Position numbers and translations under genes: made by a program. This document shows, in pieces, positions 1 through 64,000 of a stretch of 64,000 bases of DNA (position 1 is the stretch's first letter; each line of letters begins with the position of its first letter). A model generated the notes under the pieces. It was not told where the DNA came from. It made no database searches and saw only the letters and a list, made by a program, of their open reading frames with translations. This stretch comes from an uncultured Pseudomonadales bacterium (lineage in GTDB: Bacteria; Pseudomonadota; Gammaproteobacteria; Pseudomonadales; Azotimanducaceae), in the NCBI GenBank assembly GCA_951813515.1, contig OX638346.1, forward strand, positions 1,233,617 to 1,297,616, read 5' to 3'.

Positions 1-63
1 GATCGCGATCCTGGTCGTCGTCAAACCACTCTGACATGCACTGAACGAGAGCCTCATCCCCAC
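1..63. other. Left edge, upstream of hemL
   Basis: Too short to assign. In the second + frame the first 34 bases read [10 protein letters not shown] followed by TGA, which could be the last residues of an upstream membrane protein. On the - strand an ATG at 36 opens [12 protein letters not shown] running off the edge, so a divergent gene is also possible. No convincing ribosome binding site precedes hemL in this stretch. Confidence 0.3.
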
Positions 64-1350
64 GTGAAACGAAACGAATCCAGGCGACTGTACCGCCGCG
101 CCCAGGAAGTCATTCCCGGCGGCGTCAATTCTCCAGTCCGCGCGTTCAGGGGGGTCGGCGGCTCCCCCGTGTTCTTCGCGTCGGCGAATGGACCGCACCT
201 TTTCGATGTCGATGGCAACCGCTACATCGACTACGTCGCATCCTGGGGTCCGATGATCCAGGGCCACGGCTTCGAACCCGTAGTAAGCGCGATCAGGGAC
301 CAGGCGGCCAAGTCGCTTGGCTTCGGCGCCCCCACACAACGCGAAACGGAAATGGCCGAAAAGATCGTCGACACGGTGCCGGGAGTCGAAAAGGTACGGC
401 TGGTCAACTCCGGCACCGAAGCGACGATGTCGGCCATTCGACTTGCGCGGGGCTTCACGTCGCGAGATCTCGTCATCAAGTTCGACGGCTGTTACCACGG
501 CCACTCGGATGCGCTGCTGGCGAAGGCCGGTAGCGGCGTCTTGACACTGGGTTTGCCGAACTCTCCCGGCGTGCCCGAGTCCGTCGCGCGGCACACGCTG
601 ACGTTGCCGTTCAACGACGCGGAGGCCGTGCGCACCGCATTTTCGCAGTATGGGGACCAGGTCGCCGCTGTAATCATGGAACCCGTCGCGGGAAACATGG
701 GCTGTATTCCACCCTTGCCCGGATTTCTCGAAGCCGTGCGAGGGATCACTGCCGATGACGGGGCGCTGCTCATCTTCGACGAGGTGATGACGGGATTTCG
801 CATCGCTCGGGGTGGTGCGCAGGCGCTATACGGCGTATCGGCCGACCTGATCACCCTTGGAAAGGTGATCGGCGGTGGCTTACCGGTTGGCGCATTCGGG
901 GGACGCGCAGATGTAATGGATCACATCGCACCCGAAGGTCCGGTGTACCAGGCCGGCACGCTGTCGGGGAACCCCCTGGCGACGACGGCTGGCCTCACAT
1001 TGCTCAACACCCTCGACGACGCCTTCTATGCCCGACTGGACGCACAGACCGAAGCGCTCACTAAGGGACTCAAGGAGCTTGCGGACCGGAACAATGTTGC
1101 CGTTCGCATCAACAGCGTTTGCGGCATGTTCAGCATGTTCTTCACATCCGCTTCCCGGGTCGCCTCCTTTGAGGACGTCTCGCGCTGCGATGTCGCGCGT
1201 TACAACCGGTTCTTTCACGCGATGCTGGACGCGGGCGTCTATTTCGCTCCCTCCGCGTTCGAATCCGCCTTCGTTTCCGGCGCGCACACCGAAACGGAAA
1301 TTGACGCCACCCTGGCAGCGGCCGAACACGCCTTCGCGCGACTGGACTGA
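64..1350 (+). CDS. hemL: Glutamate-1-semialdehyde 2,1-aminomutase
   Basis: Converts glutamate-1-semialdehyde to 5-aminolevulinate, the second step of the C5 route to haem; cytoplasmic, PLP-dependent class III aminotransferase fold. The N-terminus has the family signature [11 protein letters not shown] (about residues 18-28), and the PLP lysine lies in [17 protein letters not shown] (Lys267), with the upstream FDEVMTGFR stretch that holds the cofactor aspartate. The 428-residue length is normal for HemL. The start is GTG at 64; the frame stays open to the window edge but has no ATG upstream, and the protein aligns from [14 protein letters not shown]. The stop overlaps the start of the following kinase by one base, so the two are probably co-transcribed. 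Pathway assignment is secure; the exact start is less so. Confidence 0.96.
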
Positions 1351-2360
1351 TGCCACAAGCGAATCCGGGTTCTTACGACGTCTATGGCGTCGGCAATGCG
1401 CTGGTCGACATGGAGCATTCTGTCGACGACGCGTACCTGCGCAGCCATGGTATCGCCAAGGGCCACATGACACTGGTCGACGAACTCCGAATGGAGACGC
1501 TCCTCGAGTCCCTGGACGTGCGCGAAGCGACACGCATGTGCGGGGGGTCCGCAGCCAACACCGCGTACGCCGTCTGCGGATTTGGTGGCACGAGCTACTA
1601 TTCGTGCCGGGTTGCCGGCGATGAAGCCGGCGCGTATTTCCTCTCCGAGATAGGCGCCGCAGGGGTCGATACCAATCGACATGACTCACGGGTTCCGGGA
1701 ACAACAGGTCGTTGCCTCGTCCTTGTTACCCTGGATGCGGAACGCTCCATGAACACCTGTCTCGGCGTTTCCGACACGCTCGACCCAAGCGACATCGATA
1801 CCGACGCGCTCTCTCGAGCCAGCTATCTCTACATCGAAGGCTATCTTTCCTCTTCCACCTCCGGTCGCGCGGCCGCAGTGCGAGCGCGGGAGGCAGCCGA
1901 GGCCGAAGGCGTTCGTACCAGCATGACCCTGTCCGACCCCACCATGGTCGAGTTCTTTCGCGACGGCCTGACCACCATGCTGGGCAATGGCGTGGACCAG
2001 CTCTTCTGCAATGAAGAGGAAGCACTGGCCTGGACGCGCACGGACCGAGTCGACATCGCCGTGAACGAACTGCGCGACATAGCCCCTTGCGTGAACGTCA
2101 CGCTCGGCAGTGCCGGATGCCTCGTCGCGACGAGCGCTGGACGCCGCAGCGTCCCGGGATTTCAGGTGGCTGCGAACGATACGACCGGGGCGGGCGACAT
2201 CTACGCCGGCGCCTGCCTGTATGTCCTGACCCACGGCGGGGCAACCGAGGCGGCGGCGAGATTTGCCAACTACGCCGCAGCGCAACTTGTGACCCGGTAT
2301 GGTGCGCGCCTGCCGAATGTCGCGGCTTACCGGGCACTACGTAACGAATTCCACGGCTAG
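1350..2360 (+). CDS. PfkB-family sugar/nucleoside kinase (adenosine kinase-like)
   Basis: A ribokinase/PfkB-fold ATP-dependent kinase of 336 residues. The N-terminal substrate-side motif MCGGSAANTAYAV (about residues 63-75) and the C-terminal DTTGAGDIYAG, whose Asp283 is the expected catalytic base, are both intact. The overall sequence resembles the bacterial 'adenosine kinase' branch rather than ribokinase or fructokinase, but the substrate cannot be read from the motifs. It starts inside the hemL stop codon (TGATG), implying translational coupling. A link between this kinase and haem synthesis is not evident, so the pairing may simply be a shared transcript. The stop codon lies within the first bases of a dispersed structured repeat. 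Confidence 0.88.
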   Translation: MPQANPGSYDVYGVGNALVDMEHSVDDAYLRSHGIAKGHMTLVDELRMETLLESLDVREATRMCGGSAANTAYAVCGFGGTSYYSCRVAGDEAGAYFLSEIGAAGVDTNRHDSRVPGTTGRCLVLVTLDAERSMNTCLGVSDTLDPSDIDTDALSRASYLYIEGYLSSSTSGRAAAVRAREAAEAEGVRTSMTLSDPTMVEFFRDGLTTMLGNGVDQLFCNEEEALAWTRTDRVDIAVNELRDIAPCVNVTLGSAGCLVATSAGRRSVPGFQVAANDTTGAGDIYAGACLYVLTHGGATEAAARFANYAAAQLVTRYGARLPNVAAYRALRNEFHG

Positions 2361-2410
2361 GGGCCTGCGCCGAAGAACGGCACGCGGTGCCGACCAAAGG
2401 CGCGGGGTGC
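2355..2410 (+). repeat. Dispersed structured repeat, copy 1 (truncated)
   Basis: GGCTAGGGGCCTGCGCC at 2355-2371 is identical over 17 bases to a second copy at 44893-44909. The copy continues with AGAACGGCAC and GTGCCGA, forming an inner hairpin GGCAC/GTGCC inside an outer stem CCTGCGCC/GGCGCGGG (2364-2371 with 2399-2406). It lacks the 54-base 3' module seen in copies 2 and 3. It begins within the stop codon of the PfkB kinase and lies between two convergent genes. Confidence 0.7.
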
Positions 2411-2424
2411 GGGACGTGTCCCGC
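2409..2424. terminator. Possible bidirectional terminator hairpin
   Basis: A perfect palindrome, GCGGGACGTGTCCCGC, lies between the convergent PfkB kinase and sfsA, six bases from the sfsA stop codon. Neither side has a real T-run, so intrinsic termination is uncertain. Confidence 0.35.
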
Positions 2425-2429
2425 TTGCT

Positions 2430-3155
2430 CTATAGCAGCACGGCGAGTGCTCTATCGAGGGTGATCTCTCTTGGGGAGACCGTACATCCGTATGCGATGA
2501 CCTCGACGCCGGCGTCGGCCGCCCGACGCAACGCGGCACCGTACTGCGGATCGATGTCGTCCGCCGGCGTTACACGACGGATACCCGTGTGCGGAACGCA
2601 GTACAGCAGGACGCTTCGATAGCCGATCGCGACGCAGCACGCCAGCGCCTCGACGTGCCGCCTCGCCCGCTCGCTCACGGCATCGGGAAAGGCTCCCAGG
2701 CAGCCTCGAGCAAGAGTGACGCTCTTGACTTCCACATATGCCACCGGATCCTCTTTGGTGTCGGTTTGGTAAAGGCCAAAGTCGAACCTTCCGTGGGATG
2801 AAGAGCGGGGCCGCGCCGGAACCGGGACTTCGCGGCGGAAACAACTGGTCAGAAGTTCCGGAATCCGCCCCGCAGCGAGCGCCTCGGCGACAACAGCATT
2901 GGCCCGCGCGGTGTTGACGCCGATTCGGTTCCCCGCTTCCGTCTCGACAATCTCCAGGGTATGCGCGTACTTGCGCTGGGTTCGCGAAGATGTGGAAAAC
3001 CAGACGGGGCTGCCTGGAGTATCGCAACCAAGCATGGCGCCGGTGTTCGCGCAGTGCATTGTCACCACACCCCGCCCGGCAATTTCCACATCCGCCAGGA
3101 AGCGCTTGTAGCGACGTTTCAAAACGCCGGGCAACAATGGGGGCTCGAATCTCAT
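2430..3155 (-). CDS. sfsA: SfsA family DNA-binding/nuclease-like protein
   Basis: SfsA ('sugar fermentation stimulation'), 241 residues, close to the usual 230-240. The conserved N-terminal RRYKRFLADVEI and HCANTGAM blocks, a central VGVNT-like segment (IGVNTARAN) and the acidic YVEVKSVTL motif, which resembles a PD-(D/E)xK nuclease core, are all present. The molecular role of SfsA is not settled; it has been described as a DNA-binding regulator of maltose metabolism. In E. coli it sits directly upstream of dksA in the same direction; here it is next to dksA but divergent, sharing an 84-102 base upstream region. ATG at 3155 begins MRFEPPLLPG, the standard N-terminus. Confidence 0.93.
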   Translation of the reverse strand: MRFEPPLLPGVLKRRYKRFLADVEIAGRGVVTMHCANTGAMLGCDTPGSPVWFSTSSRTQRKYAHTLEIVETEAGNRIGVNTARANAVVAEALAAGRIPELLTSCFRREVPVPARPRSSSHGRFDFGLYQTDTKEDPVAYVEVKSVTLARGCLGAFPDAVSERARRHVEALACCVAIGYRSVLLYCVPHTGIRRVTPADDIDPQYGAALRRAADAGVEVIAYGCTVSPREITLDRALAVLL

Positions 3156-3257
3156 GCGACGCGCGTCATTGATTGAACGGAAGTATTGTCCAAACAGTGG
3201 TTGATTTGATAGCTTTCGCGCCTTCGCGAGTCAGCAGGTTTGAGGCCGAGAAGGACC

Positions 3258-3749
3258 ATGCCCGCAAAGAACATGAAAACCTCGTCAGGATCCGGGTCGA
3301 CGGGGCTTGAAGCCGCCGCATTCGTTTTGGTGGATTCTCCGTTCAGGAACTTCGTGCCCTACGACCCGGCCGAAGGCGAGCCGTATATGGGTCAATCGCA
3401 ACTGGACCATTTCCGGAAAATGCTGCTCGATTGGCGCCGCCAACTCATGGAGGAGGTTGATCGAACCGTCAACCACATGCAGGACGAAGCCGCCAATTTC
3501 CCCGATCCAGCGGACCGGGCGACCCAGGAGGAGGAGTTCAGCATCGAACTCAAGACCCGCGACCGCGAACGCAAACTCATCAAGAAGATCGCCGAAACGC
3601 TGGAACGCATCGACACGGAAGACTACGGCTACTGCGATACCTGCGGCGTGGAGATCGGCCTGCGCCGCCTCGAAGCTCGGCCAACCGCCTCGCAGTGCGT
3701 GGACTGCAAGGCCTTGTCGGAACTGCGCGAACGGCAGCTTCACGCCTGA
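3258..3749 (+). CDS. dksA: RNA polymerase-binding transcription factor DksA
   Basis: Binds the RNA polymerase secondary channel and, with ppGpp, represses rRNA promoters and activates amino-acid biosynthesis promoters. The coiled-coil tip DPADR within DEAANFPDPADRATQEEEF carries the two essential aspartates, and the C-terminal zinc finger is CxxC-x17-CxxC (CDTCG...CVDC). From the ATG at 3258 the protein is 163 residues, slightly longer than the E. coli protein because of an N-terminal stretch before EPYMGQSQLDHF. An in-frame TTG at 3240 would add six residues; AAGGA lies only two bases before the ATG, so the start is unsettled. gluQ follows 35 bases downstream, the usual pairing. Confidence 0.95.
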   Translation: MPAKNMKTSSGSGSTGLEAAAFVLVDSPFRNFVPYDPAEGEPYMGQSQLDHFRKMLLDWRRQLMEEVDRTVNHMQDEAANFPDPADRATQEEEFSIELKTRDRERKLIKKIAETLERIDTEDYGYCDTCGVEIGLRRLEARPTASQCVDCKALSELRERQLHA

Positions 3750-3784
3750 TCCCTACCAGTTCGCGTTCAGCCTCCAGCCGGGGA

Positions 3785-4654
3785 GTGCGATACGTCGGGC
3801 GCTTTGCGCCGACTCCTTCCGGACCTCTCCATTTCGGCTCACTGCTCACCGCCGTTGCCAGCTACCTGGAAGCACGGTGCATCGAAGGCGAATGGAAGCT
3901 ACGCATAGATGACCTCGACGCTCCACGCGTCGAACCCGGCGCCATCGACGAGATTCTTCGAACGCTAGAGTGTCACGGCCTATGCTGGGATGGAGGAATC
4001 TACTACCAGAGCACGGCCACGGACCGCTATGAAGCGGCCATCGAGACGCTGATCGGCCAGGCGCTGTGTTTCGATTGCACCTGTAGCCGCAGGGACCTGC
4101 GGAACCACGTTGTCTACCCGGGAACGTGTCGGCATCGACCCGCGCGACAGCGCGACAACGTGGCGATACGGATTCGTGTCCCGCCGATAGAGTTCGAATT
4201 CGAAGACCGTCTAGGCGGTTATTTCGCACACAACCTGGCCGAAGACGTCGGCGATTTCGTAATTGTCCGTCGCGACCGGATTATCGGCTACCAGCTCGCC
4301 GTGGTGGTCGATGACGATGCCATGGGAGTCACCGATGTCGTCCGTGGCTCGGACCTGTTCGACAATACGCCCCGCCAACTATTCCTGATTGAACATCTCG
4401 GTTTCTCGGCGCCGCAGTACACCCACGTCCCCGTGATCACCGAACGCAGCGGCGTAAAGTTGTCGAAACACACACTCGCCACCGCGATAGACAATCGCTT
4501 TCCCGCGCAGAACCTGCGCACCGTTCTCGATCTCCTGGGTCAAAACCCGCCCATGCTCGCAACCGTGGATGCCCTGTTGGATTGGGCGACCTCGTACTGG
4601 CGACTCTCGGCGGTGCCACGAGGCGCAACCCTGGAGACCTGGCAGAGCATCTGA
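3785..4654 (+). CDS. gluQ: Glutamyl-Q tRNA(Asp) synthetase
   Basis: Truncated glutamyl-tRNA synthetase paralogue that attaches glutamate to queuosine-34 of tRNA(Asp). It contains the catalytic core only: GRFAPTPSGPLHFGS holds the HIGH-like motif, the zinc-binding set is CFDCTC...Y..GTC, and KLSKH is the KMSKS-equivalent. There is no anticodon-binding domain, as expected for the family. GTG at 3785 gives MRYVGRFAPTPSG, the canonical start of GluQ-RS, and a length of 289 residues (family about 290-310); the frame is open further upstream inside dksA but that sequence is not GluQ-like. It lies 35 bases after dksA, as in E. coli and Pseudomonas, and is followed by the 45-bp repeat array. Confidence 0.95.
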   Translation: MRYVGRFAPTPSGPLHFGSLLTAVASYLEARCIEGEWKLRIDDLDAPRVEPGAIDEILRTLECHGLCWDGGIYYQSTATDRYEAAIETLIGQALCFDCTCSRRDLRNHVVYPGTCRHRPARQRDNVAIRIRVPPIEFEFEDRLGGYFAHNLAEDVGDFVIVRRDRIIGYQLAVVVDDDAMGVTDVVRGSDLFDNTPRQLFLIEHLGFSAPQYTHVPVITERSGVKLSKHTLATAIDNRFPAQNLRTVLDLLGQNPPMLATVDALLDWATSYWRLSAVPRGATLETWQSI

Positions 4655-4692
4655 TCCCGGGACACCATCGCGATGCCTTGGTTCGGAATAGC

Positions 4693-4895
4693 CTCACGCT
4701 CCGGTTGAGTTCCACCTTGCTTGCGCGGGGCCCTCTCGCGCTCCCCGGCTGAGGGCTCTCTTCTCGCGAGGGCAAAACCCCTCGCGCTCCCCGGCTGAGG
4801 GCTCTTTCTTGCGAGGGGAAAACCCCTCGCGCTCCCCGGCTGAGGGCTCTCTCTTGCGAGGGGAAAACCCCTCGCGCTCCCCGGCTGAGGGCTCT
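4693..4895. repeat. Tandem array of about 45-bp palindrome-containing repeats
   Basis: Four near-identical units begin with CTCGCGCTCCCCGGCTGAGG at 4735, 4781, 4826 and 4871 (spacing 46, 45, 45), preceded by a degenerate unit at 4693 (CTCACGCTCCGGTTGAG). Each junction contains the inverted repeat GCGAGGGG/CCCCTCGC around AAAA, so the array can form successive hairpins. One further copy of the same unit lies at 40501-40538. The array fills the gap between gluQ and the CbrB-like gene. The units abut with no unique spacers, so it is not a CRISPR array. Confidence 0.9.
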
Positions 4896-4924
4896 CCAAC
4901 CGTCTTTTGGTAGCATCGGATTCT

Positions 4925-6289
4925 ATGTCGCACGTTCTTGTTGTTGAGCCGAACCCTGGATACCGCGCGCATCTGTGCGATCTGCTGGAACGCAATGGCT
5001 ATGCCGTCGACCACGCTGCGCGATTTCCGCAATCAATCGGAAAGACGTTTGCGGCGGTCGTGGCCAACGCGCGCCTGGCGGAGCCCGGCACCGTCTTGCC
5101 GACGGACCAGAACCTCCCTCTCATTCTGATCGCCGACCAGGCAAACATACGCGCCGCAGTCGACGCCATTCGAGAAGGCGCGGCCGACTACCTGCCGCGC
5201 TCTTTCGAACCCGGAGAACTGCTGGAGACGCTTGAACGCGTCATCTCTCTGGATGCCGAGGAGGCTCAGCAACCGCCCCGATACGACACTTGGCTCCTGC
5301 GTGGCTCCTGCGCGGCGATGCGGGAACTGTTCCAGAGCATAGAGATGGTCGCGCCCACCGAGTCAACCGTGTTGATTGAAGGGGAGCCCGGAACCGGCAA
5401 GGAACTCGTGGCCCGCGCGCTCCACTCATCCGGGCAGCGTCGACAAGCACCACTGATGACCCTTAACTGCGCGGGCACTCCCCAGCCGCTCATCGAATCG
5501 GAACTGTTCGGCCACGGCCCGGTCAACGCCCCAGCCGCAGGACTTCTGCAGGCCTCAGACGGCGGCACCCTTTTTTTGAAAGAAGTCGGCGAGTTACCGC
5601 TCTCGACGCAAGACCGTCTGATCGACTTCTTCCGCGGGTCTGCAACGCGAAACGCACCCTCGTCGGGCGTCGATGGCAACGCGCCAGTGCCTTTGCCCGA
5701 TGTCCGCGTCATCGCATCGACGCACCACAACATCGGGCGTTTGGCGGAGAACGGGCAGTTTCGTGAAGAGCTGTTCCGTCACCTTAACTCGGTGACGCTG
5801 AAGGTCCCGCCGCTGCGCAGCCGCGGCAAGGATATCGTCGAACTCGCCAAGGGGTTGCTTGCCCGGCATGCCGTTTCCATGAACAAGTCCGGATTGAGAT
5901 TCTCCGACGACGCGCTTGCTGCCATTGCGGAGTACCACTGGCCCGGAAACCTGCGCGAACTCGAAAACGCCGTCGAGCGCGCTGTCATTCTGTCGGGACA
6001 CAGCGTGATTGGAGCGGAACTTCTTGCCATCGACGCCGGTCGACTGCAGGACGCCAGCCGGATGGACGGCGAATCGGATCAAGGCGCGATTGACGACGAC
6101 CCGGGAGACCATGTCTCTCTGGAGGACTATTTCGTCAAGTTCGTTACCGACAACCAGGAACGATTCACCGAGACCGAACTGGCCGCAAAGCTCGGCATCA
6201 GCCGAAAGAACCTCTGGGAGCGGCGCAAGCGCTACAGCATTCCCCGCCGGCGAACGCGTACTCGCCGACCGCGACGGGACTTCGGCTAG
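4925..6289 (+). CDS. CbrB-like NtrC-family regulator, apparently degenerate
   Basis: 454 residues with the three-part NtrC layout: a receiver-like domain (1-110), an AAA+ domain (about 125-365) and a C-terminal Fis-type helix-turn-helix (ETELAAKLGISRKNLWERR, near the end). Position between gluQ and pcnB and the ending RRKRYSIPRRR match Pseudomonas CbrB. Key residues are missing. The receiver begins VVEPN without the acidic pair, and the phosphorylated Asp position is Asn48. The GAFTGA loop that contacts sigma-54 is absent: FGH runs straight to GPVNAPAAGLLQASDGG, about five residues short. The Walker B motif reads FLKEVGE, with Lys219 replacing Asp. Walker A (GEPGTGKE) and the REELFRHLN arginine are kept. 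No cbrA kinase gene is present. It probably binds DNA without acting as a phosphorylated sigma-54 activator (inference). ATG at 4925 is chosen over an upstream TTG at 4907. Confidence 0.85.
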   Translation: MSHVLVVEPNPGYRAHLCDLLERNGYAVDHAARFPQSIGKTFAAVVANARLAEPGTVLPTDQNLPLILIADQANIRAAVDAIREGAADYLPRSFEPGELLETLERVISLDAEEAQQPPRYDTWLLRGSCAAMRELFQSIEMVAPTESTVLIEGEPGTGKELVARALHSSGQRRQAPLMTLNCAGTPQPLIESELFGHGPVNAPAAGLLQASDGGTLFLKEVGELPLSTQDRLIDFFRGSATRNAPSSGVDGNAPVPLPDVRVIASTHHNIGRLAENGQFREELFRHLNSVTLKVPPLRSRGKDIVELAKGLLARHAVSMNKSGLRFSDDALAAIAEYHWPGNLRELENAVERAVILSGHSVIGAELLAIDAGRLQDASRMDGESDQGAIDDDPGDHVSLEDYFVKFVTDNQERFTETELAAKLGISRKNLWERRKRYSIPRRRTRTRRPRRDFG

Positions 6290-6392
6290 TGGACTGACGG
6301 GCCCGCCGAGCACTTACCTGCACGTCGGACTTTCCCTTTTTCGACCGGCAACCTAACATCCCCTACGACAAACCCGATCAGCGATTGTTTCT

Positions 6393-7685
6393 TTGAGCGA
6401 AGCGCCACCTCTCCAGACCGTCAATCCGCAGCTTGACCAGAGCGTCCTGTCGGCGAACGCGGTGACCGTCGTCAAGGCGCTACGCGAAGCGGGATTCGAC
6501 GCCTACCTGGTCGGTGGCTGCGTGCGGGATCTGCTGCTTGGCAGGACGCCAAAGGACTTCGATGTCGCAACGGATGCCACGCCGGAGGAAGTCAAGGCCG
6601 CTTTCTCCCGGGCGCGTCTCGTTGGACGACGATTTCGCATAGCCCACGTACAGTTCCGCAGAGAGTACATAGAAGTCTCCACCTTCCGGCGCGGCAATCC
6701 CGAAGAGACGGACGAAGGCGAAGCCGGCTTCGATGGGAATGATCGCTCGGTGGATGGCGTCATCCTGCGAGACAATCTCTACGGGACGCGAGATGAAGAT
6801 GCGCTTCGGCGCGATTTTACTGTCAATGCCCTCTACTACGATCCCATCGATGACGTGCTGCTGGACTACAGCAATGGCTTGCGCGATATCAGCGATCGTA
6901 CGCTTCGAACCATCGGCGACCCGATGACCCGTTTTCGGGAAGACCCTGTTCGCATCCTGCGAGCGGTAAGGTTCGCGGCCAAGCTCGATTTTCGATTCCA
7001 TGCCGACACCGAGCGCGCCATTGCGCCGCTCGCCGAACTATTGACCGCGATATCGCCGTCGCGCCTGTTCGACGAGTTCAACAAGCTGTTCATGCGGGGA
7101 CACGCTGTCGCTGCGTGGGAGCTCATGCACCGCTTCGGCCTTCCCGAAATCCTCTTTCCGCTGTTCGAAAACGAGGATTCCATCGTCCGTGCGGCGCTGC
7201 AGAGCACCGACGAGCGCATCCGGGAGGACAAGCCGGTGACGAGCGCTTTCCTGTTTGCCGCCATGTGCTGGCCGGAGTTCCAACGGCGCAGTGCGCTCTC
7301 TGCCACCGCAAGGAATGCAGCGGACGAACGCCTGAAGGCCGCCCATGCGGTCATCGGCGAACAGGCGTTGACCGTCGCAATTCCCCGGCGCCTGACCTTT
7401 TTCATCCGCGATGTGTGGCGACTGCAGACGCGCCTGGAGCGGAAAACAGCGCGCGGCATGCTCGATCATCCCCGATTTCGGGCGGCTTACGACTTCCTCG
7501 CGATTCGCGCGAAGGTGGGCGAAGCGGACCCTGATCTCGTGCAATGGTGGACCGACGCGCAGACGGAACGAGGGGCGGAAGGGGATAGCCCGACGACGCA
7601 ACCTCGAACGCAACCTCGAAGGCGCCGACGCCGACGGTCTCGTGGTCGCAGAGCCGCAGATGGCCGCCAGGTTCGTCCCCAGTAG
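6393..7685 (+). CDS. pcnB: Poly(A) polymerase I
   Basis: Adds 3' poly(A) tails that mark RNA for decay. It has the class II nucleotidyltransferase head with GGCVRDLLLGRTPKDFDVAT (catalytic aspartates in DFD), then the RRDFTVNAL and tRNA-nucleotidyltransferase-like RNA-binding segments (FREDPVRILRAVRFAAKL), and finally a strongly basic tail (RRRRRRRSRGRR) typical of PcnB rather than of CCA-adding enzymes. Length is 430 residues (E. coli about 465). The best start is TTG at 6393 giving MSEAPPLQT; no good ribosome site is seen. Its place upstream of the pan genes is conserved, but the deoxynucleoside kinase that follows stands where folK usually is. Confidence 0.94.
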   Translation: MSEAPPLQTVNPQLDQSVLSANAVTVVKALREAGFDAYLVGGCVRDLLLGRTPKDFDVATDATPEEVKAAFSRARLVGRRFRIAHVQFRREYIEVSTFRRGNPEETDEGEAGFDGNDRSVDGVILRDNLYGTRDEDALRRDFTVNALYYDPIDDVLLDYSNGLRDISDRTLRTIGDPMTRFREDPVRILRAVRFAAKLDFRFHADTERAIAPLAELLTAISPSRLFDEFNKLFMRGHAVAAWELMHRFGLPEILFPLFENEDSIVRAALQSTDERIREDKPVTSAFLFAAMCWPEFQRRSALSATARNAADERLKAAHAVIGEQALTVAIPRRLTFFIRDVWRLQTRLERKTARGMLDHPRFRAAYDFLAIRAKVGEADPDLVQWWTDAQTERGAEGDSPTTQPRTQPRRRRRRRSRGRRAADGRQVRPQ

Positions 7686-7749
7686 TGCTTTCCATGGTCG
7701 GCGGGCGGGGCCGGGCCAGAGCCAAAGGCACCGGGGACGGGACTGACCC

Positions 7750-8439
7750 ATGAATGTGCATCACACCGGTTCGGCCAGTTCCGGCATGACGGATTCCGCC
7801 CGCGACCTTCCCGGTTACATCGCGATCGAGGGACCTATCGGCGTCGGCAAGACTACGCTCGCCAAGCGGCTGGCAGAATCCTTCGGTTATCCCCTGTTGC
7901 TGGAACCGTCCACCGAGAACCCGTTCCTGGATCGGTTCTACCGGGAGGGGCGCCGCCACGCGCTGCCGACGCAACTGTTCTTCCTCCTGCATCGAGCGCA
8001 GCAAGTTGCCCAGGTCAGAAACGACCTGTTGGGGTCCGTCCTCGTCGCTGATTTCCTGATCGAAAAGGACAGGCTTTTCGCACAACTCAACCTCGACGAG
8101 AACGAACTGGAACTCTACGACCGGATCCACGAGGCCCTGGATCTGAAACCCCCGTCGCCTGATCTCGTCGTGTACCTGCAGGCGCCCGTGTCAGTGCTGT
8201 TGCGCCGCATCCGACGGCGTGGGATAGGTTTTGAACAACAGATGGATGCCAACTATCTCACCGCCCTGTGCGCGGCCTACACCGAGTTCTTTCACTACTA
8301 CGACGAGGCACCTCTCCTTATCGTGAACGCCGCAAACGTTGACTTCGGCAACGACCAGCACTTCGATTCCCTGGTGGAGCGGCTCACCGAAATGGAAGGC
8401 ACTCGCCAGTACTTCAATCCCGATCCAACGTTGTTGTAA
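7750..8439 (+). CDS. Deoxynucleoside kinase (dAdo/dGuo kinase family)
   Basis: Phosphorylates deoxynucleosides for dNTP salvage. The P-loop is [14 protein letters not shown] (about residues 31-44), followed by [15 protein letters not shown] (the substrate-side glutamate region), the EKDRLFAQ motif that corresponds to the DRS box, and an arginine-rich lid ([13 protein letters not shown]). Length 229 residues from ATG 7750; an in-frame ATG at 7786 ([10 protein letters not shown]) would trim twelve residues that are not conserved. It sits between pcnB and panB, with panB starting 13 bases after the stop. In many gammaproteobacteria this family lies beside or fused to folK; here no folK is found. 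Substrate preference between dA, dG and dC is not readable. Confidence 0.88.
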
Positions 8440-8452
8440 GCAAGGGCCCGCA

Positions 8453-9274
8453 ATGAGCAGCCAGAAACGTACCGCGCCGGTCTCCATCAACACCCTGTCG
8501 GCCATGAAAAGGCGCCAGGAGAAGTTCGCGGCATTGACGGCATACGACGCCCTGTTCGCGGAACTCATCAGCAACGCCGGCGTCGATGTCCTGCTCGTGG
8601 GCGACTCCCTCGGCATGGTCTTGCAGGGCCAGGACAGCACGCTGCCTGTCACGCTTGATGACGTCATCTATCACATGCAATGCGTCAAGACGGGGAACAG
8701 GGGCAGCCTCATCATGGCCGATCTGCCCTTCATGACCTACGCTTCGTCGTCGCAATCGCTGGAGAGCGCTGCGGCGCTGATGCGCGCCGGCGCGCACATG
8801 GTGAAGCTTGAAGGCGGCGCCTGGCTCTCCGAATCGACGCGTCTGCTCACCGAGCGCGGGATTCCGGTCTGCGCGCACATGGGACTGACGCCCCAATCCA
8901 TCAACCGGTTCGGAGGCTTTCGCGTACAGGGACGCAACCCCGAACAGGCCAACGAGATCATCGAGGAAGCGACGATACTCGAACAGGCCGGCGCGTCGAT
9001 ACTGTTGCTCGAATGTGTGCCCGTGTCATTGGCCAAGGCGATCACGGAGCGCTTGAGTATTCCCGTCATCGGCATCGGCGCGGGGCCGGACACGGATGGT
9101 CAGATCATGGTGATGCACGACATGCTGGGCCTGACGCCGCCCTCCATGCGCGTTCCGAGATTCGTCAAGAACTTCCTCCCCGAGAGCGAGACGGGCATTC
9201 CGGGTGCGTTCGAAGCGTACGCTACGGCAGTCAAGGAGGGTGTTTTCCCCGGTCCCGAGCACTGCTTCACCTGA
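8453..9274 (+). CDS. panB: 3-methyl-2-oxobutanoate hydroxymethyltransferase
   Basis: First committed step to pantothenate: methylene-tetrahydrofolate plus ketoisovalerate gives ketopantoate. The 273-residue protein carries the standard landmarks: [34 protein letters not shown] (magnesium-binding Asp in GDS), [18 protein letters not shown] and [18 protein letters not shown] at 8453 with AAGGG just upstream is chosen; the frame is open further 5' but only inside the preceding kinase gene. panC follows about 20 bases after the stop. panD is not in the window. Confidence 0.97.
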
Positions 9275-9293
9275 GCCGTTCGGCGAGGGATCG

Positions 9294-10142
9294 TTGGTTT
9301 CAAAAGTGAAGACGGTTCGGACAATCCAGGCTCTCAGAACCGCACTTAAGGGCGCGGCGGGAGTCGGTCTCGTGCCGACCATGGGCAATCTCCACGAAGG
9401 CCACATGGCACTTGTCAACGCGTCGGTGCAACGCTGCGCTACTACCGTCGTCAGCATCTTCGTCAATCCGCTGCAATTCGGTCCCGGCGAAGACTTCGAC
9501 AACTATCCCAGAACACTCTGTGCCGACACGGCAAAGCTGGAATCCGCCGGCGTAGACTTCATCTTCGCGCCACCAGAACGGGAAGTCTTTTCACCAGCGG
9601 AAGAGGCGGTGAAAGTGACGCTTCCGTCCCTGTCCCGGCTACTTTGCGGGCGCAGCCGTCCCGGCCATTTCGATGGCGTGGCCACGGTCGTCGCCAAGCT
9701 GTTCAACATCGTTGGAGCCGACTATGCCTTCTTCGGCGAAAAGGACTGGCAGCAACTCACGCTGATCCGATCGATGGTGCGGAACCTCAACATTCCCACA
9801 ACCATCGTCGGCGTACCCACCGAGCGCTCTGCGGACGGCTTGGCACTGTCGAGCAGGAATCTATACCTGTCGGACGCCGAACGCGCGGTCGCGCCAGCCC
9901 TGTACCAGACCTTGTGTTCAATCCGGAACGCCATCCGCGACGGCGACCGGCGCTACCGGGTTCTTGAGCGACATGGACGACAAACGCTCGACGGGGCTGG
10001 GTTTGAAGTCGACTACGTCTCGGTGCGCGATGCACACACGCTCCGCAATCCCGGGACCGGGACCGAGCGTCTTCGCATTTTGGCAGCCGCCAGGCTTGGC
10101 AGGGCGCGCCTGATCGACAACATCGACGCAGGCGCGCCATGA
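9294..10142 (+). CDS. panC: Pantoate--beta-alanine ligase
   Basis: ATP-dependent condensation of pantoate with beta-alanine; cytoplasmic. Motifs include LVPTMGNLHEGHMALV (HxGH nucleotidyl-transfer signature), VVSIFVNPLQFGPGEDFDNYPRTL, RSRPGHFDGVATVVAKLFN, FFGEKDWQQL and the KMSKS-like LALSSRNLYLS. The start is either TTG 9294 (GAGGGA three bases upstream, 282 residues) or GTG 9306 (278 residues, beginning MKTVRTIQALR, which fits family N-termini well). The last four bases overlap the pgi start (ATGA), so panB, panC and pgi read as one operon. Confidence 0.96.
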   Translation: MVSKVKTVRTIQALRTALKGAAGVGLVPTMGNLHEGHMALVNASVQRCATTVVSIFVNPLQFGPGEDFDNYPRTLCADTAKLESAGVDFIFAPPEREVFSPAEEAVKVTLPSLSRLLCGRSRPGHFDGVATVVAKLFNIVGADYAFFGEKDWQQLTLIRSMVRNLNIPTTIVGVPTERSADGLALSSRNLYLSDAERAVAPALYQTLCSIRNAIRDGDRRYRVLERHGRQTLDGAGFEVDYVSVRDAHTLRNPGTGTERLRILAAARLGRARLIDNIDAGAP

Positions 10143-11689
10143 CGGGTCCGGAAGACCTGGCGTCCTGGAGAGCGCTTACGGCCCTCTCCGCGCAGGAAGG
10201 GCGTGTTCCCAAGGCGTGTTCCGGACCGATGCGTCTCGGCACCGGCGGATTGCTCATGGACTTCTCCCGGCAGCGCGTGGACGACGAAGTCATTGACACG
10301 CTCCTCACCCTCGCCGACGAAAGTGGCCTGCAGTCCGCCATCGAAGACCTGTTCGAGGGTCGCATCGTCAACGCATCGGAAGGTCGGCCCGCCTTGCATG
10401 CCGCAATTCGCGCGCCCCGCGACGAAAGACCGGCAGCGGTGGCCGAAGTGATCGAAGCTGAACAGGAACGAATGTTCGATCTCGCAAGGCGCGTACGAGA
10501 CGGTCGCTTGCGCGGGGCAACGGGCAAGCCTTTCTCCACCGTGGTGCACATCGGCATCGGAGGTTCCCGTCTCGGACCGGAACTTGCCGTGAGGGCGCTC
10601 GGCGGAGAATTGGAGATTCGCTTTCTCTCGAACGTGGACGGCACGGCCGCCATCCGAACGTTCATGCACCTCGACCCCAACGAAACCCTGGTCGTCGTCG
10701 CGTCGAAGTCTTTCGAGACGCTGGAGACCATGAGCAACGCCCGCTATGCGCGAAGCTGGCTGCTCGAGCGCACCGGAGATGCCGACGCGGTGGGGCAACA
10801 TTTCATCGCGGTGACCGCCAACACCGACGCCGCGCGCCGGTTCGGGATTCCCGAGTACCATTGCCTCGCGATGTGGGACTGGGTCGGCGGTCGCTATTCG
10901 CTCTGGTCGGCGGTCGGGCTACCGATTGCGCTCGCCCTGGGAGAGGCGGGATTTCGCGAACTCGCCGATGGCGCGCACCACATGGACCGTCACTTCCGCA
11001 CATCGCCTCCAGCCGAGAGCCTCCCCGCGATGCTGGCGCTGCTCGGCATCTGGAACAGCAATTTCCTGGGGGCTTCGACTCACGCGGTGCTGGCATACGA
11101 CCGCCGCCTATCGGTTCTGCCGCAGTTCCTGCAGCAACTGGAAATGGAGAGCAACGGCAAGTCGGTCCGCAACGACGGCCAACGGTCGGGCGTGTCGACG
11201 GCCCCCGTGATCTGGGGCGGCGAGGAAACCGACGGCCAGCATGCGTTTCATCAACTGCTGCACCAGGGAACGCGCACCTTCAGCTCGGATTTCATTGCCG
11301 TCGTCGACCCCGGCCATGACCTCGCCGACCAACACCGCTGGTTGATCGCCAATTGCCTCGGCCAGGGCCAAGCCATGCTGGCAGGCGCCCCGTTGGAAGA
11401 CGTTTCTTCCGACGCGCCACATCGGGCGGTCACCGGAAACCATCCGTCGACAACCATCCTGCTCGACCGCCTCGATGGCCGGAACCTCGGCATGCTGCTG
11501 GCACTCTACGAGCACAAGGTGTTCTGTCAGAGCGTGATCTGGCGTATCAACCCATTCGACCAATGGGGCGTCGAACTCGGCAAGCGGCTTGCTGACCGCG
11601 TCTACGATGCCCTCGGCACAGGCTCCGCCGACACCGTGGACGCGTCAACGGCCAGCTTGGTCCGCGCGTTCAAATCGCGCAGCGGATAG
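10139..11689 (+). CDS. pgi: Glucose-6-phosphate isomerase
   Basis: Interconverts glucose-6-phosphate and fructose-6-phosphate. The sugar-phosphate-binding block is GIGGSRLGPELAVRAL; the two PGI signatures appear as WDWVGGRYSLWSAVGLPIALALG and FDQWGVELGKRLA. At 516 residues it is about 30 shorter than E. coli Pgi but ends normally. The ATG overlaps the panC stop by four bases. The order panC-pgi-acs also occurs in Pseudomonas, where panD stands between panC and pgi; panD is missing here. Confidence 0.96.
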   Translation: MTGPEDLASWRALTALSAQEGRVPKACSGPMRLGTGGLLMDFSRQRVDDEVIDTLLTLADESGLQSAIEDLFEGRIVNASEGRPALHAAIRAPRDERPAAVAEVIEAEQERMFDLARRVRDGRLRGATGKPFSTVVHIGIGGSRLGPELAVRALGGELEIRFLSNVDGTAAIRTFMHLDPNETLVVVASKSFETLETMSNARYARSWLLERTGDADAVGQHFIAVTANTDAARRFGIPEYHCLAMWDWVGGRYSLWSAVGLPIALALGEAGFRELADGAHHMDRHFRTSPPAESLPAMLALLGIWNSNFLGASTHAVLAYDRRLSVLPQFLQQLEMESNGKSVRNDGQRSGVSTAPVIWGGEETDGQHAFHQLLHQGTRTFSSDFIAVVDPGHDLADQHRWLIANCLGQGQAMLAGAPLEDVSSDAPHRAVTGNHPSTTILLDRLDGRNLGMLLALYEHKVFCQSVIWRINPFDQWGVELGKRLADRVYDALGTGSADTVDASTASLVRAFKSRSG

Positions 11690-11777
11690 CCCCGACAGCA
11701 GATTTGCAATCTGCCGGACAGTCCGCTAAATCAGCAGCAATTGGCCATCCCGGCCAAGGCGCTTAAGGAAAGACGAC

Positions 11778-13706
<1,929 letters not shown>

Positions 13707-13750
13707 AGGGCGCAGCGCTCACCAGCCGGGAACCGCGAGGGGCAACGACT

Positions 13751-13771
13751 AGTGTCGTGTCACACGATACT
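13751..13771. terminator. Hairpin between convergent acs and pnp
   Basis: AGTGTCGTG and CACGATACT form a nine-base-pair stem with one G-U pair and a three-base loop; it touches the pnp stop codon. There is no T-run on either side, so it may act as an mRNA 3'-end stabiliser or a weak bidirectional terminator. Confidence 0.4.
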
Positions 13772-15854
13772 AAGCAGCGTAGTTTGGAAGCTCCTTCATG
13801 GATAGCCTGATGCGGCCTCTCTGGTCGACGTCGAGCACGACCACGTCCACATCCTGACCTTCCTCGAGGTAGTCCGTGACCTTCTCCACTCTCTCCCGGG
13901 CGATCTCCGAGATGTGCAACAGACCGTCCTTGCCAGGAAGAATGTTCACGAAAGCGCCGTAGTTCTCGATGCGCGCGACCTTGCCGTTGTAGATCCTGCC
14001 GACTTCCGCCTCGGCGGTGATTTCCTCGACCCGGGCGACCGCGGCATCCTTGGCTTCCTTGTCTTCGGCGTAGATGCGCACCGTACCGTCGTCTTCGACA
14101 TCGACCGTGGCGCCTGTCTCTTCCACGATGCCCTTGATGGTCGCGCCACCCTTGCCGATGATGTCGCGGATCTTCTCCGGATGTACCTTGAGGGCCACCA
14201 TTGCCGGCGCGTGATCCGACAGGGACTCGCGCGAGACGGCGATGACCTTGTTCATCTCACCCAGAATGTGCAACCGCGCGGCGAGCGCCTTCTCCAGCGC
14301 GGTTTCCATGATCTCCTCGGTGATGCCGTCGATCTTGATGTCCATCTGCAGCGCGGTGATGCCGTCGCCGGTGCCCGCAACCTTGAAGTCCATGTCGCCG
14401 AGATGATCCTCGTCGCCAAGTATGTCCGTGAGCACCGCAAATCGGTCTCCGTCCTTCACCAATCCCATGGCAACGCCCGCAACCGGCGCCCGCAGAGGCA
14501 CGCCGGCATCCATCAGCGCAAGGGATGCCCCGCATACGCTGGCCATGGAACTTGAGCCATTGCTCTCCGTGATCTCCGACACGACGCGAATCGTGTAGGG
14601 AAAGTTCTCAAGATCCGGCAGTACGGCGCCGATGCCCCGGCGGGCGAGTCGACCGTGGCCGATTTCCCGTCGCTTCGGACCGCTCATGAATCCCGTCTCG
14701 CCGACGCTGTAGGGCGGGAAGTTGTAATGCAACATGAACTGATCGTTGTATGTGCCCCGCAACGCTTCGATCCTGGCTGCATCCCGCAGCGTGCCCAGGG
14801 TCGTCACGACGATGGCCTGCGTCTCGCCTCGGGTGAACATTGCCGAGCCGTGCGTTCTCGGCAACAGGCCCACCTCGACGTCGATGGGCCGAACCGTGTC
14901 CAGGTCGCGACCATCGATACGCGGCTCACCAGCGAGGATGCGTTCCCGCACGAGGGTTTTTTCCAGGTTGGCGAACCCGTCGCTGACGTCGCCTGGTTCA
15001 ACCTCTTCGCCGGAGATCTCCTCGACGGCCTCGGTGCGCAATGCGCGGACGCGGGCCTGTCGAGCCTGCTTGTCGGTAGTGCTGTACGCCTCGCCGAGAT
15101 CCGCACCCACCTTGGCCTTGAGGCGATCGAGGAGCGCGCTGTCTTCCGCCGGTGCCTGCCATTCCCATCTCGGTTTGCCAGCTTGAGCGACAAGTGCATT
15201 GATTGCCTCGATCGCCACCTGCATTTCCATGTGCGCGAAGATCACACCGCCGAGCATCTGGTCTTCCGTCAATTCCTGCGCTTCGGACTCCACCATGAGC
15301 ACGGCAGATTCGGTACCGGCCACGACCATGTTGAGCAAGGATCCCTCCAGCGCTTCATGACCCGGATTCAGCACGTACGCGCCATCCACGAATCCGACCC
15401 TGGCCGCGCCGATGGGACCCGCAAAAGGTACGCCTGACAACGCCAGCGCGGCGGACGCCCCGATCATCGAAACGATGTCCGGATCCATATCCCGCTCGGC
15501 GGACATCACGGTGCAAATCACCTGCACCTCGTTCATAAACCCCTTCGGGAAGAGCGGCCGAACCGGCCTGTCGATCAGACGGCATGTAAGCGTCTCTTTC
15601 TCGCTTGGGCGTCCCTCGCGGCGAAAAAAGCCACCGGGGATCTTGCCAGCGGCATAGGTCCTCTCCTCGTAGTTCACCGTCAAGGGGAAAAACCCCTGGT
15701 TGGGGCGCGCCTCTCTTTCGGCGACTGCGGTACATAGCACCACCGTTTCGCCCATCGACGCGAGCACACTGCCCGACGCCTGTTTGGCGACCCGGTTCGT
15801 CTCAAGAACCACCTTGTGGTCGCCAAATTGAAATTCCTGTCGTATTGGATTCAC
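13770..15854 (-). CDS. pnp: Polyribonucleotide nucleotidyltransferase (PNPase)
   Basis: Phosphorolytic 3'-5' exoribonuclease of the RNA degradosome. 694 residues with two RNase PH domains (the second around [22 protein letters not shown] and [22 protein letters not shown]), a KH domain ([19 protein letters not shown]) and a C-terminal S1 domain ([31 protein letters not shown]). The start at 15854 gives [11 protein letters not shown], the standard N-terminus. It lies 20 bases after rpsO, the near-universal rpsO-pnp pair. It is the last gene of the long leftward block. Confidence 0.98.
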
Positions 15855-15874
15855 TTCTTTCTCCTGTTGGCGTT

Positions 15875-16144
15875 CTAGCGCCTCAACCCGAGTTGCTGAA
15901 TTAACGCCGTGTATCTTTCGCTGTCCTTGTCTTTCAAGTAGTCGAGCAACTTCCTTCTCTGGTTCACCATGCGGATCAAACCCCGGCGGGAATGATGATC
16001 CTTGGCATGCTCGCGGAAGTGTGTCTGCAGCGAGTTAATGTTGTGTGTAAGGAGCGCCACCTGGACTTCCGGCGAGCCGGTGTCGTTGTCGCTTCGCTGG
16101 TGCTCCTTGACGATCTCGTGTTTGGTTTGTGCGGTCAGCGCCAT
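15875..16144 (-). CDS. rpsO: 30S ribosomal protein S15
   Basis: 89 residues, exact family length. [53 protein letters not shown] and the final QQLGLRR are textbook S15. It binds 16S rRNA (h20-h22) early in 30S assembly, and in E. coli it represses its own translation through an upstream pseudoknot. The 46-base gap to truB is short, so most transcripts probably come through from nusA-infB. Confidence 0.98.
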
Positions 16145-16190
16145 TTCCTTTGCTCCAAATCTGTCAGTCGCTGTTTCACTGTTGTCTCAT

Positions 16191-17150
16191 TCAATTCGTG
16201 GGAATCAGGCGTCTCGGCGCCACGCGGCCGTCGTCGAGGACTTCCCCTACGCCAAGAAAACGCCCGCCGTTGCCTTCCGAAGCCTCCGCAGAGGCCGCTT
16301 CGGCGAGCCGCACCCATCCACTGGTGGGGGCATGCGGCACGATCACAGGTTGTCCTTGCCGCAAATAGTATGCTGCGTCACCCGTCAAAGTAACCTGAGG
16401 CCATTGTCGAACCGCGCTCCACACGGGCTGCAACCTGGCATCGAGCAACTCCCTGTCACTCTCTTCCTGGCCCTCGCCGCGGGGCGGGGCAAGCATCTCG
16501 AACGTCACCAGGTCGCTCTCGTTGAACGGTCCCGCCATGGTTCGTCGGAGCGCCTTGACATGCGCGCCACAACCCAACGACTCGCCGAGTTCGTGAACGA
16601 TGGTGCGCACGTACGTCCCTTTGCTGCAATGAATGTCGAGCGTGAGTTCGTCGCCCTCGAATTCCTTGATCACACAGGAATAGACCGTCACCGACCTCGC
16701 CTTTCGCTCAACCTCTATTCCCTGCCGCGCGAGCTTGTACAGAGGTTGGCCCTGGTGCTTGACCGCGGAAAACATCGAAGGCACCTGCTGGATCTCGCCA
16801 CGGTACGCATCGAGCGCCTTGTCCAATGCTGCCCTCGTCAGCCTGCCGACCGGCCGTTCACGCACGACCTTTCCGTCCGCATCGCCGCTGTCTGTGCTCA
16901 CACCCAGGAGAACCCGCGCCGTGTACTTCTTGTCGGACTCCAACAGGTAGCGGGAAAACCTGGTCGCGTCGCCGAAACATAACGGCAGCACGCCGGTCGC
17001 CAGCGGATCCAGGCTTCCGGTGTGGCCGACCTTGCGCGCGGCGAAGATCTGCTTGGCCTTCTGCACGGCGTCGTTGGAACTCAAGCCCTGCGGCTTGTCG
17101 AGCACCATGATGCCGTTGACGTTCCGGCCCCGGGGCCGCTTGCGCGCCAT
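16191..17150 (-). CDS. truB: tRNA pseudouridine(55) synthase
   Basis: Makes pseudouridine 55 in the T-loop of tRNAs. The catalytic Asp is in GHTGSLDPLATGVLPLCFG; downstream YTARVLLGVSTDSGDADG and the C-terminal PUA-like region are present. 319 residues. Its ATG shares one base with the rbfA stop codon (TGATG), indicating coupled translation. The N-terminal MARKRPRGRNVNG is basic, as usual. Confidence 0.97.
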   Translation of the reverse strand: MARKRPRGRNVNGIMVLDKPQGLSSNDAVQKAKQIFAARKVGHTGSLDPLATGVLPLCFGDATRFSRYLLESDKKYTARVLLGVSTDSGDADGKVVRERPVGRLTRAALDKALDAYRGEIQQVPSMFSAVKHQGQPLYKLARQGIEVERKARSVTVYSCVIKEFEGDELTLDIHCSKGTYVRTIVHELGESLGCGAHVKALRRTMAGPFNESDLVTFEMLAPPRGEGQEESDRELLDARLQPVWSAVRQWPQVTLTGDAAYYLRQGQPVIVPHAPTSGWVRLAEAASAEASEGNGGRFLGVGEVLDDGRVAPRRLIPTN

Positions 17151-17533
17151 CAGTCGCCCTCCGATCGTGCATCTAGTGCCACAGCTTCGTCGATCAGCGC
17201 TTCGAGCCGGGGACCCGATTCGAGCAAATCGTCGTAATGGAATCGCAGGCGCGGCGCCTTCCGCAATCCATCGCGTCGCGCGACTTGTGAACGAATGAAC
17301 CCCGCTGCATTGCGCAACGCCTCGATGAGATCGGTTCGGTCGGCATCCGTGGCCGCCGACAGCGAACTCACATAGACGTCGGCCACCGAAAGGTCGCGGC
17401 TGGCGCGGACATCCGTCACGCTCGTCAACGCGAATCGCGGATCTCCGGTGCCCCGAAGCAGTATCCGCGATAGCTCTTCGCGCAGGTACGCACCCACGCG
17501 AAGCACGCGTTCGCTGTTGGAATCAGATGGCAT
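17150..17533 (-). CDS. rbfA: Ribosome-binding factor A
   Basis: Late 30S maturation factor with a single KH-like domain. RVGAYLREELSRILLRGTGDPR, VTDVRASRDLSVADVYVS, and LRKAPRLRFHYDD followed by the C-terminal helix match the family. ATG 17533 (MPSDSNSERVLRV, 127 residues) is preferred; a TTG at 17545 would add MRDR. It lies 30 bases after infB and overlaps truB by one base. Loss would be expected to give cold sensitivity by analogy with E. coli. Confidence 0.94.
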   Translation of the reverse strand: MPSDSNSERVLRVGAYLREELSRILLRGTGDPRFALTSVTDVRASRDLSVADVYVSSLSAATDADRTDLIEALRNAAGFIRSQVARRDGLRKAPRLRFHYDDLLESGPRLEALIDEAVALDARSEGD

Positions 17534-17563
17534 ACGATCACGCAACTGGATGGTCTTTCCGGA

Positions 17564-20101
17564 TCAGAGGGTCCGGGCGACTTCTCCGGATTCGAAGACT
17601 TCGATCTTGTCGCCAATGCGCACATCGTTGTAGTTGCGAACGCCGATGCCGCATTCGAGGCCACTGCGCACTTCGGCGACATCGTCCTTGAAGCGCCGCA
17701 ATGACTCCAGTTCGCCTTCGAAAATGACCACGTTGTCCCGCAGGACGCGAATCTGCTTGTTCCGTCCGACGGTTCCGTCGACCACCATGCAACCCGCGAC
17801 CTGGCCGAATCGGGGCGCCGGGAATACGTCCCGAACTTCCGCCATGCCGACAATTTCCTCGCGAATCTCCGGCGCCAGGAGACCCTCCAGGATTCCCTTG
17901 ACGTCGTCCAGAAGTTCGTAAATCACGCTGTAGTAGTGCAGGTCAATGCCTTCTCGCTCGATGACCGCCTTGGCGTTGTTGTCGGCCCGCACGTTGAAGC
18001 CAAATATCGCGGCGTCAGACGTCAACGCCAGCATTGCGTCGGACTCCGAGATGCCGCCGACGCCGGCCCACACGATATTGACGGCGACCTCATCATTGCC
18101 GAGATTCCCGCACGCTTGGGAGATTGCCTCGAGAGAGCCGCGAACGTCCGCCTTGAGCACGATCTTCAGCACGCGCTTCTCGCCTTGCGCCAGGTCAGCG
18201 AAGATGCTCTCGATGTTGGCCGCCTGCTTGACGTTTCGTTGCGCCTGGCTCTGGTCCGCCCGGAAATCCGCCAGCTCCCGTGCGCGGCGTTCGTCCGCCA
18301 CAACGGAGAAATCGTCCCCCGCCTCCGGCGTCGCGTTCAGACCCAGTATCTCGACCGGAACAGAGGGACCCGCTTCTTCGACACGTTCTCCCCTTTCATT
18401 CATCATCAGCCGCACGCGCCCGAAGTGTTCGCCGGCGATCACGATATCACCGCGTTTCAGGGTGCCGTTCTGCACCAATAGCGTGGCTACCGGACCCCGT
18501 CCCCGGTCAAGCCGGGATTCGACCACCACCCCTTGTCCCGGCGCATCGGGGACCGCCTTGAGCTCCAGTATTTCCGCCTGCAGGTTGATTGCCTCAAGCA
18601 GTCGATCAATGCCATCGCCGGTCTCGGCCGACACTTCGACAAACTGGGTGTCTCCGCCCCAATCTTCCGGGATGACATCGAGGGCCGAGAGTTCATTCTT
18701 GATGCGGTCCGGGTCCGCACCCTCCAGGTCCATCTTGTTGATCGCCACAATGATGGGGACTTCCGATGCCTTGGCGTGCTGCACGGCTTCTTCGGTCTGG
18801 GGCATTACGCCATCGTCACCCGCAACCACGAGCACGACGATGTCCGTGGCGCGCGCACCACGCGCTCGCATCGCAGCGAACGCGGCATGGCCGGGCGTAT
18901 CCAGGAAGCTGATGTCGCCGAACTCCGTGGTCACCCGATAGGCACCGATGTGCTGGGTGATTCCTCCGGCTTCACCGGCCACGACGCGCGTGTTGCGGAT
19001 ATAGTCGAGCAGCGAAGTCTTGCCATGATCGACATGGCCCATCACCGTCACGACGGAGGATCGCGGCTCGCTTTCCCCTTCTATCGTCAGCGATTCCTTG
19101 TGTTCCTGCTCGATCTCATCTGTCGCCACCAGTTTCAGGTGGTGGCCCATCTCTTCGACGACGAGTGCGGCCGTCTCCTGGTCCAGCGGCTGGTTGATCG
19201 TGGCCATCACACCCATATCCATGAGCGTCTTGATGACCTCCCCGGCCTTGACGCTCATGCGCTGTGCAAGTTCGCCCACCGAGATGAATTCTGGCAGTTC
19301 GACTTCGTGTTGAATCGCGTCCTGGGGTCGCGTGAACTCCCCGCCCTTGGTCTCCACCGTGATACTGGTCGGCATCACGCGTCGCCTGGGCGGACGGGCC
19401 TGGCGCTTCAACGATAGCTCTCGGCGGCGAGACCTGCCGTCTCCGAAGTCGTCGTCCCTGGCTCTGCCCCTATCCCTTGAGCGATCAGCCCTGTCCTTTA
19501 CACGCTTTCCGACGCGTTCCTGGGTCCTCGCCGATTCCGCGGGGGCGGCCGATTTTGCGCTTTCCGCAGCTCTCGCGGCCTCGGCCGCCTGCTTCGCTTC
19601 CTCTTCCAGCCGGGCGAGCTGTTCTTGCCGCTGCCGTTCCTGCTCCTCTTTCTCGCGTTGCTGTCGCGCGGCGTTCTCGCGGATCTTCTCCTCCGCCGCC
19701 TTGCGCGCCAGTTCCTGTTGCCTGATCCTCTCTGCTTCGATTTCGACTTGGCTTGGCTTCGCCTCGGAGGTGGGCCTTGCGACGACCGGAGGTCGTGCGG
19801 CTTCGCCACCCTTGACATAGATGCGCCGCCGCTTCCGCTGCACGGAAACCGTACTCCCACTGCGGCCCTGACCCGACCTGAGCATCGAGCGCGAGGTTCG
19901 CTTCAGGGCGATTCGCCTCGGAGCGCTCGGTGCAGGTTCCTTGCCGCGTCTCGAGTACGCGAGCAGCACCTTCTTGTCTTCGTCGCTAACGGAATCGTTC
20001 TCGCTCCGTTGCGGCAGGCTGGCATCGCGCATCTGCTTCAACAGGCGCTCCACCGGCACACCAACCGCGACGGCGAGTTGCTTGACCGTTACTTCTGCCA
20101 T
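17564..20101 (-). CDS. infB: Translation initiation factor IF-2
   Basis: GTPase that places fMet-tRNA on the 30S subunit. 845 residues: an N-terminal IF2-N domain ([21 protein letters not shown]), a long charged Lys/Glu/Arg-rich linker (about residues 115-240), a second IF2-N domain ([19 protein letters not shown]), the G domain with [20 protein letters not shown] and NKMD, then the C-terminal beta-barrel domains. It starts six bases after the nusA stop. Internal starts that give shorter IF-2 forms in E. coli cannot be confirmed here. Confidence 0.98.
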
Positions 20102-20106
20102 GCGGC

Positions 20107-21657
20107 TCAGCTCCCTTCGCCGTCCGGTGGGGATAGCGCTTCGACCTCGGATTCCGCTTCTTCAAACCAGGGTGCCCGCGCCGTCATGATCAGCGCGCTT
20201 GCTCTCTCTTCGCCAATTTCAGCTTCGATTTCGAGCAGATCCGGCGTTGCCAGCTCCGCCAGGTCTTCCCTGGTGACGATCGCGTTGGCGGCAAGCTTGT
20301 AGGCGAGTTCATTGTCCATGCCGTCAAGATTCAACAGATCCTCGGCCGGCTCCCCCGCTTCCGGATCGCCCAACGCCATCTCTTTCGCGAACAACGCGTC
20401 CTTGGCTCGGGTACGGAGTTCATCGACCAGTTCCTCGTCGAATCCCTGGATCGCCCGAAGTTCTTCGATCGGAACGTAGGCGACTTCTTCAACGCTGGTA
20501 AATCCTTCCTCCGCAAGGACGCCGGCGACATCCTCGTCGACGGAAAGTGACTCCATGAACCGTCGAATGTAGGACTGTGCCTCGTCCTCCTGGCGTTGTG
20601 CCGCCTCCTCGTCGCTCATGATGTTGAGTTCCCAGCCGGTAAGTTGGCCGGCAAGCCTCACGTTCTCGCCCTTGTGGCCGATCGCCTGGGCAAGATTGTC
20701 CTCACGCACGGCGACATCCATTGAGCGTGAATCGTCGTCGAGCACGATGGACACGACTTCCGCAGGTTGCATCGCGTTGATGGCCAGTTGCGCCGGGTCC
20801 TGATCCCAGAGAACGATGTCCACCCGTTCCCCGTCCAGTTCGCTGCAAACGGCCTGAACGCGCGAACCTCGCATGCCGACACACGCGCCCACGGGATCGA
20901 TGCGGCCATCATTGGTATACACGGCGATCTTCGCCCGCGATCCGGGATTCCTGGCCGCCGCCCGTATCTCGATGATGTGCTCGGCGATCTCCGGCACTTC
21001 GACCTTGAACAGCTCGATCAGCATTTCGGGATCCGTGCGCGACAGCATGAGTTGCGGCCCGCGGACTTCGGGTCGGATTTCCGTCAGCAGCGCGCGCATG
21101 CGATCACCCACGCGGAAAATCTCCCTCGGGATCAACGACGTTCGCATCAACATCGCTTCAGCGTTATTGCCGAGGTCCACGATCACTGCTTCTCGCGTCG
21201 TTCGCTTGACCGAGCCACTCACCAGTTGCCCCACCCTGGGCAGGTACTTTTCAAGCACCTGGGCGCGCTCCGCTTCCCGGACCTTCTGGGTAAGGACCTG
21301 CCTCGCAGCCTGCGCTGCGATGCGACCGAACTCCACCGATTCCACGGGGATTTCGAAGAGGTCGCCGATCTCAAGCGACGCATCCTTTTCCTTCGCCTCG
21401 TCCGGCATCAACTCCGCATCCGGATTGGGGAATTCGTCTTCTTCGAGTTCCCGTTCCGGGTCGATGACCAGCCAGCAGCGAAACGTATCGTAGTCGCCGC
21501 TAGTGCGGTCGATCGCGACCCGAAACTCCGCATCTTCCGCATACCTCTTCTTCGTGGCGGTCGCGAGCGCGGATTCAAGCGCCGCGAAGATGACCTCTTC
21601 CGACACGCCCTTCTCGTGAGACAGCGACTCCACAACGGTGAGCATCTCTTTACTCAT
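20107..21657 (-). CDS. nusA: Transcription termination/antitermination factor NusA
   Basis: Binds RNA polymerase and controls pausing, intrinsic termination and antitermination. 516 residues: the N-terminal RNAP-binding domain ([21 protein letters not shown]), an S1 domain (about 135-200), two KH domains ([14 protein letters not shown] and the [18 protein letters not shown] block), and two C-terminal acidic repeats ([16 protein letters not shown] and [18 protein letters not shown]) as in E. coli. The start overlaps the rimP stop by eight bases. A negatively charged C-terminus is retained. Confidence 0.98.
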
Positions 21658-22117
21658 CTACCGACTCCCCTGGCACGACTCTTGCTTTCATCACCTGTTC
21701 CAATGGAACCGAGCAGGTGGCCTCGTCCATGCGCAGGACGACATCCCCACCTTGCACGGCATCGATCAGGCCGACGAATTTGCGGCGCCCTTCCAACGGG
21801 AACCGCAAGCGCAGGTCCACCGCCCGTCCGATATACGCCGCGTACTGGTGGGGTTTGAACAGAATCCGGTCCACGCCGGGCGACGAGACTTCCAGCGTGT
21901 GGACCGTCCGAACCGGATCGTCCACGTCCAGAACGCCGTTCAACTGGTGACTGACTCGCTCGCAGTCCCCCAGCGTCACCCCGCTCGGCGTGTCGATATA
22001 GACTCGCAACGTTGCACGATTGCCACCTGACAGGTATTCCAGACCCCACAGTTCGTACCCTAGTCCCGTTATCGTCGGCTCGAGCAATTGCTCCAGTTCC
22101 TGTTCCCTTCTTCTCAC
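21650..22117 (-). CDS. rimP: Ribosome maturation factor RimP
   Basis: Needed for 30S subunit maturation. 155 residues with LLEPTITGLGYELWGLEYLSGG, LRVYIDTPSGVTLGDCERVSHQLNGVLDVDDPV and YTLEVSSPGVDRIL-type (HTLEVSSPGVDRILFKPHQY) signatures. The start is GTG at 22117. It is the first protein gene of the nusA-infB cluster, directly downstream of tRNA-fMet as in E. coli, but an intrinsic-terminator-like hairpin separates it from the tRNA. Confidence 0.96.
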   Translation of the reverse strand: MRRREQELEQLLEPTITGLGYELWGLEYLSGGNRATLRVYIDTPSGVTLGDCERVSHQLNGVLDVDDPVRTVHTLEVSSPGVDRILFKPHQYAAYIGRAVDLRLRFPLEGRRKFVGLIDAVQGGDVVLRMDEATCSVPLEQVMKARVVPGESVDE

Positions 22118-22147
22118 TTCGTTGCGCCGACATTTGCCTACACATAC

Positions 22148-22172
22148 AAAAAATGGGCGATCCCGCCCATTT
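22148..22172 (-). terminator. Intrinsic terminator between tRNA-fMet and rimP
   Basis: On the - strand the hairpin ATGGGCG-GGAT-CGCCCAT (seven-base-pair stem) is followed at once by TTTTTTG. It lies downstream of tRNA-fMet and 31 bases before the rimP GTG. It would end or attenuate tRNA transcription and imply either read-through control or a separate promoter for rimP. Confidence 0.8.
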
Positions 22173-22303
22173 CACCGTTCGTTCGCGCACTTCACGCACG
22201 CGTCGGGCCGACTCACCGCCACTGACGCGAGTGAGACTCCCAACCTAACGAAGGACCCCCATTCGAGGGACCTTCCTGCGGGCTGCACCCTCCATGCCGT
22301 CGT

Positions 22304-22380
<77 letters not shown>

Positions 22381-22503
22381 TCAGCAAGAGCGGAATTATA
22401 GCTGACAGGCGTATCCGTGCAATCGCCAATACCGGGCGGGTTCCGGGCGGGTGCACCCGGTGCGAAAACCGGCTGATTCTCAAGGCGCCATGGTCGTCGA
22501 GGT

Positions 22504-23481
22504 ATGCTTGCAAACTCATGCGAGCCACGTCGTGACCCGATTCCCGTGAAGAACGTACCCGTAGTCGACATCGCTTCCCTGGATGAAGATACGCTTGCGC
22601 AGATCGACGCCGCCTGCATCGAGTGGGGGTTCTTTCACATCACCGGCCACGGCGTTCCGGAAGTCATTTGTGATCGAACGCTGTCAAGGATGCGCGAGTT
22701 CTTCATGTTGCCGCGGGCGCAGAAACTTGCCGTCGAGCGCACGGCGTCAAACAGTTGGGGCTACTATGATCGCGAACTGACCAAGAACATGCCCGACTGG
22801 AAGGAGATCTTCGATGTCGGGCCGCCGGGAAACGTGGGTCCGATGGCCAGCAGACCGCAGTGGCCAACCGAGCCAGCGGCGTTTCGCCCTGCGATGGAGA
22901 GATTCTCCCGGGAAGCCGAACGCGTGGCCTACCGGGTACTGATCGCGATCAGCATCAATCTGGGCCAGCGGCCGGAAGCGCTGGACACTTTCTTCGGACA
23001 AGGTCATACCAGCTTCCTGCGCCTGAACCACTATCCCGTATGTGACGACCCGGCGCCACCGGACTCGTCGACCGTGCCGGAACGGGGCCACCTGGCGATC
23101 GGCCACCACACGGATGCTGGCGCAATCACCGTGCTCCTGCAGGATGATCAACCCGGCCTCCAGGTGTTGCACGACGGCGCCTGGTCGAACGTGGCGCCAG
23201 TCCCCGGCACCCTCACCATCAATGTCGGAGATGTCGTACAGGTTTGGTCCAACGACCGTTATCCGGCACCGCTACACCGGGTGACGGCCCACGCCAGTCG
23301 CGAACGATTCAGCGCACCGTTCTTCTTCAATCCAGCCTACGAGACGGACTTCGCACCGCTGGCTGGACCGCCGCGCTATCGGGCGATCAACTGGGGCGAG
23401 TACCGTTCCGCGCGAAGCGCCGGAGACTACGCGGATATCGGGGAAGAGATACAAATCTCGCGCTTTCGAATGCCAGCCTGA
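22504..23481 (+). CDS. 2-oxoglutarate/Fe(II) oxygenase, isopenicillin N synthase-like
   Basis: A 325-residue non-haem iron oxygenase of the isopenicillin N synthase/gibberellin oxidase class. The N-terminal DIOX_N-type region contains WGFFHITGHGVP; the jelly-roll core has the iron-binding set His202-x-Asp204 (IGHHTDAGAITVLLQD) and His258 (PLHRV), and the 2-oxoglutarate-binding RxS (Arg268-Phe-Ser270, RFSAPFFFNP). Substrate unknown. ATG 22504 is used; GTG 22546 (VKNVPVVDI) is equally plausible because conserved sequence begins there. It lies in an accessory insert between the two tRNA genes and is transcribed against the flanking cluster. Confidence 0.88.
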   Translation: MLANSCEPRRDPIPVKNVPVVDIASLDEDTLAQIDAACIEWGFFHITGHGVPEVICDRTLSRMREFFMLPRAQKLAVERTASNSWGYYDRELTKNMPDWKEIFDVGPPGNVGPMASRPQWPTEPAAFRPAMERFSREAERVAYRVLIAISINLGQRPEALDTFFGQGHTSFLRLNHYPVCDDPAPPDSSTVPERGHLAIGHHTDAGAITVLLQDDQPGLQVLHDGAWSNVAPVPGTLTINVGDVVQVWSNDRYPAPLHRVTAHASRERFSAPFFFNPAYETDFAPLAGPPRYRAINWGEYRSARSAGDYADIGEEIQISRFRMPA

Positions 23482-23577
23482 GGGAGAAGGATCCGGCAGC
23501 GGCTCTTCTCCCTGGGCGTGGCGCCATGAAATCCGTCACCCTCCGGTGCCTGTTTCACCCCCCGCCAGGTCCGACCG

Positions 23578-25053
23578 TTAACGCGGATGCAGCCAAGTTG
23601 GAAGCAATTCGTAGGCGTCGAGACCCAACGTCCGGTCATAGGACACGTCCGCATCGTCGAGCATCCGTGTCAGGCTGCCATCGTTGAATGCGTCAAACGC
23701 TTCCGTGCAGCCGCCAACATGCTTCCCGGCAAAGAAGATCTGCGGGATCGTCGGCTGTCCGGTCCGCTCGAGCAATGCGCCTCGAATTTTGCCGCCCCAG
23801 TCGTCTTCCCGGTATTCCGCCGAGTCAAGGTCGACGGTGTAGAGCGGAATGGACGCCCGCTCGAACAGTTTGCGTACGGCCCAACAGAACTCACACCACT
23901 GCAGCGAGAACATGACCACCTGTTGCGAGTCGCGCACGGTCTCCTCGACAAACCGCGCAGCCTTCCCATCGACTCCGTTTGCGCCGTTCGGCCGTGGCGC
24001 GGCAACCGAGGCATCGAATCGATAGCGCGGGGTCGACTGGGAGATCGCTATCTCCTCATCCGTCATGTCCGCGCCGATATCGTCAAACAGGGGCGTCGAC
24101 AGATAACGTTCACCGGTATCGGGCAACATGCAGAGGATGTTGGCGCCCGTTTCGGCACGGCGAGCGACCTCCAACGCACCCGCGAGGGTGGCGCCGCTCG
24201 ATATGCCGACGAAGATGCCTTCCCGGCGCGCCAGCTCGCGGCACATCGACATCGCATCGTCGCCTTCGACGCCGAGCACTTCGTCCACGTATTCGGCCGA
24301 CACTGCGTCCTCGGTCAGGCTCGGTATGAAATCCGGGCTCCAGCCCTGCATTAGATGCGGGCGAAACTGTGGGTGGCTCGCGCTGGGCGCACCATCCTCG
24401 TCGCGCTCCTGTGCGATGCCACTTGCCAGTACCGGCGCATTGGCAGGTTCGCAGACGACGATCCGCGTGTTCGGCGACTCCGCCTTGAGCACCCGCGCGA
24501 CGCCCTTCAATGTGCCGCCCGTGCCATATCCAGTCACCCAGTAGTCGAGGGGTTCATCGGTGAAATCACGCAGGATCTCCCGTGCCGTCGTACGGGAGTG
24601 CATATCGGCGTTGGCTTCGTTCTCGAACTGGCGACAGAGGAACCAGCCGTGTTCTTGTGCGAGTTCCACCGCTTTTGCAAGCATCCCGCTGCCCTTTTCC
24701 GACGCGGGGGTCAACACCACCTTCGCGCCGAGGAATCGCATGAGCCTGCGGCGTTCAACGCTGAAGTTCTCCGCCATCGTCACCACCAGCGGGTAGCCGC
24801 GCTGCGCGCATACCATGGCGAGACCGATTCCCGTGTTGCCGCTCGTGGCCTCGACCACCGTCTGCCCGGGTTTGAGTTCGCCGCGGCGTTCCGCATCTTC
24901 AATGACCCCAAGGGCGAGCCGGTCCTTCACCGAACCCATGGGGTTGAACGCCTCGACTTTCGCAAACAGGTTCACACCAGCCGGACCGACTTTGCTGAGG
25001 CGCACCACCGGCGTATTGCCTATGGTGGCCAGGATGCTCTCGAACTTCGCCAC
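23578..25053 (-). CDS. Cysteine synthase-glutaredoxin fusion protein
   Basis: 491 residues. Residues 1-330 are a complete CysK/CysM-type PLP enzyme: Lys43 in PMGSVKDR, the substrate loop TSGNTGIGLA, the phosphate-binding GTGGT (177-181) and the C-terminal GISSGA serine that contacts the pyridine nitrogen. After a Pro/Asn/Gly linker (about 340-365) comes a glutaredoxin-like domain with the active-site motif CEFC (387-390) and the cis-proline TIPQIFF, then GGCTEAFD. The first domain would make cysteine from O-acetylserine or a related activated serine; the second could supply thiol-disulfide exchange. No frameshift separates the halves. Divergent from the cupin gene with 94 bases between. Confidence 0.9.
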   Translation of the reverse strand: MAKFESILATIGNTPVVRLSKVGPAGVNLFAKVEAFNPMGSVKDRLALGVIEDAERRGELKPGQTVVEATSGNTGIGLAMVCAQRGYPLVVTMAENFSVERRRLMRFLGAKVVLTPASEKGSGMLAKAVELAQEHGWFLCRQFENEANADMHSRTTAREILRDFTDEPLDYWVTGYGTGGTLKGVARVLKAESPNTRIVVCEPANAPVLASGIAQERDEDGAPSASHPQFRPHLMQGWSPDFIPSLTEDAVSAEYVDEVLGVEGDDAMSMCRELARREGIFVGISSGATLAGALEVARRAETGANILCMLPDTGERYLSTPLFDDIGADMTDEEIAISQSTPRYRFDASVAAPRPNGANGVDGKAARFVEETVRDSQQVVMFSLQWCEFCWAVRKLFERASIPLYTVDLDSAEYREDDWGGKIRGALLERTGQPTIPQIFFAGKHVGGCTEAFDAFNDGSLTRMLDDADVSYDRTLGLDAYELLPTWLHPR

Positions 25054-25147
25054 TTGGCCTTGTCTCCCGATGCCCGAAGGGCGTGGATGCTACAACACGC
25101 ACGGATACATACAATGGCGGCGTGGATCGGATAAACGGGCGTGAACG

Positions 25148-25516
25148 ATGAAAGTGGTACGGGTCTACGCGGGCGACGATGGCGAGTCGCATTTTGAGGA
25201 GGTCGACATCGAGGTGCACCCGCAGGGCGGGATCGGACGGCTGTCCAAGCTGATTAACGGTCCGGGCGTGATGTTCCGGGAGGTCGACGGAGACTACGAC
25301 CTCGACTTCCACCATGCCCCTAGGCGACAGTTTGTCGTCAACCTGCGGGGTGCCGTGGACATTACCGTCGGCAGCGGTGAAACCCGAAGGCTCCAGTCGG
25401 GCGACATCCTGCTCGCCGAGGACACCACCGGCCAAGGCCACAAGAGCCGCGCCGTCGACGGCCGGCCGCGCACGTGCCTGTTCGTGCCCATCGACGAGGA
25501 CGTGACGCTGCCCTGA
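25148..25516 (+). CDS. Small cupin-domain protein
   Basis: 122 residues forming a single predicted cupin barrel: LDFHHAPRRQFVVNLRGAVDITVGSGETRRLQSGDILLAEDTTGQGHKSRAV resembles the two cupin motifs, with His residues at the first motif and GxxHxxR-like GQGHKSR at the second. Metal and substrate are not known. ATG 25148 begins MKVVRVYAGDDGESHF. It precedes the histidine phosphatase by 12 bases on the same strand, so the two form a small operon divergent from the cysteine synthase fusion. Confidence 0.8.
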   Translation: MKVVRVYAGDDGESHFEEVDIEVHPQGGIGRLSKLINGPGVMFREVDGDYDLDFHHAPRRQFVVNLRGAVDITVGSGETRRLQSGDILLAEDTTGQGHKSRAVDGRPRTCLFVPIDEDVTLP

Positions 25517-25528
25517 CCTGACGGGGCC

Positions 25529-26140
25529 ATGAGCGCGAGCCACGATAGCTTGAGGTCGGTCCATGAAATTCGTGTGCTGCGCACCGTGATCCTGTTGCGT
25601 CATGGCCAGCAAGACGCACGCACGCCCGGCGATCTGGGCGGACTAACGGAGACTGGCTTTCGCCAAGCGGCGTCCGCAGCCAGGCGACTGTCGATCGAAC
25701 CCATCGACCGCATCGTTTCCAGCGGCTTTCGTCGCGCCCGCCAGACTGCTGAGGCAGTTGCCCGCCAGCATGCATCTGTGGAGATGGAAACCGACGAGGA
25801 CTTGTGCGAGTGCGTCCCGTCCGTTCCGAGAGGCCAGGAGATCTTCTATCCCGACGGCGTGAAGGCGACCCATACCGATTCCTGCCGGGAAGCCCTGGAT
25901 CGTGCTTTCGCGCGGTATTTCGAGTCCGGTCTGGACGGCACGACACTGCTGGTCGGCCACGGCAACGCCTTCCGATACCTGATCTGCCGCGTACTCGGCC
26001 TACGACTCGACGACTGGGCCCGGTTTGACATGCACAATTGCGGGATTTCGCGCATCGCCGTCAAGACCTACCTTGGAACCCAGGTCACCGGCTTGAACGA
26101 TACGGGGCATTTGCCGCCGGAGCTGCTCACCTACGGGTGA
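25529..26140 (+). CDS. Histidine phosphatase family protein
   Basis: Phosphoglycerate-mutase-like phosphatase of 203 residues. The catalytic RHG is in VILLRHGQQDAR (His of the phosphohistidine intermediate), the second arginine block is SSGFRRARQTAEAVA, the proton-donor Glu lies in the acidic LCECVP region and the second His in LVGHGNAFRYLICR. The first 18 residues (MSASHDSLRSVHEIRVLR) precede the domain and may not all be translated. Substrate unknown. It lies 12 bases after the cupin gene and converges on tRNA-Leu. Confidence 0.86.
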   Translation: MSASHDSLRSVHEIRVLRTVILLRHGQQDARTPGDLGGLTETGFRQAASAARRLSIEPIDRIVSSGFRRARQTAEAVARQHASVEMETDEDLCECVPSVPRGQEIFYPDGVKATHTDSCREALDRAFARYFESGLDGTTLLVGHGNAFRYLICRVLGLRLDDWARFDMHNCGISRIAVKTYLGTQVTGLNDTGHLPPELLTYG

Positions 26141-26176
26141 TGCGGGGATGCCGAAGGCGCAGATTCGTCAGATTGT

Positions 26177-26263
26177 TGGTGCCGAAGAGAGGACTCGAAC
26201 CTCCACGGGCAAAAGCCCACTACCCCCTCAAGGTAGCGTGTCTACCAATTTCACCACTTCGGC
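26177..26263 (-). tRNA. tRNA-Leu (GAG)
   Basis: 87 nucleotides with encoded CCA, a long variable arm (TGGGCTTTTGCCCG) as in class II tRNAs, D-arm AATTGGTAGACACG, anticodon stem CTACC/GGTAG around TTGAGGG (anticodon GAG), T-loop GGTTCGAGTCC and acceptor GCCGAAG/CTTCGGC. It lies just after secG, the position of leuU in E. coli. Confidence 0.96.
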
Positions 26264-26272
26264 ACTTGACCC

Positions 26273-26644
26273 CTATATGTCCGGAACCTCGAACGGATCC
26301 GGTTCTGTCGGCGGCGTTTCGGTGCCCGCGTCATCCTCAATCTCGAACTCCGGGATTCCGACCTCTTCCACGGTCGGGATGCCGATACCGCGCAGGCTCG
26401 CCGCGCGTTCCTTGGCCGTGTATGCCAGGCCGAAAGAGATCACGAAAAAACCGATCGCGAGCCACGTTGTCAACTTCATCAGAAATGACGCGCTGCCAGC
26501 CGAGCCAAACACGGTATTCGAGCCGCCGCTGCCGAACGCCGCACCTATATCGGCACCTTTACCCTGTTGCATCAGGATGAGTGCTGTCAGTGCGATCGCA
26601 TCAGCGACCAGCAGGATAAGCAGGACGGTTTCCAGATTTTCCAT
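26273..26644 (-). CDS. secG: Preprotein translocase subunit SecG
   Basis: Small SecYEG subunit, 123 residues. The first membrane segment is TVLLILLVADAIALTALILM; the conserved QQGKGADIGAAFGSGGSNTVFGSAG loop follows, then the second membrane segment LTTWLAIGFFVISFGLAY, and an acidic, proline-rich tail (ETPPTEPDPFEVPDI). ATG 26644 (MENLETVLL) begins one base after the tpiA stop; the longer open frame upstream lies inside tpiA and is not SecG sequence. Confidence 0.96.
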   Translation of the reverse strand: MENLETVLLILLVADAIALTALILMQQGKGADIGAAFGSGGSNTVFGSAGSASFLMKLTTWLAIGFFVISFGLAYTAKERAASLRGIGIPTVEEVGIPEFEIEDDAGTETPPTEPDPFEVPDI

Positions 26645-26645
26645 G

Positions 26646-27356
26646 TCAATGATCCGCCGCATAAATGATTGCATTGAAACTGGCGGGTTCCAATGAAGCG
26701 CCTCCGACCAGACCTCCGTCGATGTCATCTTCGGCGAATAGCGCACCTGCATTTTCGGCTGTTACGCTGCCGCCGTAAAGGATGCAGGCATCCCGGTCTG
26801 GCAGCGCGCCCCGTATCGTCGCGTGCATCGCCTGGGCCTGCGCCGGCGTTGCCGTCTCCCCGGTACCGATCGCCCACACCGGTTCGTATGCGACGATTGC
26901 GCCTGCCGCCGTCGAGCCGTTCAACACCGCATCGAGTTGCGATAGCACTACAGCGCCCTCGCGCCCTTGCCGACGTTCTTCCAGCGTCTCGCCGACGCAA
27001 AGGATCGGAATGAGTCCCGCCCGCACCGCCGCCCTGTACTTCGCGGCGACGACATCATCGGTCTCGCAAAACAGTCGACGTCGTTCGGAATGGCCGACCA
27101 GGACATAGCGCGCTCCCAGTTCCTCCGCCATCTCCGCAGCGATCTCGCCCGTGTATGCGCCAGCCTCCTCGCCATGCACGTTCTGCACGCCGATCTGCAC
27201 GCCTTCCAACCGCTCAACCGCCAACGACAGATACGCTGCGGGCGGAAAAAGAACCACGTCGACGCCTTCGCGACCCTCGACGGAGCGCGCGAACTCTTCG
27301 ATCCGCGACCGCGAACCATGCATCTTCCAGTTTCCGGCAACTATCGGTCGGCGCAT
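26646..27356 (-). CDS. tpiA: Triosephosphate isomerase
   Basis: Interconverts dihydroxyacetone phosphate and glyceraldehyde-3-phosphate. 236 residues, slightly short but with all catalytic parts: GNWKMHG (Lys), LVGHSERR (His95 equivalent), the flexible-loop hinge AYEPVWAIGTGETATPAQA (catalytic Glu) and the phosphate-binding YGGSVTAEN and GGLVGGASL. It stands between glmM and secG, the arrangement known from Pseudomonas. Confidence 0.97.
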   Translation of the reverse strand: MRRPIVAGNWKMHGSRSRIEEFARSVEGREGVDVVLFPPAAYLSLAVERLEGVQIGVQNVHGEEAGAYTGEIAAEMAEELGARYVLVGHSERRRLFCETDDVVAAKYRAAVRAGLIPILCVGETLEERRQGREGAVVLSQLDAVLNGSTAAGAIVAYEPVWAIGTGETATPAQAQAMHATIRGALPDRDACILYGGSVTAENAGALFAEDDIDGGLVGGASLEPASFNAIIYAADH

Positions 27357-27367
27357 TGTCCCGGGGT

Positions 27368-27434
27368 GCCGTTCGGCGAAAGGCGCGCAATGGTATCAAC
27401 TAGCCGCCGTATGACAACCGGCTCGCCGAACGGC
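27368..27434. repeat. 12-bp inverted repeat in the glmM-tpiA gap
   Basis: GCCGTTCGGCGA at 27368-27379 is the exact reverse complement of 27423-27434, with 43 bases between. It fills most of the 100-base space between glmM and tpiA, both transcribed leftward. It could be a long-loop hairpin, or two half-sites of a regulator. Confidence 0.5.
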
Positions 27435-27456
27435 TTGCCAATCGATTCCCGTGTGT

Positions 27457-28800
27457 TCAAAGACTCGCGGAACGCACGACATTCGCCAGGGCCTGTGCGT
27501 GTCCGGCCACTTCGTCGGCATCTTCACCTTCCACCATGACCCGAACTACCGGTTCAGTTCCCGACGGTCGCAGCAATACCCGACCGCGACCCGCAAGTTC
27601 GCCCTCGACGTCACCCACCGCATCGGACACATGAGTACACGCGGTCGCCGCGGCTGGATCCTTGCAACCAACGTTGATCATGGCCTGGGGCAGTCTCACC
27701 ATTCCCGAGATCAGTTCCTTCAGGGATCGATCGTTTTCGACCATGGCGACCAGGACCTGCAGCGCCGAGATGATGCCGTCGCCAGTGGTGGTGAGCTGCG
27801 AGCAAACGATGTGGCCCGACGACTCGCCACCGAGCCCCCAGCCAAGCCGTCGCATGGCTTCAATGACAAACCGGTCGCCCACGTCGGTGCGGGCAAACGG
27901 AATATTCTCCTTCTCTAGAGCACGTTCGAGACCCAGGTTGCTCATCAGGGTTCCGACTACCCCGCCCCTCAGGCGTCCGTCCCCGGCGGCGTGCCGCGCG
28001 ATGACGTACAGGAGCTCGTCTCCATCCACCAGGTTCCCGTCGTGATCCGCCATGACGACACGATCACCGTCGCCGTCGAATGCGATGCCCACGTCGGCAC
28101 CGACTTCCACGACTTTTTCGGCCATCGCCTCGGGATGCGTGGATCCACAGGCTTCGTTGATGTTCATGCCGTCAGGTTCCGCGGCCAGGAGGACAACCTC
28201 GGCACCAAGTTCCGAAAAGACGCTGGGCGCGACGGCATAAGTAGCGCCATTGGCACAATCAAGAACGACCTTCATCCCGCGCAGCCGGAACTGCCGACCG
28301 ACCGTGCTCTTGCAAAACTCGATGTAACGTCCCCGAGCATCGTCGAGCAGCACAACCTTGCCGAGTTCGCTTGAGCGAACCGTCTTCATCGGCTGTCCGA
28401 TCCGCTCCTCGATGGCGAGTTCCATCGCATCCGGAAGCTTGTGGCCCCGCGCGTCGAAGAACTTGATTCCGTTGTCTTCGTAGGCGTTGTGCGAAGCGCT
28501 GATCACGATTCCGGCGCCCGCCCGGAACGTGCGCGTGAGATACGCCACCGCAGGCGTCGGAATCGGCGTCAAGAGGCGCACGTCCGCCCCGGCCGACACC
28601 AATCCCGCCTCCAGCACCGACTCGATCATGTAACCGGAGATGCGCGTGTCCTTGCCGATGAGTACGAGCGGCGACCCCTCGGCGGCAAAGACCTTGCCCA
28701 CCGCCCAGCCGAGGCGCAGGCAGAACTCCGCCGTAATCGGCGCCTCCCCGACACGGCCGCGAATTCCGTCGGTGCCGAAATACTTCCGTCCGTTGTTCAT
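27457..28800 (-). CDS. glmM: Phosphoglucosamine mutase
   Basis: Converts glucosamine-6-phosphate to glucosamine-1-phosphate for UDP-GlcNAc, peptidoglycan and lipid A. 447 residues; [14 protein letters not shown] at the start, active-site phosphoserine in [19 protein letters not shown] (about Ser101), the magnesium loop DGDGDR ([12 protein letters not shown]), GGEQSGH-type GGESSGH, and the C-terminal [12 protein letters not shown]. The ATG at 28800 has AAGGCGG upstream; the frame extends upstream but only into folP. It starts 16 bases after folP. Confidence 0.97.
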
Positions 28801-28816
28801 ATTCCGCCTTCGCTTC

Positions 28817-29650
28817 TCAAACGCCATCCCGCGCATGCGCCAGGGTCGCCTCGACAACTTTCAGTGCGTCGACCGTTTCCCCGACATCGTGGACGCGCAG
28901 CACTGCGGCACCGTTGACAGCCGCTAGCACCGCGGCGGCAATACTGGCAGGCAGACGGGCATCTACCGTCCTGCCGGTAAGCTCGCCAAGAGTGCTTTTC
29001 CTCGACAGTCCCACCAGGATCGGCAACTCGATCGATGATAGCGCACGCAGATTCGCGAGCAGGGCCAGGTTGTGGGAGACGGTCTTTCCGAAACCGAATC
29101 CAGGATCGACCAGCAGCCGGGTCGCTTCGATTCCCGATTCGAGACTGGCCGCGACCCGCTCGTCGAGGAAAGCCCTTACGTCATCGACCACGTCCGCATA
29201 GACCGGCCGCTCCTGCATGGTCCTTGGTTCGCCCCGCATGTGCATCAGGCAGACGCCGACATCCGAAGCGGCGAGCAGTTCGAGCATGCCGTCGCTACGG
29301 GCCGCGCGGACGTCGTTGACCAGTTCCGCTCCGGCCCGAATTGCCGCAGCCGCAACTCCCGTCTTGCAAGTGTCTATGCTGATGACCGCGTCGAGGCCCC
29401 GCACGCGCTCGATAATCGGCACCGTGCGATCTATCTCCTCGGCTTCGGAAACGGGGCTTGCGCCGGGCCGCGTGCTTTCTCCCCCGAGGTCAACGATAGC
29501 CGCTCCCGCGTCCACCATGGCGACTGCGGTCTCTACCGCGGCGTCCGCTGCGATGGAGCGGCTTTGGGCGAAGAAAGAGTCGGGGGTCGCGTTGATGACG
29601 CCCATCACGCGAGGGCGGGACAGATCGACGGTCCGCGACCCGCACACCAA
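28817..29650 (-). CDS. folP: Dihydropteroate synthase
   Basis: Joins p-aminobenzoate to dihydropterin pyrophosphate in folate synthesis; target of sulfonamides. [62 protein letters not shown] and the C-terminal LRVHDV are the family markers. The start is TTG 29650 or GTG 29647 (276-277 residues), about 20 bases after the ftsH stop; no ATG lies in the right place, and the frame further upstream is inside ftsH. Its partner folK is not in the window. Order ftsH-folP-glmM is as in E. coli. Confidence 0.94.
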
Positions 29651-29669
29651 GGATGGACTTGCGCCCAGA

Positions 29670-31595
<1,926 letters not shown>

Positions 31596-31658
31596 ATCGT
31601 TCAAGCGCCTAACCTCGATCTGCCCGCAATGCCCGGCGCAGACGACCAACCATCCATC

Positions 31659-32252
31659 CTACTCCATATCGGCAACGGCATACACCTCGCGCGAACCGGC
31701 CCGGGATGCCGGGGGTTTGGCCAACGCCACCCGGACAAACGCCGCGCGAATTTCCAGCATCGCTTCGTCGAACCCGGCGCCCTGGAACATCTTGACAACC
31801 AAACGGCCTCCCGGGTTCAACCAGCGCGCGGCGGCGGCCACCGCGCACTCCACCAGTTCCATGCTGCGCGCCTGATCGACGACCTTGTTGCCACTCATAT
31901 TGGGGGCCATGTCGGACAACACAAGGTCTGCGCCACCGCAAAGGGCCTCCTCTATCTGCTCCTGCACCCGGGGATCGCCCGCATCGCCCAGCACGAACCG
32001 GGTACCTCGGGGCGTGTTCGCCAACGGCAAAAGGTCCACCGCCACCAAACGCCGACATCGAGGGGCAAGGTATTCGGTCCAACCCCCCGGCGATGCGCCG
32101 AGTTCCAAGGCCACGCAGGACCCGGCGGTCAGCCGAAAACGCTTGTCGAGCTGTTCGAGCTTGAACAGCGCGCGGGATACCGCACGGCCAGCATAGGGAT
32201 CACGTTGCTGTCGCGAAAGCCATCGGCCGCTCGACCCCGACCGCCTAGCCAT
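31659..32252 (-). CDS. rlmE: 23S rRNA (uridine-2'-O)-methyltransferase
   Basis: Methylates U2552 of 23S rRNA using S-adenosylmethionine. 197 residues; the SAM-binding ALELGASPGGWTEYL and the K-D-K-E tetrad can be placed (RAVSRALFKLEQLDKRF, LSDMAPNMSGNK, LVVKMFQG, SREVYAV). The N-terminal RRSGSSGRWLSRQQRDPY is typical. Directly after greA (14 bases), before ftsH; yhbY, which lies near it in E. coli, is not present. Confidence 0.96.
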   Translation of the reverse strand: MARRSGSSGRWLSRQQRDPYAGRAVSRALFKLEQLDKRFRLTAGSCVALELGASPGGWTEYLAPRCRRLVAVDLLPLANTPRGTRFVLGDAGDPRVQEQIEEALCGGADLVLSDMAPNMSGNKVVDQARSMELVECAVAAAARWLNPGGRLVVKMFQGAGFDEAMLEIRAAFVRVALAKPPASRAGSREVYAVADME

Positions 32253-32266
32253 GTCCGATCACCGGG

Positions 32267-32736
32267 TCAGATGTGCTCGATCTCGTCCACGATGTACTCG
32301 CGGTCGCCAGCCGGCGTCAACACCATCGCTGTGTCGCCCTGCGATCTGCCGATGATCGCGCGCGCGATGGGCGACATCACCGAGATCTTGCCGAACTTGA
32401 GATCCGCCTCATCCTCACCAACGATCTTGTAGCGCACGGTCTCGTCCGTCTCGCAATCGCTCAGGGTAACGGTTGATCCGAATACCACCTTCCCTGTGGG
32501 ACTGATACGCGTGATGTCGATGATCTGCGAGTCGGCGAGCTTGTTCTCGATGTCTCGGATCCGGGCTTCTATGAAGCCCTGCTGTTCCTTGGCTGCGTGG
32601 TACTCGGCGTTCTCCCGCAGATCGCCGTGCTCTCTCGCCGCAGCGATTTCCTTCACGATGTTGGGTCGGGCAGTGGTCTTGAGTTCGGCGAGTTCATCGC
32701 GCAGCCACTGTTCGCCCTCGACCGTCATGGGCCAGG

Positions 32737-32740
<4 letters not shown>
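32267..32740 (-). CDS. greA: Transcription elongation factor GreA
   Basis: Rescues backtracked RNA polymerase by stimulating transcript cleavage. 157 residues; the N-terminal coiled coil carries the two acidic tip residues in [18 protein letters not shown], and the C-terminal FKBP-like domain has [21 protein letters not shown] and [14 protein letters not shown]. The ATG overlaps the carB stop by four bases, so greA is translated with carAB; the carB-greA linkage is known from Pseudomonas. Confidence 0.97.
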
Positions 32741-36039
<3,299 letters not shown>

Positions 36040-36053
36040 CCTTCAGGCGACAG

Positions 36054-37262
36054 TCAGATCGATACCGAATCAGATTTCATCGACGACTTCGACGGGCGGG
36101 CGAGAGTATCGGAACTGCCGCGCTGCGCTTCGACGCTCTTGTCCATCGACTCTACGAACGCGTCAAAGAGGCCCGCACAGTCCCTCGGACCCGGACTCGC
36201 TTCCGGGTGGCCCTGGAATCCGAATGCCGGTTTGTCCTTGCGCCGGACGCCCTGGACAGTCCCATCGAATAGCGACACGTGGGTGGCTTCCAGGCATTCC
36301 GGCAAGCTTGCCGCATCCACCGCAAAGCCGTGGTTCTGGCTCGTGATGATCACCAGCCCTGTTCGAAGATCGCGCACCGGGTGATTCGCCCCGTGGTGAC
36401 CGTGCGGCATCTTCACCGTCTTCGCTCCGCTGGCGAGCGCGAGCAACTGGTGGCCGAGACAGATGCCGAAGACCGGCATATTTCGATCGACGATCTCGCG
36501 GATGGCGTCGATCGCATAATCGCAGGGGTCGGGATCACCAGGACCGTTGGATAGGAACACGCCGTCCGGGTCCATCGCCAGCACATCTTCCGCCAGCGTC
36601 TTCGCCGGTACCAGCGTTACCTCGCAACCGCGGTCGACGAGCAGCCGCAGGATATTGCGCTTGATTCCGAAATCGTACGCGACAACGCTGCGCGTCGCGT
36701 CGCCGGCCTTCGCGTAGCCGCCTTCCGGACACCATACGCCTTCCCTCCACGTCGCGGTGTCACCGCGGGTGACAACCTGCGCGAGGTCCATGCCCTCAAG
36801 TCCCGGGAACGCCCGCGCGCGACGCAGTGCCTCCTCCGCATCGACGTCCGGTCCCGCGGCGATGCAGGCGCCGAGTGCCCCCTTCTCGCGGATGAGCCTG
36901 GTCAAACGCCGCGTGTCGATGTCAGCTACCGCAACGACCCCCCGTTCGCACAGGAATTCCGGGAGCGTAGCAGCCGCCCGCCAGCTACTCGTACGCAGCG
37001 GCAGGTCCCGGATCACGAGCCCTTCAGCCCAGACCCGATCGGACTCCACGTCTTCCGGATTGGTACCCGTATTGCCAATGTGCGGATAGGTGAGCGTCAC
37101 GATCTGCCGGGCGTAGGACGGATCAGTCAGAATCTCCTGATAGCCCGTCATGGCAGTATTGAAAACGACTTCGCCAACGGCGACGCCGACCGCTCCGATC
37201 GAGGTGCCGTGAAACAGACTGCCGTCGGCCACGGCCAATATCGCGGGATCCGCGCGCGTCAA
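36054..37262 (-). CDS. carA: Carbamoyl-phosphate synthase small subunit
   Basis: Glutaminase subunit that feeds ammonia to CarB. About 402 residues: the N-terminal CPSase_sm domain ([29 protein letters not shown]) and the class I glutamine amidotransferase domain with the triad in [13 protein letters not shown] (Cys) and GHPEASPGP (His/Glu). The best start is TTG 37262 with GGAG six bases before it; the frame upstream overlaps the terminator-like leader and is not CarA-like. A tail of about 20 residues after the last conserved block ([11 protein letters not shown]) is extra. A promoter-like pair and a hairpin with a T-run lie immediately upstream. Confidence 0.96.
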
Positions 37263-37277
37263 ACAAGACTCCGGCGT

Positions 37278-37307
37278 AAAAAAGCCGTCGGCCCCGGCGC
37301 GACGGCT
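37278..37307 (-). terminator. Intrinsic terminator / possible carA attenuator
   Basis: On the - strand AGCCGTCG and CGACGGCT form an eight-base-pair stem around a GC-rich loop, followed by TTTTTT. It lies after gmk but also downstream of a promoter-like sequence at 37315-37343, and only a few bases before the carA ribosome site. It can be read as the gmk terminator or as a leader attenuator of carAB. Confidence 0.75.
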
Positions 37308-37314
37308 ATGGCAA

Positions 37315-37343
37315 ATTCTATGTGAAGCGATGCAACGCGACAA
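37315..37343 (-). promoter_or_regulatory. Candidate sigma-70 promoter for carAB
   Basis: On the - strand TTGTCG (37343-37338), 17 bases, then TAGAAT (37320-37315). The -10 box has one mismatch to TATAAT. Predicted transcription would begin near 37309, so the terminator-like hairpin would be the first element of the transcript. It lies in the gmk-carA gap, 11 bases past the gmk stop. Confidence 0.55.
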
Positions 37344-37353
37344 CAATGCATCG

Positions 37354-37977
37354 CTATCTCCGGAGCAGATTCTCCACCAGTGCCGTCACGCACTCGTGCT
37401 GCGCCTGTTCGCCGCGCCGCTCGGCATCGATGATGCCCGCGAGCCTGCTCACCGCTGCGTCGAAATCGTTGTTGACGACGGTGTAGTTGAACTCGTCGCA
37501 ATGCGAGATATCGTCCACCGCCTGGCGCCACCGCCGTTTTATCTCCTCGGCACCGTCCTGCCCGCGCACCTCGAGCCGTTCCAACAGCGCTTCCATCGAG
37601 GGCGGGAGCACAAACACGCTGAGCGCATCCGGGAACCTGGCCCTCACCTGCGCCGCACCCTGCCAGTCGATCTCCAGCACGACATCGCGGCCACTGGCCA
37701 ATGTCCTGTCCAGTTGCTCATGGGCCGTCCCGTACGCATTCCCGAAAACGGTCGCGTACTCAAGGAATGCGCCGGCGTCCCGCATCGAGGCGAATGTCGC
37801 CGGCTTGACGAAGAAGTAGTCCTTTCCGCTCACCTCGTCCGGGCGTTTCGGGCGCGTGGTGTGGGAAACGGACACCGCAAGCCTCGTATCGCGTTTGAGC
37901 AGCGCCTTGACCAGGCTGGTCTTGCCGGCACCCGAAGGAGCCGAGATGACGATGAGTCGGCCTCGCATTCGACTCAC
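37354..37977 (-). CDS. gmk: Guanylate kinase
   Basis: Phosphorylates GMP to GDP. P-loop [17 protein letters not shown] near the N-terminus, the GMP-binding [22 protein letters not shown], and the lid and core [15 protein letters not shown] follow; about 207 residues. The GTG at 37977 overlaps the yicC stop by four bases (GTGA) and is preferred; ATG 37968 (MRGRLIVIS) is the alternative. The open frame further upstream is antisense-like sequence within yicC. Confidence 0.96.
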
Positions 37978-38831
37978 TCTACGTTCTGCACCTGTTCGCG
38001 CATCTGGTCGACAACCACCTTCAGTTCGACCGCGCGCTGCGCGCACTCCGATGTGATCGCCTTGGCAGTCAGCGTATTCGATTCGCGATTGAGTTCCTGC
38101 ATCAGGAAATCGAGACGTCGCCCCTGGGGACCACCCGCGCCGAGGCAATCGCGACATGCCTGGGCATGCATCACCAGCCGGTCCAGTTCCTCCGCGATGT
38201 CCGCTTTCTGCGCCAGGAGCGCAACTTCCTGCTCCAGTCGACCCGAATCCACGTGGACCGCGTCCAGCTCGCGAATGCGTCCGATCAACCGGTCACGCAC
38301 CATGGGCGCGAAAGAAACGGCCAGAGTCCTGATGTCCGCAACCATTGCCTCCAGGGCGGACAGCTTCTCGCGCAACAACGCATCGAGTTTCCCGCCTTCG
38401 GTGCCCCGGTGTTCCACCAATCGGCGCAGCGCGTATTCGAAACCGGTCAAAGCCTCGGCCTTCAGCGCATCATCCGCCGACTCCCCGTCCGGCTCGAAGA
38501 CTCCTGGCCAACGCAACAATTCCAGGGGGTCGGGCTGTCCTATTCCGGGCGCGGCGTTTCTCACGTCGTCCAGCACATCGAGAAGTGCCACCAGGTGCGC
38601 CCGGTTGATCTCAGGCACCGAGGCGACCGCCGATTTCGTCAGGCGCAGGGTGGCGTCTACCTTCCCCCGTGACAGGACATCCCGCAGGTGTCCGCGCAGT
38701 GCCGGTTCGATCTCCCGAATCCCCGCCGGCAGGCGGAAATCCACTTCCAGGTAACGACTGTTGACGGAGCGGATCTCCCAAACCAGCGAGGCTGACTCGA
38801 ACTTCGCGAACGCGGTCATGCTCAGGATCAT
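37974..38831 (-). CDS. yicC: YicC family endoribonuclease-like protein
   Basis: 285 residues. MILSMTAFAKFES at the start, SVNSRYLEVDFRLP, SRGKVDATLRL, and the C-terminal DUF1732 block ([49 protein letters not shown]) identify YicC. E. coli YicC has been reported to be an endoribonuclease acting in small-RNA decay; that role is from the family, not this sequence. ATG 38831 matches the conserved N-terminus. Divergent from rph with 47 bases between; gmk overlaps its stop. Confidence 0.95.
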   Translation of the reverse strand: MILSMTAFAKFESASLVWEIRSVNSRYLEVDFRLPAGIREIEPALRGHLRDVLSRGKVDATLRLTKSAVASVPEINRAHLVALLDVLDDVRNAAPGIGQPDPLELLRWPGVFEPDGESADDALKAEALTGFEYALRRLVEHRGTEGGKLDALLREKLSALEAMVADIRTLAVSFAPMVRDRLIGRIRELDAVHVDSGRLEQEVALLAQKADIAEELDRLVMHAQACRDCLGAGGPQGRRLDFLMQELNRESNTLTAKAITSECAQRAVELKVVVDQMREQVQNVE

Positions 38832-38878
38832 TCGGGCGATTCTAACGCGTATACTCGTCGCGCTTGCGGGAGGGACCG

Positions 38879-39595
38879 ATGTCCAGCAAAACATGGCGGC
38901 GACCGAGCGGCAGACAACCGGATGCGCTGCGCCCGGTGACTCTCACGACCGGTTTTACGAAACACGCGGCGGGTTCGGTCCTGGCCACCTTTGGGGACAC
39001 CCGCGTCATCTGCACGGCGAGCTTCGAGAAGGGAGTGCCACGTTTCCTGCGCGGCACCGGTCGCGGCTGGCTCACCTGCGAATACGGCATGCTGCCCGGG
39101 GCCACGCACACGCGGACCGACCGCGAGGCGGCCCGCGGCAGGCAAGGCGGTCGGACGATGGAAATCCAGCGGTTGATCGGCCGCGCGCTGCGCGCCGCCG
39201 TCGACCTCGAACGATTGGGCGAGCAGACGATCCGCATCGATTGCGACGTCATCCAGGCGGACGGCGGAACCCGAACGGGATCGATTACCGGCGGCTGCGT
39301 CGCGCTGGCCCTGTGCCTCGAACGCATCGCGCCCCAGGCTTTCCGGCACCTGGTGGCGTCGGTCTCCGTTGGCGTATATAAGGGAACTCCGGTCCTGGAC
39401 CTCGACTATCCCGAGGACTCGAACGCCGACACGGACATGAACGTCGTCATGATCGAAGGCGGTGGCTTCATCGAAGTGCAGGGCACCGCCGAGATCGAGC
39501 CGTTCTCGCGAGAAGCGCTCACCGAAATGCTTGCCCTGGCCGAGTCGGGCATCGAAAGACTCTTCGCCGAGCAGCGACGCGCGCTGGAAACGTGA
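38879..39595 (+). CDS. rph: Ribonuclease PH
   Basis: Phosphorolytic 3'-5' exonuclease that trims tRNA 3' ends. 238 residues; [61 protein letters not shown] and [19 protein letters not shown] are standard. ATG 38879 has a strong GGGAGGGA six to ten bases upstream. pyrE begins in its stop codon, as in the E. coli rph-pyrE operon. Confidence 0.98.
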
Positions 39596-40236
39596 TGCGC
39601 GCGGACGAATTCCTCGGCCTGTTGCTACACGAGAACGTTCTCCGATTCGGCGACTTCGTGCTCAAGTCCGGGCGTCACAGCCCCTACTTCTTGAATCTCG
39701 GGGCCTTGAGCAACGGACCCGCGCTCGACCGGCTCGGCGCCGCATACGCCGCCCGGGTCTCCACCATGTCGCCGTTGCCCGAGCTGCTGTTCGGACCGGC
39801 ATACAAGGGGATACCCATCGCCGTCGCCACATCGGTAGCGCTGGCGCGGGACTACGATGTCCACATCGACGTTGCCTTCGACCGCAAGGAAACAAAGGAA
39901 CACGGCGAAGGCGGACGCATCGTTGGCGGTCCCCTGGAGGGTCGCCGAGCGGTCATCGTCGACGATGTGGTGACCGACGGCGAGGCGAAGATCCACGCCT
40001 TCAAACTCCTTGAGGCCGCCGGCGCCCAGGTGGTGGGCGTACTGGTCGCGCTGGACCGCCTGGAACGCGTCGACGGCGAGAACACGGGCATTCAGTCCCT
40101 GGCCCAGCGGCTCGGCATCCCGGTACTCAGTATCGTCACGCTGGACGATGTCGTCCGTTACTTGCGGGAGCACGGTGAAAACGCCGAAGCCCTGGAAACG
40201 ATACTGCGTTATCGCAGCCTTTACTGCGTCTCCTGA
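39595..40236 (+). CDS. pyrE: Orotate phosphoribosyltransferase
   Basis: Forms orotidine monophosphate from orotate and PRPP. 213 residues; LKSGRHSPYFLNLG, FGPAYKGIPIAVATSVALA, FDRKETKEHGEGG (the flexible catalytic loop with Lys residues) and the PRPP-binding AVIVDDVVTDGEAKIHA are present. ATG 39595 shares a base with the rph stop; a GTG three bases earlier is also possible. With carAB in the window, two of the pyrimidine steps are here. Confidence 0.97.
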   Translation: MRADEFLGLLLHENVLRFGDFVLKSGRHSPYFLNLGALSNGPALDRLGAAYAARVSTMSPLPELLFGPAYKGIPIAVATSVALARDYDVHIDVAFDRKETKEHGEGGRIVGGPLEGRRAVIVDDVVTDGEAKIHAFKLLEAAGAQVVGVLVALDRLERVDGENTGIQSLAQRLGIPVLSIVTLDDVVRYLREHGENAEALETILRYRSLYCVS

Positions 40237-40600
40237 CGCCTCAACCGCTCGCACTCGCGCGAAGGGCTACCCCGCATATGTCACCAAGGCGCTTGTCGAA
40301 TCAATAAAGGTCACTGTATTTCAATGGGATACGTTCCATCTTCGACATTCGCGCCGGAAACAAACTGCGCTGCCGCGCCCTCGCACGGTGGGGCCGGGCC
40401 ACTGGCGGCGCCGAAGGCGTCGACTGTGGGGCACTTTTGCCCGCAGGCGCGCACATGGTCGCTACACCATAAGCGGCAGCTATGCTTCCGTCTATTTCTT
40501 GCGAGGGGGTTCCCCTCGCGCTCCCCGGCTGAGGGCTCCCGAGCACGCGCCTGCGGGCAAATCCTGCGCGATCATCGCGGCCCTTGGTGACACATGCGGG
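40237..40600. other. Non-coding gap between convergent pyrE and argB
   Basis: 364 bases with no believable gene. It holds one 45-bp repeat unit (40501-40538) inside a 16-bp perfect inverted repeat (see the separate entry). The first 200 bases show no hairpin with a T-run; no terminator for pyrE was identified. Confidence 0.6.
40436..40561. repeat. Element with 16-bp terminal inverted repeats around a 45-bp repeat unit
   Basis: TTTGCCCGCAGGCGCG at 40436-40451 is the exact reverse complement of 40546-40561. Inside lies GCGAGGGGG/CCCCTCGC and then CTCCCCGGCTGAGGGCTC, the unit that forms the tandem array at 4693-4895. No target-site duplication is visible in the flanks. It resembles a small non-autonomous element, or a large hairpin at the end of pyrE. 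Confidence 0.75.
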
Positions 40601-42866
<2,266 letters not shown>

Positions 42867-42870
42867 TCCG

Positions 42871-44103
42871 TCACGCGTGACGCGTCAGATCACCCCGCGT
42901 CGTTTCGCTCCTGCGAAGAAACAGGCTGGCGATGGCATCGATCAGCTTCTCCGCCACCGTCTCCTTGGAGTCGATGGGAAATACGGTTTCGCCCGAGGGC
43001 TCGATCAGGGTCACCGCATTGCGGTCGCTGTCGAAGCCGATGTCCTCTTCCGACACGTCGTTCAGCACGATCGCGGCGCAACCCTTCCGCAAGAGTTTCT
43101 CGCGCGCAAAGCGCATGGTGTCGTGGGTCTCGGCGGCAAAACCGATGGCGCAGGAACAGACCTCGGCGGCGCGGGCCAGGATGTCGGGATTCTCCCGCAG
43201 CTCAAGCCAGAGTTCCGGGGACTCGTCGCGTTTCTTGATCTTGCGGCCCGGGGCCTGGGCGGGGCGATAGTCCGCCACCGCCGCCACGCCGATGAAGATG
43301 TCGGCTTGCTTGAGTTCGGCGTCCACCGCCGCGTACATCTCCCGCGCCGTCGTCACATCGATGCGTCGAACGTCCGCCGGGGTCTCCATCGCTACGGGCC
43401 CGCTCACCAACGTGACGTCCGCACCCGCATCGCGCGCGGCACGCGCCAGGGCATAGCCCTGCTTGCCCGAGCTGTAGTTCGAGATGTAGCGCACGGGATC
43501 GATGGGTTCCCGCGTGGGTCCCGCGGTCAACAGTACGCTCAAGCCTTCCATGGACCGGGGCCTGCCTCCGAGGTGCGAGGTCAGCGCCTCGACGATCTGC
43601 GCCGGCTCCAGCATCCGGCCCGGGCCGGTTTCTCCGCAGGCCTGGTCGCCCTCCCCGGGGCCGAGGATCTTCACGCCCGCTGCTTTCAGGCTGGCCACGT
43701 TGCGTTGCACCGCGTGGTGTTCCCACATTTGCCGGTTCATTGCCGGGGCCAGGAACAGCGGTGCTGCGGTCGCGAGGCAAAGGGTGGTTAGCAGATCATC
43801 AGCCATGCCCGTCGCCAGGCGGGCGATGACATGGGCAGTCGCCGGCGCTATGACCACGGCATCCGCCCATCGCGCGAGTTCGATGTGGCCCATCGCCGCC
43901 TCGGCTTCCTCGTCCCACAAATCGCTCCGAACCCTTTGCCCCGCCACCGCCTGAAGGCTTGTTTCCGTGACGAAACGCACGGCGCTTCGCGTCATGACAG
44001 GGATAACTTCTGCCCCCGAGCCGCGCAAATCTCGCACAAGCTGTGGGGTCTTATACGCGGCGATTCCGCCCGCGATACCCAATAAGATGCGTCTGTTCTG
44101 CAT
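42871..44103 (-). CDS. coaBC: Bifunctional phosphopantothenoylcysteine decarboxylase/synthetase
   Basis: Two steps of CoA synthesis in one protein, 410 residues. The CoaC flavoprotein half has ILLGIAGGIAAYKT, the active-site His region SLWDEE/AMGHIELARWAD, PAMNRQMW and the catalytic Cys in GDQACGETGPGRM. The CoaB half has TAGPTREPIDPVRYISNYSSGKQG, the KKRDESPELWLELRENPDIL lysine motif and IGFAAET. ATG 44103 (MQNRRILLG) is chosen; the frame upstream is antisense to radC. With panB and panC, the window holds four of the CoA pathway activities. Confidence 0.97.
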   Translation of the reverse strand: MQNRRILLGIAGGIAAYKTPQLVRDLRGSGAEVIPVMTRSAVRFVTETSLQAVAGQRVRSDLWDEEAEAAMGHIELARWADAVVIAPATAHVIARLATGMADDLLTTLCLATAAPLFLAPAMNRQMWEHHAVQRNVASLKAAGVKILGPGEGDQACGETGPGRMLEPAQIVEALTSHLGGRPRSMEGLSVLLTAGPTREPIDPVRYISNYSSGKQGYALARAARDAGADVTLVSGPVAMETPADVRRIDVTTAREMYAAVDAELKQADIFIGVAAVADYRPAQAPGRKIKKRDESPELWLELRENPDILARAAEVCSCAIGFAAETHDTMRFAREKLLRKGCAAIVLNDVSEEDIGFDSDRNAVTLIEPSGETVFPIDSKETVAEKLIDAIASLFLRRSETTRGDLTRHA

Positions 44104-44155
44104 GCGAATGTCAAAGCGCCCGCCGCGCTTTTCCTTTTCCACCGCAAACCACGGC

Positions 44156-44881
44156 ATGAAAGACGACGCCAACGATACCAGAAGTGCCCTGTTGCAGCCG
44201 CCCGCGGGCGGGCGCGCCGACTGCGCATGCGCCGCCGAGCCCCGGAAACGCATCCTCGACCTCGGTCCCGACTCCGCCACCAAGACGGAACTCCTCGCGG
44301 CAATTCTCGGCGTCGAAGAGTCGTCTGCGAACCCGTTGCACCTGGCCGAATCGCTTCTCGCCCGTTTCGGCGACCTGCACTGCCTGCTTCACGCACCGCC
44401 GAATGCGCTGGCCACGTGCGAAGGAATCGGGCCAGTGAACACTGCGGCCATACTCGCGATGCGCGGACTCATGGACTGCTACCACACCGAGATCCTGACA
44501 CGCGGGGAAATCCTCTCGAGTTCGACCGGGGTGCGGCGTTACCTGGGCTATCGACTTTCAAGGCGGGAACGCGAGGTGTTCGGTGCGCTCTTTCTCGACA
44601 CCCGGCACCACCTGATCTCCAACGAAGAACTGTTCTTCGGTTCGGTGGACCGGGCGATGGTCTATCCCCGGGAAGTCATCAAGTCCTGCCTTAAGCACAA
44701 CGCCAGCGCCGTCATTCTCTACCACAACCATCCATCGGGCGTTCCCGAACCTTCGGCGAGCGACATCCAGGTCACGTCCCGGATCGCGATGCTGCTACAG
44801 GAACTGGACGTGCGCCTGGTCGACCACGTCGTGGTCGGCGCAACGGAACAGGTGTCTTTCGCCGAACGCGGGCTGCTCTAG
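44156..44881 (+). CDS. radC: RadC family JAB-domain protein
   Basis: 241 residues. An N-terminal UPF0758 region containing a helix-hairpin-helix (CEGIGPVNTAAILAMRGL) and a C-terminal JAB/MPN domain with the metalloprotease-like motif HNHPSG followed by S-x7-D equivalents (VPEPSASDIQ) and the closing VSFAERGLL. The N-terminal RPREKLL motif is eroded to EPRKRIL and the usual LRTG is ILGVE. Function of RadC is uncertain; a DNA-repair role has been questioned. ATG 44156 (MKDDANDTRS) begins 52 bases from the divergent coaBC start. Neighbours rpmB-rpmG are as in E. coli. Confidence 0.92.
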   Translation: MKDDANDTRSALLQPPAGGRADCACAAEPRKRILDLGPDSATKTELLAAILGVEESSANPLHLAESLLARFGDLHCLLHAPPNALATCEGIGPVNTAAILAMRGLMDCYHTEILTRGEILSSSTGVRRYLGYRLSRREREVFGALFLDTRHHLISNEELFFGSVDRAMVYPREVIKSCLKHNASAVILYHNHPSGVPEPSASDIQVTSRIAMLLQELDVRLVDHVVVGATEQVSFAERGLL

Positions 44882-44892
44882 TGGATTTGGTG

Positions 44893-45007
44893 GGCTAGGG
44901 GCCTGCGCCTTAGAACGGCACGCCAGTGCCGATCAAGGCGCAGGATCGTAGGTGGGCTTGGGCGGGGGTAAAATGCGGCGCCCGTTAGGGCGACGGATTT
45001 TATGGCG
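44893..45007 (+). repeat. Dispersed structured repeat, copy 2 (full length)
   Basis: Outer stem CCTGCGCC (44902-44909)/GGCGCAGG (44937-44944) encloses the inner hairpin GGCAC-GCCA-GTGCC. A second module, 44954-45007, begins GGGCTTGGGCGGGGGTAA, contains GGCGCCCGTTAGGGCGAC and ends TTATGGCG. This 54-base module matches copy 3 (59464-59517) at 49 positions. It lies 12 bases after radC and 40 bases before the Cas2-like gene. Confidence 0.85.
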
Positions 45008-45047
45008 TAGGCTTATGTTCGTTCGGGCGCAATCGACAGATGAGCGG

Positions 45048-45368
45048 ATGAAAAGCACCACAATCTGGTTGTCCTACGACCTGGGGATCAACGGCGACTA
45101 CGAGGGCCTGTACTCCTGGTTGGATACCCAGGGCGCCAAGGAGTGCGGAACCAGCGTGGCGTATTTGACGTACACCCATTCCGGCGATTTGATGGAGTCG
45201 CTGAAGGCCGAAATCAGCAGCAACGTAACGTTCGACAAGCGCTCGAGAATCTACGTCGTCAGGAGAGACGGACAGACGATCAAAGGGGGCTATCTGGTAG
45301 GTCGTCGCAGGGCCGCACCCTGGGAAGGATACGGCGAGGTAGAAACCGATCTGGACGACCTCGAATGA
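45048..45368 (+). CDS. Small Cas2/SinR-like protein (predicted ferredoxin-like fold)
   Basis: 107 residues, not confidently recognised. The pattern of strand TTIWLSYDL with an Asp at its end, helix DYEGLYSWLDTQGAKE, strand TSVAYLTYT, helix GDLMESLKAEIS and strand SRIYVVRRDG fits the beta-alpha-beta-beta-alpha-beta fold of Cas2 and of stand-alone SinR/VapD-like proteins. There is no CRISPR array or cas1 here, so a CRISPR role is unlikely. The start ATG 45048 lies 40 bases after the structured repeat. The stop overlaps the PIN-domain gene by four bases (ATGA), a layout typical of toxin-antitoxin pairs. Function unknown; alternatively a plain antitoxin of another fold. Confidence 0.5.
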   Translation: MKSTTIWLSYDLGINGDYEGLYSWLDTQGAKECGTSVAYLTYTHSGDLMESLKAEISSNVTFDKRSRIYVVRRDGQTIKGGYLVGRRRAAPWEGYGEVETDLDDLE

Positions 45369-45793
45369 CCCGAGTCGCTGGCGGACTCTTGGTTGACACC
45401 GGCTTCCTGTTCGCGCTTCGCGATGGCAGAGACCAGTTTCATGACCGCGCCAAGTTGAAGCAGGACTGGTTGAACGAGTTGCCAGTCATCTTGGCCTGGC
45501 CCGTGTTGTACGAGACGCTGAATACGCGATTTGTTGGCCTTCCCGGCGCAGTCGATTGGTTTGACCGATTAGTCCTATCGCCATCGACAGAGCTAATCGA
45601 CGACTCGCACTATCGAAGCGCCTGCTACCGCACCGTTCATACCACTGCCCGCCGGGGTCGTCCCTTGAGTCTTGTGGACACCGTTCTTCGCGCCATCATC
45701 GAAGACAGCAACGTCGCCGTTCAGGCAATGCTGACTTTTGACCCCGGCGACTTTGCCGATGTCTGTCGACAGCATTCTGTTCAACTGCTTTGA
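45365..45793 (+). CDS. PIN-domain protein, probable VapC-like ribonuclease
   Basis: 142 residues. The acidic residues of a PIN active site can be placed: Asp in LLVDTGFLFALRDGRD (about residue 11), Glu in WPVLYETLN, Asp in LSLVDTVLRAII (about residue 104) and Asp in LTFDPGDFADVC. In most PIN toxins these coordinate magnesium for RNA cleavage. It is translationally coupled to the Cas2-like gene before it, rather than to a recognisable DNA-binding antitoxin such as VapB. Together they form a two-gene insert between radC and rpmB. A housekeeping nuclease role cannot be excluded. Confidence 0.8.
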   Translation: MTRVAGGLLVDTGFLFALRDGRDQFHDRAKLKQDWLNELPVILAWPVLYETLNTRFVGLPGAVDWFDRLVLSPSTELIDDSHYRSACYRTVHTTARRGRPLSLVDTVLRAIIEDSNVAVQAMLTFDPGDFADVCRQHSVQLL

Positions 45794-46064
45794 TTTTTGA
45801 TACATGCAGCCGCCCGAGGCGTGCGGTGGTCCATGGTGCGCGGTCCGGGCTCGTCGATACGGTTGTCCGATTTGGTGGCACGGAGAGTGAGCGTTACCGC
45901 GTCGGCCATCAAAGCAGGAACGGCGAAGGCAGGGTCGTCGGCTGTCGCTGTACGGAGCCTCAATCAAGGGGGCGCGAGCGTCGCGCTGTCGGTTCGTCGT
46001 CCGGCCAGTGGACCAATTCCCCCGGATTTGGTACAAAGCGCCTCCCCTTTCGACTGTTGAAACG
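45794..46064. other. Gap before rpmB
   Basis: 271 bases with short open frames in several phases, none with a recognisable protein or ribosome site. The rpmBG promoter should lie here, but I could not fix a convincing -35/-10 pair. Confidence 0.4.
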
Positions 46065-46301
46065 ATGTCCCAGGTCTGTCAGGTCACCGGCAAGCGCCCG
46101 ATGAGCGGGAACAACGTCTCGCACGCGCACAACAAGACGCGTCGGCGCTTCAAGCCCAATCTGCACTATCACCGTTTCTGGAGCGAAGGCGAAAAGCGGT
46201 TCATCCGCCTGCGCGTTTCGGCGCAGGGGATGCGGCTGATCGACAAGAAGGGAATAGACGCCGTGCTGGCCGATATGCGCAAGCGCGGAGTCCGGGTGTA
46301 A
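46065..46301 (+). CDS. rpmB: 50S ribosomal protein L28
   Basis: 78 residues, exact family length. [51 protein letters not shown] and the final KRGVRV are standard L28. ATG 46065 is chosen; 19 codons of open frame upstream are not L28. rpmG follows 16 bases later. Confidence 0.98.
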
Positions 46302-46317
46302 TCGAGCGGATATAGCC

Positions 46318-46473
46318 ATGCGAGAGAAGATCAAACTCGAATCCAGTGCCGGTACCGGCCACTACTACACGACCGACAAGAACAAGCGGAATACGCCGAA
46401 CAAGCTCGAGTTCAAGAAGTACGACCCGGTGGTGCGCAAGCACGTCATCTACCGGGAAGCGAAGATCAAGTAG
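46318..46473 (+). CDS. rpmG: 50S ribosomal protein L33
   Basis: 51 residues beginning [20 protein letters not shown] and ending [11 protein letters not shown]. The form lacks the four zinc-binding cysteines (C-minus type), which goes with the absence of a zinc ribbon in this L28 as well. It is the second gene of the rpmBG operon. Confidence 0.97.
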
Positions 46474-46614
46474 CCGGCGCCTTCGGCCCACACTCTCCGG
46501 GGCTGCTTCTCGGGCTGTCCCGCCAACAGCTTTCGATTCACGAGCGGTATCCCCTCGCGCTCGGTCTGTCAATTATGATGCCCGGGTTCCCGGATCGCCT
46601 TCCGGCGCAGCCCG

Positions 46615-47424
46615 ATGCCCGAACTTCCTGAAGTAGAAACGACCCTGCGGGGTATCACGCCGAGCCTGCTGAATCGGCGTATCGTCTCACTCGATGTCCG
46701 AGAGCCGCGCCTGCGCTGGCCTGTCCAGATTCCATCCGATGTCTGCGGGAAACGTATCGTCCGGCTCACCCGCCGGGCGAAGTACCTTTTGTTGTACGTC
46801 GACGCTGGAGCATTGATACTGCACCTCGGCATGTCGGGACACCTGAGGATCGTGTCCGGCAATGTACCCCCTGGCAAACACGATCACCTGGACATCCTGC
46901 TCGACCACGGCCTGGCGCTTCGGCTGACCGATCCGAGACGCTTCGGCAGCCTGCACTGGCAGCCCCACCCTGTCGCCGACCACTGGTTGCTGCGCAATCT
47001 CGGTGTGGAGCCCCTTTCCGATGCTTTCACCGGCGACTACCTGTTCGCCAGGTCGAGGAGGCGTCGCGCGGCCGTCAAGAATTTCCTCATGGATGCGCAC
47101 GTCGTGGTGGGCATCGGCAACATCTACGCCAACGAAGCCCTGTTCAAGGCTGGCGTGCGCCCGAGAATCGCCGCGGGCCGTCTGAGCCGGGCGCGCTACC
47201 GGGAGATCGTGGCCAGGATCCGGGAAACACTCACCACGGCCATCGGTCAGGGTGGGACGACGTTGCGGGACTTCGTCGGAAGCGACGGCAGGCCGGGGTA
47301 CTTCGCGAACGAGTTGTTGGTCTACGGTCGCCAGGGGAAGCCGTGCCGACGCTGCGGGGTGATGCTAAAGGGCCTGCGGGTGGGACAGCGCAGCACCGTG
47401 TACTGCCCGAACTGCCAACGATGA
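46615..47424 (+). CDS. mutM: Formamidopyrimidine-DNA glycosylase
   Basis: Removes 8-oxoguanine and formamidopyrimidines and nicks the abasic site. 269 residues; MPELPEVETTLRG contains the catalytic Pro2 and Glu3, RRAKYLLLYVD the beta-lysine (about Lys60), the helix-two-turn-helix is VVGIGNIYANEALF, and the C-terminal zinc finger is CRRCG...YCPNCQ (CxxC-x16-CxxC). Next to rpmG as in E. coli. It ends five bases from a convergent small zinc-motif gene. Confidence 0.97.
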   Translation: MPELPEVETTLRGITPSLLNRRIVSLDVREPRLRWPVQIPSDVCGKRIVRLTRRAKYLLLYVDAGALILHLGMSGHLRIVSGNVPPGKHDHLDILLDHGLALRLTDPRRFGSLHWQPHPVADHWLLRNLGVEPLSDAFTGDYLFARSRRRRAAVKNFLMDAHVVVGIGNIYANEALFKAGVRPRIAAGRLSRARYREIVARIRETLTTAIGQGGTTLRDFVGSDGRPGYFANELLVYGRQGKPCRRCGVMLKGLRVGQRSTVYCPNCQR

Positions 47425-47429
47425 GCCCG

Positions 47430-47756
47430 TCAGGGCTGTTTCGAGCAGGGCCCGCCGCTGATTCGGCCGGCTGTCCGGCACGCGTCTGAGCAGAACTTCG
47501 ACGCGCCGTATGGGACGAACCATTCGTTGCAGGCCCGACATTGCGCCGGCTGGGATGTCGGCGGTTCGAGTTTGCCCGAACGGCGCGCCTCCAGGAGATT
47601 GCAGATCGTCGCGTTGCGTTTCGTCATGTCGCGAAACTCCCGGTCGCCCACGTCCAGGAGGTCGATGATCGTTCCGACATCGAGTCGCGGCGAGCGCAAG
47701 AGAAGCGCGACTGCCTTCTCTTCGAGCGTCATGTTCACATCACCTGGCGTTGCCAT
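47430..47756 (-). CDS. Small zinc-motif protein of unknown function
   Basis: 108 residues from ATG 47756 (MATPGDVNMTLEEK), which has AGAGGCGG upstream; ATG 47732 is possible. The N-terminal part is helical (EEKAVALLLRSPRLDVGTIIDLLDVGDREFRDMTKRN); the C-terminus has CRACNEWFVPYGASKFCSDAC, a CxxC...CxxxC cluster like the FCS/MYM-type small zinc fingers. Not recognised beyond that. The frame is also open upstream into the SMP-30-like gene, so a longer form cannot be ruled out. It lies 53 bases downstream of that gene on the same strand and may be its operon partner. Confidence 0.6.
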   Translation of the reverse strand: MATPGDVNMTLEEKAVALLLRSPRLDVGTIIDLLDVGDREFRDMTKRNATICNLLEARRSGKLEPPTSQPAQCRACNEWFVPYGASKFCSDACRTAGRISGGPCSKQP

Positions 47757-47808
47757 GCGACCGCCTCTCGGGGGAGCGGAAGAGCCACTGTAAACGGTGT
47801 CTTCGCCG

Positions 47809-48657
47809 TCAGCCAGCGCGGACCCTGGCAGGCGGGACGGACAGGCCCGCGACATCGGTTCGCATCCGGTACACGGATCCTTCCCGATCACCTCCGGTGC
47901 CCGCCGAACCGGTCACTACGTAAAGGTCGCGCAAGTCGTCACCGCCGAAGCAGACGCTGGTACACATCGGTACGGGCGTTTCGACGTGCTCGCGCAACCG
48001 TCCGTCCGGCTCAAAAACGCGGACGCCGCCACCTCCGGCGACCGCAAGCCATACGGCACCGTCTTCGGACACCGCGAGCCCGTCGGGCGAACCCACCTCC
48101 ACGCTTGCGAACGGCTGTTTCTCCCCGAGGCTGCCATCCTCGGAGACCGCGTAGCGGTACACGGTCTGACGCCGGGAATCCGAGTGGTAGAGCGTGCCGT
48201 TGTCCGGCGAGAAGCCGAGACCATTGGTCAATACGATGTCTGTCGCAACGACACGGCTGGTACCGTCGAGATCGATCAGATGGAGGTCGCCGGGCATCTG
48301 CTCCCCCTCCTCGAACACCGGACTGCCGAGCGAACCCGCATAGATCCGTCCGGCAACGTCGATAGTGAGATCGTTGTAGCCGAAGTTGCCGTTGTCCAGG
48401 TCCCGGTCAAGCAGCACGACGGTGTCACCGCCGGCAAAGCTCTTGAAAGAGATGTTGCGACCGCCAACGACCATGCCGTTGTTCTCGTGCAATGCCATGC
48501 CGCCGATGCCCCGCCGATAGGGGAAGACCGTCGAGACACTCCCGTCCAGGCCGAGACAATACACCCCGCCATCGTGGACATCGCTGAAGATCAGTCCCCT
48601 GTCCGGCACCCAGACCGGGCCTTCAACCAGGGTGTAACCGTGGGCCAAACGTTCCAT
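47809..48657 (-). CDS. SMP-30/gluconolactonase-like beta-propeller protein
   Basis: 282 residues of the SMP-30/LRE family, a six-bladed propeller with one bound divalent metal. Candidate metal ligands are Glu in LVEGPVWVPDRGLIFSD, Asn in GYNDLTIDVAGRIYAG and TNGLGFSPDNGTLYHSDS, and Asp in GSPDGLAVSEDGAVWLAV. Members hydrolyse sugar or other lactones, or act as esterases; the substrate is not readable. No signal peptide, so cytoplasmic. It starts 61 bases after the thiamine enzyme stop, same strand, so the two are probably co-transcribed. Confidence 0.88.
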   Translation of the reverse strand: MERLAHGYTLVEGPVWVPDRGLIFSDVHDGGVYCLGLDGSVSTVFPYRRGIGGMALHENNGMVVGGRNISFKSFAGGDTVVLLDRDLDNGNFGYNDLTIDVAGRIYAGSLGSPVFEEGEQMPGDLHLIDLDGTSRVVATDIVLTNGLGFSPDNGTLYHSDSRRQTVYRYAVSEDGSLGEKQPFASVEVGSPDGLAVSEDGAVWLAVAGGGGVRVFEPDGRLREHVETPVPMCTSVCFGGDDLRDLYVVTGSAGTGGDREGSVYRMRTDVAGLSVPPARVRAG

Positions 48658-48718
48658 CTGCTATCCCCGGGTTCTCCGGCGGTATGTGCCTTGGCTGGCG
48701 TGAAGCCTCAGCCAACCG

Positions 48719-50374
48719 TCAGGTCGTCATCCAGCCGAACTGCTGCGGTTTGCGTCCTGCCCCGATGCTGATCGGGATGTTGACCATGGCCGGTCCGTCG
48801 AACGCCATGGCCTCTTCGAGGGCGCCGCGCAGATCCGCGGGATCTTCCACGTAGAAGCCCTTGCCGCCCAACGCTTCGACCATGCCCTCGTAGTGGGCAC
48901 CATAGGTCAGGACCGATGGCGGGACTCGCGCGCCCTTCTCCAGCGGTCCGACGCCACCGCCGATACCGCCGTTGTTGAGCACGACCAGTTTGACCGGCAG
49001 GTTGTAGCGAACCATCGTCTCGACCTCCATGCCGGAGAACCCGAAAGCACTGTCGCCCTGCACCGAAACGATCGGCTTGCCGGGATTGGTCACTGCCGCC
49101 GCCACGGCAAATCCCAGACCGATGCCCATCGTGCCGTAGGTGCCCGCGTCGAGCCTGTGGCGCGGTTGGCGATTCGGCATCTGCGTCCTGCCGATATCCA
49201 TGGTTGACGCGCCCTCGCCGATGATGATGGCGTCGTCCGGAAGCCATTCCACTATGTCCCGATAGGCCCGGTAGTAGTTCATGGGAGACGATTCGTCCTG
49301 GCGCATGGCCTCGACCGTCGCGACGTTCGCATCCGCCTTTTCCTTCAGGGTCGTACGCCAGGAAGTTTCGGCAGGATAGAACCACTGCCTTTGCCCAAGT
49401 GCCTGGTTCAGTTGCCCAACCACGGCCTTGCCGTCGCCAACGAGCGCCACTTCGGTCGGCACATTGTGGCCGATTTCCTCCTGCTCGATGTCGAGCTGGA
49501 CCACCCGCACGCCCTCCTTGAACCGGGGCGGCAGGCCAAAGTGCATGATCCAGTTAAACCGTGCGCCCATGAGAAAGACGAGATCCGATTCCCTGAGCGC
49601 GGTGCTGCGCGCGGCACCAACGGACAACGGATGGTCGTCCGGCATGACGCCTTTGCCCATGGGCGAGTTGAGAAACGGCAATTGCGTGCGCTCGATGAAT
49701 TCGCGCACCTCGTCCTCTGCCCGCGACCACGCCATCCCCTTGCCGAGAATGACGAGCGGGTTCTCGGCCGACTCCAGTGCGTCCAACGCCTTCTCGACGG
49801 TTGCCGGGTCCACCTGTGGCCGCGGCGGATCCTCAACCACGACGCTCGCCGGCACGTCGCTCTCTTCGACCTCCTGGCTGATGATGTCGTCCGGGAAATC
49901 GAGATAGACGGGCCCGGGGCGACCGTTCAGGGACGTTCGAATCACCTGCTCGACCAGGTACGGAATACGCTTTGCGTCTTCGATGGCGCGCGAGACCTTG
50001 CAGTACGGCGCCGCGCGTTCCAGTTGGCGTTCTTCCTGGAATGCCCCCATGCCGTTCTGGTAAGTCGGGGATGCGCCGCCGATGAGAAGCATGGGCCAGC
50101 AATTCTGTTCCGCATTGGCGAGGCCGGCGAGCGCGTGGATCACGCCGGGGCCCGAAACCACCAGGCATACCTGCGTACGCCCGGTGAGATATCCGGCCGC
50201 CTGGGCAGCGTAGCTCGCTGCCTGTTCATTGCGCATGCCGATGTACGTAATGCCCTCTTTCTGCGCCGCAGCGGCAATGCCTCCAACCGGGTAGCCGACT
50301 ATCCCGAACATGTAGTCGGCGCCCTGCGCCTTGAGGCTGCGCGCCATCAGCGTGGCGCCATCAACGGTGGCCAT
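48719..50374 (-). CDS. Thiamine-diphosphate lyase of the 2-hydroxyacyl-CoA lyase/oxalyl-CoA decarboxylase group
   Basis: 551 residues with the three thiamine-enzyme domains. The N-terminal part (GIVGYPVGGIAAAAQKEGI, Glu50 in MRNEQAASYAAQAAGYLTG, VVSGPGVIHALAGLANA, GAFQEERQ) follows mammalian HACL1 and bacterial oxalyl-CoA decarboxylase much more closely than acetolactate synthase. The cofactor motif is GDSAFGFSGMEVETM...NN (Gly440-Asp441-Ser442 to Asn467-Asn468). The next residues are GGIGGG where HACL/OXC members usually have an NNGIY-type Tyr, so acyl specificity may differ. It would cleave a 2-hydroxyacyl-CoA or decarboxylate oxalyl-CoA, releasing formyl-CoA. AGGGAGAG precedes ATG 50374. 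Divergent from the acyl-CoA synthetase. Confidence 0.85.
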   Translation of the reverse strand: MATVDGATLMARSLKAQGADYMFGIVGYPVGGIAAAAQKEGITYIGMRNEQAASYAAQAAGYLTGRTQVCLVVSGPGVIHALAGLANAEQNCWPMLLIGGASPTYQNGMGAFQEERQLERAAPYCKVSRAIEDAKRIPYLVEQVIRTSLNGRPGPVYLDFPDDIISQEVEESDVPASVVVEDPPRPQVDPATVEKALDALESAENPLVILGKGMAWSRAEDEVREFIERTQLPFLNSPMGKGVMPDDHPLSVGAARSTALRESDLVFLMGARFNWIMHFGLPPRFKEGVRVVQLDIEQEEIGHNVPTEVALVGDGKAVVGQLNQALGQRQWFYPAETSWRTTLKEKADANVATVEAMRQDESSPMNYYRAYRDIVEWLPDDAIIIGEGASTMDIGRTQMPNRQPRHRLDAGTYGTMGIGLGFAVAAAVTNPGKPIVSVQGDSAFGFSGMEVETMVRYNLPVKLVVLNNGGIGGGVGPLEKGARVPPSVLTYGAHYEGMVEALGGKGFYVEDPADLRGALEEAMAFDGPAMVNIPISIGAGRKPQQFGWMTT

Positions 50375-50629
50375 GATTGCTCTCCCTTGGTCAAATCGGT
50401 CGCGGTGAAAACGCGGCTAAGCTATCAGACTGTCGGACTTGGCGCACTAGGCAACCGAACCACCGGGCGGATCGCTTCCTCGAATCCGTGCCCGCGGCAA
50501 GGACATGCCGGCAGGTCGAAATCGACTCTTGGCCGAACGGGGAACGAGGGTTCGAACAAACAGCGGCCGGCGCGTCCTCTCGTGGAGTTACCGCTGTTCG
50601 GTTAATCTCGCCTCAACCAGGGAGGGACC
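50375..50629. promoter_or_regulatory. Divergent control region of the lyase/synthetase locus
   Basis: 255 bases between the thiamine enzyme (-) and the acyl-CoA synthetase (+). Both starts have strong ribosome sites: AGGGAGAG five bases before 50374 and AGGGAGGG three bases before 50630. No clear operator palindrome or consensus promoter could be fixed by eye, but both transcription units must start here. Confidence 0.5.
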
Positions 50630-52762
50630 ATGACTGCTGAGACCAACGTTCGCCACATTATCGAAGCTGCCGACGCCGCGGGGCGCGAAGCGCTGACTCC
50701 CGATGAGGCCAAGCGCATCTGTGATGCATACGACATTCCGTCCGCCGCCCAGGGCCTTGCGACTTCAGCATCCGAAGCCCTCGCCATGGCAGAACAGATC
50801 GGCTACCCGGTGGCTGCGAAGATCGTGTCCCCCGACATCGCCCACAAGACTGACGCCGGCGGCGTGGCGCTCGACATCGGTGATGCGACGGAACTGGCGA
50901 GCGCCTACGACAGGATCGTCGCCAATGCCAAGGCGTTCGACGCCGATGCCGCTGTCGATGGAGTGCTGATACAGCGCCAGGTCGAACGGGCCCAGGACAC
51001 GCAGGAAGTGATCGTCGGGGCAGTCACCGACCCGGTCTTCGGCAAGCTGGTCGCCTTCGGCCTCGGCGGGGTGTTCGTGGAGGCGTTGGGTGACATCACG
51101 TTCAGGCTGGCGCCGGCCACGGTCGATGAGGCGTCATCGATGCTCGACGATATCGCCGGTTCCGAAATCCTCAAGGGCGTGCGCGGCGCCGCAGCGGTCG
51201 ATCGCAACGCGCTGGCGACGCTGATCGCAAATGTGAGCCGGCTGGTTGCCGATTTCCCCGAGATCGCGGAGCTGGACCTGAATCCGGTGTTCGCGAGTTC
51301 CGACGGAGTCCTCGCCGTGGACCACCACATGCAACTCGGTCCTCCCGCAGAGTCGCGATATAGACCAGGGCACGACGCCATACTCGACGCCATGCGGCGC
51401 ATCATGCAACCCGACGCCGTGGCGGTCATCGGGGCATCCGCCGAAGAGGGCAAGATCGGCAATTCCGTGATGCGAAACCTGATTGACGGCGGTTATGAAG
51501 GCGCCATCTATCCCGTCCACCCCCGGGCCGAAACGATACTCGACCACACCTGCTATTCGAGCGTGACCGAGGTCCCCGGTGACATCGACATCGCCATCTT
51601 CTGCATACCGGCACCCCTCGTCGCACGCGTGCTTGCCGATTGCGGCGCGAAGAAGATTCCCGGTGCGGTCCTGATTCCTTCTGGTTTCGCGGAGGTCGGC
51701 AAACACGCCCTGCAGGAGGAAATCGTCGCCGTCGCCCGCGAGAACAACGTGCGATTGATGGGGCCCAACATCTATGGCTTCTACTACACGCACAAGAACC
51801 TCTGCGCCACGTTCTGCACGCCCTATACGGAGAAGGGCAAGGTCGCGCTGTCGTCCCAGAGCGGCGGTGTCGGCATGGCCATCGTCGGGTTCAGCCGCTC
51901 GGCGAAGATGGGCGTTTCCGCCATCGTCGGTCTCGGCAACAAGGCCGACATCGACGAGGACGACCTGCTGACGTTCTTCGAGCAGGACCCGAACACCGAA
52001 GTCATCGCCATGCACGTCGAAGACCTGAAGGACGGCCGCGCATTCGCCGAAGTCGCGGCCCGGGTGTCCAAGAGAAAGCCCATCGTCGTGCTGAAAGCCG
52101 GGCGCACCGGCATGGGTGCGCGTGCCGCGAATTCCCACACCGGCGCCCTCGCCGGCGATGACCGTGTTTACGACGCAGTCCTCCGCCAAAGCGGCGTGAT
52201 CCGTGCGCATAGTCTCAATGACATGCTCGAGTTCGCGCGCGGACTCCAGGTGCTGCCAACGCCCCAGGGAGAGAATGTCCTCATCCTGACCGGCGCGGGC
52301 GGTTCCGGCGTGTTGCTGTCAGATGCCTGCGCCGACAACGAACTGACGCTGATGCCGATGCCGGCCGACCTCGACGCAGCTTTCCGGGAGTTCATTCCGC
52401 CATTCGGCGCCGCCGGAAATCCCGTGGACATCACCGGAGGAGAACCGCCCACCACGTACCGCAGCACCATCGACCTCGCACTCAACGACGAGCGCGTGCA
52501 TGCGCTTGTGCTGGGCTACTGGCACACCATCATCACGCCGCCGATGGTCTTCGCCGAACTGCTCGCCGAAGCCGTCGAGGAGGCGCGGGGCAAGGGGATC
52601 GACAAGCCCGTCGCGGCATCCCTCGTCGGCGATGTCGAGATCGAGGAAGCATGTGACTACCTGATGGAGAGGGACATCCTCGCGTATCCGTACACAGCCG
52701 AAAAACCCGTCGCGGTACTGGGCGCGAAATACCGGTGGGCCCGCGCGGCGGGACTGCTGTGA
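50630..52762 (+). CDS. NDP-forming acyl-CoA synthetase (ATP-grasp first)
   Basis: 710 residues of the acetate--CoA ligase (ADP-forming) family. Residues 1-230 are an ATP-grasp domain (LTPDEAKRICDAYDIP, PVAAKIVSPDIAHKTDAGGV, EVIVGAVTDPVFGKLVAFGLGGVFVEAL, ELDLNPV). After about 245 come the CoA-binding Rossmann domain (PDAVAVIGASAEEGKIGNSVMRNL) and the succinyl-CoA-synthetase-like ligase domains (SSQSGGVGMAIV, AARAANSHTGALAGDDRVYDAVL, LTGAGGSGVLLSD). The ATP-grasp domain is N-terminal, the reverse of the archaeal acetate enzymes. It would join an organic acid to CoA using ATP, or run backward to make ATP. Acid substrate unknown. AGGGAGGG precedes ATG 50630. Dioxygenase gene follows after 49 bases. 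Confidence 0.88.
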   Translation: MTAETNVRHIIEAADAAGREALTPDEAKRICDAYDIPSAAQGLATSASEALAMAEQIGYPVAAKIVSPDIAHKTDAGGVALDIGDATELASAYDRIVANAKAFDADAAVDGVLIQRQVERAQDTQEVIVGAVTDPVFGKLVAFGLGGVFVEALGDITFRLAPATVDEASSMLDDIAGSEILKGVRGAAAVDRNALATLIANVSRLVADFPEIAELDLNPVFASSDGVLAVDHHMQLGPPAESRYRPGHDAILDAMRRIMQPDAVAVIGASAEEGKIGNSVMRNLIDGGYEGAIYPVHPRAETILDHTCYSSVTEVPGDIDIAIFCIPAPLVARVLADCGAKKIPGAVLIPSGFAEVGKHALQEEIVAVARENNVRLMGPNIYGFYYTHKNLCATFCTPYTEKGKVALSSQSGGVGMAIVGFSRSAKMGVSAIVGLGNKADIDEDDLLTFFEQDPNTEVIAMHVEDLKDGRAFAEVAARVSKRKPIVVLKAGRTGMGARAANSHTGALAGDDRVYDAVLRQSGVIRAHSLNDMLEFARGLQVLPTPQGENVLILTGAGGSGVLLSDACADNELTLMPMPADLDAAFREFIPPFGAAGNPVDITGGEPPTTYRSTIDLALNDERVHALVLGYWHTIITPPMVFAELLAEAVEEARGKGIDKPVAASLVGDVEIEEACDYLMERDILAYPYTAEKPVAVLGAKYRWARAAGLL

Positions 52763-52811
52763 CCGCGCCGGCCACCAATACCCGGAGCAGCCACCAGAAC
52801 GAAGCGAGCCC

Positions 52812-53642
52812 ATGATGCAGTCGTATACACACATTGAGGTGCAGCCAGTCACGCCAACCATCGGCGCGCTCGTCAGGGGCGTCGATCTCGCCACCGTCGA
52901 CGACGAGACCTGGCAGGACATTTTCGATGCCTGGATGTCACACTCGGTGCTGTTTTTCCGCGATCAAACCATGTCGCCCGAACAGCACCTCGCATTCGCG
53001 CGACGTTTCGGACCGCTGCATGTTCACCCCGCGGCTCCGTACGCCAACGGTATCCCGGAACTCATGATCATTCGGACAGACCGGCACTCGAAGCGGAACA
53101 ACGGCTCAGGTTGGCATTCCGATGTCTCCGCCGACGAGGAGCCGCCGCTTGGAACCATCCTGCACCTGCACGAAGTGCCAAGCCGAGGTGGTGACACCCT
53201 TTGGTCAAGCATGTACGCCGCCTACGACGCCCTGTCCCCTCGGCTTCAATCCTTCCTTGAATCGCTCACGGCACGCCATACCTCCAACTACGACGGGTAC
53301 TACGGTGACCACACCCCGCAGCGTGCCTTTCCCAGCGCGGTACACCCGGTAGTGCGCACCCATCCGGTAACGAAAAGGAAGGCCCTGTTCGTAAACTCCA
53401 GTTTCACGCGCCGCATCCTCGAACTTACCGCACCCGAAAGCCGCTCCCTGCTCGACTTCCTGCTCGACCATGTCCAGAACCCAGCCTTCCAGTGCCGGTT
53501 CAAATGGGCACCGGGCTCGGTCGCCATGTGGGACAACCGCTGCACTCAGCATATGGCAATCTGGGACTACCATCCGATGACCCGCGCCGGATTGCGGGTC
53601 TCCATCAAGGGCGACCGGCCGTACTTGCAATCGACTGGATGA
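52812..53642 (+). CDS. TauD/TfdA-family 2-oxoglutarate dioxygenase
   Basis: 276 residues of the non-haem iron TauD fold. The metal triad is His102-x-Asp104 (GWHSDVSADEEPP) and His247 (WDNRCTQHMAIWDY), and the 2-oxoglutarate-binding arginine is Arg258 (MTRAGLRVSI), at the normal spacing. N-terminal IGALVRGVDLATVDDETW is typical. Members hydroxylate taurine, 2,4-D, sulfate esters and many carboxylates, so the substrate is open. It follows the acyl-CoA synthetase by 49 bases on the same strand; the first ATG (52812) and the second (52815) are equivalent. Confidence 0.9.
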   Translation: MMQSYTHIEVQPVTPTIGALVRGVDLATVDDETWQDIFDAWMSHSVLFFRDQTMSPEQHLAFARRFGPLHVHPAAPYANGIPELMIIRTDRHSKRNNGSGWHSDVSADEEPPLGTILHLHEVPSRGGDTLWSSMYAAYDALSPRLQSFLESLTARHTSNYDGYYGDHTPQRAFPSAVHPVVRTHPVTKRKALFVNSSFTRRILELTAPESRSLLDFLLDHVQNPAFQCRFKWAPGSVAMWDNRCTQHMAIWDYHPMTRAGLRVSIKGDRPYLQSTG

Positions 53643-53843
53643 TCCAGTCGGCGTCAGGGCTCGGCAGCTATCGCTTCCGGCGGGAGTCAAGACATCCGAC
53701 CAGCCTGACCTTCAGACCTCCCACCAGACACGGTCGTGTTGTCGCTCAGCGTTGTCGAAACGCCATCCTGAGATCCCGCCACCGGAACGCATGGGACAAC
53801 GCACCGATACATCGTGCCTTGGCGCGAGCAAGCAGCTCCAGGA

Positions 53844-55592
53844 CTATTGCTTCCGGCGCCCACCGCCGGCGAAGGGATTTGGCCGCCGTTTCTGGCGCTC
53901 CCTGAAGCGGCCCACGCGGCACAGGGCTTCGACTTCCCGGCTGACCGGCGGACATTCGCCGCAGATGAGGCTTGCGATCCATTCGCCGGCGAGCGCCGAC
54001 GATGCGACGCCTATGGATCCATGACCGGTGCTGACATAGGTATTCGGGCCTGCCCTGCCAATCACCGGCGTACGATCCGAGGTTACGGCCCGAACCCCCC
54101 TGAAGAGGCTCCTCGACGCGCCCGGCGCGCGACCGAAGAGCTTTCGGAACCGCGCGGCGTTGGCTGCGGTGGCCTCCCCCGGGGGCCATGGCCGATATTC
54201 GTAGGTCGCGCCGACCCAGCAGAATCGGCCCGCGGGCCTGGCGTAGCCATCCGCAAGCACGGGCAGGCGCAACTGGCCATCGTCAAACATGTCGGCCTGT
54301 CCCGCGAGCGGCGCGACTTCGAGCTCTGGCAGGTGTTCGGTGATTCCCGAGCCATTTGCAAGAACCCTGATGCCGTCCTCGGGCTCGCCGGACGTTATGC
54401 GTATTCGCGGATGGTCGAGCAGGGACCTGCATAGCGCGGCCCCGTCGATGGAGGCCGCGGAAGGGAAATACAGGCCGTCTTCGGCGACATCGATCCCAGC
54501 GAGGTCGGAGGCTTCGCGCGGCGATACCCGTTCTACCCAACCCGATGGCAGGACATTGCCCAGCGCATGCAAACGTGCGGCCTTGGCATTGGGTCCCGGC
54601 AACTGCAGCGCTCCGGTCGAGGTCATTCCTTCGCGCCCCGAGTAGAACCAGGTCGCATACGCGAATGCGTGGGCGCGAAGCGAAGCCCCGGCGCTGCCAT
54701 CGTTCAGCAGGCGCGCATGCAGGACTGCGCCGGGGATCGCGGAAGCGCCGTGGGCGACCGCGGCGTCATGCACGGTCACTTCGACGTTTCTTTCCGCCAG
54801 GGCTCGAGCGACCGAACATCCCGCCAGGCCTGCGCCGACGACCGAAACGGCATGCGGCGGGGCCGGCGGCGATATCGGGTCGCCGGGGATCACGCCGACG
54901 ACAGTGTGTCGCTTGTGACCATGCTGATCGACGCGGGTCACCTCGAATCCGGCCGTCGCAAGCGCGCGCCTGACGACGCCGGCGGCCGTGAAAGTCGTCA
55001 CCGTCGTCCCCGGACCGGAGAGTCGCGCGATGGCGGCACAGGTCTCTTGTGACCAGATGGCGGGGCTGCGAGGCGGAGCGAAGCCATCCAGAAACCAGGC
55101 ATCGACGGCGCGCGAAGGCCCGGCCTCGATGTCGGCCAACCCCGCGGGGGCATCGCCGAAGTAAAGCGAAAGGCAAACGCGTCCCCCCGCCAGGCGTCGG
55201 CGGTGCCAGCCGGAAATACCTGGCGGCAAGACCCGCGACAACTCGCGATGCAGGGGTAACCCGGAACATCCGGCGGCGCGCGCGATGTCACCAGCCGAAG
55301 GGGGCGCATGTTCGAAGGCGATATAGTGCAACCGACCGCCGGAACGCCTGAGGAACCGCTCCCCGACGACGGCGAAATTGAGACCCGTGCCGAAACCGAG
55401 TTCTCCAATCGTGAAGTCGGCAGCCGAGCCGAATCGCTCGTCCAGCTTTGCGGGAGCGATGAAGACGCGCAACGTTTCGTCCGGACCGTCGACGTCATGG
55501 TAGATGTCGCCTTCATCGAGAGACACCGGCCGCGCGCCTTCCCATCGCAACGCGGCGGGGTCCAGGGTCCGGTGGACCGGAGCTTCATCCAC
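53844..55592 (-). CDS. mnmC: Bifunctional tRNA mnm5s2U34 biosynthesis protein MnmC
   Basis: Final steps of 5-methylaminomethyl-2-thiouridine at the wobble base. 582 residues: the N-terminal SAM methyltransferase (MnmC2; FTIGELGFGTGLNFAVV, AWFLDGFAPPRSPAIWSQE, TFTAAGVVRRALATAGFEV) and the C-terminal FAD oxidase (MnmC1; VSVVGAGLAGCSVARALAERNVEV, IPGAVLHARL, GSIGVASSALAGEWIA). About 85 residues shorter than E. coli MnmC, mostly in the oxidase half, but both domains look intact. The 201-base gap on its left (53643-53843), towards the convergent dioxygenase, shows nothing clear. Confidence 0.93.
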   Translation of the reverse strand: MDEAPVHRTLDPAALRWEGARPVSLDEGDIYHDVDGPDETLRVFIAPAKLDERFGSAADFTIGELGFGTGLNFAVVGERFLRRSGGRLHYIAFEHAPPSAGDIARAAGCSGLPLHRELSRVLPPGISGWHRRRLAGGRVCLSLYFGDAPAGLADIEAGPSRAVDAWFLDGFAPPRSPAIWSQETCAAIARLSGPGTTVTTFTAAGVVRRALATAGFEVTRVDQHGHKRHTVVGVIPGDPISPPAPPHAVSVVGAGLAGCSVARALAERNVEVTVHDAAVAHGASAIPGAVLHARLLNDGSAGASLRAHAFAYATWFYSGREGMTSTGALQLPGPNAKAARLHALGNVLPSGWVERVSPREASDLAGIDVAEDGLYFPSAASIDGAALCRSLLDHPRIRITSGEPEDGIRVLANGSGITEHLPELEVAPLAGQADMFDDGQLRLPVLADGYARPAGRFCWVGATYEYRPWPPGEATAANAARFRKLFGRAPGASRSLFRGVRAVTSDRTPVIGRAGPNTYVSTGHGSIGVASSALAGEWIASLICGECPPVSREVEALCRVGRFRERQKRRPNPFAGGGRRKQ

Positions 55593-55849
55593 GACGCGGG
55601 ATCCTAAGCAAAGTGTTTACCGGACCGAGATCGTACTCTCATGCATTCGACTTGTGACGGGCTGGTCCCGACAGCGGGGAATCGCCCCGTCCGGGGTCGT
55701 CTTGACGCACCGACAGGGCAGCGTACAGAATCCGACATTCCCATCGCACGACAAGCCGCAAAAGTGGTATCTTTCGCCGTCCGCCGTCGTGGGACCGCAG
55801 CGTCCCCACCGATCGCGAACAACGAGAATTTATTGAGGGGGTCAACCTG
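55593..55849. other. Divergent gap between mnmC and the desaturase
   Basis: 257 bases with no credible gene. The last 25 bases are relatively AT-rich (AGAATTTATTG) and end with GAGGGGG, the desaturase ribosome site. Promoters for both genes should lie here; none could be fixed by consensus. Confidence 0.4.
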
Positions 55850-57052
55850 GTGAACCTGGCGGATTGGTGGTACGGCCTCGTCGGCTTTTCGATACCGGTG
55901 ATGGTCGTCTATACGCTGGCCACGTGCCACATCACGCTCGTCTCCGTAACCATCTACCTGCACCGGCACTCCGCGCACCGAGCCCTGGAGCTGCATCCGG
56001 CGGCGCAACACTTCTTCCGTTTTTGGCTATGGATGACGACGGGCATGTCGACCAAGGTCTGGACGGCGGTTCACCGCAAGCACCATGTCCTGACCGAAAC
56101 CGAAGACGATCCCCACAGCCCGCAGATCTACGGCCTTGCCCCCATACTCTTCCGGGGCGCCGAGTACTACCGTGACGCCATCACCGACGAGACGCTTGAG
56201 AAGTACGGCCGGGGCACGCCCAGCGATTGGCTCGAACTGAACCTCTACGGACCCCACTCCGTGCTGGGCATCGCTTCCCTCGCGGTACTCGACGTCCTGT
56301 TGTTCGGCACGCTCGGCGCCACCGTGTGGGCTCTGCAGATGATGTGCATTCCCTTTCTTGCCGCCGGCGTCGTCAACGGTGTCGGTCACTACTGGGGCTA
56401 TCGGAACTTCGAGTGTCCCGACGCCTCGCGCAATGTCGTGCCGTGGGCGATCCTCATCTGCGGCGAAGAACTGCACAACAACCATCACACCTATCCCAAC
56501 TCGGCAAAGCTCTCCGTCAAGCCCTGGGAGTTCGACATGGGCTGGGCCTGGATTCGCCTCCTACAAAGACTGGGTCTGGCCAAGCCGCTCTACACGGGTC
56601 CCAAGGTCGCACGCGCGGACGGAAAGACCTCCATCGACATGGATACGACCTGGGCCGTATTGAACGACCGATTCCGGGTCATGGCCCGTTACGCGGAAGA
56701 AGTGGTGGCGCCCCTGGTCGAGCAGGAACGCAAACACGCGGACGCCTTTACCCGGCGCCTGCTCAGGCGTTCCAAGCACATCCTCTGTCGCCACGACACG
56801 TTGGTGAACGAACGCCAGCGGCGGCATATCTCCGAGGTCGTCGGCGCAAGCCCGATATTGAAGACGATCTACGAAAAGCGGCTGGAACTCGCCCAGTTGT
56901 GGTCCGAGAAGGGCCGCGGCGCCGAGCTCATGGAAGCCTTCCGCACGTGGTGCGCCGAGGCGGAGGAAACCGGTATCCAGGCGCTCAGCGACTTCGTCAG
57001 GGATCTCAAGTCGTATACGACCCCGACGCCGGTCCGCGCACACGACAACTGA
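55850..57052 (+). CDS. Acyl-CoA/acyl-lipid delta-9-type fatty acid desaturase
   Basis: Membrane di-iron desaturase, 400 residues. The three histidine boxes are LHRHSAHR (HxxxxH), VHRKHH (HxxHH) and LHNNHH (HxxHH), with a fourth His in VGHYWGYRNFE. Hydrophobic stretches near residues 8-35 and 145-180 fit the usual four membrane helices. The tail after about residue 255 is a long soluble, charged domain seen in Pseudomonas DesA/DesB-type proteins. It would introduce double bonds into membrane fatty acids aerobically. The start is GTG 55850 with GAGGGGG eight bases upstream. Convergent with argS. Confidence 0.92.
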   Translation: MNLADWWYGLVGFSIPVMVVYTLATCHITLVSVTIYLHRHSAHRALELHPAAQHFFRFWLWMTTGMSTKVWTAVHRKHHVLTETEDDPHSPQIYGLAPILFRGAEYYRDAITDETLEKYGRGTPSDWLELNLYGPHSVLGIASLAVLDVLLFGTLGATVWALQMMCIPFLAAGVVNGVGHYWGYRNFECPDASRNVVPWAILICGEELHNNHHTYPNSAKLSVKPWEFDMGWAWIRLLQRLGLAKPLYTGPKVARADGKTSIDMDTTWAVLNDRFRVMARYAEEVVAPLVEQERKHADAFTRRLLRRSKHILCRHDTLVNERQRRHISEVVGASPILKTIYEKRLELAQLWSEKGRGAELMEAFRTWCAEAEETGIQALSDFVRDLKSYTTPTPVRAHDN

Positions 57053-57105
57053 CGGCCCGCCGCACGGCCTTAAAGCGCAAGCCCGGATCGTCCCGACTCG
57101 CGGGA

Positions 57106-58785
57106 TTACATTCTTTCGACTGTCCCTATGCCCAACAGGCCCAGTCCCTTTCTCAAGGTCTCCCCGGTCAGGGCGCAGAGCTTCAGGCGATGATCGCGCA
57201 CCGGTGCGGGGGCATTGAGAACCGGGCAGGTCTCGTAGAACCTCGTGAAGTCTCCCGCCAGACCATGCAGGTAGCCGGTCAGGTAGTGCGGCAATGCCTC
57301 GCTCGCCGCCTGCTCCAACGTCTCCTGGAACCGTAGCAGGGAGACGCCGAGCCGTCGTTCCGTATCGTTCGAGATGGCGGGAGCATCGGTGAGGCATCGC
57401 GGATCGATCCCGCCGCGCCGAAACAGGCTCCGAATGCGCGCATAGGCATATTGCAGGTACAGCGCCGTGTTGCCGTCGAAGTTCAGCATCGCATCCCAGT
57501 CGAAGACGTAGTCGCTCGCCCGGTGCTTTGAGACATCCGTGTACTTGACCGCGCCGATGCCGACGACGCGGGCGATACGATCCGCTTCCTCGCTGTCGAG
57601 TTCCGGGTTCCTTTCGGTCACCAGGGCCCGCGCGCGACGTACCGCTTCGTCAAGCAGGTCCGCAAGCTTGACAACATCGCCCGAGCGGGTCTTGAAAGGC
57701 CTGTTGTCGCGCCCCAGGATCGCGCCGAATGGATGATGCTCCAGCTTGCACGTCTCCCGCGCAAACCCCGCTTTCCTGGCAACCGCGAAGAGCTGGCGAA
57801 AGTGCAGCGACTGTCGCGAGTCGACGAAGTACAGTATTCGATCCGCACGGTAGTGCTCCGAACGGTAGCGCACCGACGCGAGATCCGTGGTCGCGTACAG
57901 GTAGCCGCCATCGCGCTTCTGCACGATCAACGGGGTTTCGAGTTCGTCGAGGAACACGCACTTCGCGCCGTCATCCACCGTGACCAGGCCGGCGCTTTCG
58001 AGATCGGCGATGACATTCGGCAGATCGTCGTTGTAGCGGCTCTCCGCATCGAGGTCCTCATCGCCGAGCGTGATGTCCAGGATCTCGTACACCGAACGGC
58101 AATGCGCCAGGGAGATATCTATGAATCGCCGCCAATATGCGCGCACCCGCTCGTCACCCCGCTGCAGGGCGACCACCGTGCGGCGCGCGCGGTCCGCGAA
58201 ATCGTTGTCCGAGTCGAAACGCCTGCGTGCCTGCGCGTAGAACACCTCCAGGTCCTTGAGCTCCGGCGCGGCTTCCTGCACATCCTCGAGATGGGCTACC
58301 AGCATGCCGAACTGCGTACCCCAGTCGCCGACGTGATTCTGTCGAATCACGTGGTGGCCAAGCGCCTCGAGAATGCGTGCCATGGCATCCCCGATCGTCG
58401 TCCGCAAGTGCCCCACGTGCATTTCCTTGGCGAGGTTTGGAGCGGAGTAGTCCACGACGATCCTCTCGGGATGCAGGGTTGGCTCGATTTCGACGTTAGC
58501 GAGGTGTGCGCTGACAAACGCGGGAGACAGCGTGATGTTGACGAACCCGGGACCGGCGACCGCCAGGGTCTCGGCGAAATCCACATCTCCCAACGCTTCC
58601 ACGACGCCTTCGGCGAGCTTGCGTGGTTGGGTTCGGGCTGTCCTGGCGGCCGCCATGGCGCCATTCGCCTGGTAGTCGCCAAACTCGGGACGCGTGGCGA
58701 CGCCTATCATCGGCTCGGCGCCAGCGACGCCAGCCGCCTCGAACGCTGCCTCGATGCGCCCGTGCAGGAACGACCGGAGGTTCAT
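57106..58785 (-). CDS. argS: Arginine--tRNA ligase
   Basis: Class I synthetase, 559 residues. The N-terminal additional domain ([19 protein letters not shown]), HIGH-type motif [19 protein letters not shown], a degenerate KMSKS region ([17 protein letters not shown], as in E. coli ArgS) and the C-terminal DALR anticodon-binding domain with final [10 protein letters not shown]. The ATG at 58785 overlaps the stop of the membrane cold-shock-domain gene by four bases, so the two are co-translated. The frame upstream of this ATG lies inside that gene. Confidence 0.97.
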
Positions 58786-59285
58786 TCGTCGTGGGTGGAG
58801 ACTTCCTCCGCCCGCCAACCCCGGCTACGTTCCACGGCCACAAACGTGACGCGGGCGCCTTCGCGCAACTCCCGGTCACCGCTGCCGTCGTCCCGGATGC
58901 TTCGGCGGTGCACGAAGACGTCGCCGCCGACATCCCGGATGATGAAGCCGAACCCTTTCGTGGGATCGAACCACTTGACGACGCCGCTTTCCCGTTCCCC
59001 GAGGGGTTCCCTCTCACCACGGGTTTCGCGCTCCCGACGGGGTTCACGCTCCTCCCGGGGTTCCCGTCTCGCCCGGGGCCGGCGTTCCCTCCTGGGCCTG
59101 CGCGCCGGTTCCTCGCGCCTGCTCATCCTCGCAATCGCAAGGGCGGTGACCAGGCAGGCAAGGAAAGTCAGAACAAGGAGCCCCACGTAGTCGCCGGGGA
59201 GCAAGCGATGGGAGATTTCGGTGACGACCGCCGCCGCGAAGGCAGCAATTGCGATAGCAGAGAGAACGACAGTGGAACGCTTCAT
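58782..59285 (-). CDS. Membrane-anchored cold-shock-domain protein with Arg/Glu-rich linker
   Basis: 167 residues in three parts: two predicted membrane helices ([19 protein letters not shown] and [19 protein letters not shown]), a low-complexity linker of about 50 residues made of RRE/REP/RER repeats, and a C-terminal cold-shock domain with [15 protein letters not shown] (RNP1) and DVFVHRRSI (RNP2). Such a domain binds single-stranded RNA or DNA; here it would be held at the inner membrane facing the cytoplasm. ATG 59285 begins MKRSTVV. It precedes argS with a 4-base overlap. I know of no assigned function. Confidence 0.85.
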
Positions 59286-59336
59286 GAAAATCGACGCACA
59301 GGTGAGGATGTGTCGGCTAATAATAGCGCGGGATAG

Positions 59337-59362
59337 CCGAACGGGCCGCTCCCCCCGTTCGG
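59337..59362. terminator. Hairpin downstream of the cyclophilin gene
   Basis: CCGAACGGG (59337-59345) pairs with CCCGTTCGG (59354-59362), a nine-base-pair stem with an eight-base loop. No T-run follows on either strand. It lies beside structured repeat copy 3. Confidence 0.35.
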
Positions 59363-59389
59363 GCCGGGCAGAACCCGGCGCCAGACAAG

Positions 59390-59517
59390 CCCGCGCCGTA
59401 AAACGGCACGCAAGTGCCGATCAAGGGCGCAGGGTCCGGGACGGGCGGGATGGGCTAAACAGAGGGCTTGGGCGGGGGTAAGATACGGCGCCCGTCAGGG
59501 CGACAGATCTTATGGCG
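59390..59517 (+). repeat. Dispersed structured repeat, copy 3
   Basis: CCCGCGCC (59390-59397) and GGCGCAGG form the outer stem; AAACGGCACGCAAGTGCCGA holds the inner hairpin GGCAC-GCAA-GTGCC. The 54-base 3' module (59464-59517, starting GGGCTTGGGCGGGGGTAA, ending TATGGCG) abuts the stop codon of the cyclophilin gene. The stretch between the modules is about 19 bases longer than in copy 2. Confidence 0.85.
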
Positions 59518-60114
59518 CTACCGCCTGTAGGCGCGCTGGATGACGATGGGTTCCACCGGCACGTCCTGCATTCGATCGAGCGTGGTCGCCACCGTTCGTG
59601 TGGCCGTCTCCGCTCGTCCGATCTCGTCCGCCACTTTCATGCCGTCGATCAGTCTGCCGAACACGGTATAACCGGGCTGGCCCCTCCTGTAATCGAGATG
59701 CGTATTGTCATTCAGGTTGATGTAGAACTGCGCGCCCGCGGAATCGGGAGGTGTGCCGCGCGCCATCGACAACGTGTACTTGCGATTGCCAAGCCCGTTC
59801 TGCGACTCGTTGACGACAGTTCGAGGCGCTTCCCTGTATTGCATATCGGCAAGGTAACCGCCCGCCTGAACGACAAAGCCTTCGATGACGCGATGGAAGA
59901 TCAAGCCGTCATAGAAACCCGAGTCGACCAGGTCAAGAATATTCTCGACCGTTTCGGGCGCTTCAAGGGGAAGGAGTTCCGCCGTCAGCGAGCCCTTGTT
60001 CGTCTCAAAGACAACCACCGGCGACTCGACCGATTCGGATGCGGAGGAAACCGTCATGAACAAGCACCCCGCAGCCATTGCGATCCACGACCGCGCCCGA
60101 AACAACCCGTCCAT
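59518..60114 (-). CDS. Cyclophilin-type peptidyl-prolyl isomerase, exported
   Basis: 198 residues. The first 26 residues (RARSWIAMAAGCLFMTVSSASES) are a signal peptide with likely cleavage after SSA, so the enzyme is probably periplasmic, as PpiA. The cyclophilin core shows YDGLIFHRVIEGFVVQAGGY (active Arg and Phe), NGLGNRKYTLSMAR, SAGAQFYINLNDN and YTVFGRLIDGM. The tryptophan of eukaryotic cyclophilins is absent, as usual in bacteria. The stop codon touches structured repeat copy 3; the upstream gene pdxJ ends 59 bases away. Confidence 0.94.
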   Translation of the reverse strand: MDGLFRARSWIAMAAGCLFMTVSSASESVESPVVVFETNKGSLTAELLPLEAPETVENILDLVDSGFYDGLIFHRVIEGFVVQAGGYLADMQYREAPRTVVNESQNGLGNRKYTLSMARGTPPDSAGAQFYINLNDNTHLDYRRGQPGYTVFGRLIDGMKVADEIGRAETATRTVATTLDRMQDVPVEPIVIQRAYRR

Positions 60115-60173
60115 ACAGCTTCTCCTTGTGCCCTGTCGTCATGCCTACGTGGCCGTCCTCGCACTCCTTCCTC

Positions 60174-60959
60174 CTATCCGCCGCCGGCGGCGATGGCTTT
60201 GAGATACTTGCGCACGGTTTCGGCAAGGCCGAAATCGAGCGCATCGCTGATGAGAGCGTGGCCGATGGAGACCTCGTCTATATTGCCGATCGCAATGAAA
60301 TCCGCCAAGTTGTCGAGATTCAGATCGTGCCCCGCGTTGACTCCGAGACCTATCTCCACCGCGAACCGCGCCGCAGCCAGGTACGACTGCCGACAGTCCC
60401 GCACCCGCGCATCGTTCAGGCCGTGATGCTCCACCAGTTCTGCGTAGGGTCCCGTATACAGCTCAATCCGGTCCGCGCCGCACGCCTTCGCGCGCTCGAT
60501 CTGGCCTTCGTCCGGATCCATGAACAGGCTGACCCGGGCACCCCAATCCCGATAACGGGCAATCGTTTCGGCCACGCGCGAAGCAGACTCCGGATCCGAC
60601 AGGTCCCAGCCATGATCAGAAGTGAGCTGGGAGTCCGCGTCCGGCACCAATGTCGCCTGCTCGGGACGCGCGTCCTCGATCAGGCGATCGAACCCCGGAT
60701 AGCCATTCCGGCGCGGGCCGGCTGCAGGGTTGCCTTCGATGTTGAACTCGACGCCAGCGTGCTCCGGGCGCAGAAAACAAGCGAGCGCGTGGACATCTGC
60801 CGGATGAATGTGACGTTGGTCGGGACGCGGATGCACGGTGATGCCCTGCGCCCCGGCGTCGATGATCGTCCGGGCCGCATCGACGATGTCCGGACGCCTG
60901 CCCTCGCGCGCATTGCGAAGCCAGGCGATCTTGTTGAGGTTGACAGAGAGCGCGGTCAC
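60174..60959 (-). CDS. pdxJ: Pyridoxine 5'-phosphate synthase
   Basis: Final ring-closing step of the DXP-dependent vitamin B6 route. 261 residues; LSVNLNKIAWLRNAREG, GAQGITVHPRPDQRHI, EFNIEGNP, TLVPDADSQLTSDHGWDL and IGLGVNAGHDLNLDNL match PdxJ. The first loop reads NLNK where E. coli has NIDH, and there are HPRPD rather than HLRED and GWDL insert features; this resembles the second PdxJ form I recall from Bacteroidetes and some proteobacteria. The GTG at 60959 overlaps the stop of the SH3 gene by four bases and is preferred to any upstream start. Confidence 0.93.
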   Translation of the reverse strand: MTALSVNLNKIAWLRNAREGRRPDIVDAARTIIDAGAQGITVHPRPDQRHIHPADVHALACFLRPEHAGVEFNIEGNPAAGPRRNGYPGFDRLIEDARPEQATLVPDADSQLTSDHGWDLSDPESASRVAETIARYRDWGARVSLFMDPDEGQIERAKACGADRIELYTGPYAELVEHHGLNDARVRDCRQSYLAAARFAVEIGLGVNAGHDLNLDNLADFIAIGNIDEVSIGHALISDALDFGLAETVRKYLKAIAAGGG

Positions 60960-61621
60960 CAGGAACGGTGCCGACGAGACCGTGATCCGAGCCAGACGCC
61001 GATCAGCAGTCCCGCCAGGATCAGACCGCCCCCGACCAGCATCCACCGCATCTCGACATTGCCCTGGAGTTCTTCGCTCTGCGCCAACAGGTCATCTCGC
61101 GCGCGCCGCAACTCCGCGTTGGCCTCCGAAAGCTTGACGTTCTCTTCCTGGGTGGCGATTGCGCTGGCCGAAACGCGTCGTATTTCTTCAAGCTCCTGCT
61201 CGAGTGCGGGAACGCCGGCCGCTGCCTCGGCATGGCGTGCCGCTTCGTTTCGCGCTTGCTCCAACTCGACGGCCAACTCCGACGTGTCTCCCGAGAGCAG
61301 CGCTTCCAGGCGTTCAATCTCCGCCTGGGCCGCCGCCAGCGTCTCGCGCGCGATGGGCTCGGTCAAGAGGTACTGCGAAGGAACCCAGCCCTCTCTCCCG
61401 CTCGGGGTTCGCACCTGCGTGAACCGCGTGGTTTCATCCTCGCCAAGCACCTCGAGGGCCGTGCCACTCTGCAAACCCCAGTGGATGATTCGGTGCTCGC
61501 CGGAGGGGCCGCTCCGCAACGGCACGTGCAGCACATCCGAAATGTAGCGGGTTTCCGCCCCCGCATCGGAACCCACGACACAGGCGCAAACCAGAATTGC
61601 TGTAGCCGCAGCGCGCATCAT
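60956..61621 (-). CDS. YgiM-like SH3-domain membrane protein (TIGR04211 type)
   Basis: 221 residues: a signal peptide (AAATAILVCACVVGSDAGAE), a bacterial SH3 domain (RYISDVLHVPLRSGPSGEHRIIHWGLQSGTALEVL...GWVPSQYLLTEP), a coiled coil of about 100 residues rich in Glu/Ala/Leu, and a C-terminal membrane helix (MLVGGGLILAGLLIGVWLG) followed by a basic end. It would project a periplasmic SH3/coiled-coil rod from the inner membrane, probably near peptidoglycan. Function unknown in E. coli YgiM. Starts and stops overlap its neighbours by four bases on both sides (yciB and pdxJ). Confidence 0.88.
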   Translation of the reverse strand: MMRAAATAILVCACVVGSDAGAETRYISDVLHVPLRSGPSGEHRIIHWGLQSGTALEVLGEDETTRFTQVRTPSGREGWVPSQYLLTEPIARETLAAAQAEIERLEALLSGDTSELAVELEQARNEAARHAEAAAGVPALEQELEEIRRVSASAIATQEENVKLSEANAELRRARDDLLAQSEELQGNVEMRWMLVGGGLILAGLLIGVWLGSRSRRHRSW

Positions 61622-62175
61622 GATCCTTCCGCCTCCTCGATTTCGCTGGCAAGCTGGCCCGTCGCGGCAAGGTAGGCAACGCTTCCAAGCGTCAGCAAGA
61701 GCGGAATGCCGAAAGCGGACACGAACTTATAGAGCACCCAGGCCTGCTCGCTGAAGCCGTAGGCGACCGCGAGATTCGCCACCCCTGCCAGGCACATCGC
61801 CGCGCCCCACCCGAACGTCAGTCGGGCCCAGGTCGGCTCGGGCAATACGAGCATCTTGCCCATGGCCCTTTGGATGTAGTCGCCGCGTCCGACATATCGG
61901 CTTCCAATGATGGCGGCGCCCATGATCCAGTAGACGATCGTGGGCTTCCACTGAATGAACGTCTTGTCCTGCAACGCGAGCGTCAGGCCGCCTGAAATCA
62001 GGGCGACCCAGATCACTACCAGCATCTGCCGACTGATGGGCCAGCCCTTGACCTTGAAGATGACGAACTGCAGCACGGCAGTTGCCATCAAGGCCGCAGT
62101 CGCGACAAATATGTCGGTGAAGACATAGACGCCCACGAACGCAACTACCGGCAAGAAGTCGACTAACTGCTTCAT
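61618..62175 (-). CDS. yciB: Inner-membrane septation protein YciB/IspZ
   Basis: 185 residues with five to six predicted membrane helices. MKQLVDFLPVVAFVGVYVFTDIFVATAALM, the charged FIQWKPTIVYWIMG and GKMLVLPEPTWARLTFGWGAAMCLAGVANLAVAYGFSEQAWVLYKFVSAFG are conserved YciB blocks. Linked to envelope integrity and cell division in enteric bacteria. ATG 62175 fits; it ends in a four-base overlap with the SH3 gene. Divergent from the YrdC/YciO gene (40 bases). Confidence 0.95.
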   Translation of the reverse strand: MKQLVDFLPVVAFVGVYVFTDIFVATAALMATAVLQFVIFKVKGWPISRQMLVVIWVALISGGLTLALQDKTFIQWKPTIVYWIMGAAIIGSRYVGRGDYIQRAMGKMLVLPEPTWARLTFGWGAAMCLAGVANLAVAYGFSEQAWVLYKFVSAFGIPLLLTLGSVAYLAATGQLASEIEEAEGS

Positions 62176-62215
62176 GCTTTCGCGGATGCTCCGTGTTTCA
62201 ACGATAATAGCCCCT

Positions 62216-62827
62216 ATGAGCCAATACTTCAGCGTCCATCCCACGCATCCGCAACAACGCCTGTTGGCTAGAGCGGCGGAAATAGTCCGCAACGGCGGCG
62301 TCATCGCCTACCCGACGGACTCCACCTACGCGCTGGGTTGCCATATCGGCGACAAGAGCGCGCTCGACCGGATCCGCAACATCCGACGGCTGACGACCCG
62401 GCATCTTTTCACGCTGATGTGCCGCGACCTGTCCGAACTCGCGACCTACGCCACGGTAAACAACACCAGCTATCGCCTGATCCGGCGCTATACGCCCGGA
62501 CCCTATACCTTCATCCTGAGAGCGACGCGCGAAGTGCCGCGGCGCCTGTTGAGTCCCCGACGCACCATCGGTTTGCGGGTGCCGGACTGCCCGGTAACAC
62601 TCGGACTCCTGGCGCAACTCGACGAGGCGATGATGTCGACAACGTTGCTATTGCCCGGAGAGGACTTTGCCCTGACCGAAGGCAGCGACATTCGTGATCG
62701 GCTGGAGCACGCGATCGACCTGGTCATCGACGGCGGTGCCTGCTCGCGGGACCTGACCACCGTAATCGACCTCACCGGCGATGCGCCCAGCGTGGCGCGG
62801 GCGGGTCTGGGACCGTTCGAGCTATAA
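62216..62827 (+). CDS. Sua5/YciO/YrdC-family protein
   Basis: 203 residues, closest to E. coli YciO. MSQYFSVHPTHPQQRLLARAAEIVRNGGVIAYPTDSTYALGCHIGDKSALDRI is the usual start; PGPYTFILRATREVPRRLLSPRRTIGLRVPD is the conserved nucleotide-binding part. TsaC/YrdC makes threonylcarbamoyl-AMP for tRNA t6A; YciO is a related protein whose role is less certain, so TsaC activity is not asserted. The next gene, trpS, starts 30 bases downstream. Confidence 0.9.
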   Translation: MSQYFSVHPTHPQQRLLARAAEIVRNGGVIAYPTDSTYALGCHIGDKSALDRIRNIRRLTTRHLFTLMCRDLSELATYATVNNTSYRLIRRYTPGPYTFILRATREVPRRLLSPRRTIGLRVPDCPVTLGLLAQLDEAMMSTTLLLPGEDFALTEGSDIRDRLEHAIDLVIDGGACSRDLTTVIDLTGDAPSVARAGLGPFEL

Positions 62828-62857
62828 TTCCGCCGCGTTGTACAGGATTCCACGGAC

Positions 62858-64000
62858 TTGAGCAGCACTGACTCGGACCGGCGGGTTGTATCCGGCATGC
62901 GTCCAACCGGCCGCATGCACATTGGCCACTATTACGGCGCTCTCCAGAACTGGGTGCAGTTGCAGCACGAATACGAGTGCTTCTTTTTCGTCGCCGACTG
63001 GCACGCGCTGACCACCCACTACGAAGACGTTCCCGATATAGAGCAGCACACGCTCGACATGGTGATCGACTGGCTGGCTGCGGGAATCGACCCCGGGGCC
63101 GCGACGATCTTCGTGCAGAGCCGCGTCCCCGAGCACGCAGAACTCCACCTCCTGCTGTCCATGATCACACCCGTGAGCTGGCTGGAACGCGTTCCGAGCT
63201 ACAAGGAACAGCAGAAGCGGCTGAACGATCGGGACCTCTCGACTTACGGTTTCCTGGGCTATCCGCTCCTGCAGTCCGCCGACGTTCTCATCTATCGCGC
63301 CAGCAGGGTTCCGGTAGGGGCCGACCAGACCGCCCATATCGAGGTCATGCGCGAGATCGCGCGGCGGTTCAACTACATCTACGGGCGCGATCCGGGTTTC
63401 GAGGCGCATGCCCGCGCGGCCATCGACAAGATGGGCAGAAAGGCGGCGAAGCTCTACCGCGACGCGCGCAAGCGGTATCTCGAGCGTGGCGATCACGAAG
63501 CTCTCGAGATCGGGCGGGCGCTCCTGTCCGAGCAGCGAAACCTGTCCATCGGTGACCAGGAACGGCTGTTCGGATACCTGGAGGGTGGCGGGCGCATCAT
63601 CCTTCCGGAGACCAAGGTGTTGCTGACCGAAACGCCAACGGTTCCCGGCCTCGACGGCGAAAAGATGTCGAAGTCGTACAACAACACCATTCCCCTGCGC
63701 GAAGACCCGAAGGAGGTCGAGCGCAAGATAAGGACCATGCCCACCGATCCCGCCCGCGTGAGACGCCACGATCCGGGAAATCCCGAGAAATGTCCCGTGT
63801 TCGCCATGCACAAGCTCCTGTCGGACGAATCCGTGCGCACCTGGGCCGACGACGGTTGCCGGTCCGCCGGGATCGGTTGCATCGACTGCAAGGGTCCGCT
63901 CATCGACGCGATCAACGCCGAACTGGCGCCGATTCACGAGCGCGCCGAACAATTCGAGGGCAACGAGGAACTGGTGAAGTCCATCATCGACGAGGGATCC
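62858..64000 (+). CDS. trpS: Tryptophan--tRNA ligase (3' truncated by window edge)
   Basis: Class I synthetase; 381 codons are visible and the frame is open at the right edge. HIGH motif in MRPTGRMHIGHYYGALQNW, the tryptophan-binding region (SWLERVPSYKEQ, YPLLQSADVLIYRA, VGADQTAHIEV) and KMSKS in GEKMSKSYNNTIPLREDP. A middle insertion (INYIYGRDPGFEAHARAAIDKMG-type) and the C-terminal CIDCKGPLIDAINAEL mark the longer TrpS form. The start is TTG 62858 (MSSTDSDRRVVSGMRPTG) with AGGA about ten bases upstream; the only later ATG falls inside the HIGH region. Confidence 0.95.
   Translation, partial: MSSTDSDRRVVSGMRPTGRMHIGHYYGALQNWVQLQHEYECFFFVADWHALTTHYEDVPDIEQHTLDMVIDWLAAGIDPGAATIFVQSRVPEHAELHLLLSMITPVSWLERVPSYKEQQKRLNDRDLSTYGFLGYPLLQSADVLIYRASRVPVGADQTAHIEVMREIARRFNYIYGRDPGFEAHARAAIDKMGRKAAKLYRDARKRYLERGDHEALEIGRALLSEQRNLSIGDQERLFGYLEGGGRIILPETKVLLTETPTVPGLDGEKMSKSYNNTIPLREDPKEVERKIRTMPTDPARVRRHDPGNPEKCPVFAMHKLLSDESVRTWADDGCRSAGIGCIDCKGPLIDAINAELAPIHERAEQFEGNEELVKSIIDEGS

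Follow-up and report, generated by a model that had tools for sequence, protein, structure and literature searches.

An orphan CbrB ortholog that has lost its kinase gene, phosphoacceptor aspartate, GAFTGA loop and Walker B aspartate

The window, a stretch of 64,000 nucleotides (64 kb) from an uncultured Pseudomonadales bacterium, carries the gene order sfsA-dksA-gluQ-X-pcnB-dNK-panB-panC-pgi, which is the neighbourhood of cbrAB in Pseudomonas. X is an uninterrupted frame of 454 amino acids that begins at the ATG at 4925. The identical block was found in Pseudomonas fildesensis and in the majority of the order's other families, with cbrA filling the gap, while in the window the slot between gluQ and pcnB holds a cbrB ortholog and the cbrA slot itself is empty. 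This confirmed the proposal of an earlier note on this DNA that the gene occupies the cbrB site of the Pseudomonas order (gluQ-(cbrA)-cbrB-pcnB) and that cbrA is missing. No cbrA was found elsewhere in the genome, where a CbrA probe matched generic kinase domains only (best E 1.8e-16). In all orthologs, cbrB lies in the same genomic place. The features of the locus are as follows.

3695..4654, plus strand: gluQ, the upstream neighbour, which marks the cbrAB site (open reading frame as listed; the true start is possibly further in).
4908..4916, plus strand: extended -10 element TG-G-TAGCAT, 8 nt before the ATG, a probable sigma-70 promoter (consensus match).
4925..6289, plus strand: orphan, degenerate CbrB ortholog of 454 aa, stop at 6287-6289 (open frame, Pfam, synteny, orthologs).
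4925..5260, plus strand: degenerate receiver, about residues 1-112, with P9, N10, N48 and no Thr/Lys (alignments; modelled fold, pLDDT mostly >80).
5066..5068, plus strand: Asn48, at the position of the phosphoacceptor Asp (alignments).
5297..6034, plus strand: AAA+ domain and lid, about residues 125-370 (Pfam, AlphaFold2 model, Foldseek).
5381..5404, plus strand: Walker A, GEPGTGKE, kept (alignments).
5510..5524, plus strand: G-H-G-P-V where GHEKGAFTGA would stand, the L1 (GAFTGA) loop being deleted.
5579..5581, plus strand: Lys219, at the position of the Walker B Asp, with Glu220 kept (alignments).
6110..6247, plus strand: Fis-type DNA-binding domain, almost as in CbrB and the slowest domain, with no rate change (alignment).
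6248..6286, plus strand: basic C-terminal tail.
6393..7685, plus strand: pcnB, the downstream neighbour, 103 nt from the orphan gene, the crcZ position being gone.

Pfam matched Sigma54_activat (PF00158, 133.8 bits) and the AAA lid (66 bits) in the 454-aa protein far over their cut-offs, the receiver below its cut-off (22.8 vs 30.2) and the Fis-type helix-turn-helix slightly under its own. Residues were called from an alignment with 30 NtrC-type proteins and again with the P. fildesensis CbrB and 93 other orthologs, with the same result. Column 48, a near-invariant Asp among the 30 NtrC-type proteins, is Asn in the window protein, and the decay of the receiver extends beyond the losses first listed: Pro9-Asn10 replace the acidic pair, and Ala and Arg stand at the positions of the switch Thr and the Lys. 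The L1 segment, ten residues in full (GHEKGAFTGA), has shrunk to GHGPV, leaving gaps at the G-F-T columns, and column 219, again a near-invariant Asp in the NtrC-type proteins, is Lys, the Walker B motif reading LFLKEV. Arg280 is kept, and the second arginine-finger position is His286. The Walker A Gly-Lys is conserved in all orthologs. The three losses claimed in the earlier note (Asn48, the GAFTGA loop and Lys219) were thus borne out, and neither a GAFTGA nor a receiver Asp was restored at a shifted position by alignment. Its description of the DNA-binding end as CbrB-like was likewise upheld by the ortholog alignment, in which the CbrB-type motif TETELAxKLGISRKxLWERR is preserved. Judged by gene order and by this domain, the product of 4925-6289 is a genuine CbrB ortholog.

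The same note had left the presence of rpoN to be checked. The gene was found in the genome, together with only two other clear activators, both of which have a perfect GAFTGA; the exit from sigma-54 is therefore specific to the orphan cbrB. An AlphaFold2 model built from the window protein and its relatives only had all three domains folded (mean pLDDT 85.3, low at the linker 377-396 and the insert 243-250), and its Foldseek matches were full-length NtrX, NtrC1, NtrC4, LuxO, FleQ and VpsR. From this model, the fold is expected to persist despite the residue losses.

Two elements lie in the DNA flanking the orphan gene. A GC-rich repeat of 45 bp (core CTCGCGCTCCCCGGCTGAGGGCTCT) occurs in four head-to-tail copies at 4715-4895, between gluQ and the orphan cbrB; it was rejected as a feature of cbrB, being dispersed over the genome at about 50 further places, often in short tandem arrays. 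Between the orphan gene and pcnB, a TAACAT at 6354-6359 (in CCTAACATCCC) is nearly invariant in four aligned members of the genus and resembles a -10 box serving pcnB itself.

The comparison set comprised 95 orthologs, mainly from the window's family and mostly from draft genomes. On a FastTree phylogeny of dksA, gluQ and pcnB, cbrA was lost about five times while cbrB was retained in the genomes seen, the absence of cbrA being uncertain for G107 and G026 (contig edges). Both GAFTGA and the receiver (D-E, D, T, K) are intact in all 25 CbrB proteins with an adjoining cbrA. The receiver is degenerate in most of the orphans that keep GAFTGA. Most of the loop-less orphans fall into a single large clade, with G011 as a separate loss, and the changes of the Walker B Asp fall within this clade and include the whole window genus. 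Rates were taken as branch lengths on a fixed tree relative to the marker (neighbour) genes, in the classes cbrA+, cbrA- with the loop, and loop-less. The relative rate of the receiver was 0.44, 1.91 and 2.67 in these classes, respectively, that of the AAA+ domain 0.61, 0.60 and 1.22, and that of the DNA-binding domain 0.29, 0.49 and 0.30, the last without lasting change. Without cbrA, the receiver evolves about six-fold faster; acceleration of the AAA+ domain, about two-fold, is seen only after the loss of GAFTGA.

In Pseudomonas, crcZ lies directly 3' of cbrB and is driven by CbrB with sigma-54 (PMC8871633). Sigma-54-type promoters at this position were defined as matches to the consensus TGGCAC-N5-TGC, usually about 110-250 nt past the cbrB stop. 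They were found in 18 of 25 cbrA+ genomes, in 17 of 18 cbrA- genomes with GAFTGA (35/43 for all with GAFTGA) and in 1 of 48 loop-less ones, counts that do not represent independent events as most loop-less genes share one ancestor; chance expectation was <1 in each class. The loop-less class has a median cbrB-pcnB gap of 85 nt, and its A-rich motifs of the Hfq/Crc type are down to none. These motif counts were added because Rfam CrcZ exceeded its cut-off in just 1 of 38 genomes. The window's own 103-nt gap holds no sigma-54 promoter, CbrB site or Rfam CrcZ. In G012, the sigma-54 promoter has already been lost with GAFTGA intact, which suggests that loss of the target came first there. The aligned orthologs show an order in which the loss of cbrA was followed by decay of the receiver, and the loss of the sigma-54 promoter/crcZ position and of GAFTGA by that of the catalytic ATPase residues.

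Several orphans with GAFTGA, such as G078, G095 and G137, have exact or near-exact CbrB sites downstream of cbrB. These proteins probably still drive the downstream sigma-54 promoter without a kinase, a plausible reading given that CbrB retains about 40% of its activity in vitro when unphosphorylated (PMC8871633). In G111 (L163), G095 (L164), G137 (L166) and G078 (L169), the gap measures 650-820 nt and contains an exact or near-exact CbrB site and a sigma-54 promoter without A-rich Hfq motifs; another sigma-54-driven RNA or small gene has possibly replaced crcZ there.

Three further observations concern individual lineages. The phosphosite Asp is Glu, with GAFTGA intact, in three separate cbrA-less lineages (G012, L031; G036, L051; G070, L217). 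Glu is a common mimic of the phosphorylated state, and the change is as expected for a phosphomimetic, always-on CbrB. A separate cbrA-less lineage (G071, L194; G122, L210; G090, L212) has GAFSGA instead of GAFTGA and has kept an A-rich downstream gap, GAFSGA being probably a working variant of the loop. Finally, full cbrA-cbrB pairs, most with a sigma-54 promoter downstream, were present across about a dozen families within the order (L032, L034, L037, L039, L040, L042-L044, L046, L048, L049 and others), in contrast to the statement of a 2022 review that CbrAB is unique to Pseudomonadaceae (PMC8871633).

Besides these losses, the loop-less orphans have gained two features. The basic C-terminal tail, RRTRTRRPRRDFG in the window (family consensus KKTRKRGPRR), is common to them and absent from cbrA-partnered CbrB. 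The second is the extended -10 at 4908-4916, which reads TGGTAGCAT in the window. Scored as TGnTAnnWT 5-10 nt upstream of the ATG, it was present in 26 of 48 loop-less orthologs vs 0 of 46 others (Fisher p 3e-10, a value that overstates independence since most loop-less genes share one ancestor). The -10 hexamer was found in 36/48 vs 4/46, with the shared pattern TTTG-N-TAnnAT right before the start codon, and Shine-Dalgarno-like sequences were rarer in the loop-less genes (2/48 vs 13/46). No other open reading frame of at least 120 aa in the 64-kb window has an extended -10 before its ATG. The element is a probable sigma-70 promoter yielding a leaderless mRNA, as the spacing of 6-10 nt would place the transcription start at or beside the ATG. 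A reading of the element as a CbrB half-site was rejected because TTTTGGTAGCAT or TTTTCATAGCAT, and not TGTTAC, stands in the window and its two nearest relatives.

The explanation that we consider probable is that the orphan CbrB has been retained as a DNA-binding regulator independent of both phosphorylation and sigma-54. The sequences show that, once the kinase gene cbrA was lost, the receiver decayed; in lineages that lost the downstream sigma-54 promoter/crcZ position, the GAFTGA loop and then the catalytic ATPase residues followed. The DNA-binding domain has stayed under unchanged constraint, the basic tail was gained and the loop-less genes acquired their sigma-70-type extended -10. Expression level, set by this promoter, may then replace phosphorylation as the means of control. 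The protein would bind ATP with little or no productive hydrolysis and would assemble or dimerise through its AAA+ core. At ordinary sigma-70 promoters it would act most simply as a repressor occupying DNA, or else by contacting sigma-70 polymerase. The suggestion of the earlier note, a phosphorylation-independent repressor or a sigma-70-type regulator, fits the loss of the phosphosite and of the sigma-54 contact, but no target site was found to accompany it.

A sub-case of this explanation is activation with sigma-70 polymerase, as for NtrC of Rhodobacter capsulatus and Caulobacter, with nucleotide binding controlling assembly. The Walker A Gly-Lys in all orthologs is in keeping with this, as are the reports that GAFTGA-less NtrC acts at sigma-70 promoters and that the R. 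capsulatus protein needs ATP binding but not hydrolysis (PMC10274813). However, the NtrC proteins of R. capsulatus and Caulobacter keep and use the phosphorylated Asp and the orphan CbrB does not, and no site pattern favours activation; this form of the explanation is conceivable but was judged to be on the unlikely side.

The canonical CbrB operator, TGTTAC-N12-14-GTAACA, has no exact site in the genome or genus of the window. With up to two mismatches and a spacing of 13, the genome contained 24 sites vs 89 in the reversed control. As the canonical site is not enriched, either the operator sites would have relaxed or the binding specificity would have moved; CbrB has been described as binding variable half-sites (PMC8871633). 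Action at dksA-pcnB, which the earlier note had singled out for binding assays, consequently received no support from sequence. The orphan could alternatively regulate no more than its own dksA-gluQ-cbrB-pcnB block, as a local autoregulator, which would agree with the same location in all orthologs and with the very short gap before pcnB in many loop-less genomes. Yet, the -10 element apart, the sequences upstream of dksA, near gluQ and in the gluQ-cbrB and cbrB-pcnB gaps yielded neither a shared dyad nor a CbrB half-site, and a purely local role is considered improbable.

It is a little harder still to regard the orphan cbrB as a slowly decaying remnant without important function and heading for deletion. 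Such a remnant would be consistent with the stepwise loss of all catalytic features, with the accelerated evolution of the receiver and AAA+ domain, and with the complete absence of the gene from some family members. A full-length ortholog was found in 80 of 108 good-quality genomes of the family, and no convincing stand-alone remnant of the DNA-binding domain was seen in 20 genomes lacking one; with about 26% of the good-quality genomes devoid of a full-length ortholog, the gene is dispensable in some lineages. Against this, the check for purifying selection proposed in the earlier note gave a dN/dS of about 0.2 for orphan cbrB (range 0.05-0.25), comparable to that of gluQ. The window's gene and that of G003 differ by a dN of 0.17 and a dS of 0.85, and the closest pairs within the genus gave dN/dS ratios of 0.15, 0.19 and 0.25, with gluQ at 0.15-0.21 in those genomes. 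The DNA-binding domain, whose rate is unchanged, has a dN of 0 in the three closest pairs. The decay by stop codons that the note had named as counter-evidence was not seen: none of the 95 orthologs has a broken frame, the four flagged stops being ordinary gene ends. With the gain of a conserved tail and of a dedicated promoter-like element, these data support the inference from the long intact frame that the gene is still used. Continued action as CbrB at sigma-54 promoters, through another contact or hetero-oligomers with an intact activator, is highly improbable. In its favour, rpoN and two intact activators are in the genome and unphosphorylated CbrB is about 40% active in vitro (PMC8871633). 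Against it, the L1 loop is missing in the entire clade, the neighbouring sigma-54 promoter disappeared along with it, and the window genus, or parts of it, has lost the Walker B Asp and one Arg finger.

The retained regulator may be placed in a wider scheme, which we put forward tentatively and with some doubt: within one family, a full two-component sigma-54 switch could have been turned stepwise into a constitutively expressed DNA-binding protein with a basic tail and a leaderless promoter, serving a new regulon through a new operator. The orthologs provide a natural series of intermediates in how an enhancer-binding protein is dismantled (kinase, receiver, target promoter with the sigma-54 loop, and last the ATPase residues, while DNA binding is spared). 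With them, it can be tested which components of a sigma-54 activator matter after it has left sigma-54.

Among known systems, the CbrB of the CbrA-CbrB pair in Pseudomonas and Azotobacter is orthologous by gene order and DNA-binding domain and has the same three-domain build. Unlike it, the orphan is without CbrA, the phosphoacceptor Asp, GAFTGA, the Walker B Asp and the crcZ position, and has an extra basic tail and its own -10 element. The GAFTGA-less NtrC of R. capsulatus and Caulobacter, for which action at sigma-70 promoters has been reported (PMC10274813), shares the deletion of the L1 loop in an otherwise NtrC-type protein but still has its kinase, NtrB, and a phosphosite Asp that functions, and it comes from a different orthologous group. 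A further NtrC-type protein without GAFTGA, Vibrio cholerae VpsR (VspR in the spelling of PMC10274813), works together with sigma-70 and independently of phosphorylation; it was among the PDB matches (7v2b) of the orphan model. In contrast to the orphan, VpsR has retained the Asp site, is a c-di-GMP-binding protein according to the title of PDB 7v2b and has a different gene neighbourhood. HP1043, likewise an orphan regulator, functions without phosphorylation and has a highly degenerate receiver (PMC8345958); unlike the orphan CbrB, it is of the OmpR/PhoB family and has no AAA+ domain. An orphan CbrB of this type was not reported in the literature searched, the coverage of which was incomplete. 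Loss of GAFTGA with sigma-70 action (PMC10274813) and orphans with degenerate receivers (PMC8345958) were thus already known; what is new is the combination of all these losses in one protein, together with ordered intermediates and gained features.
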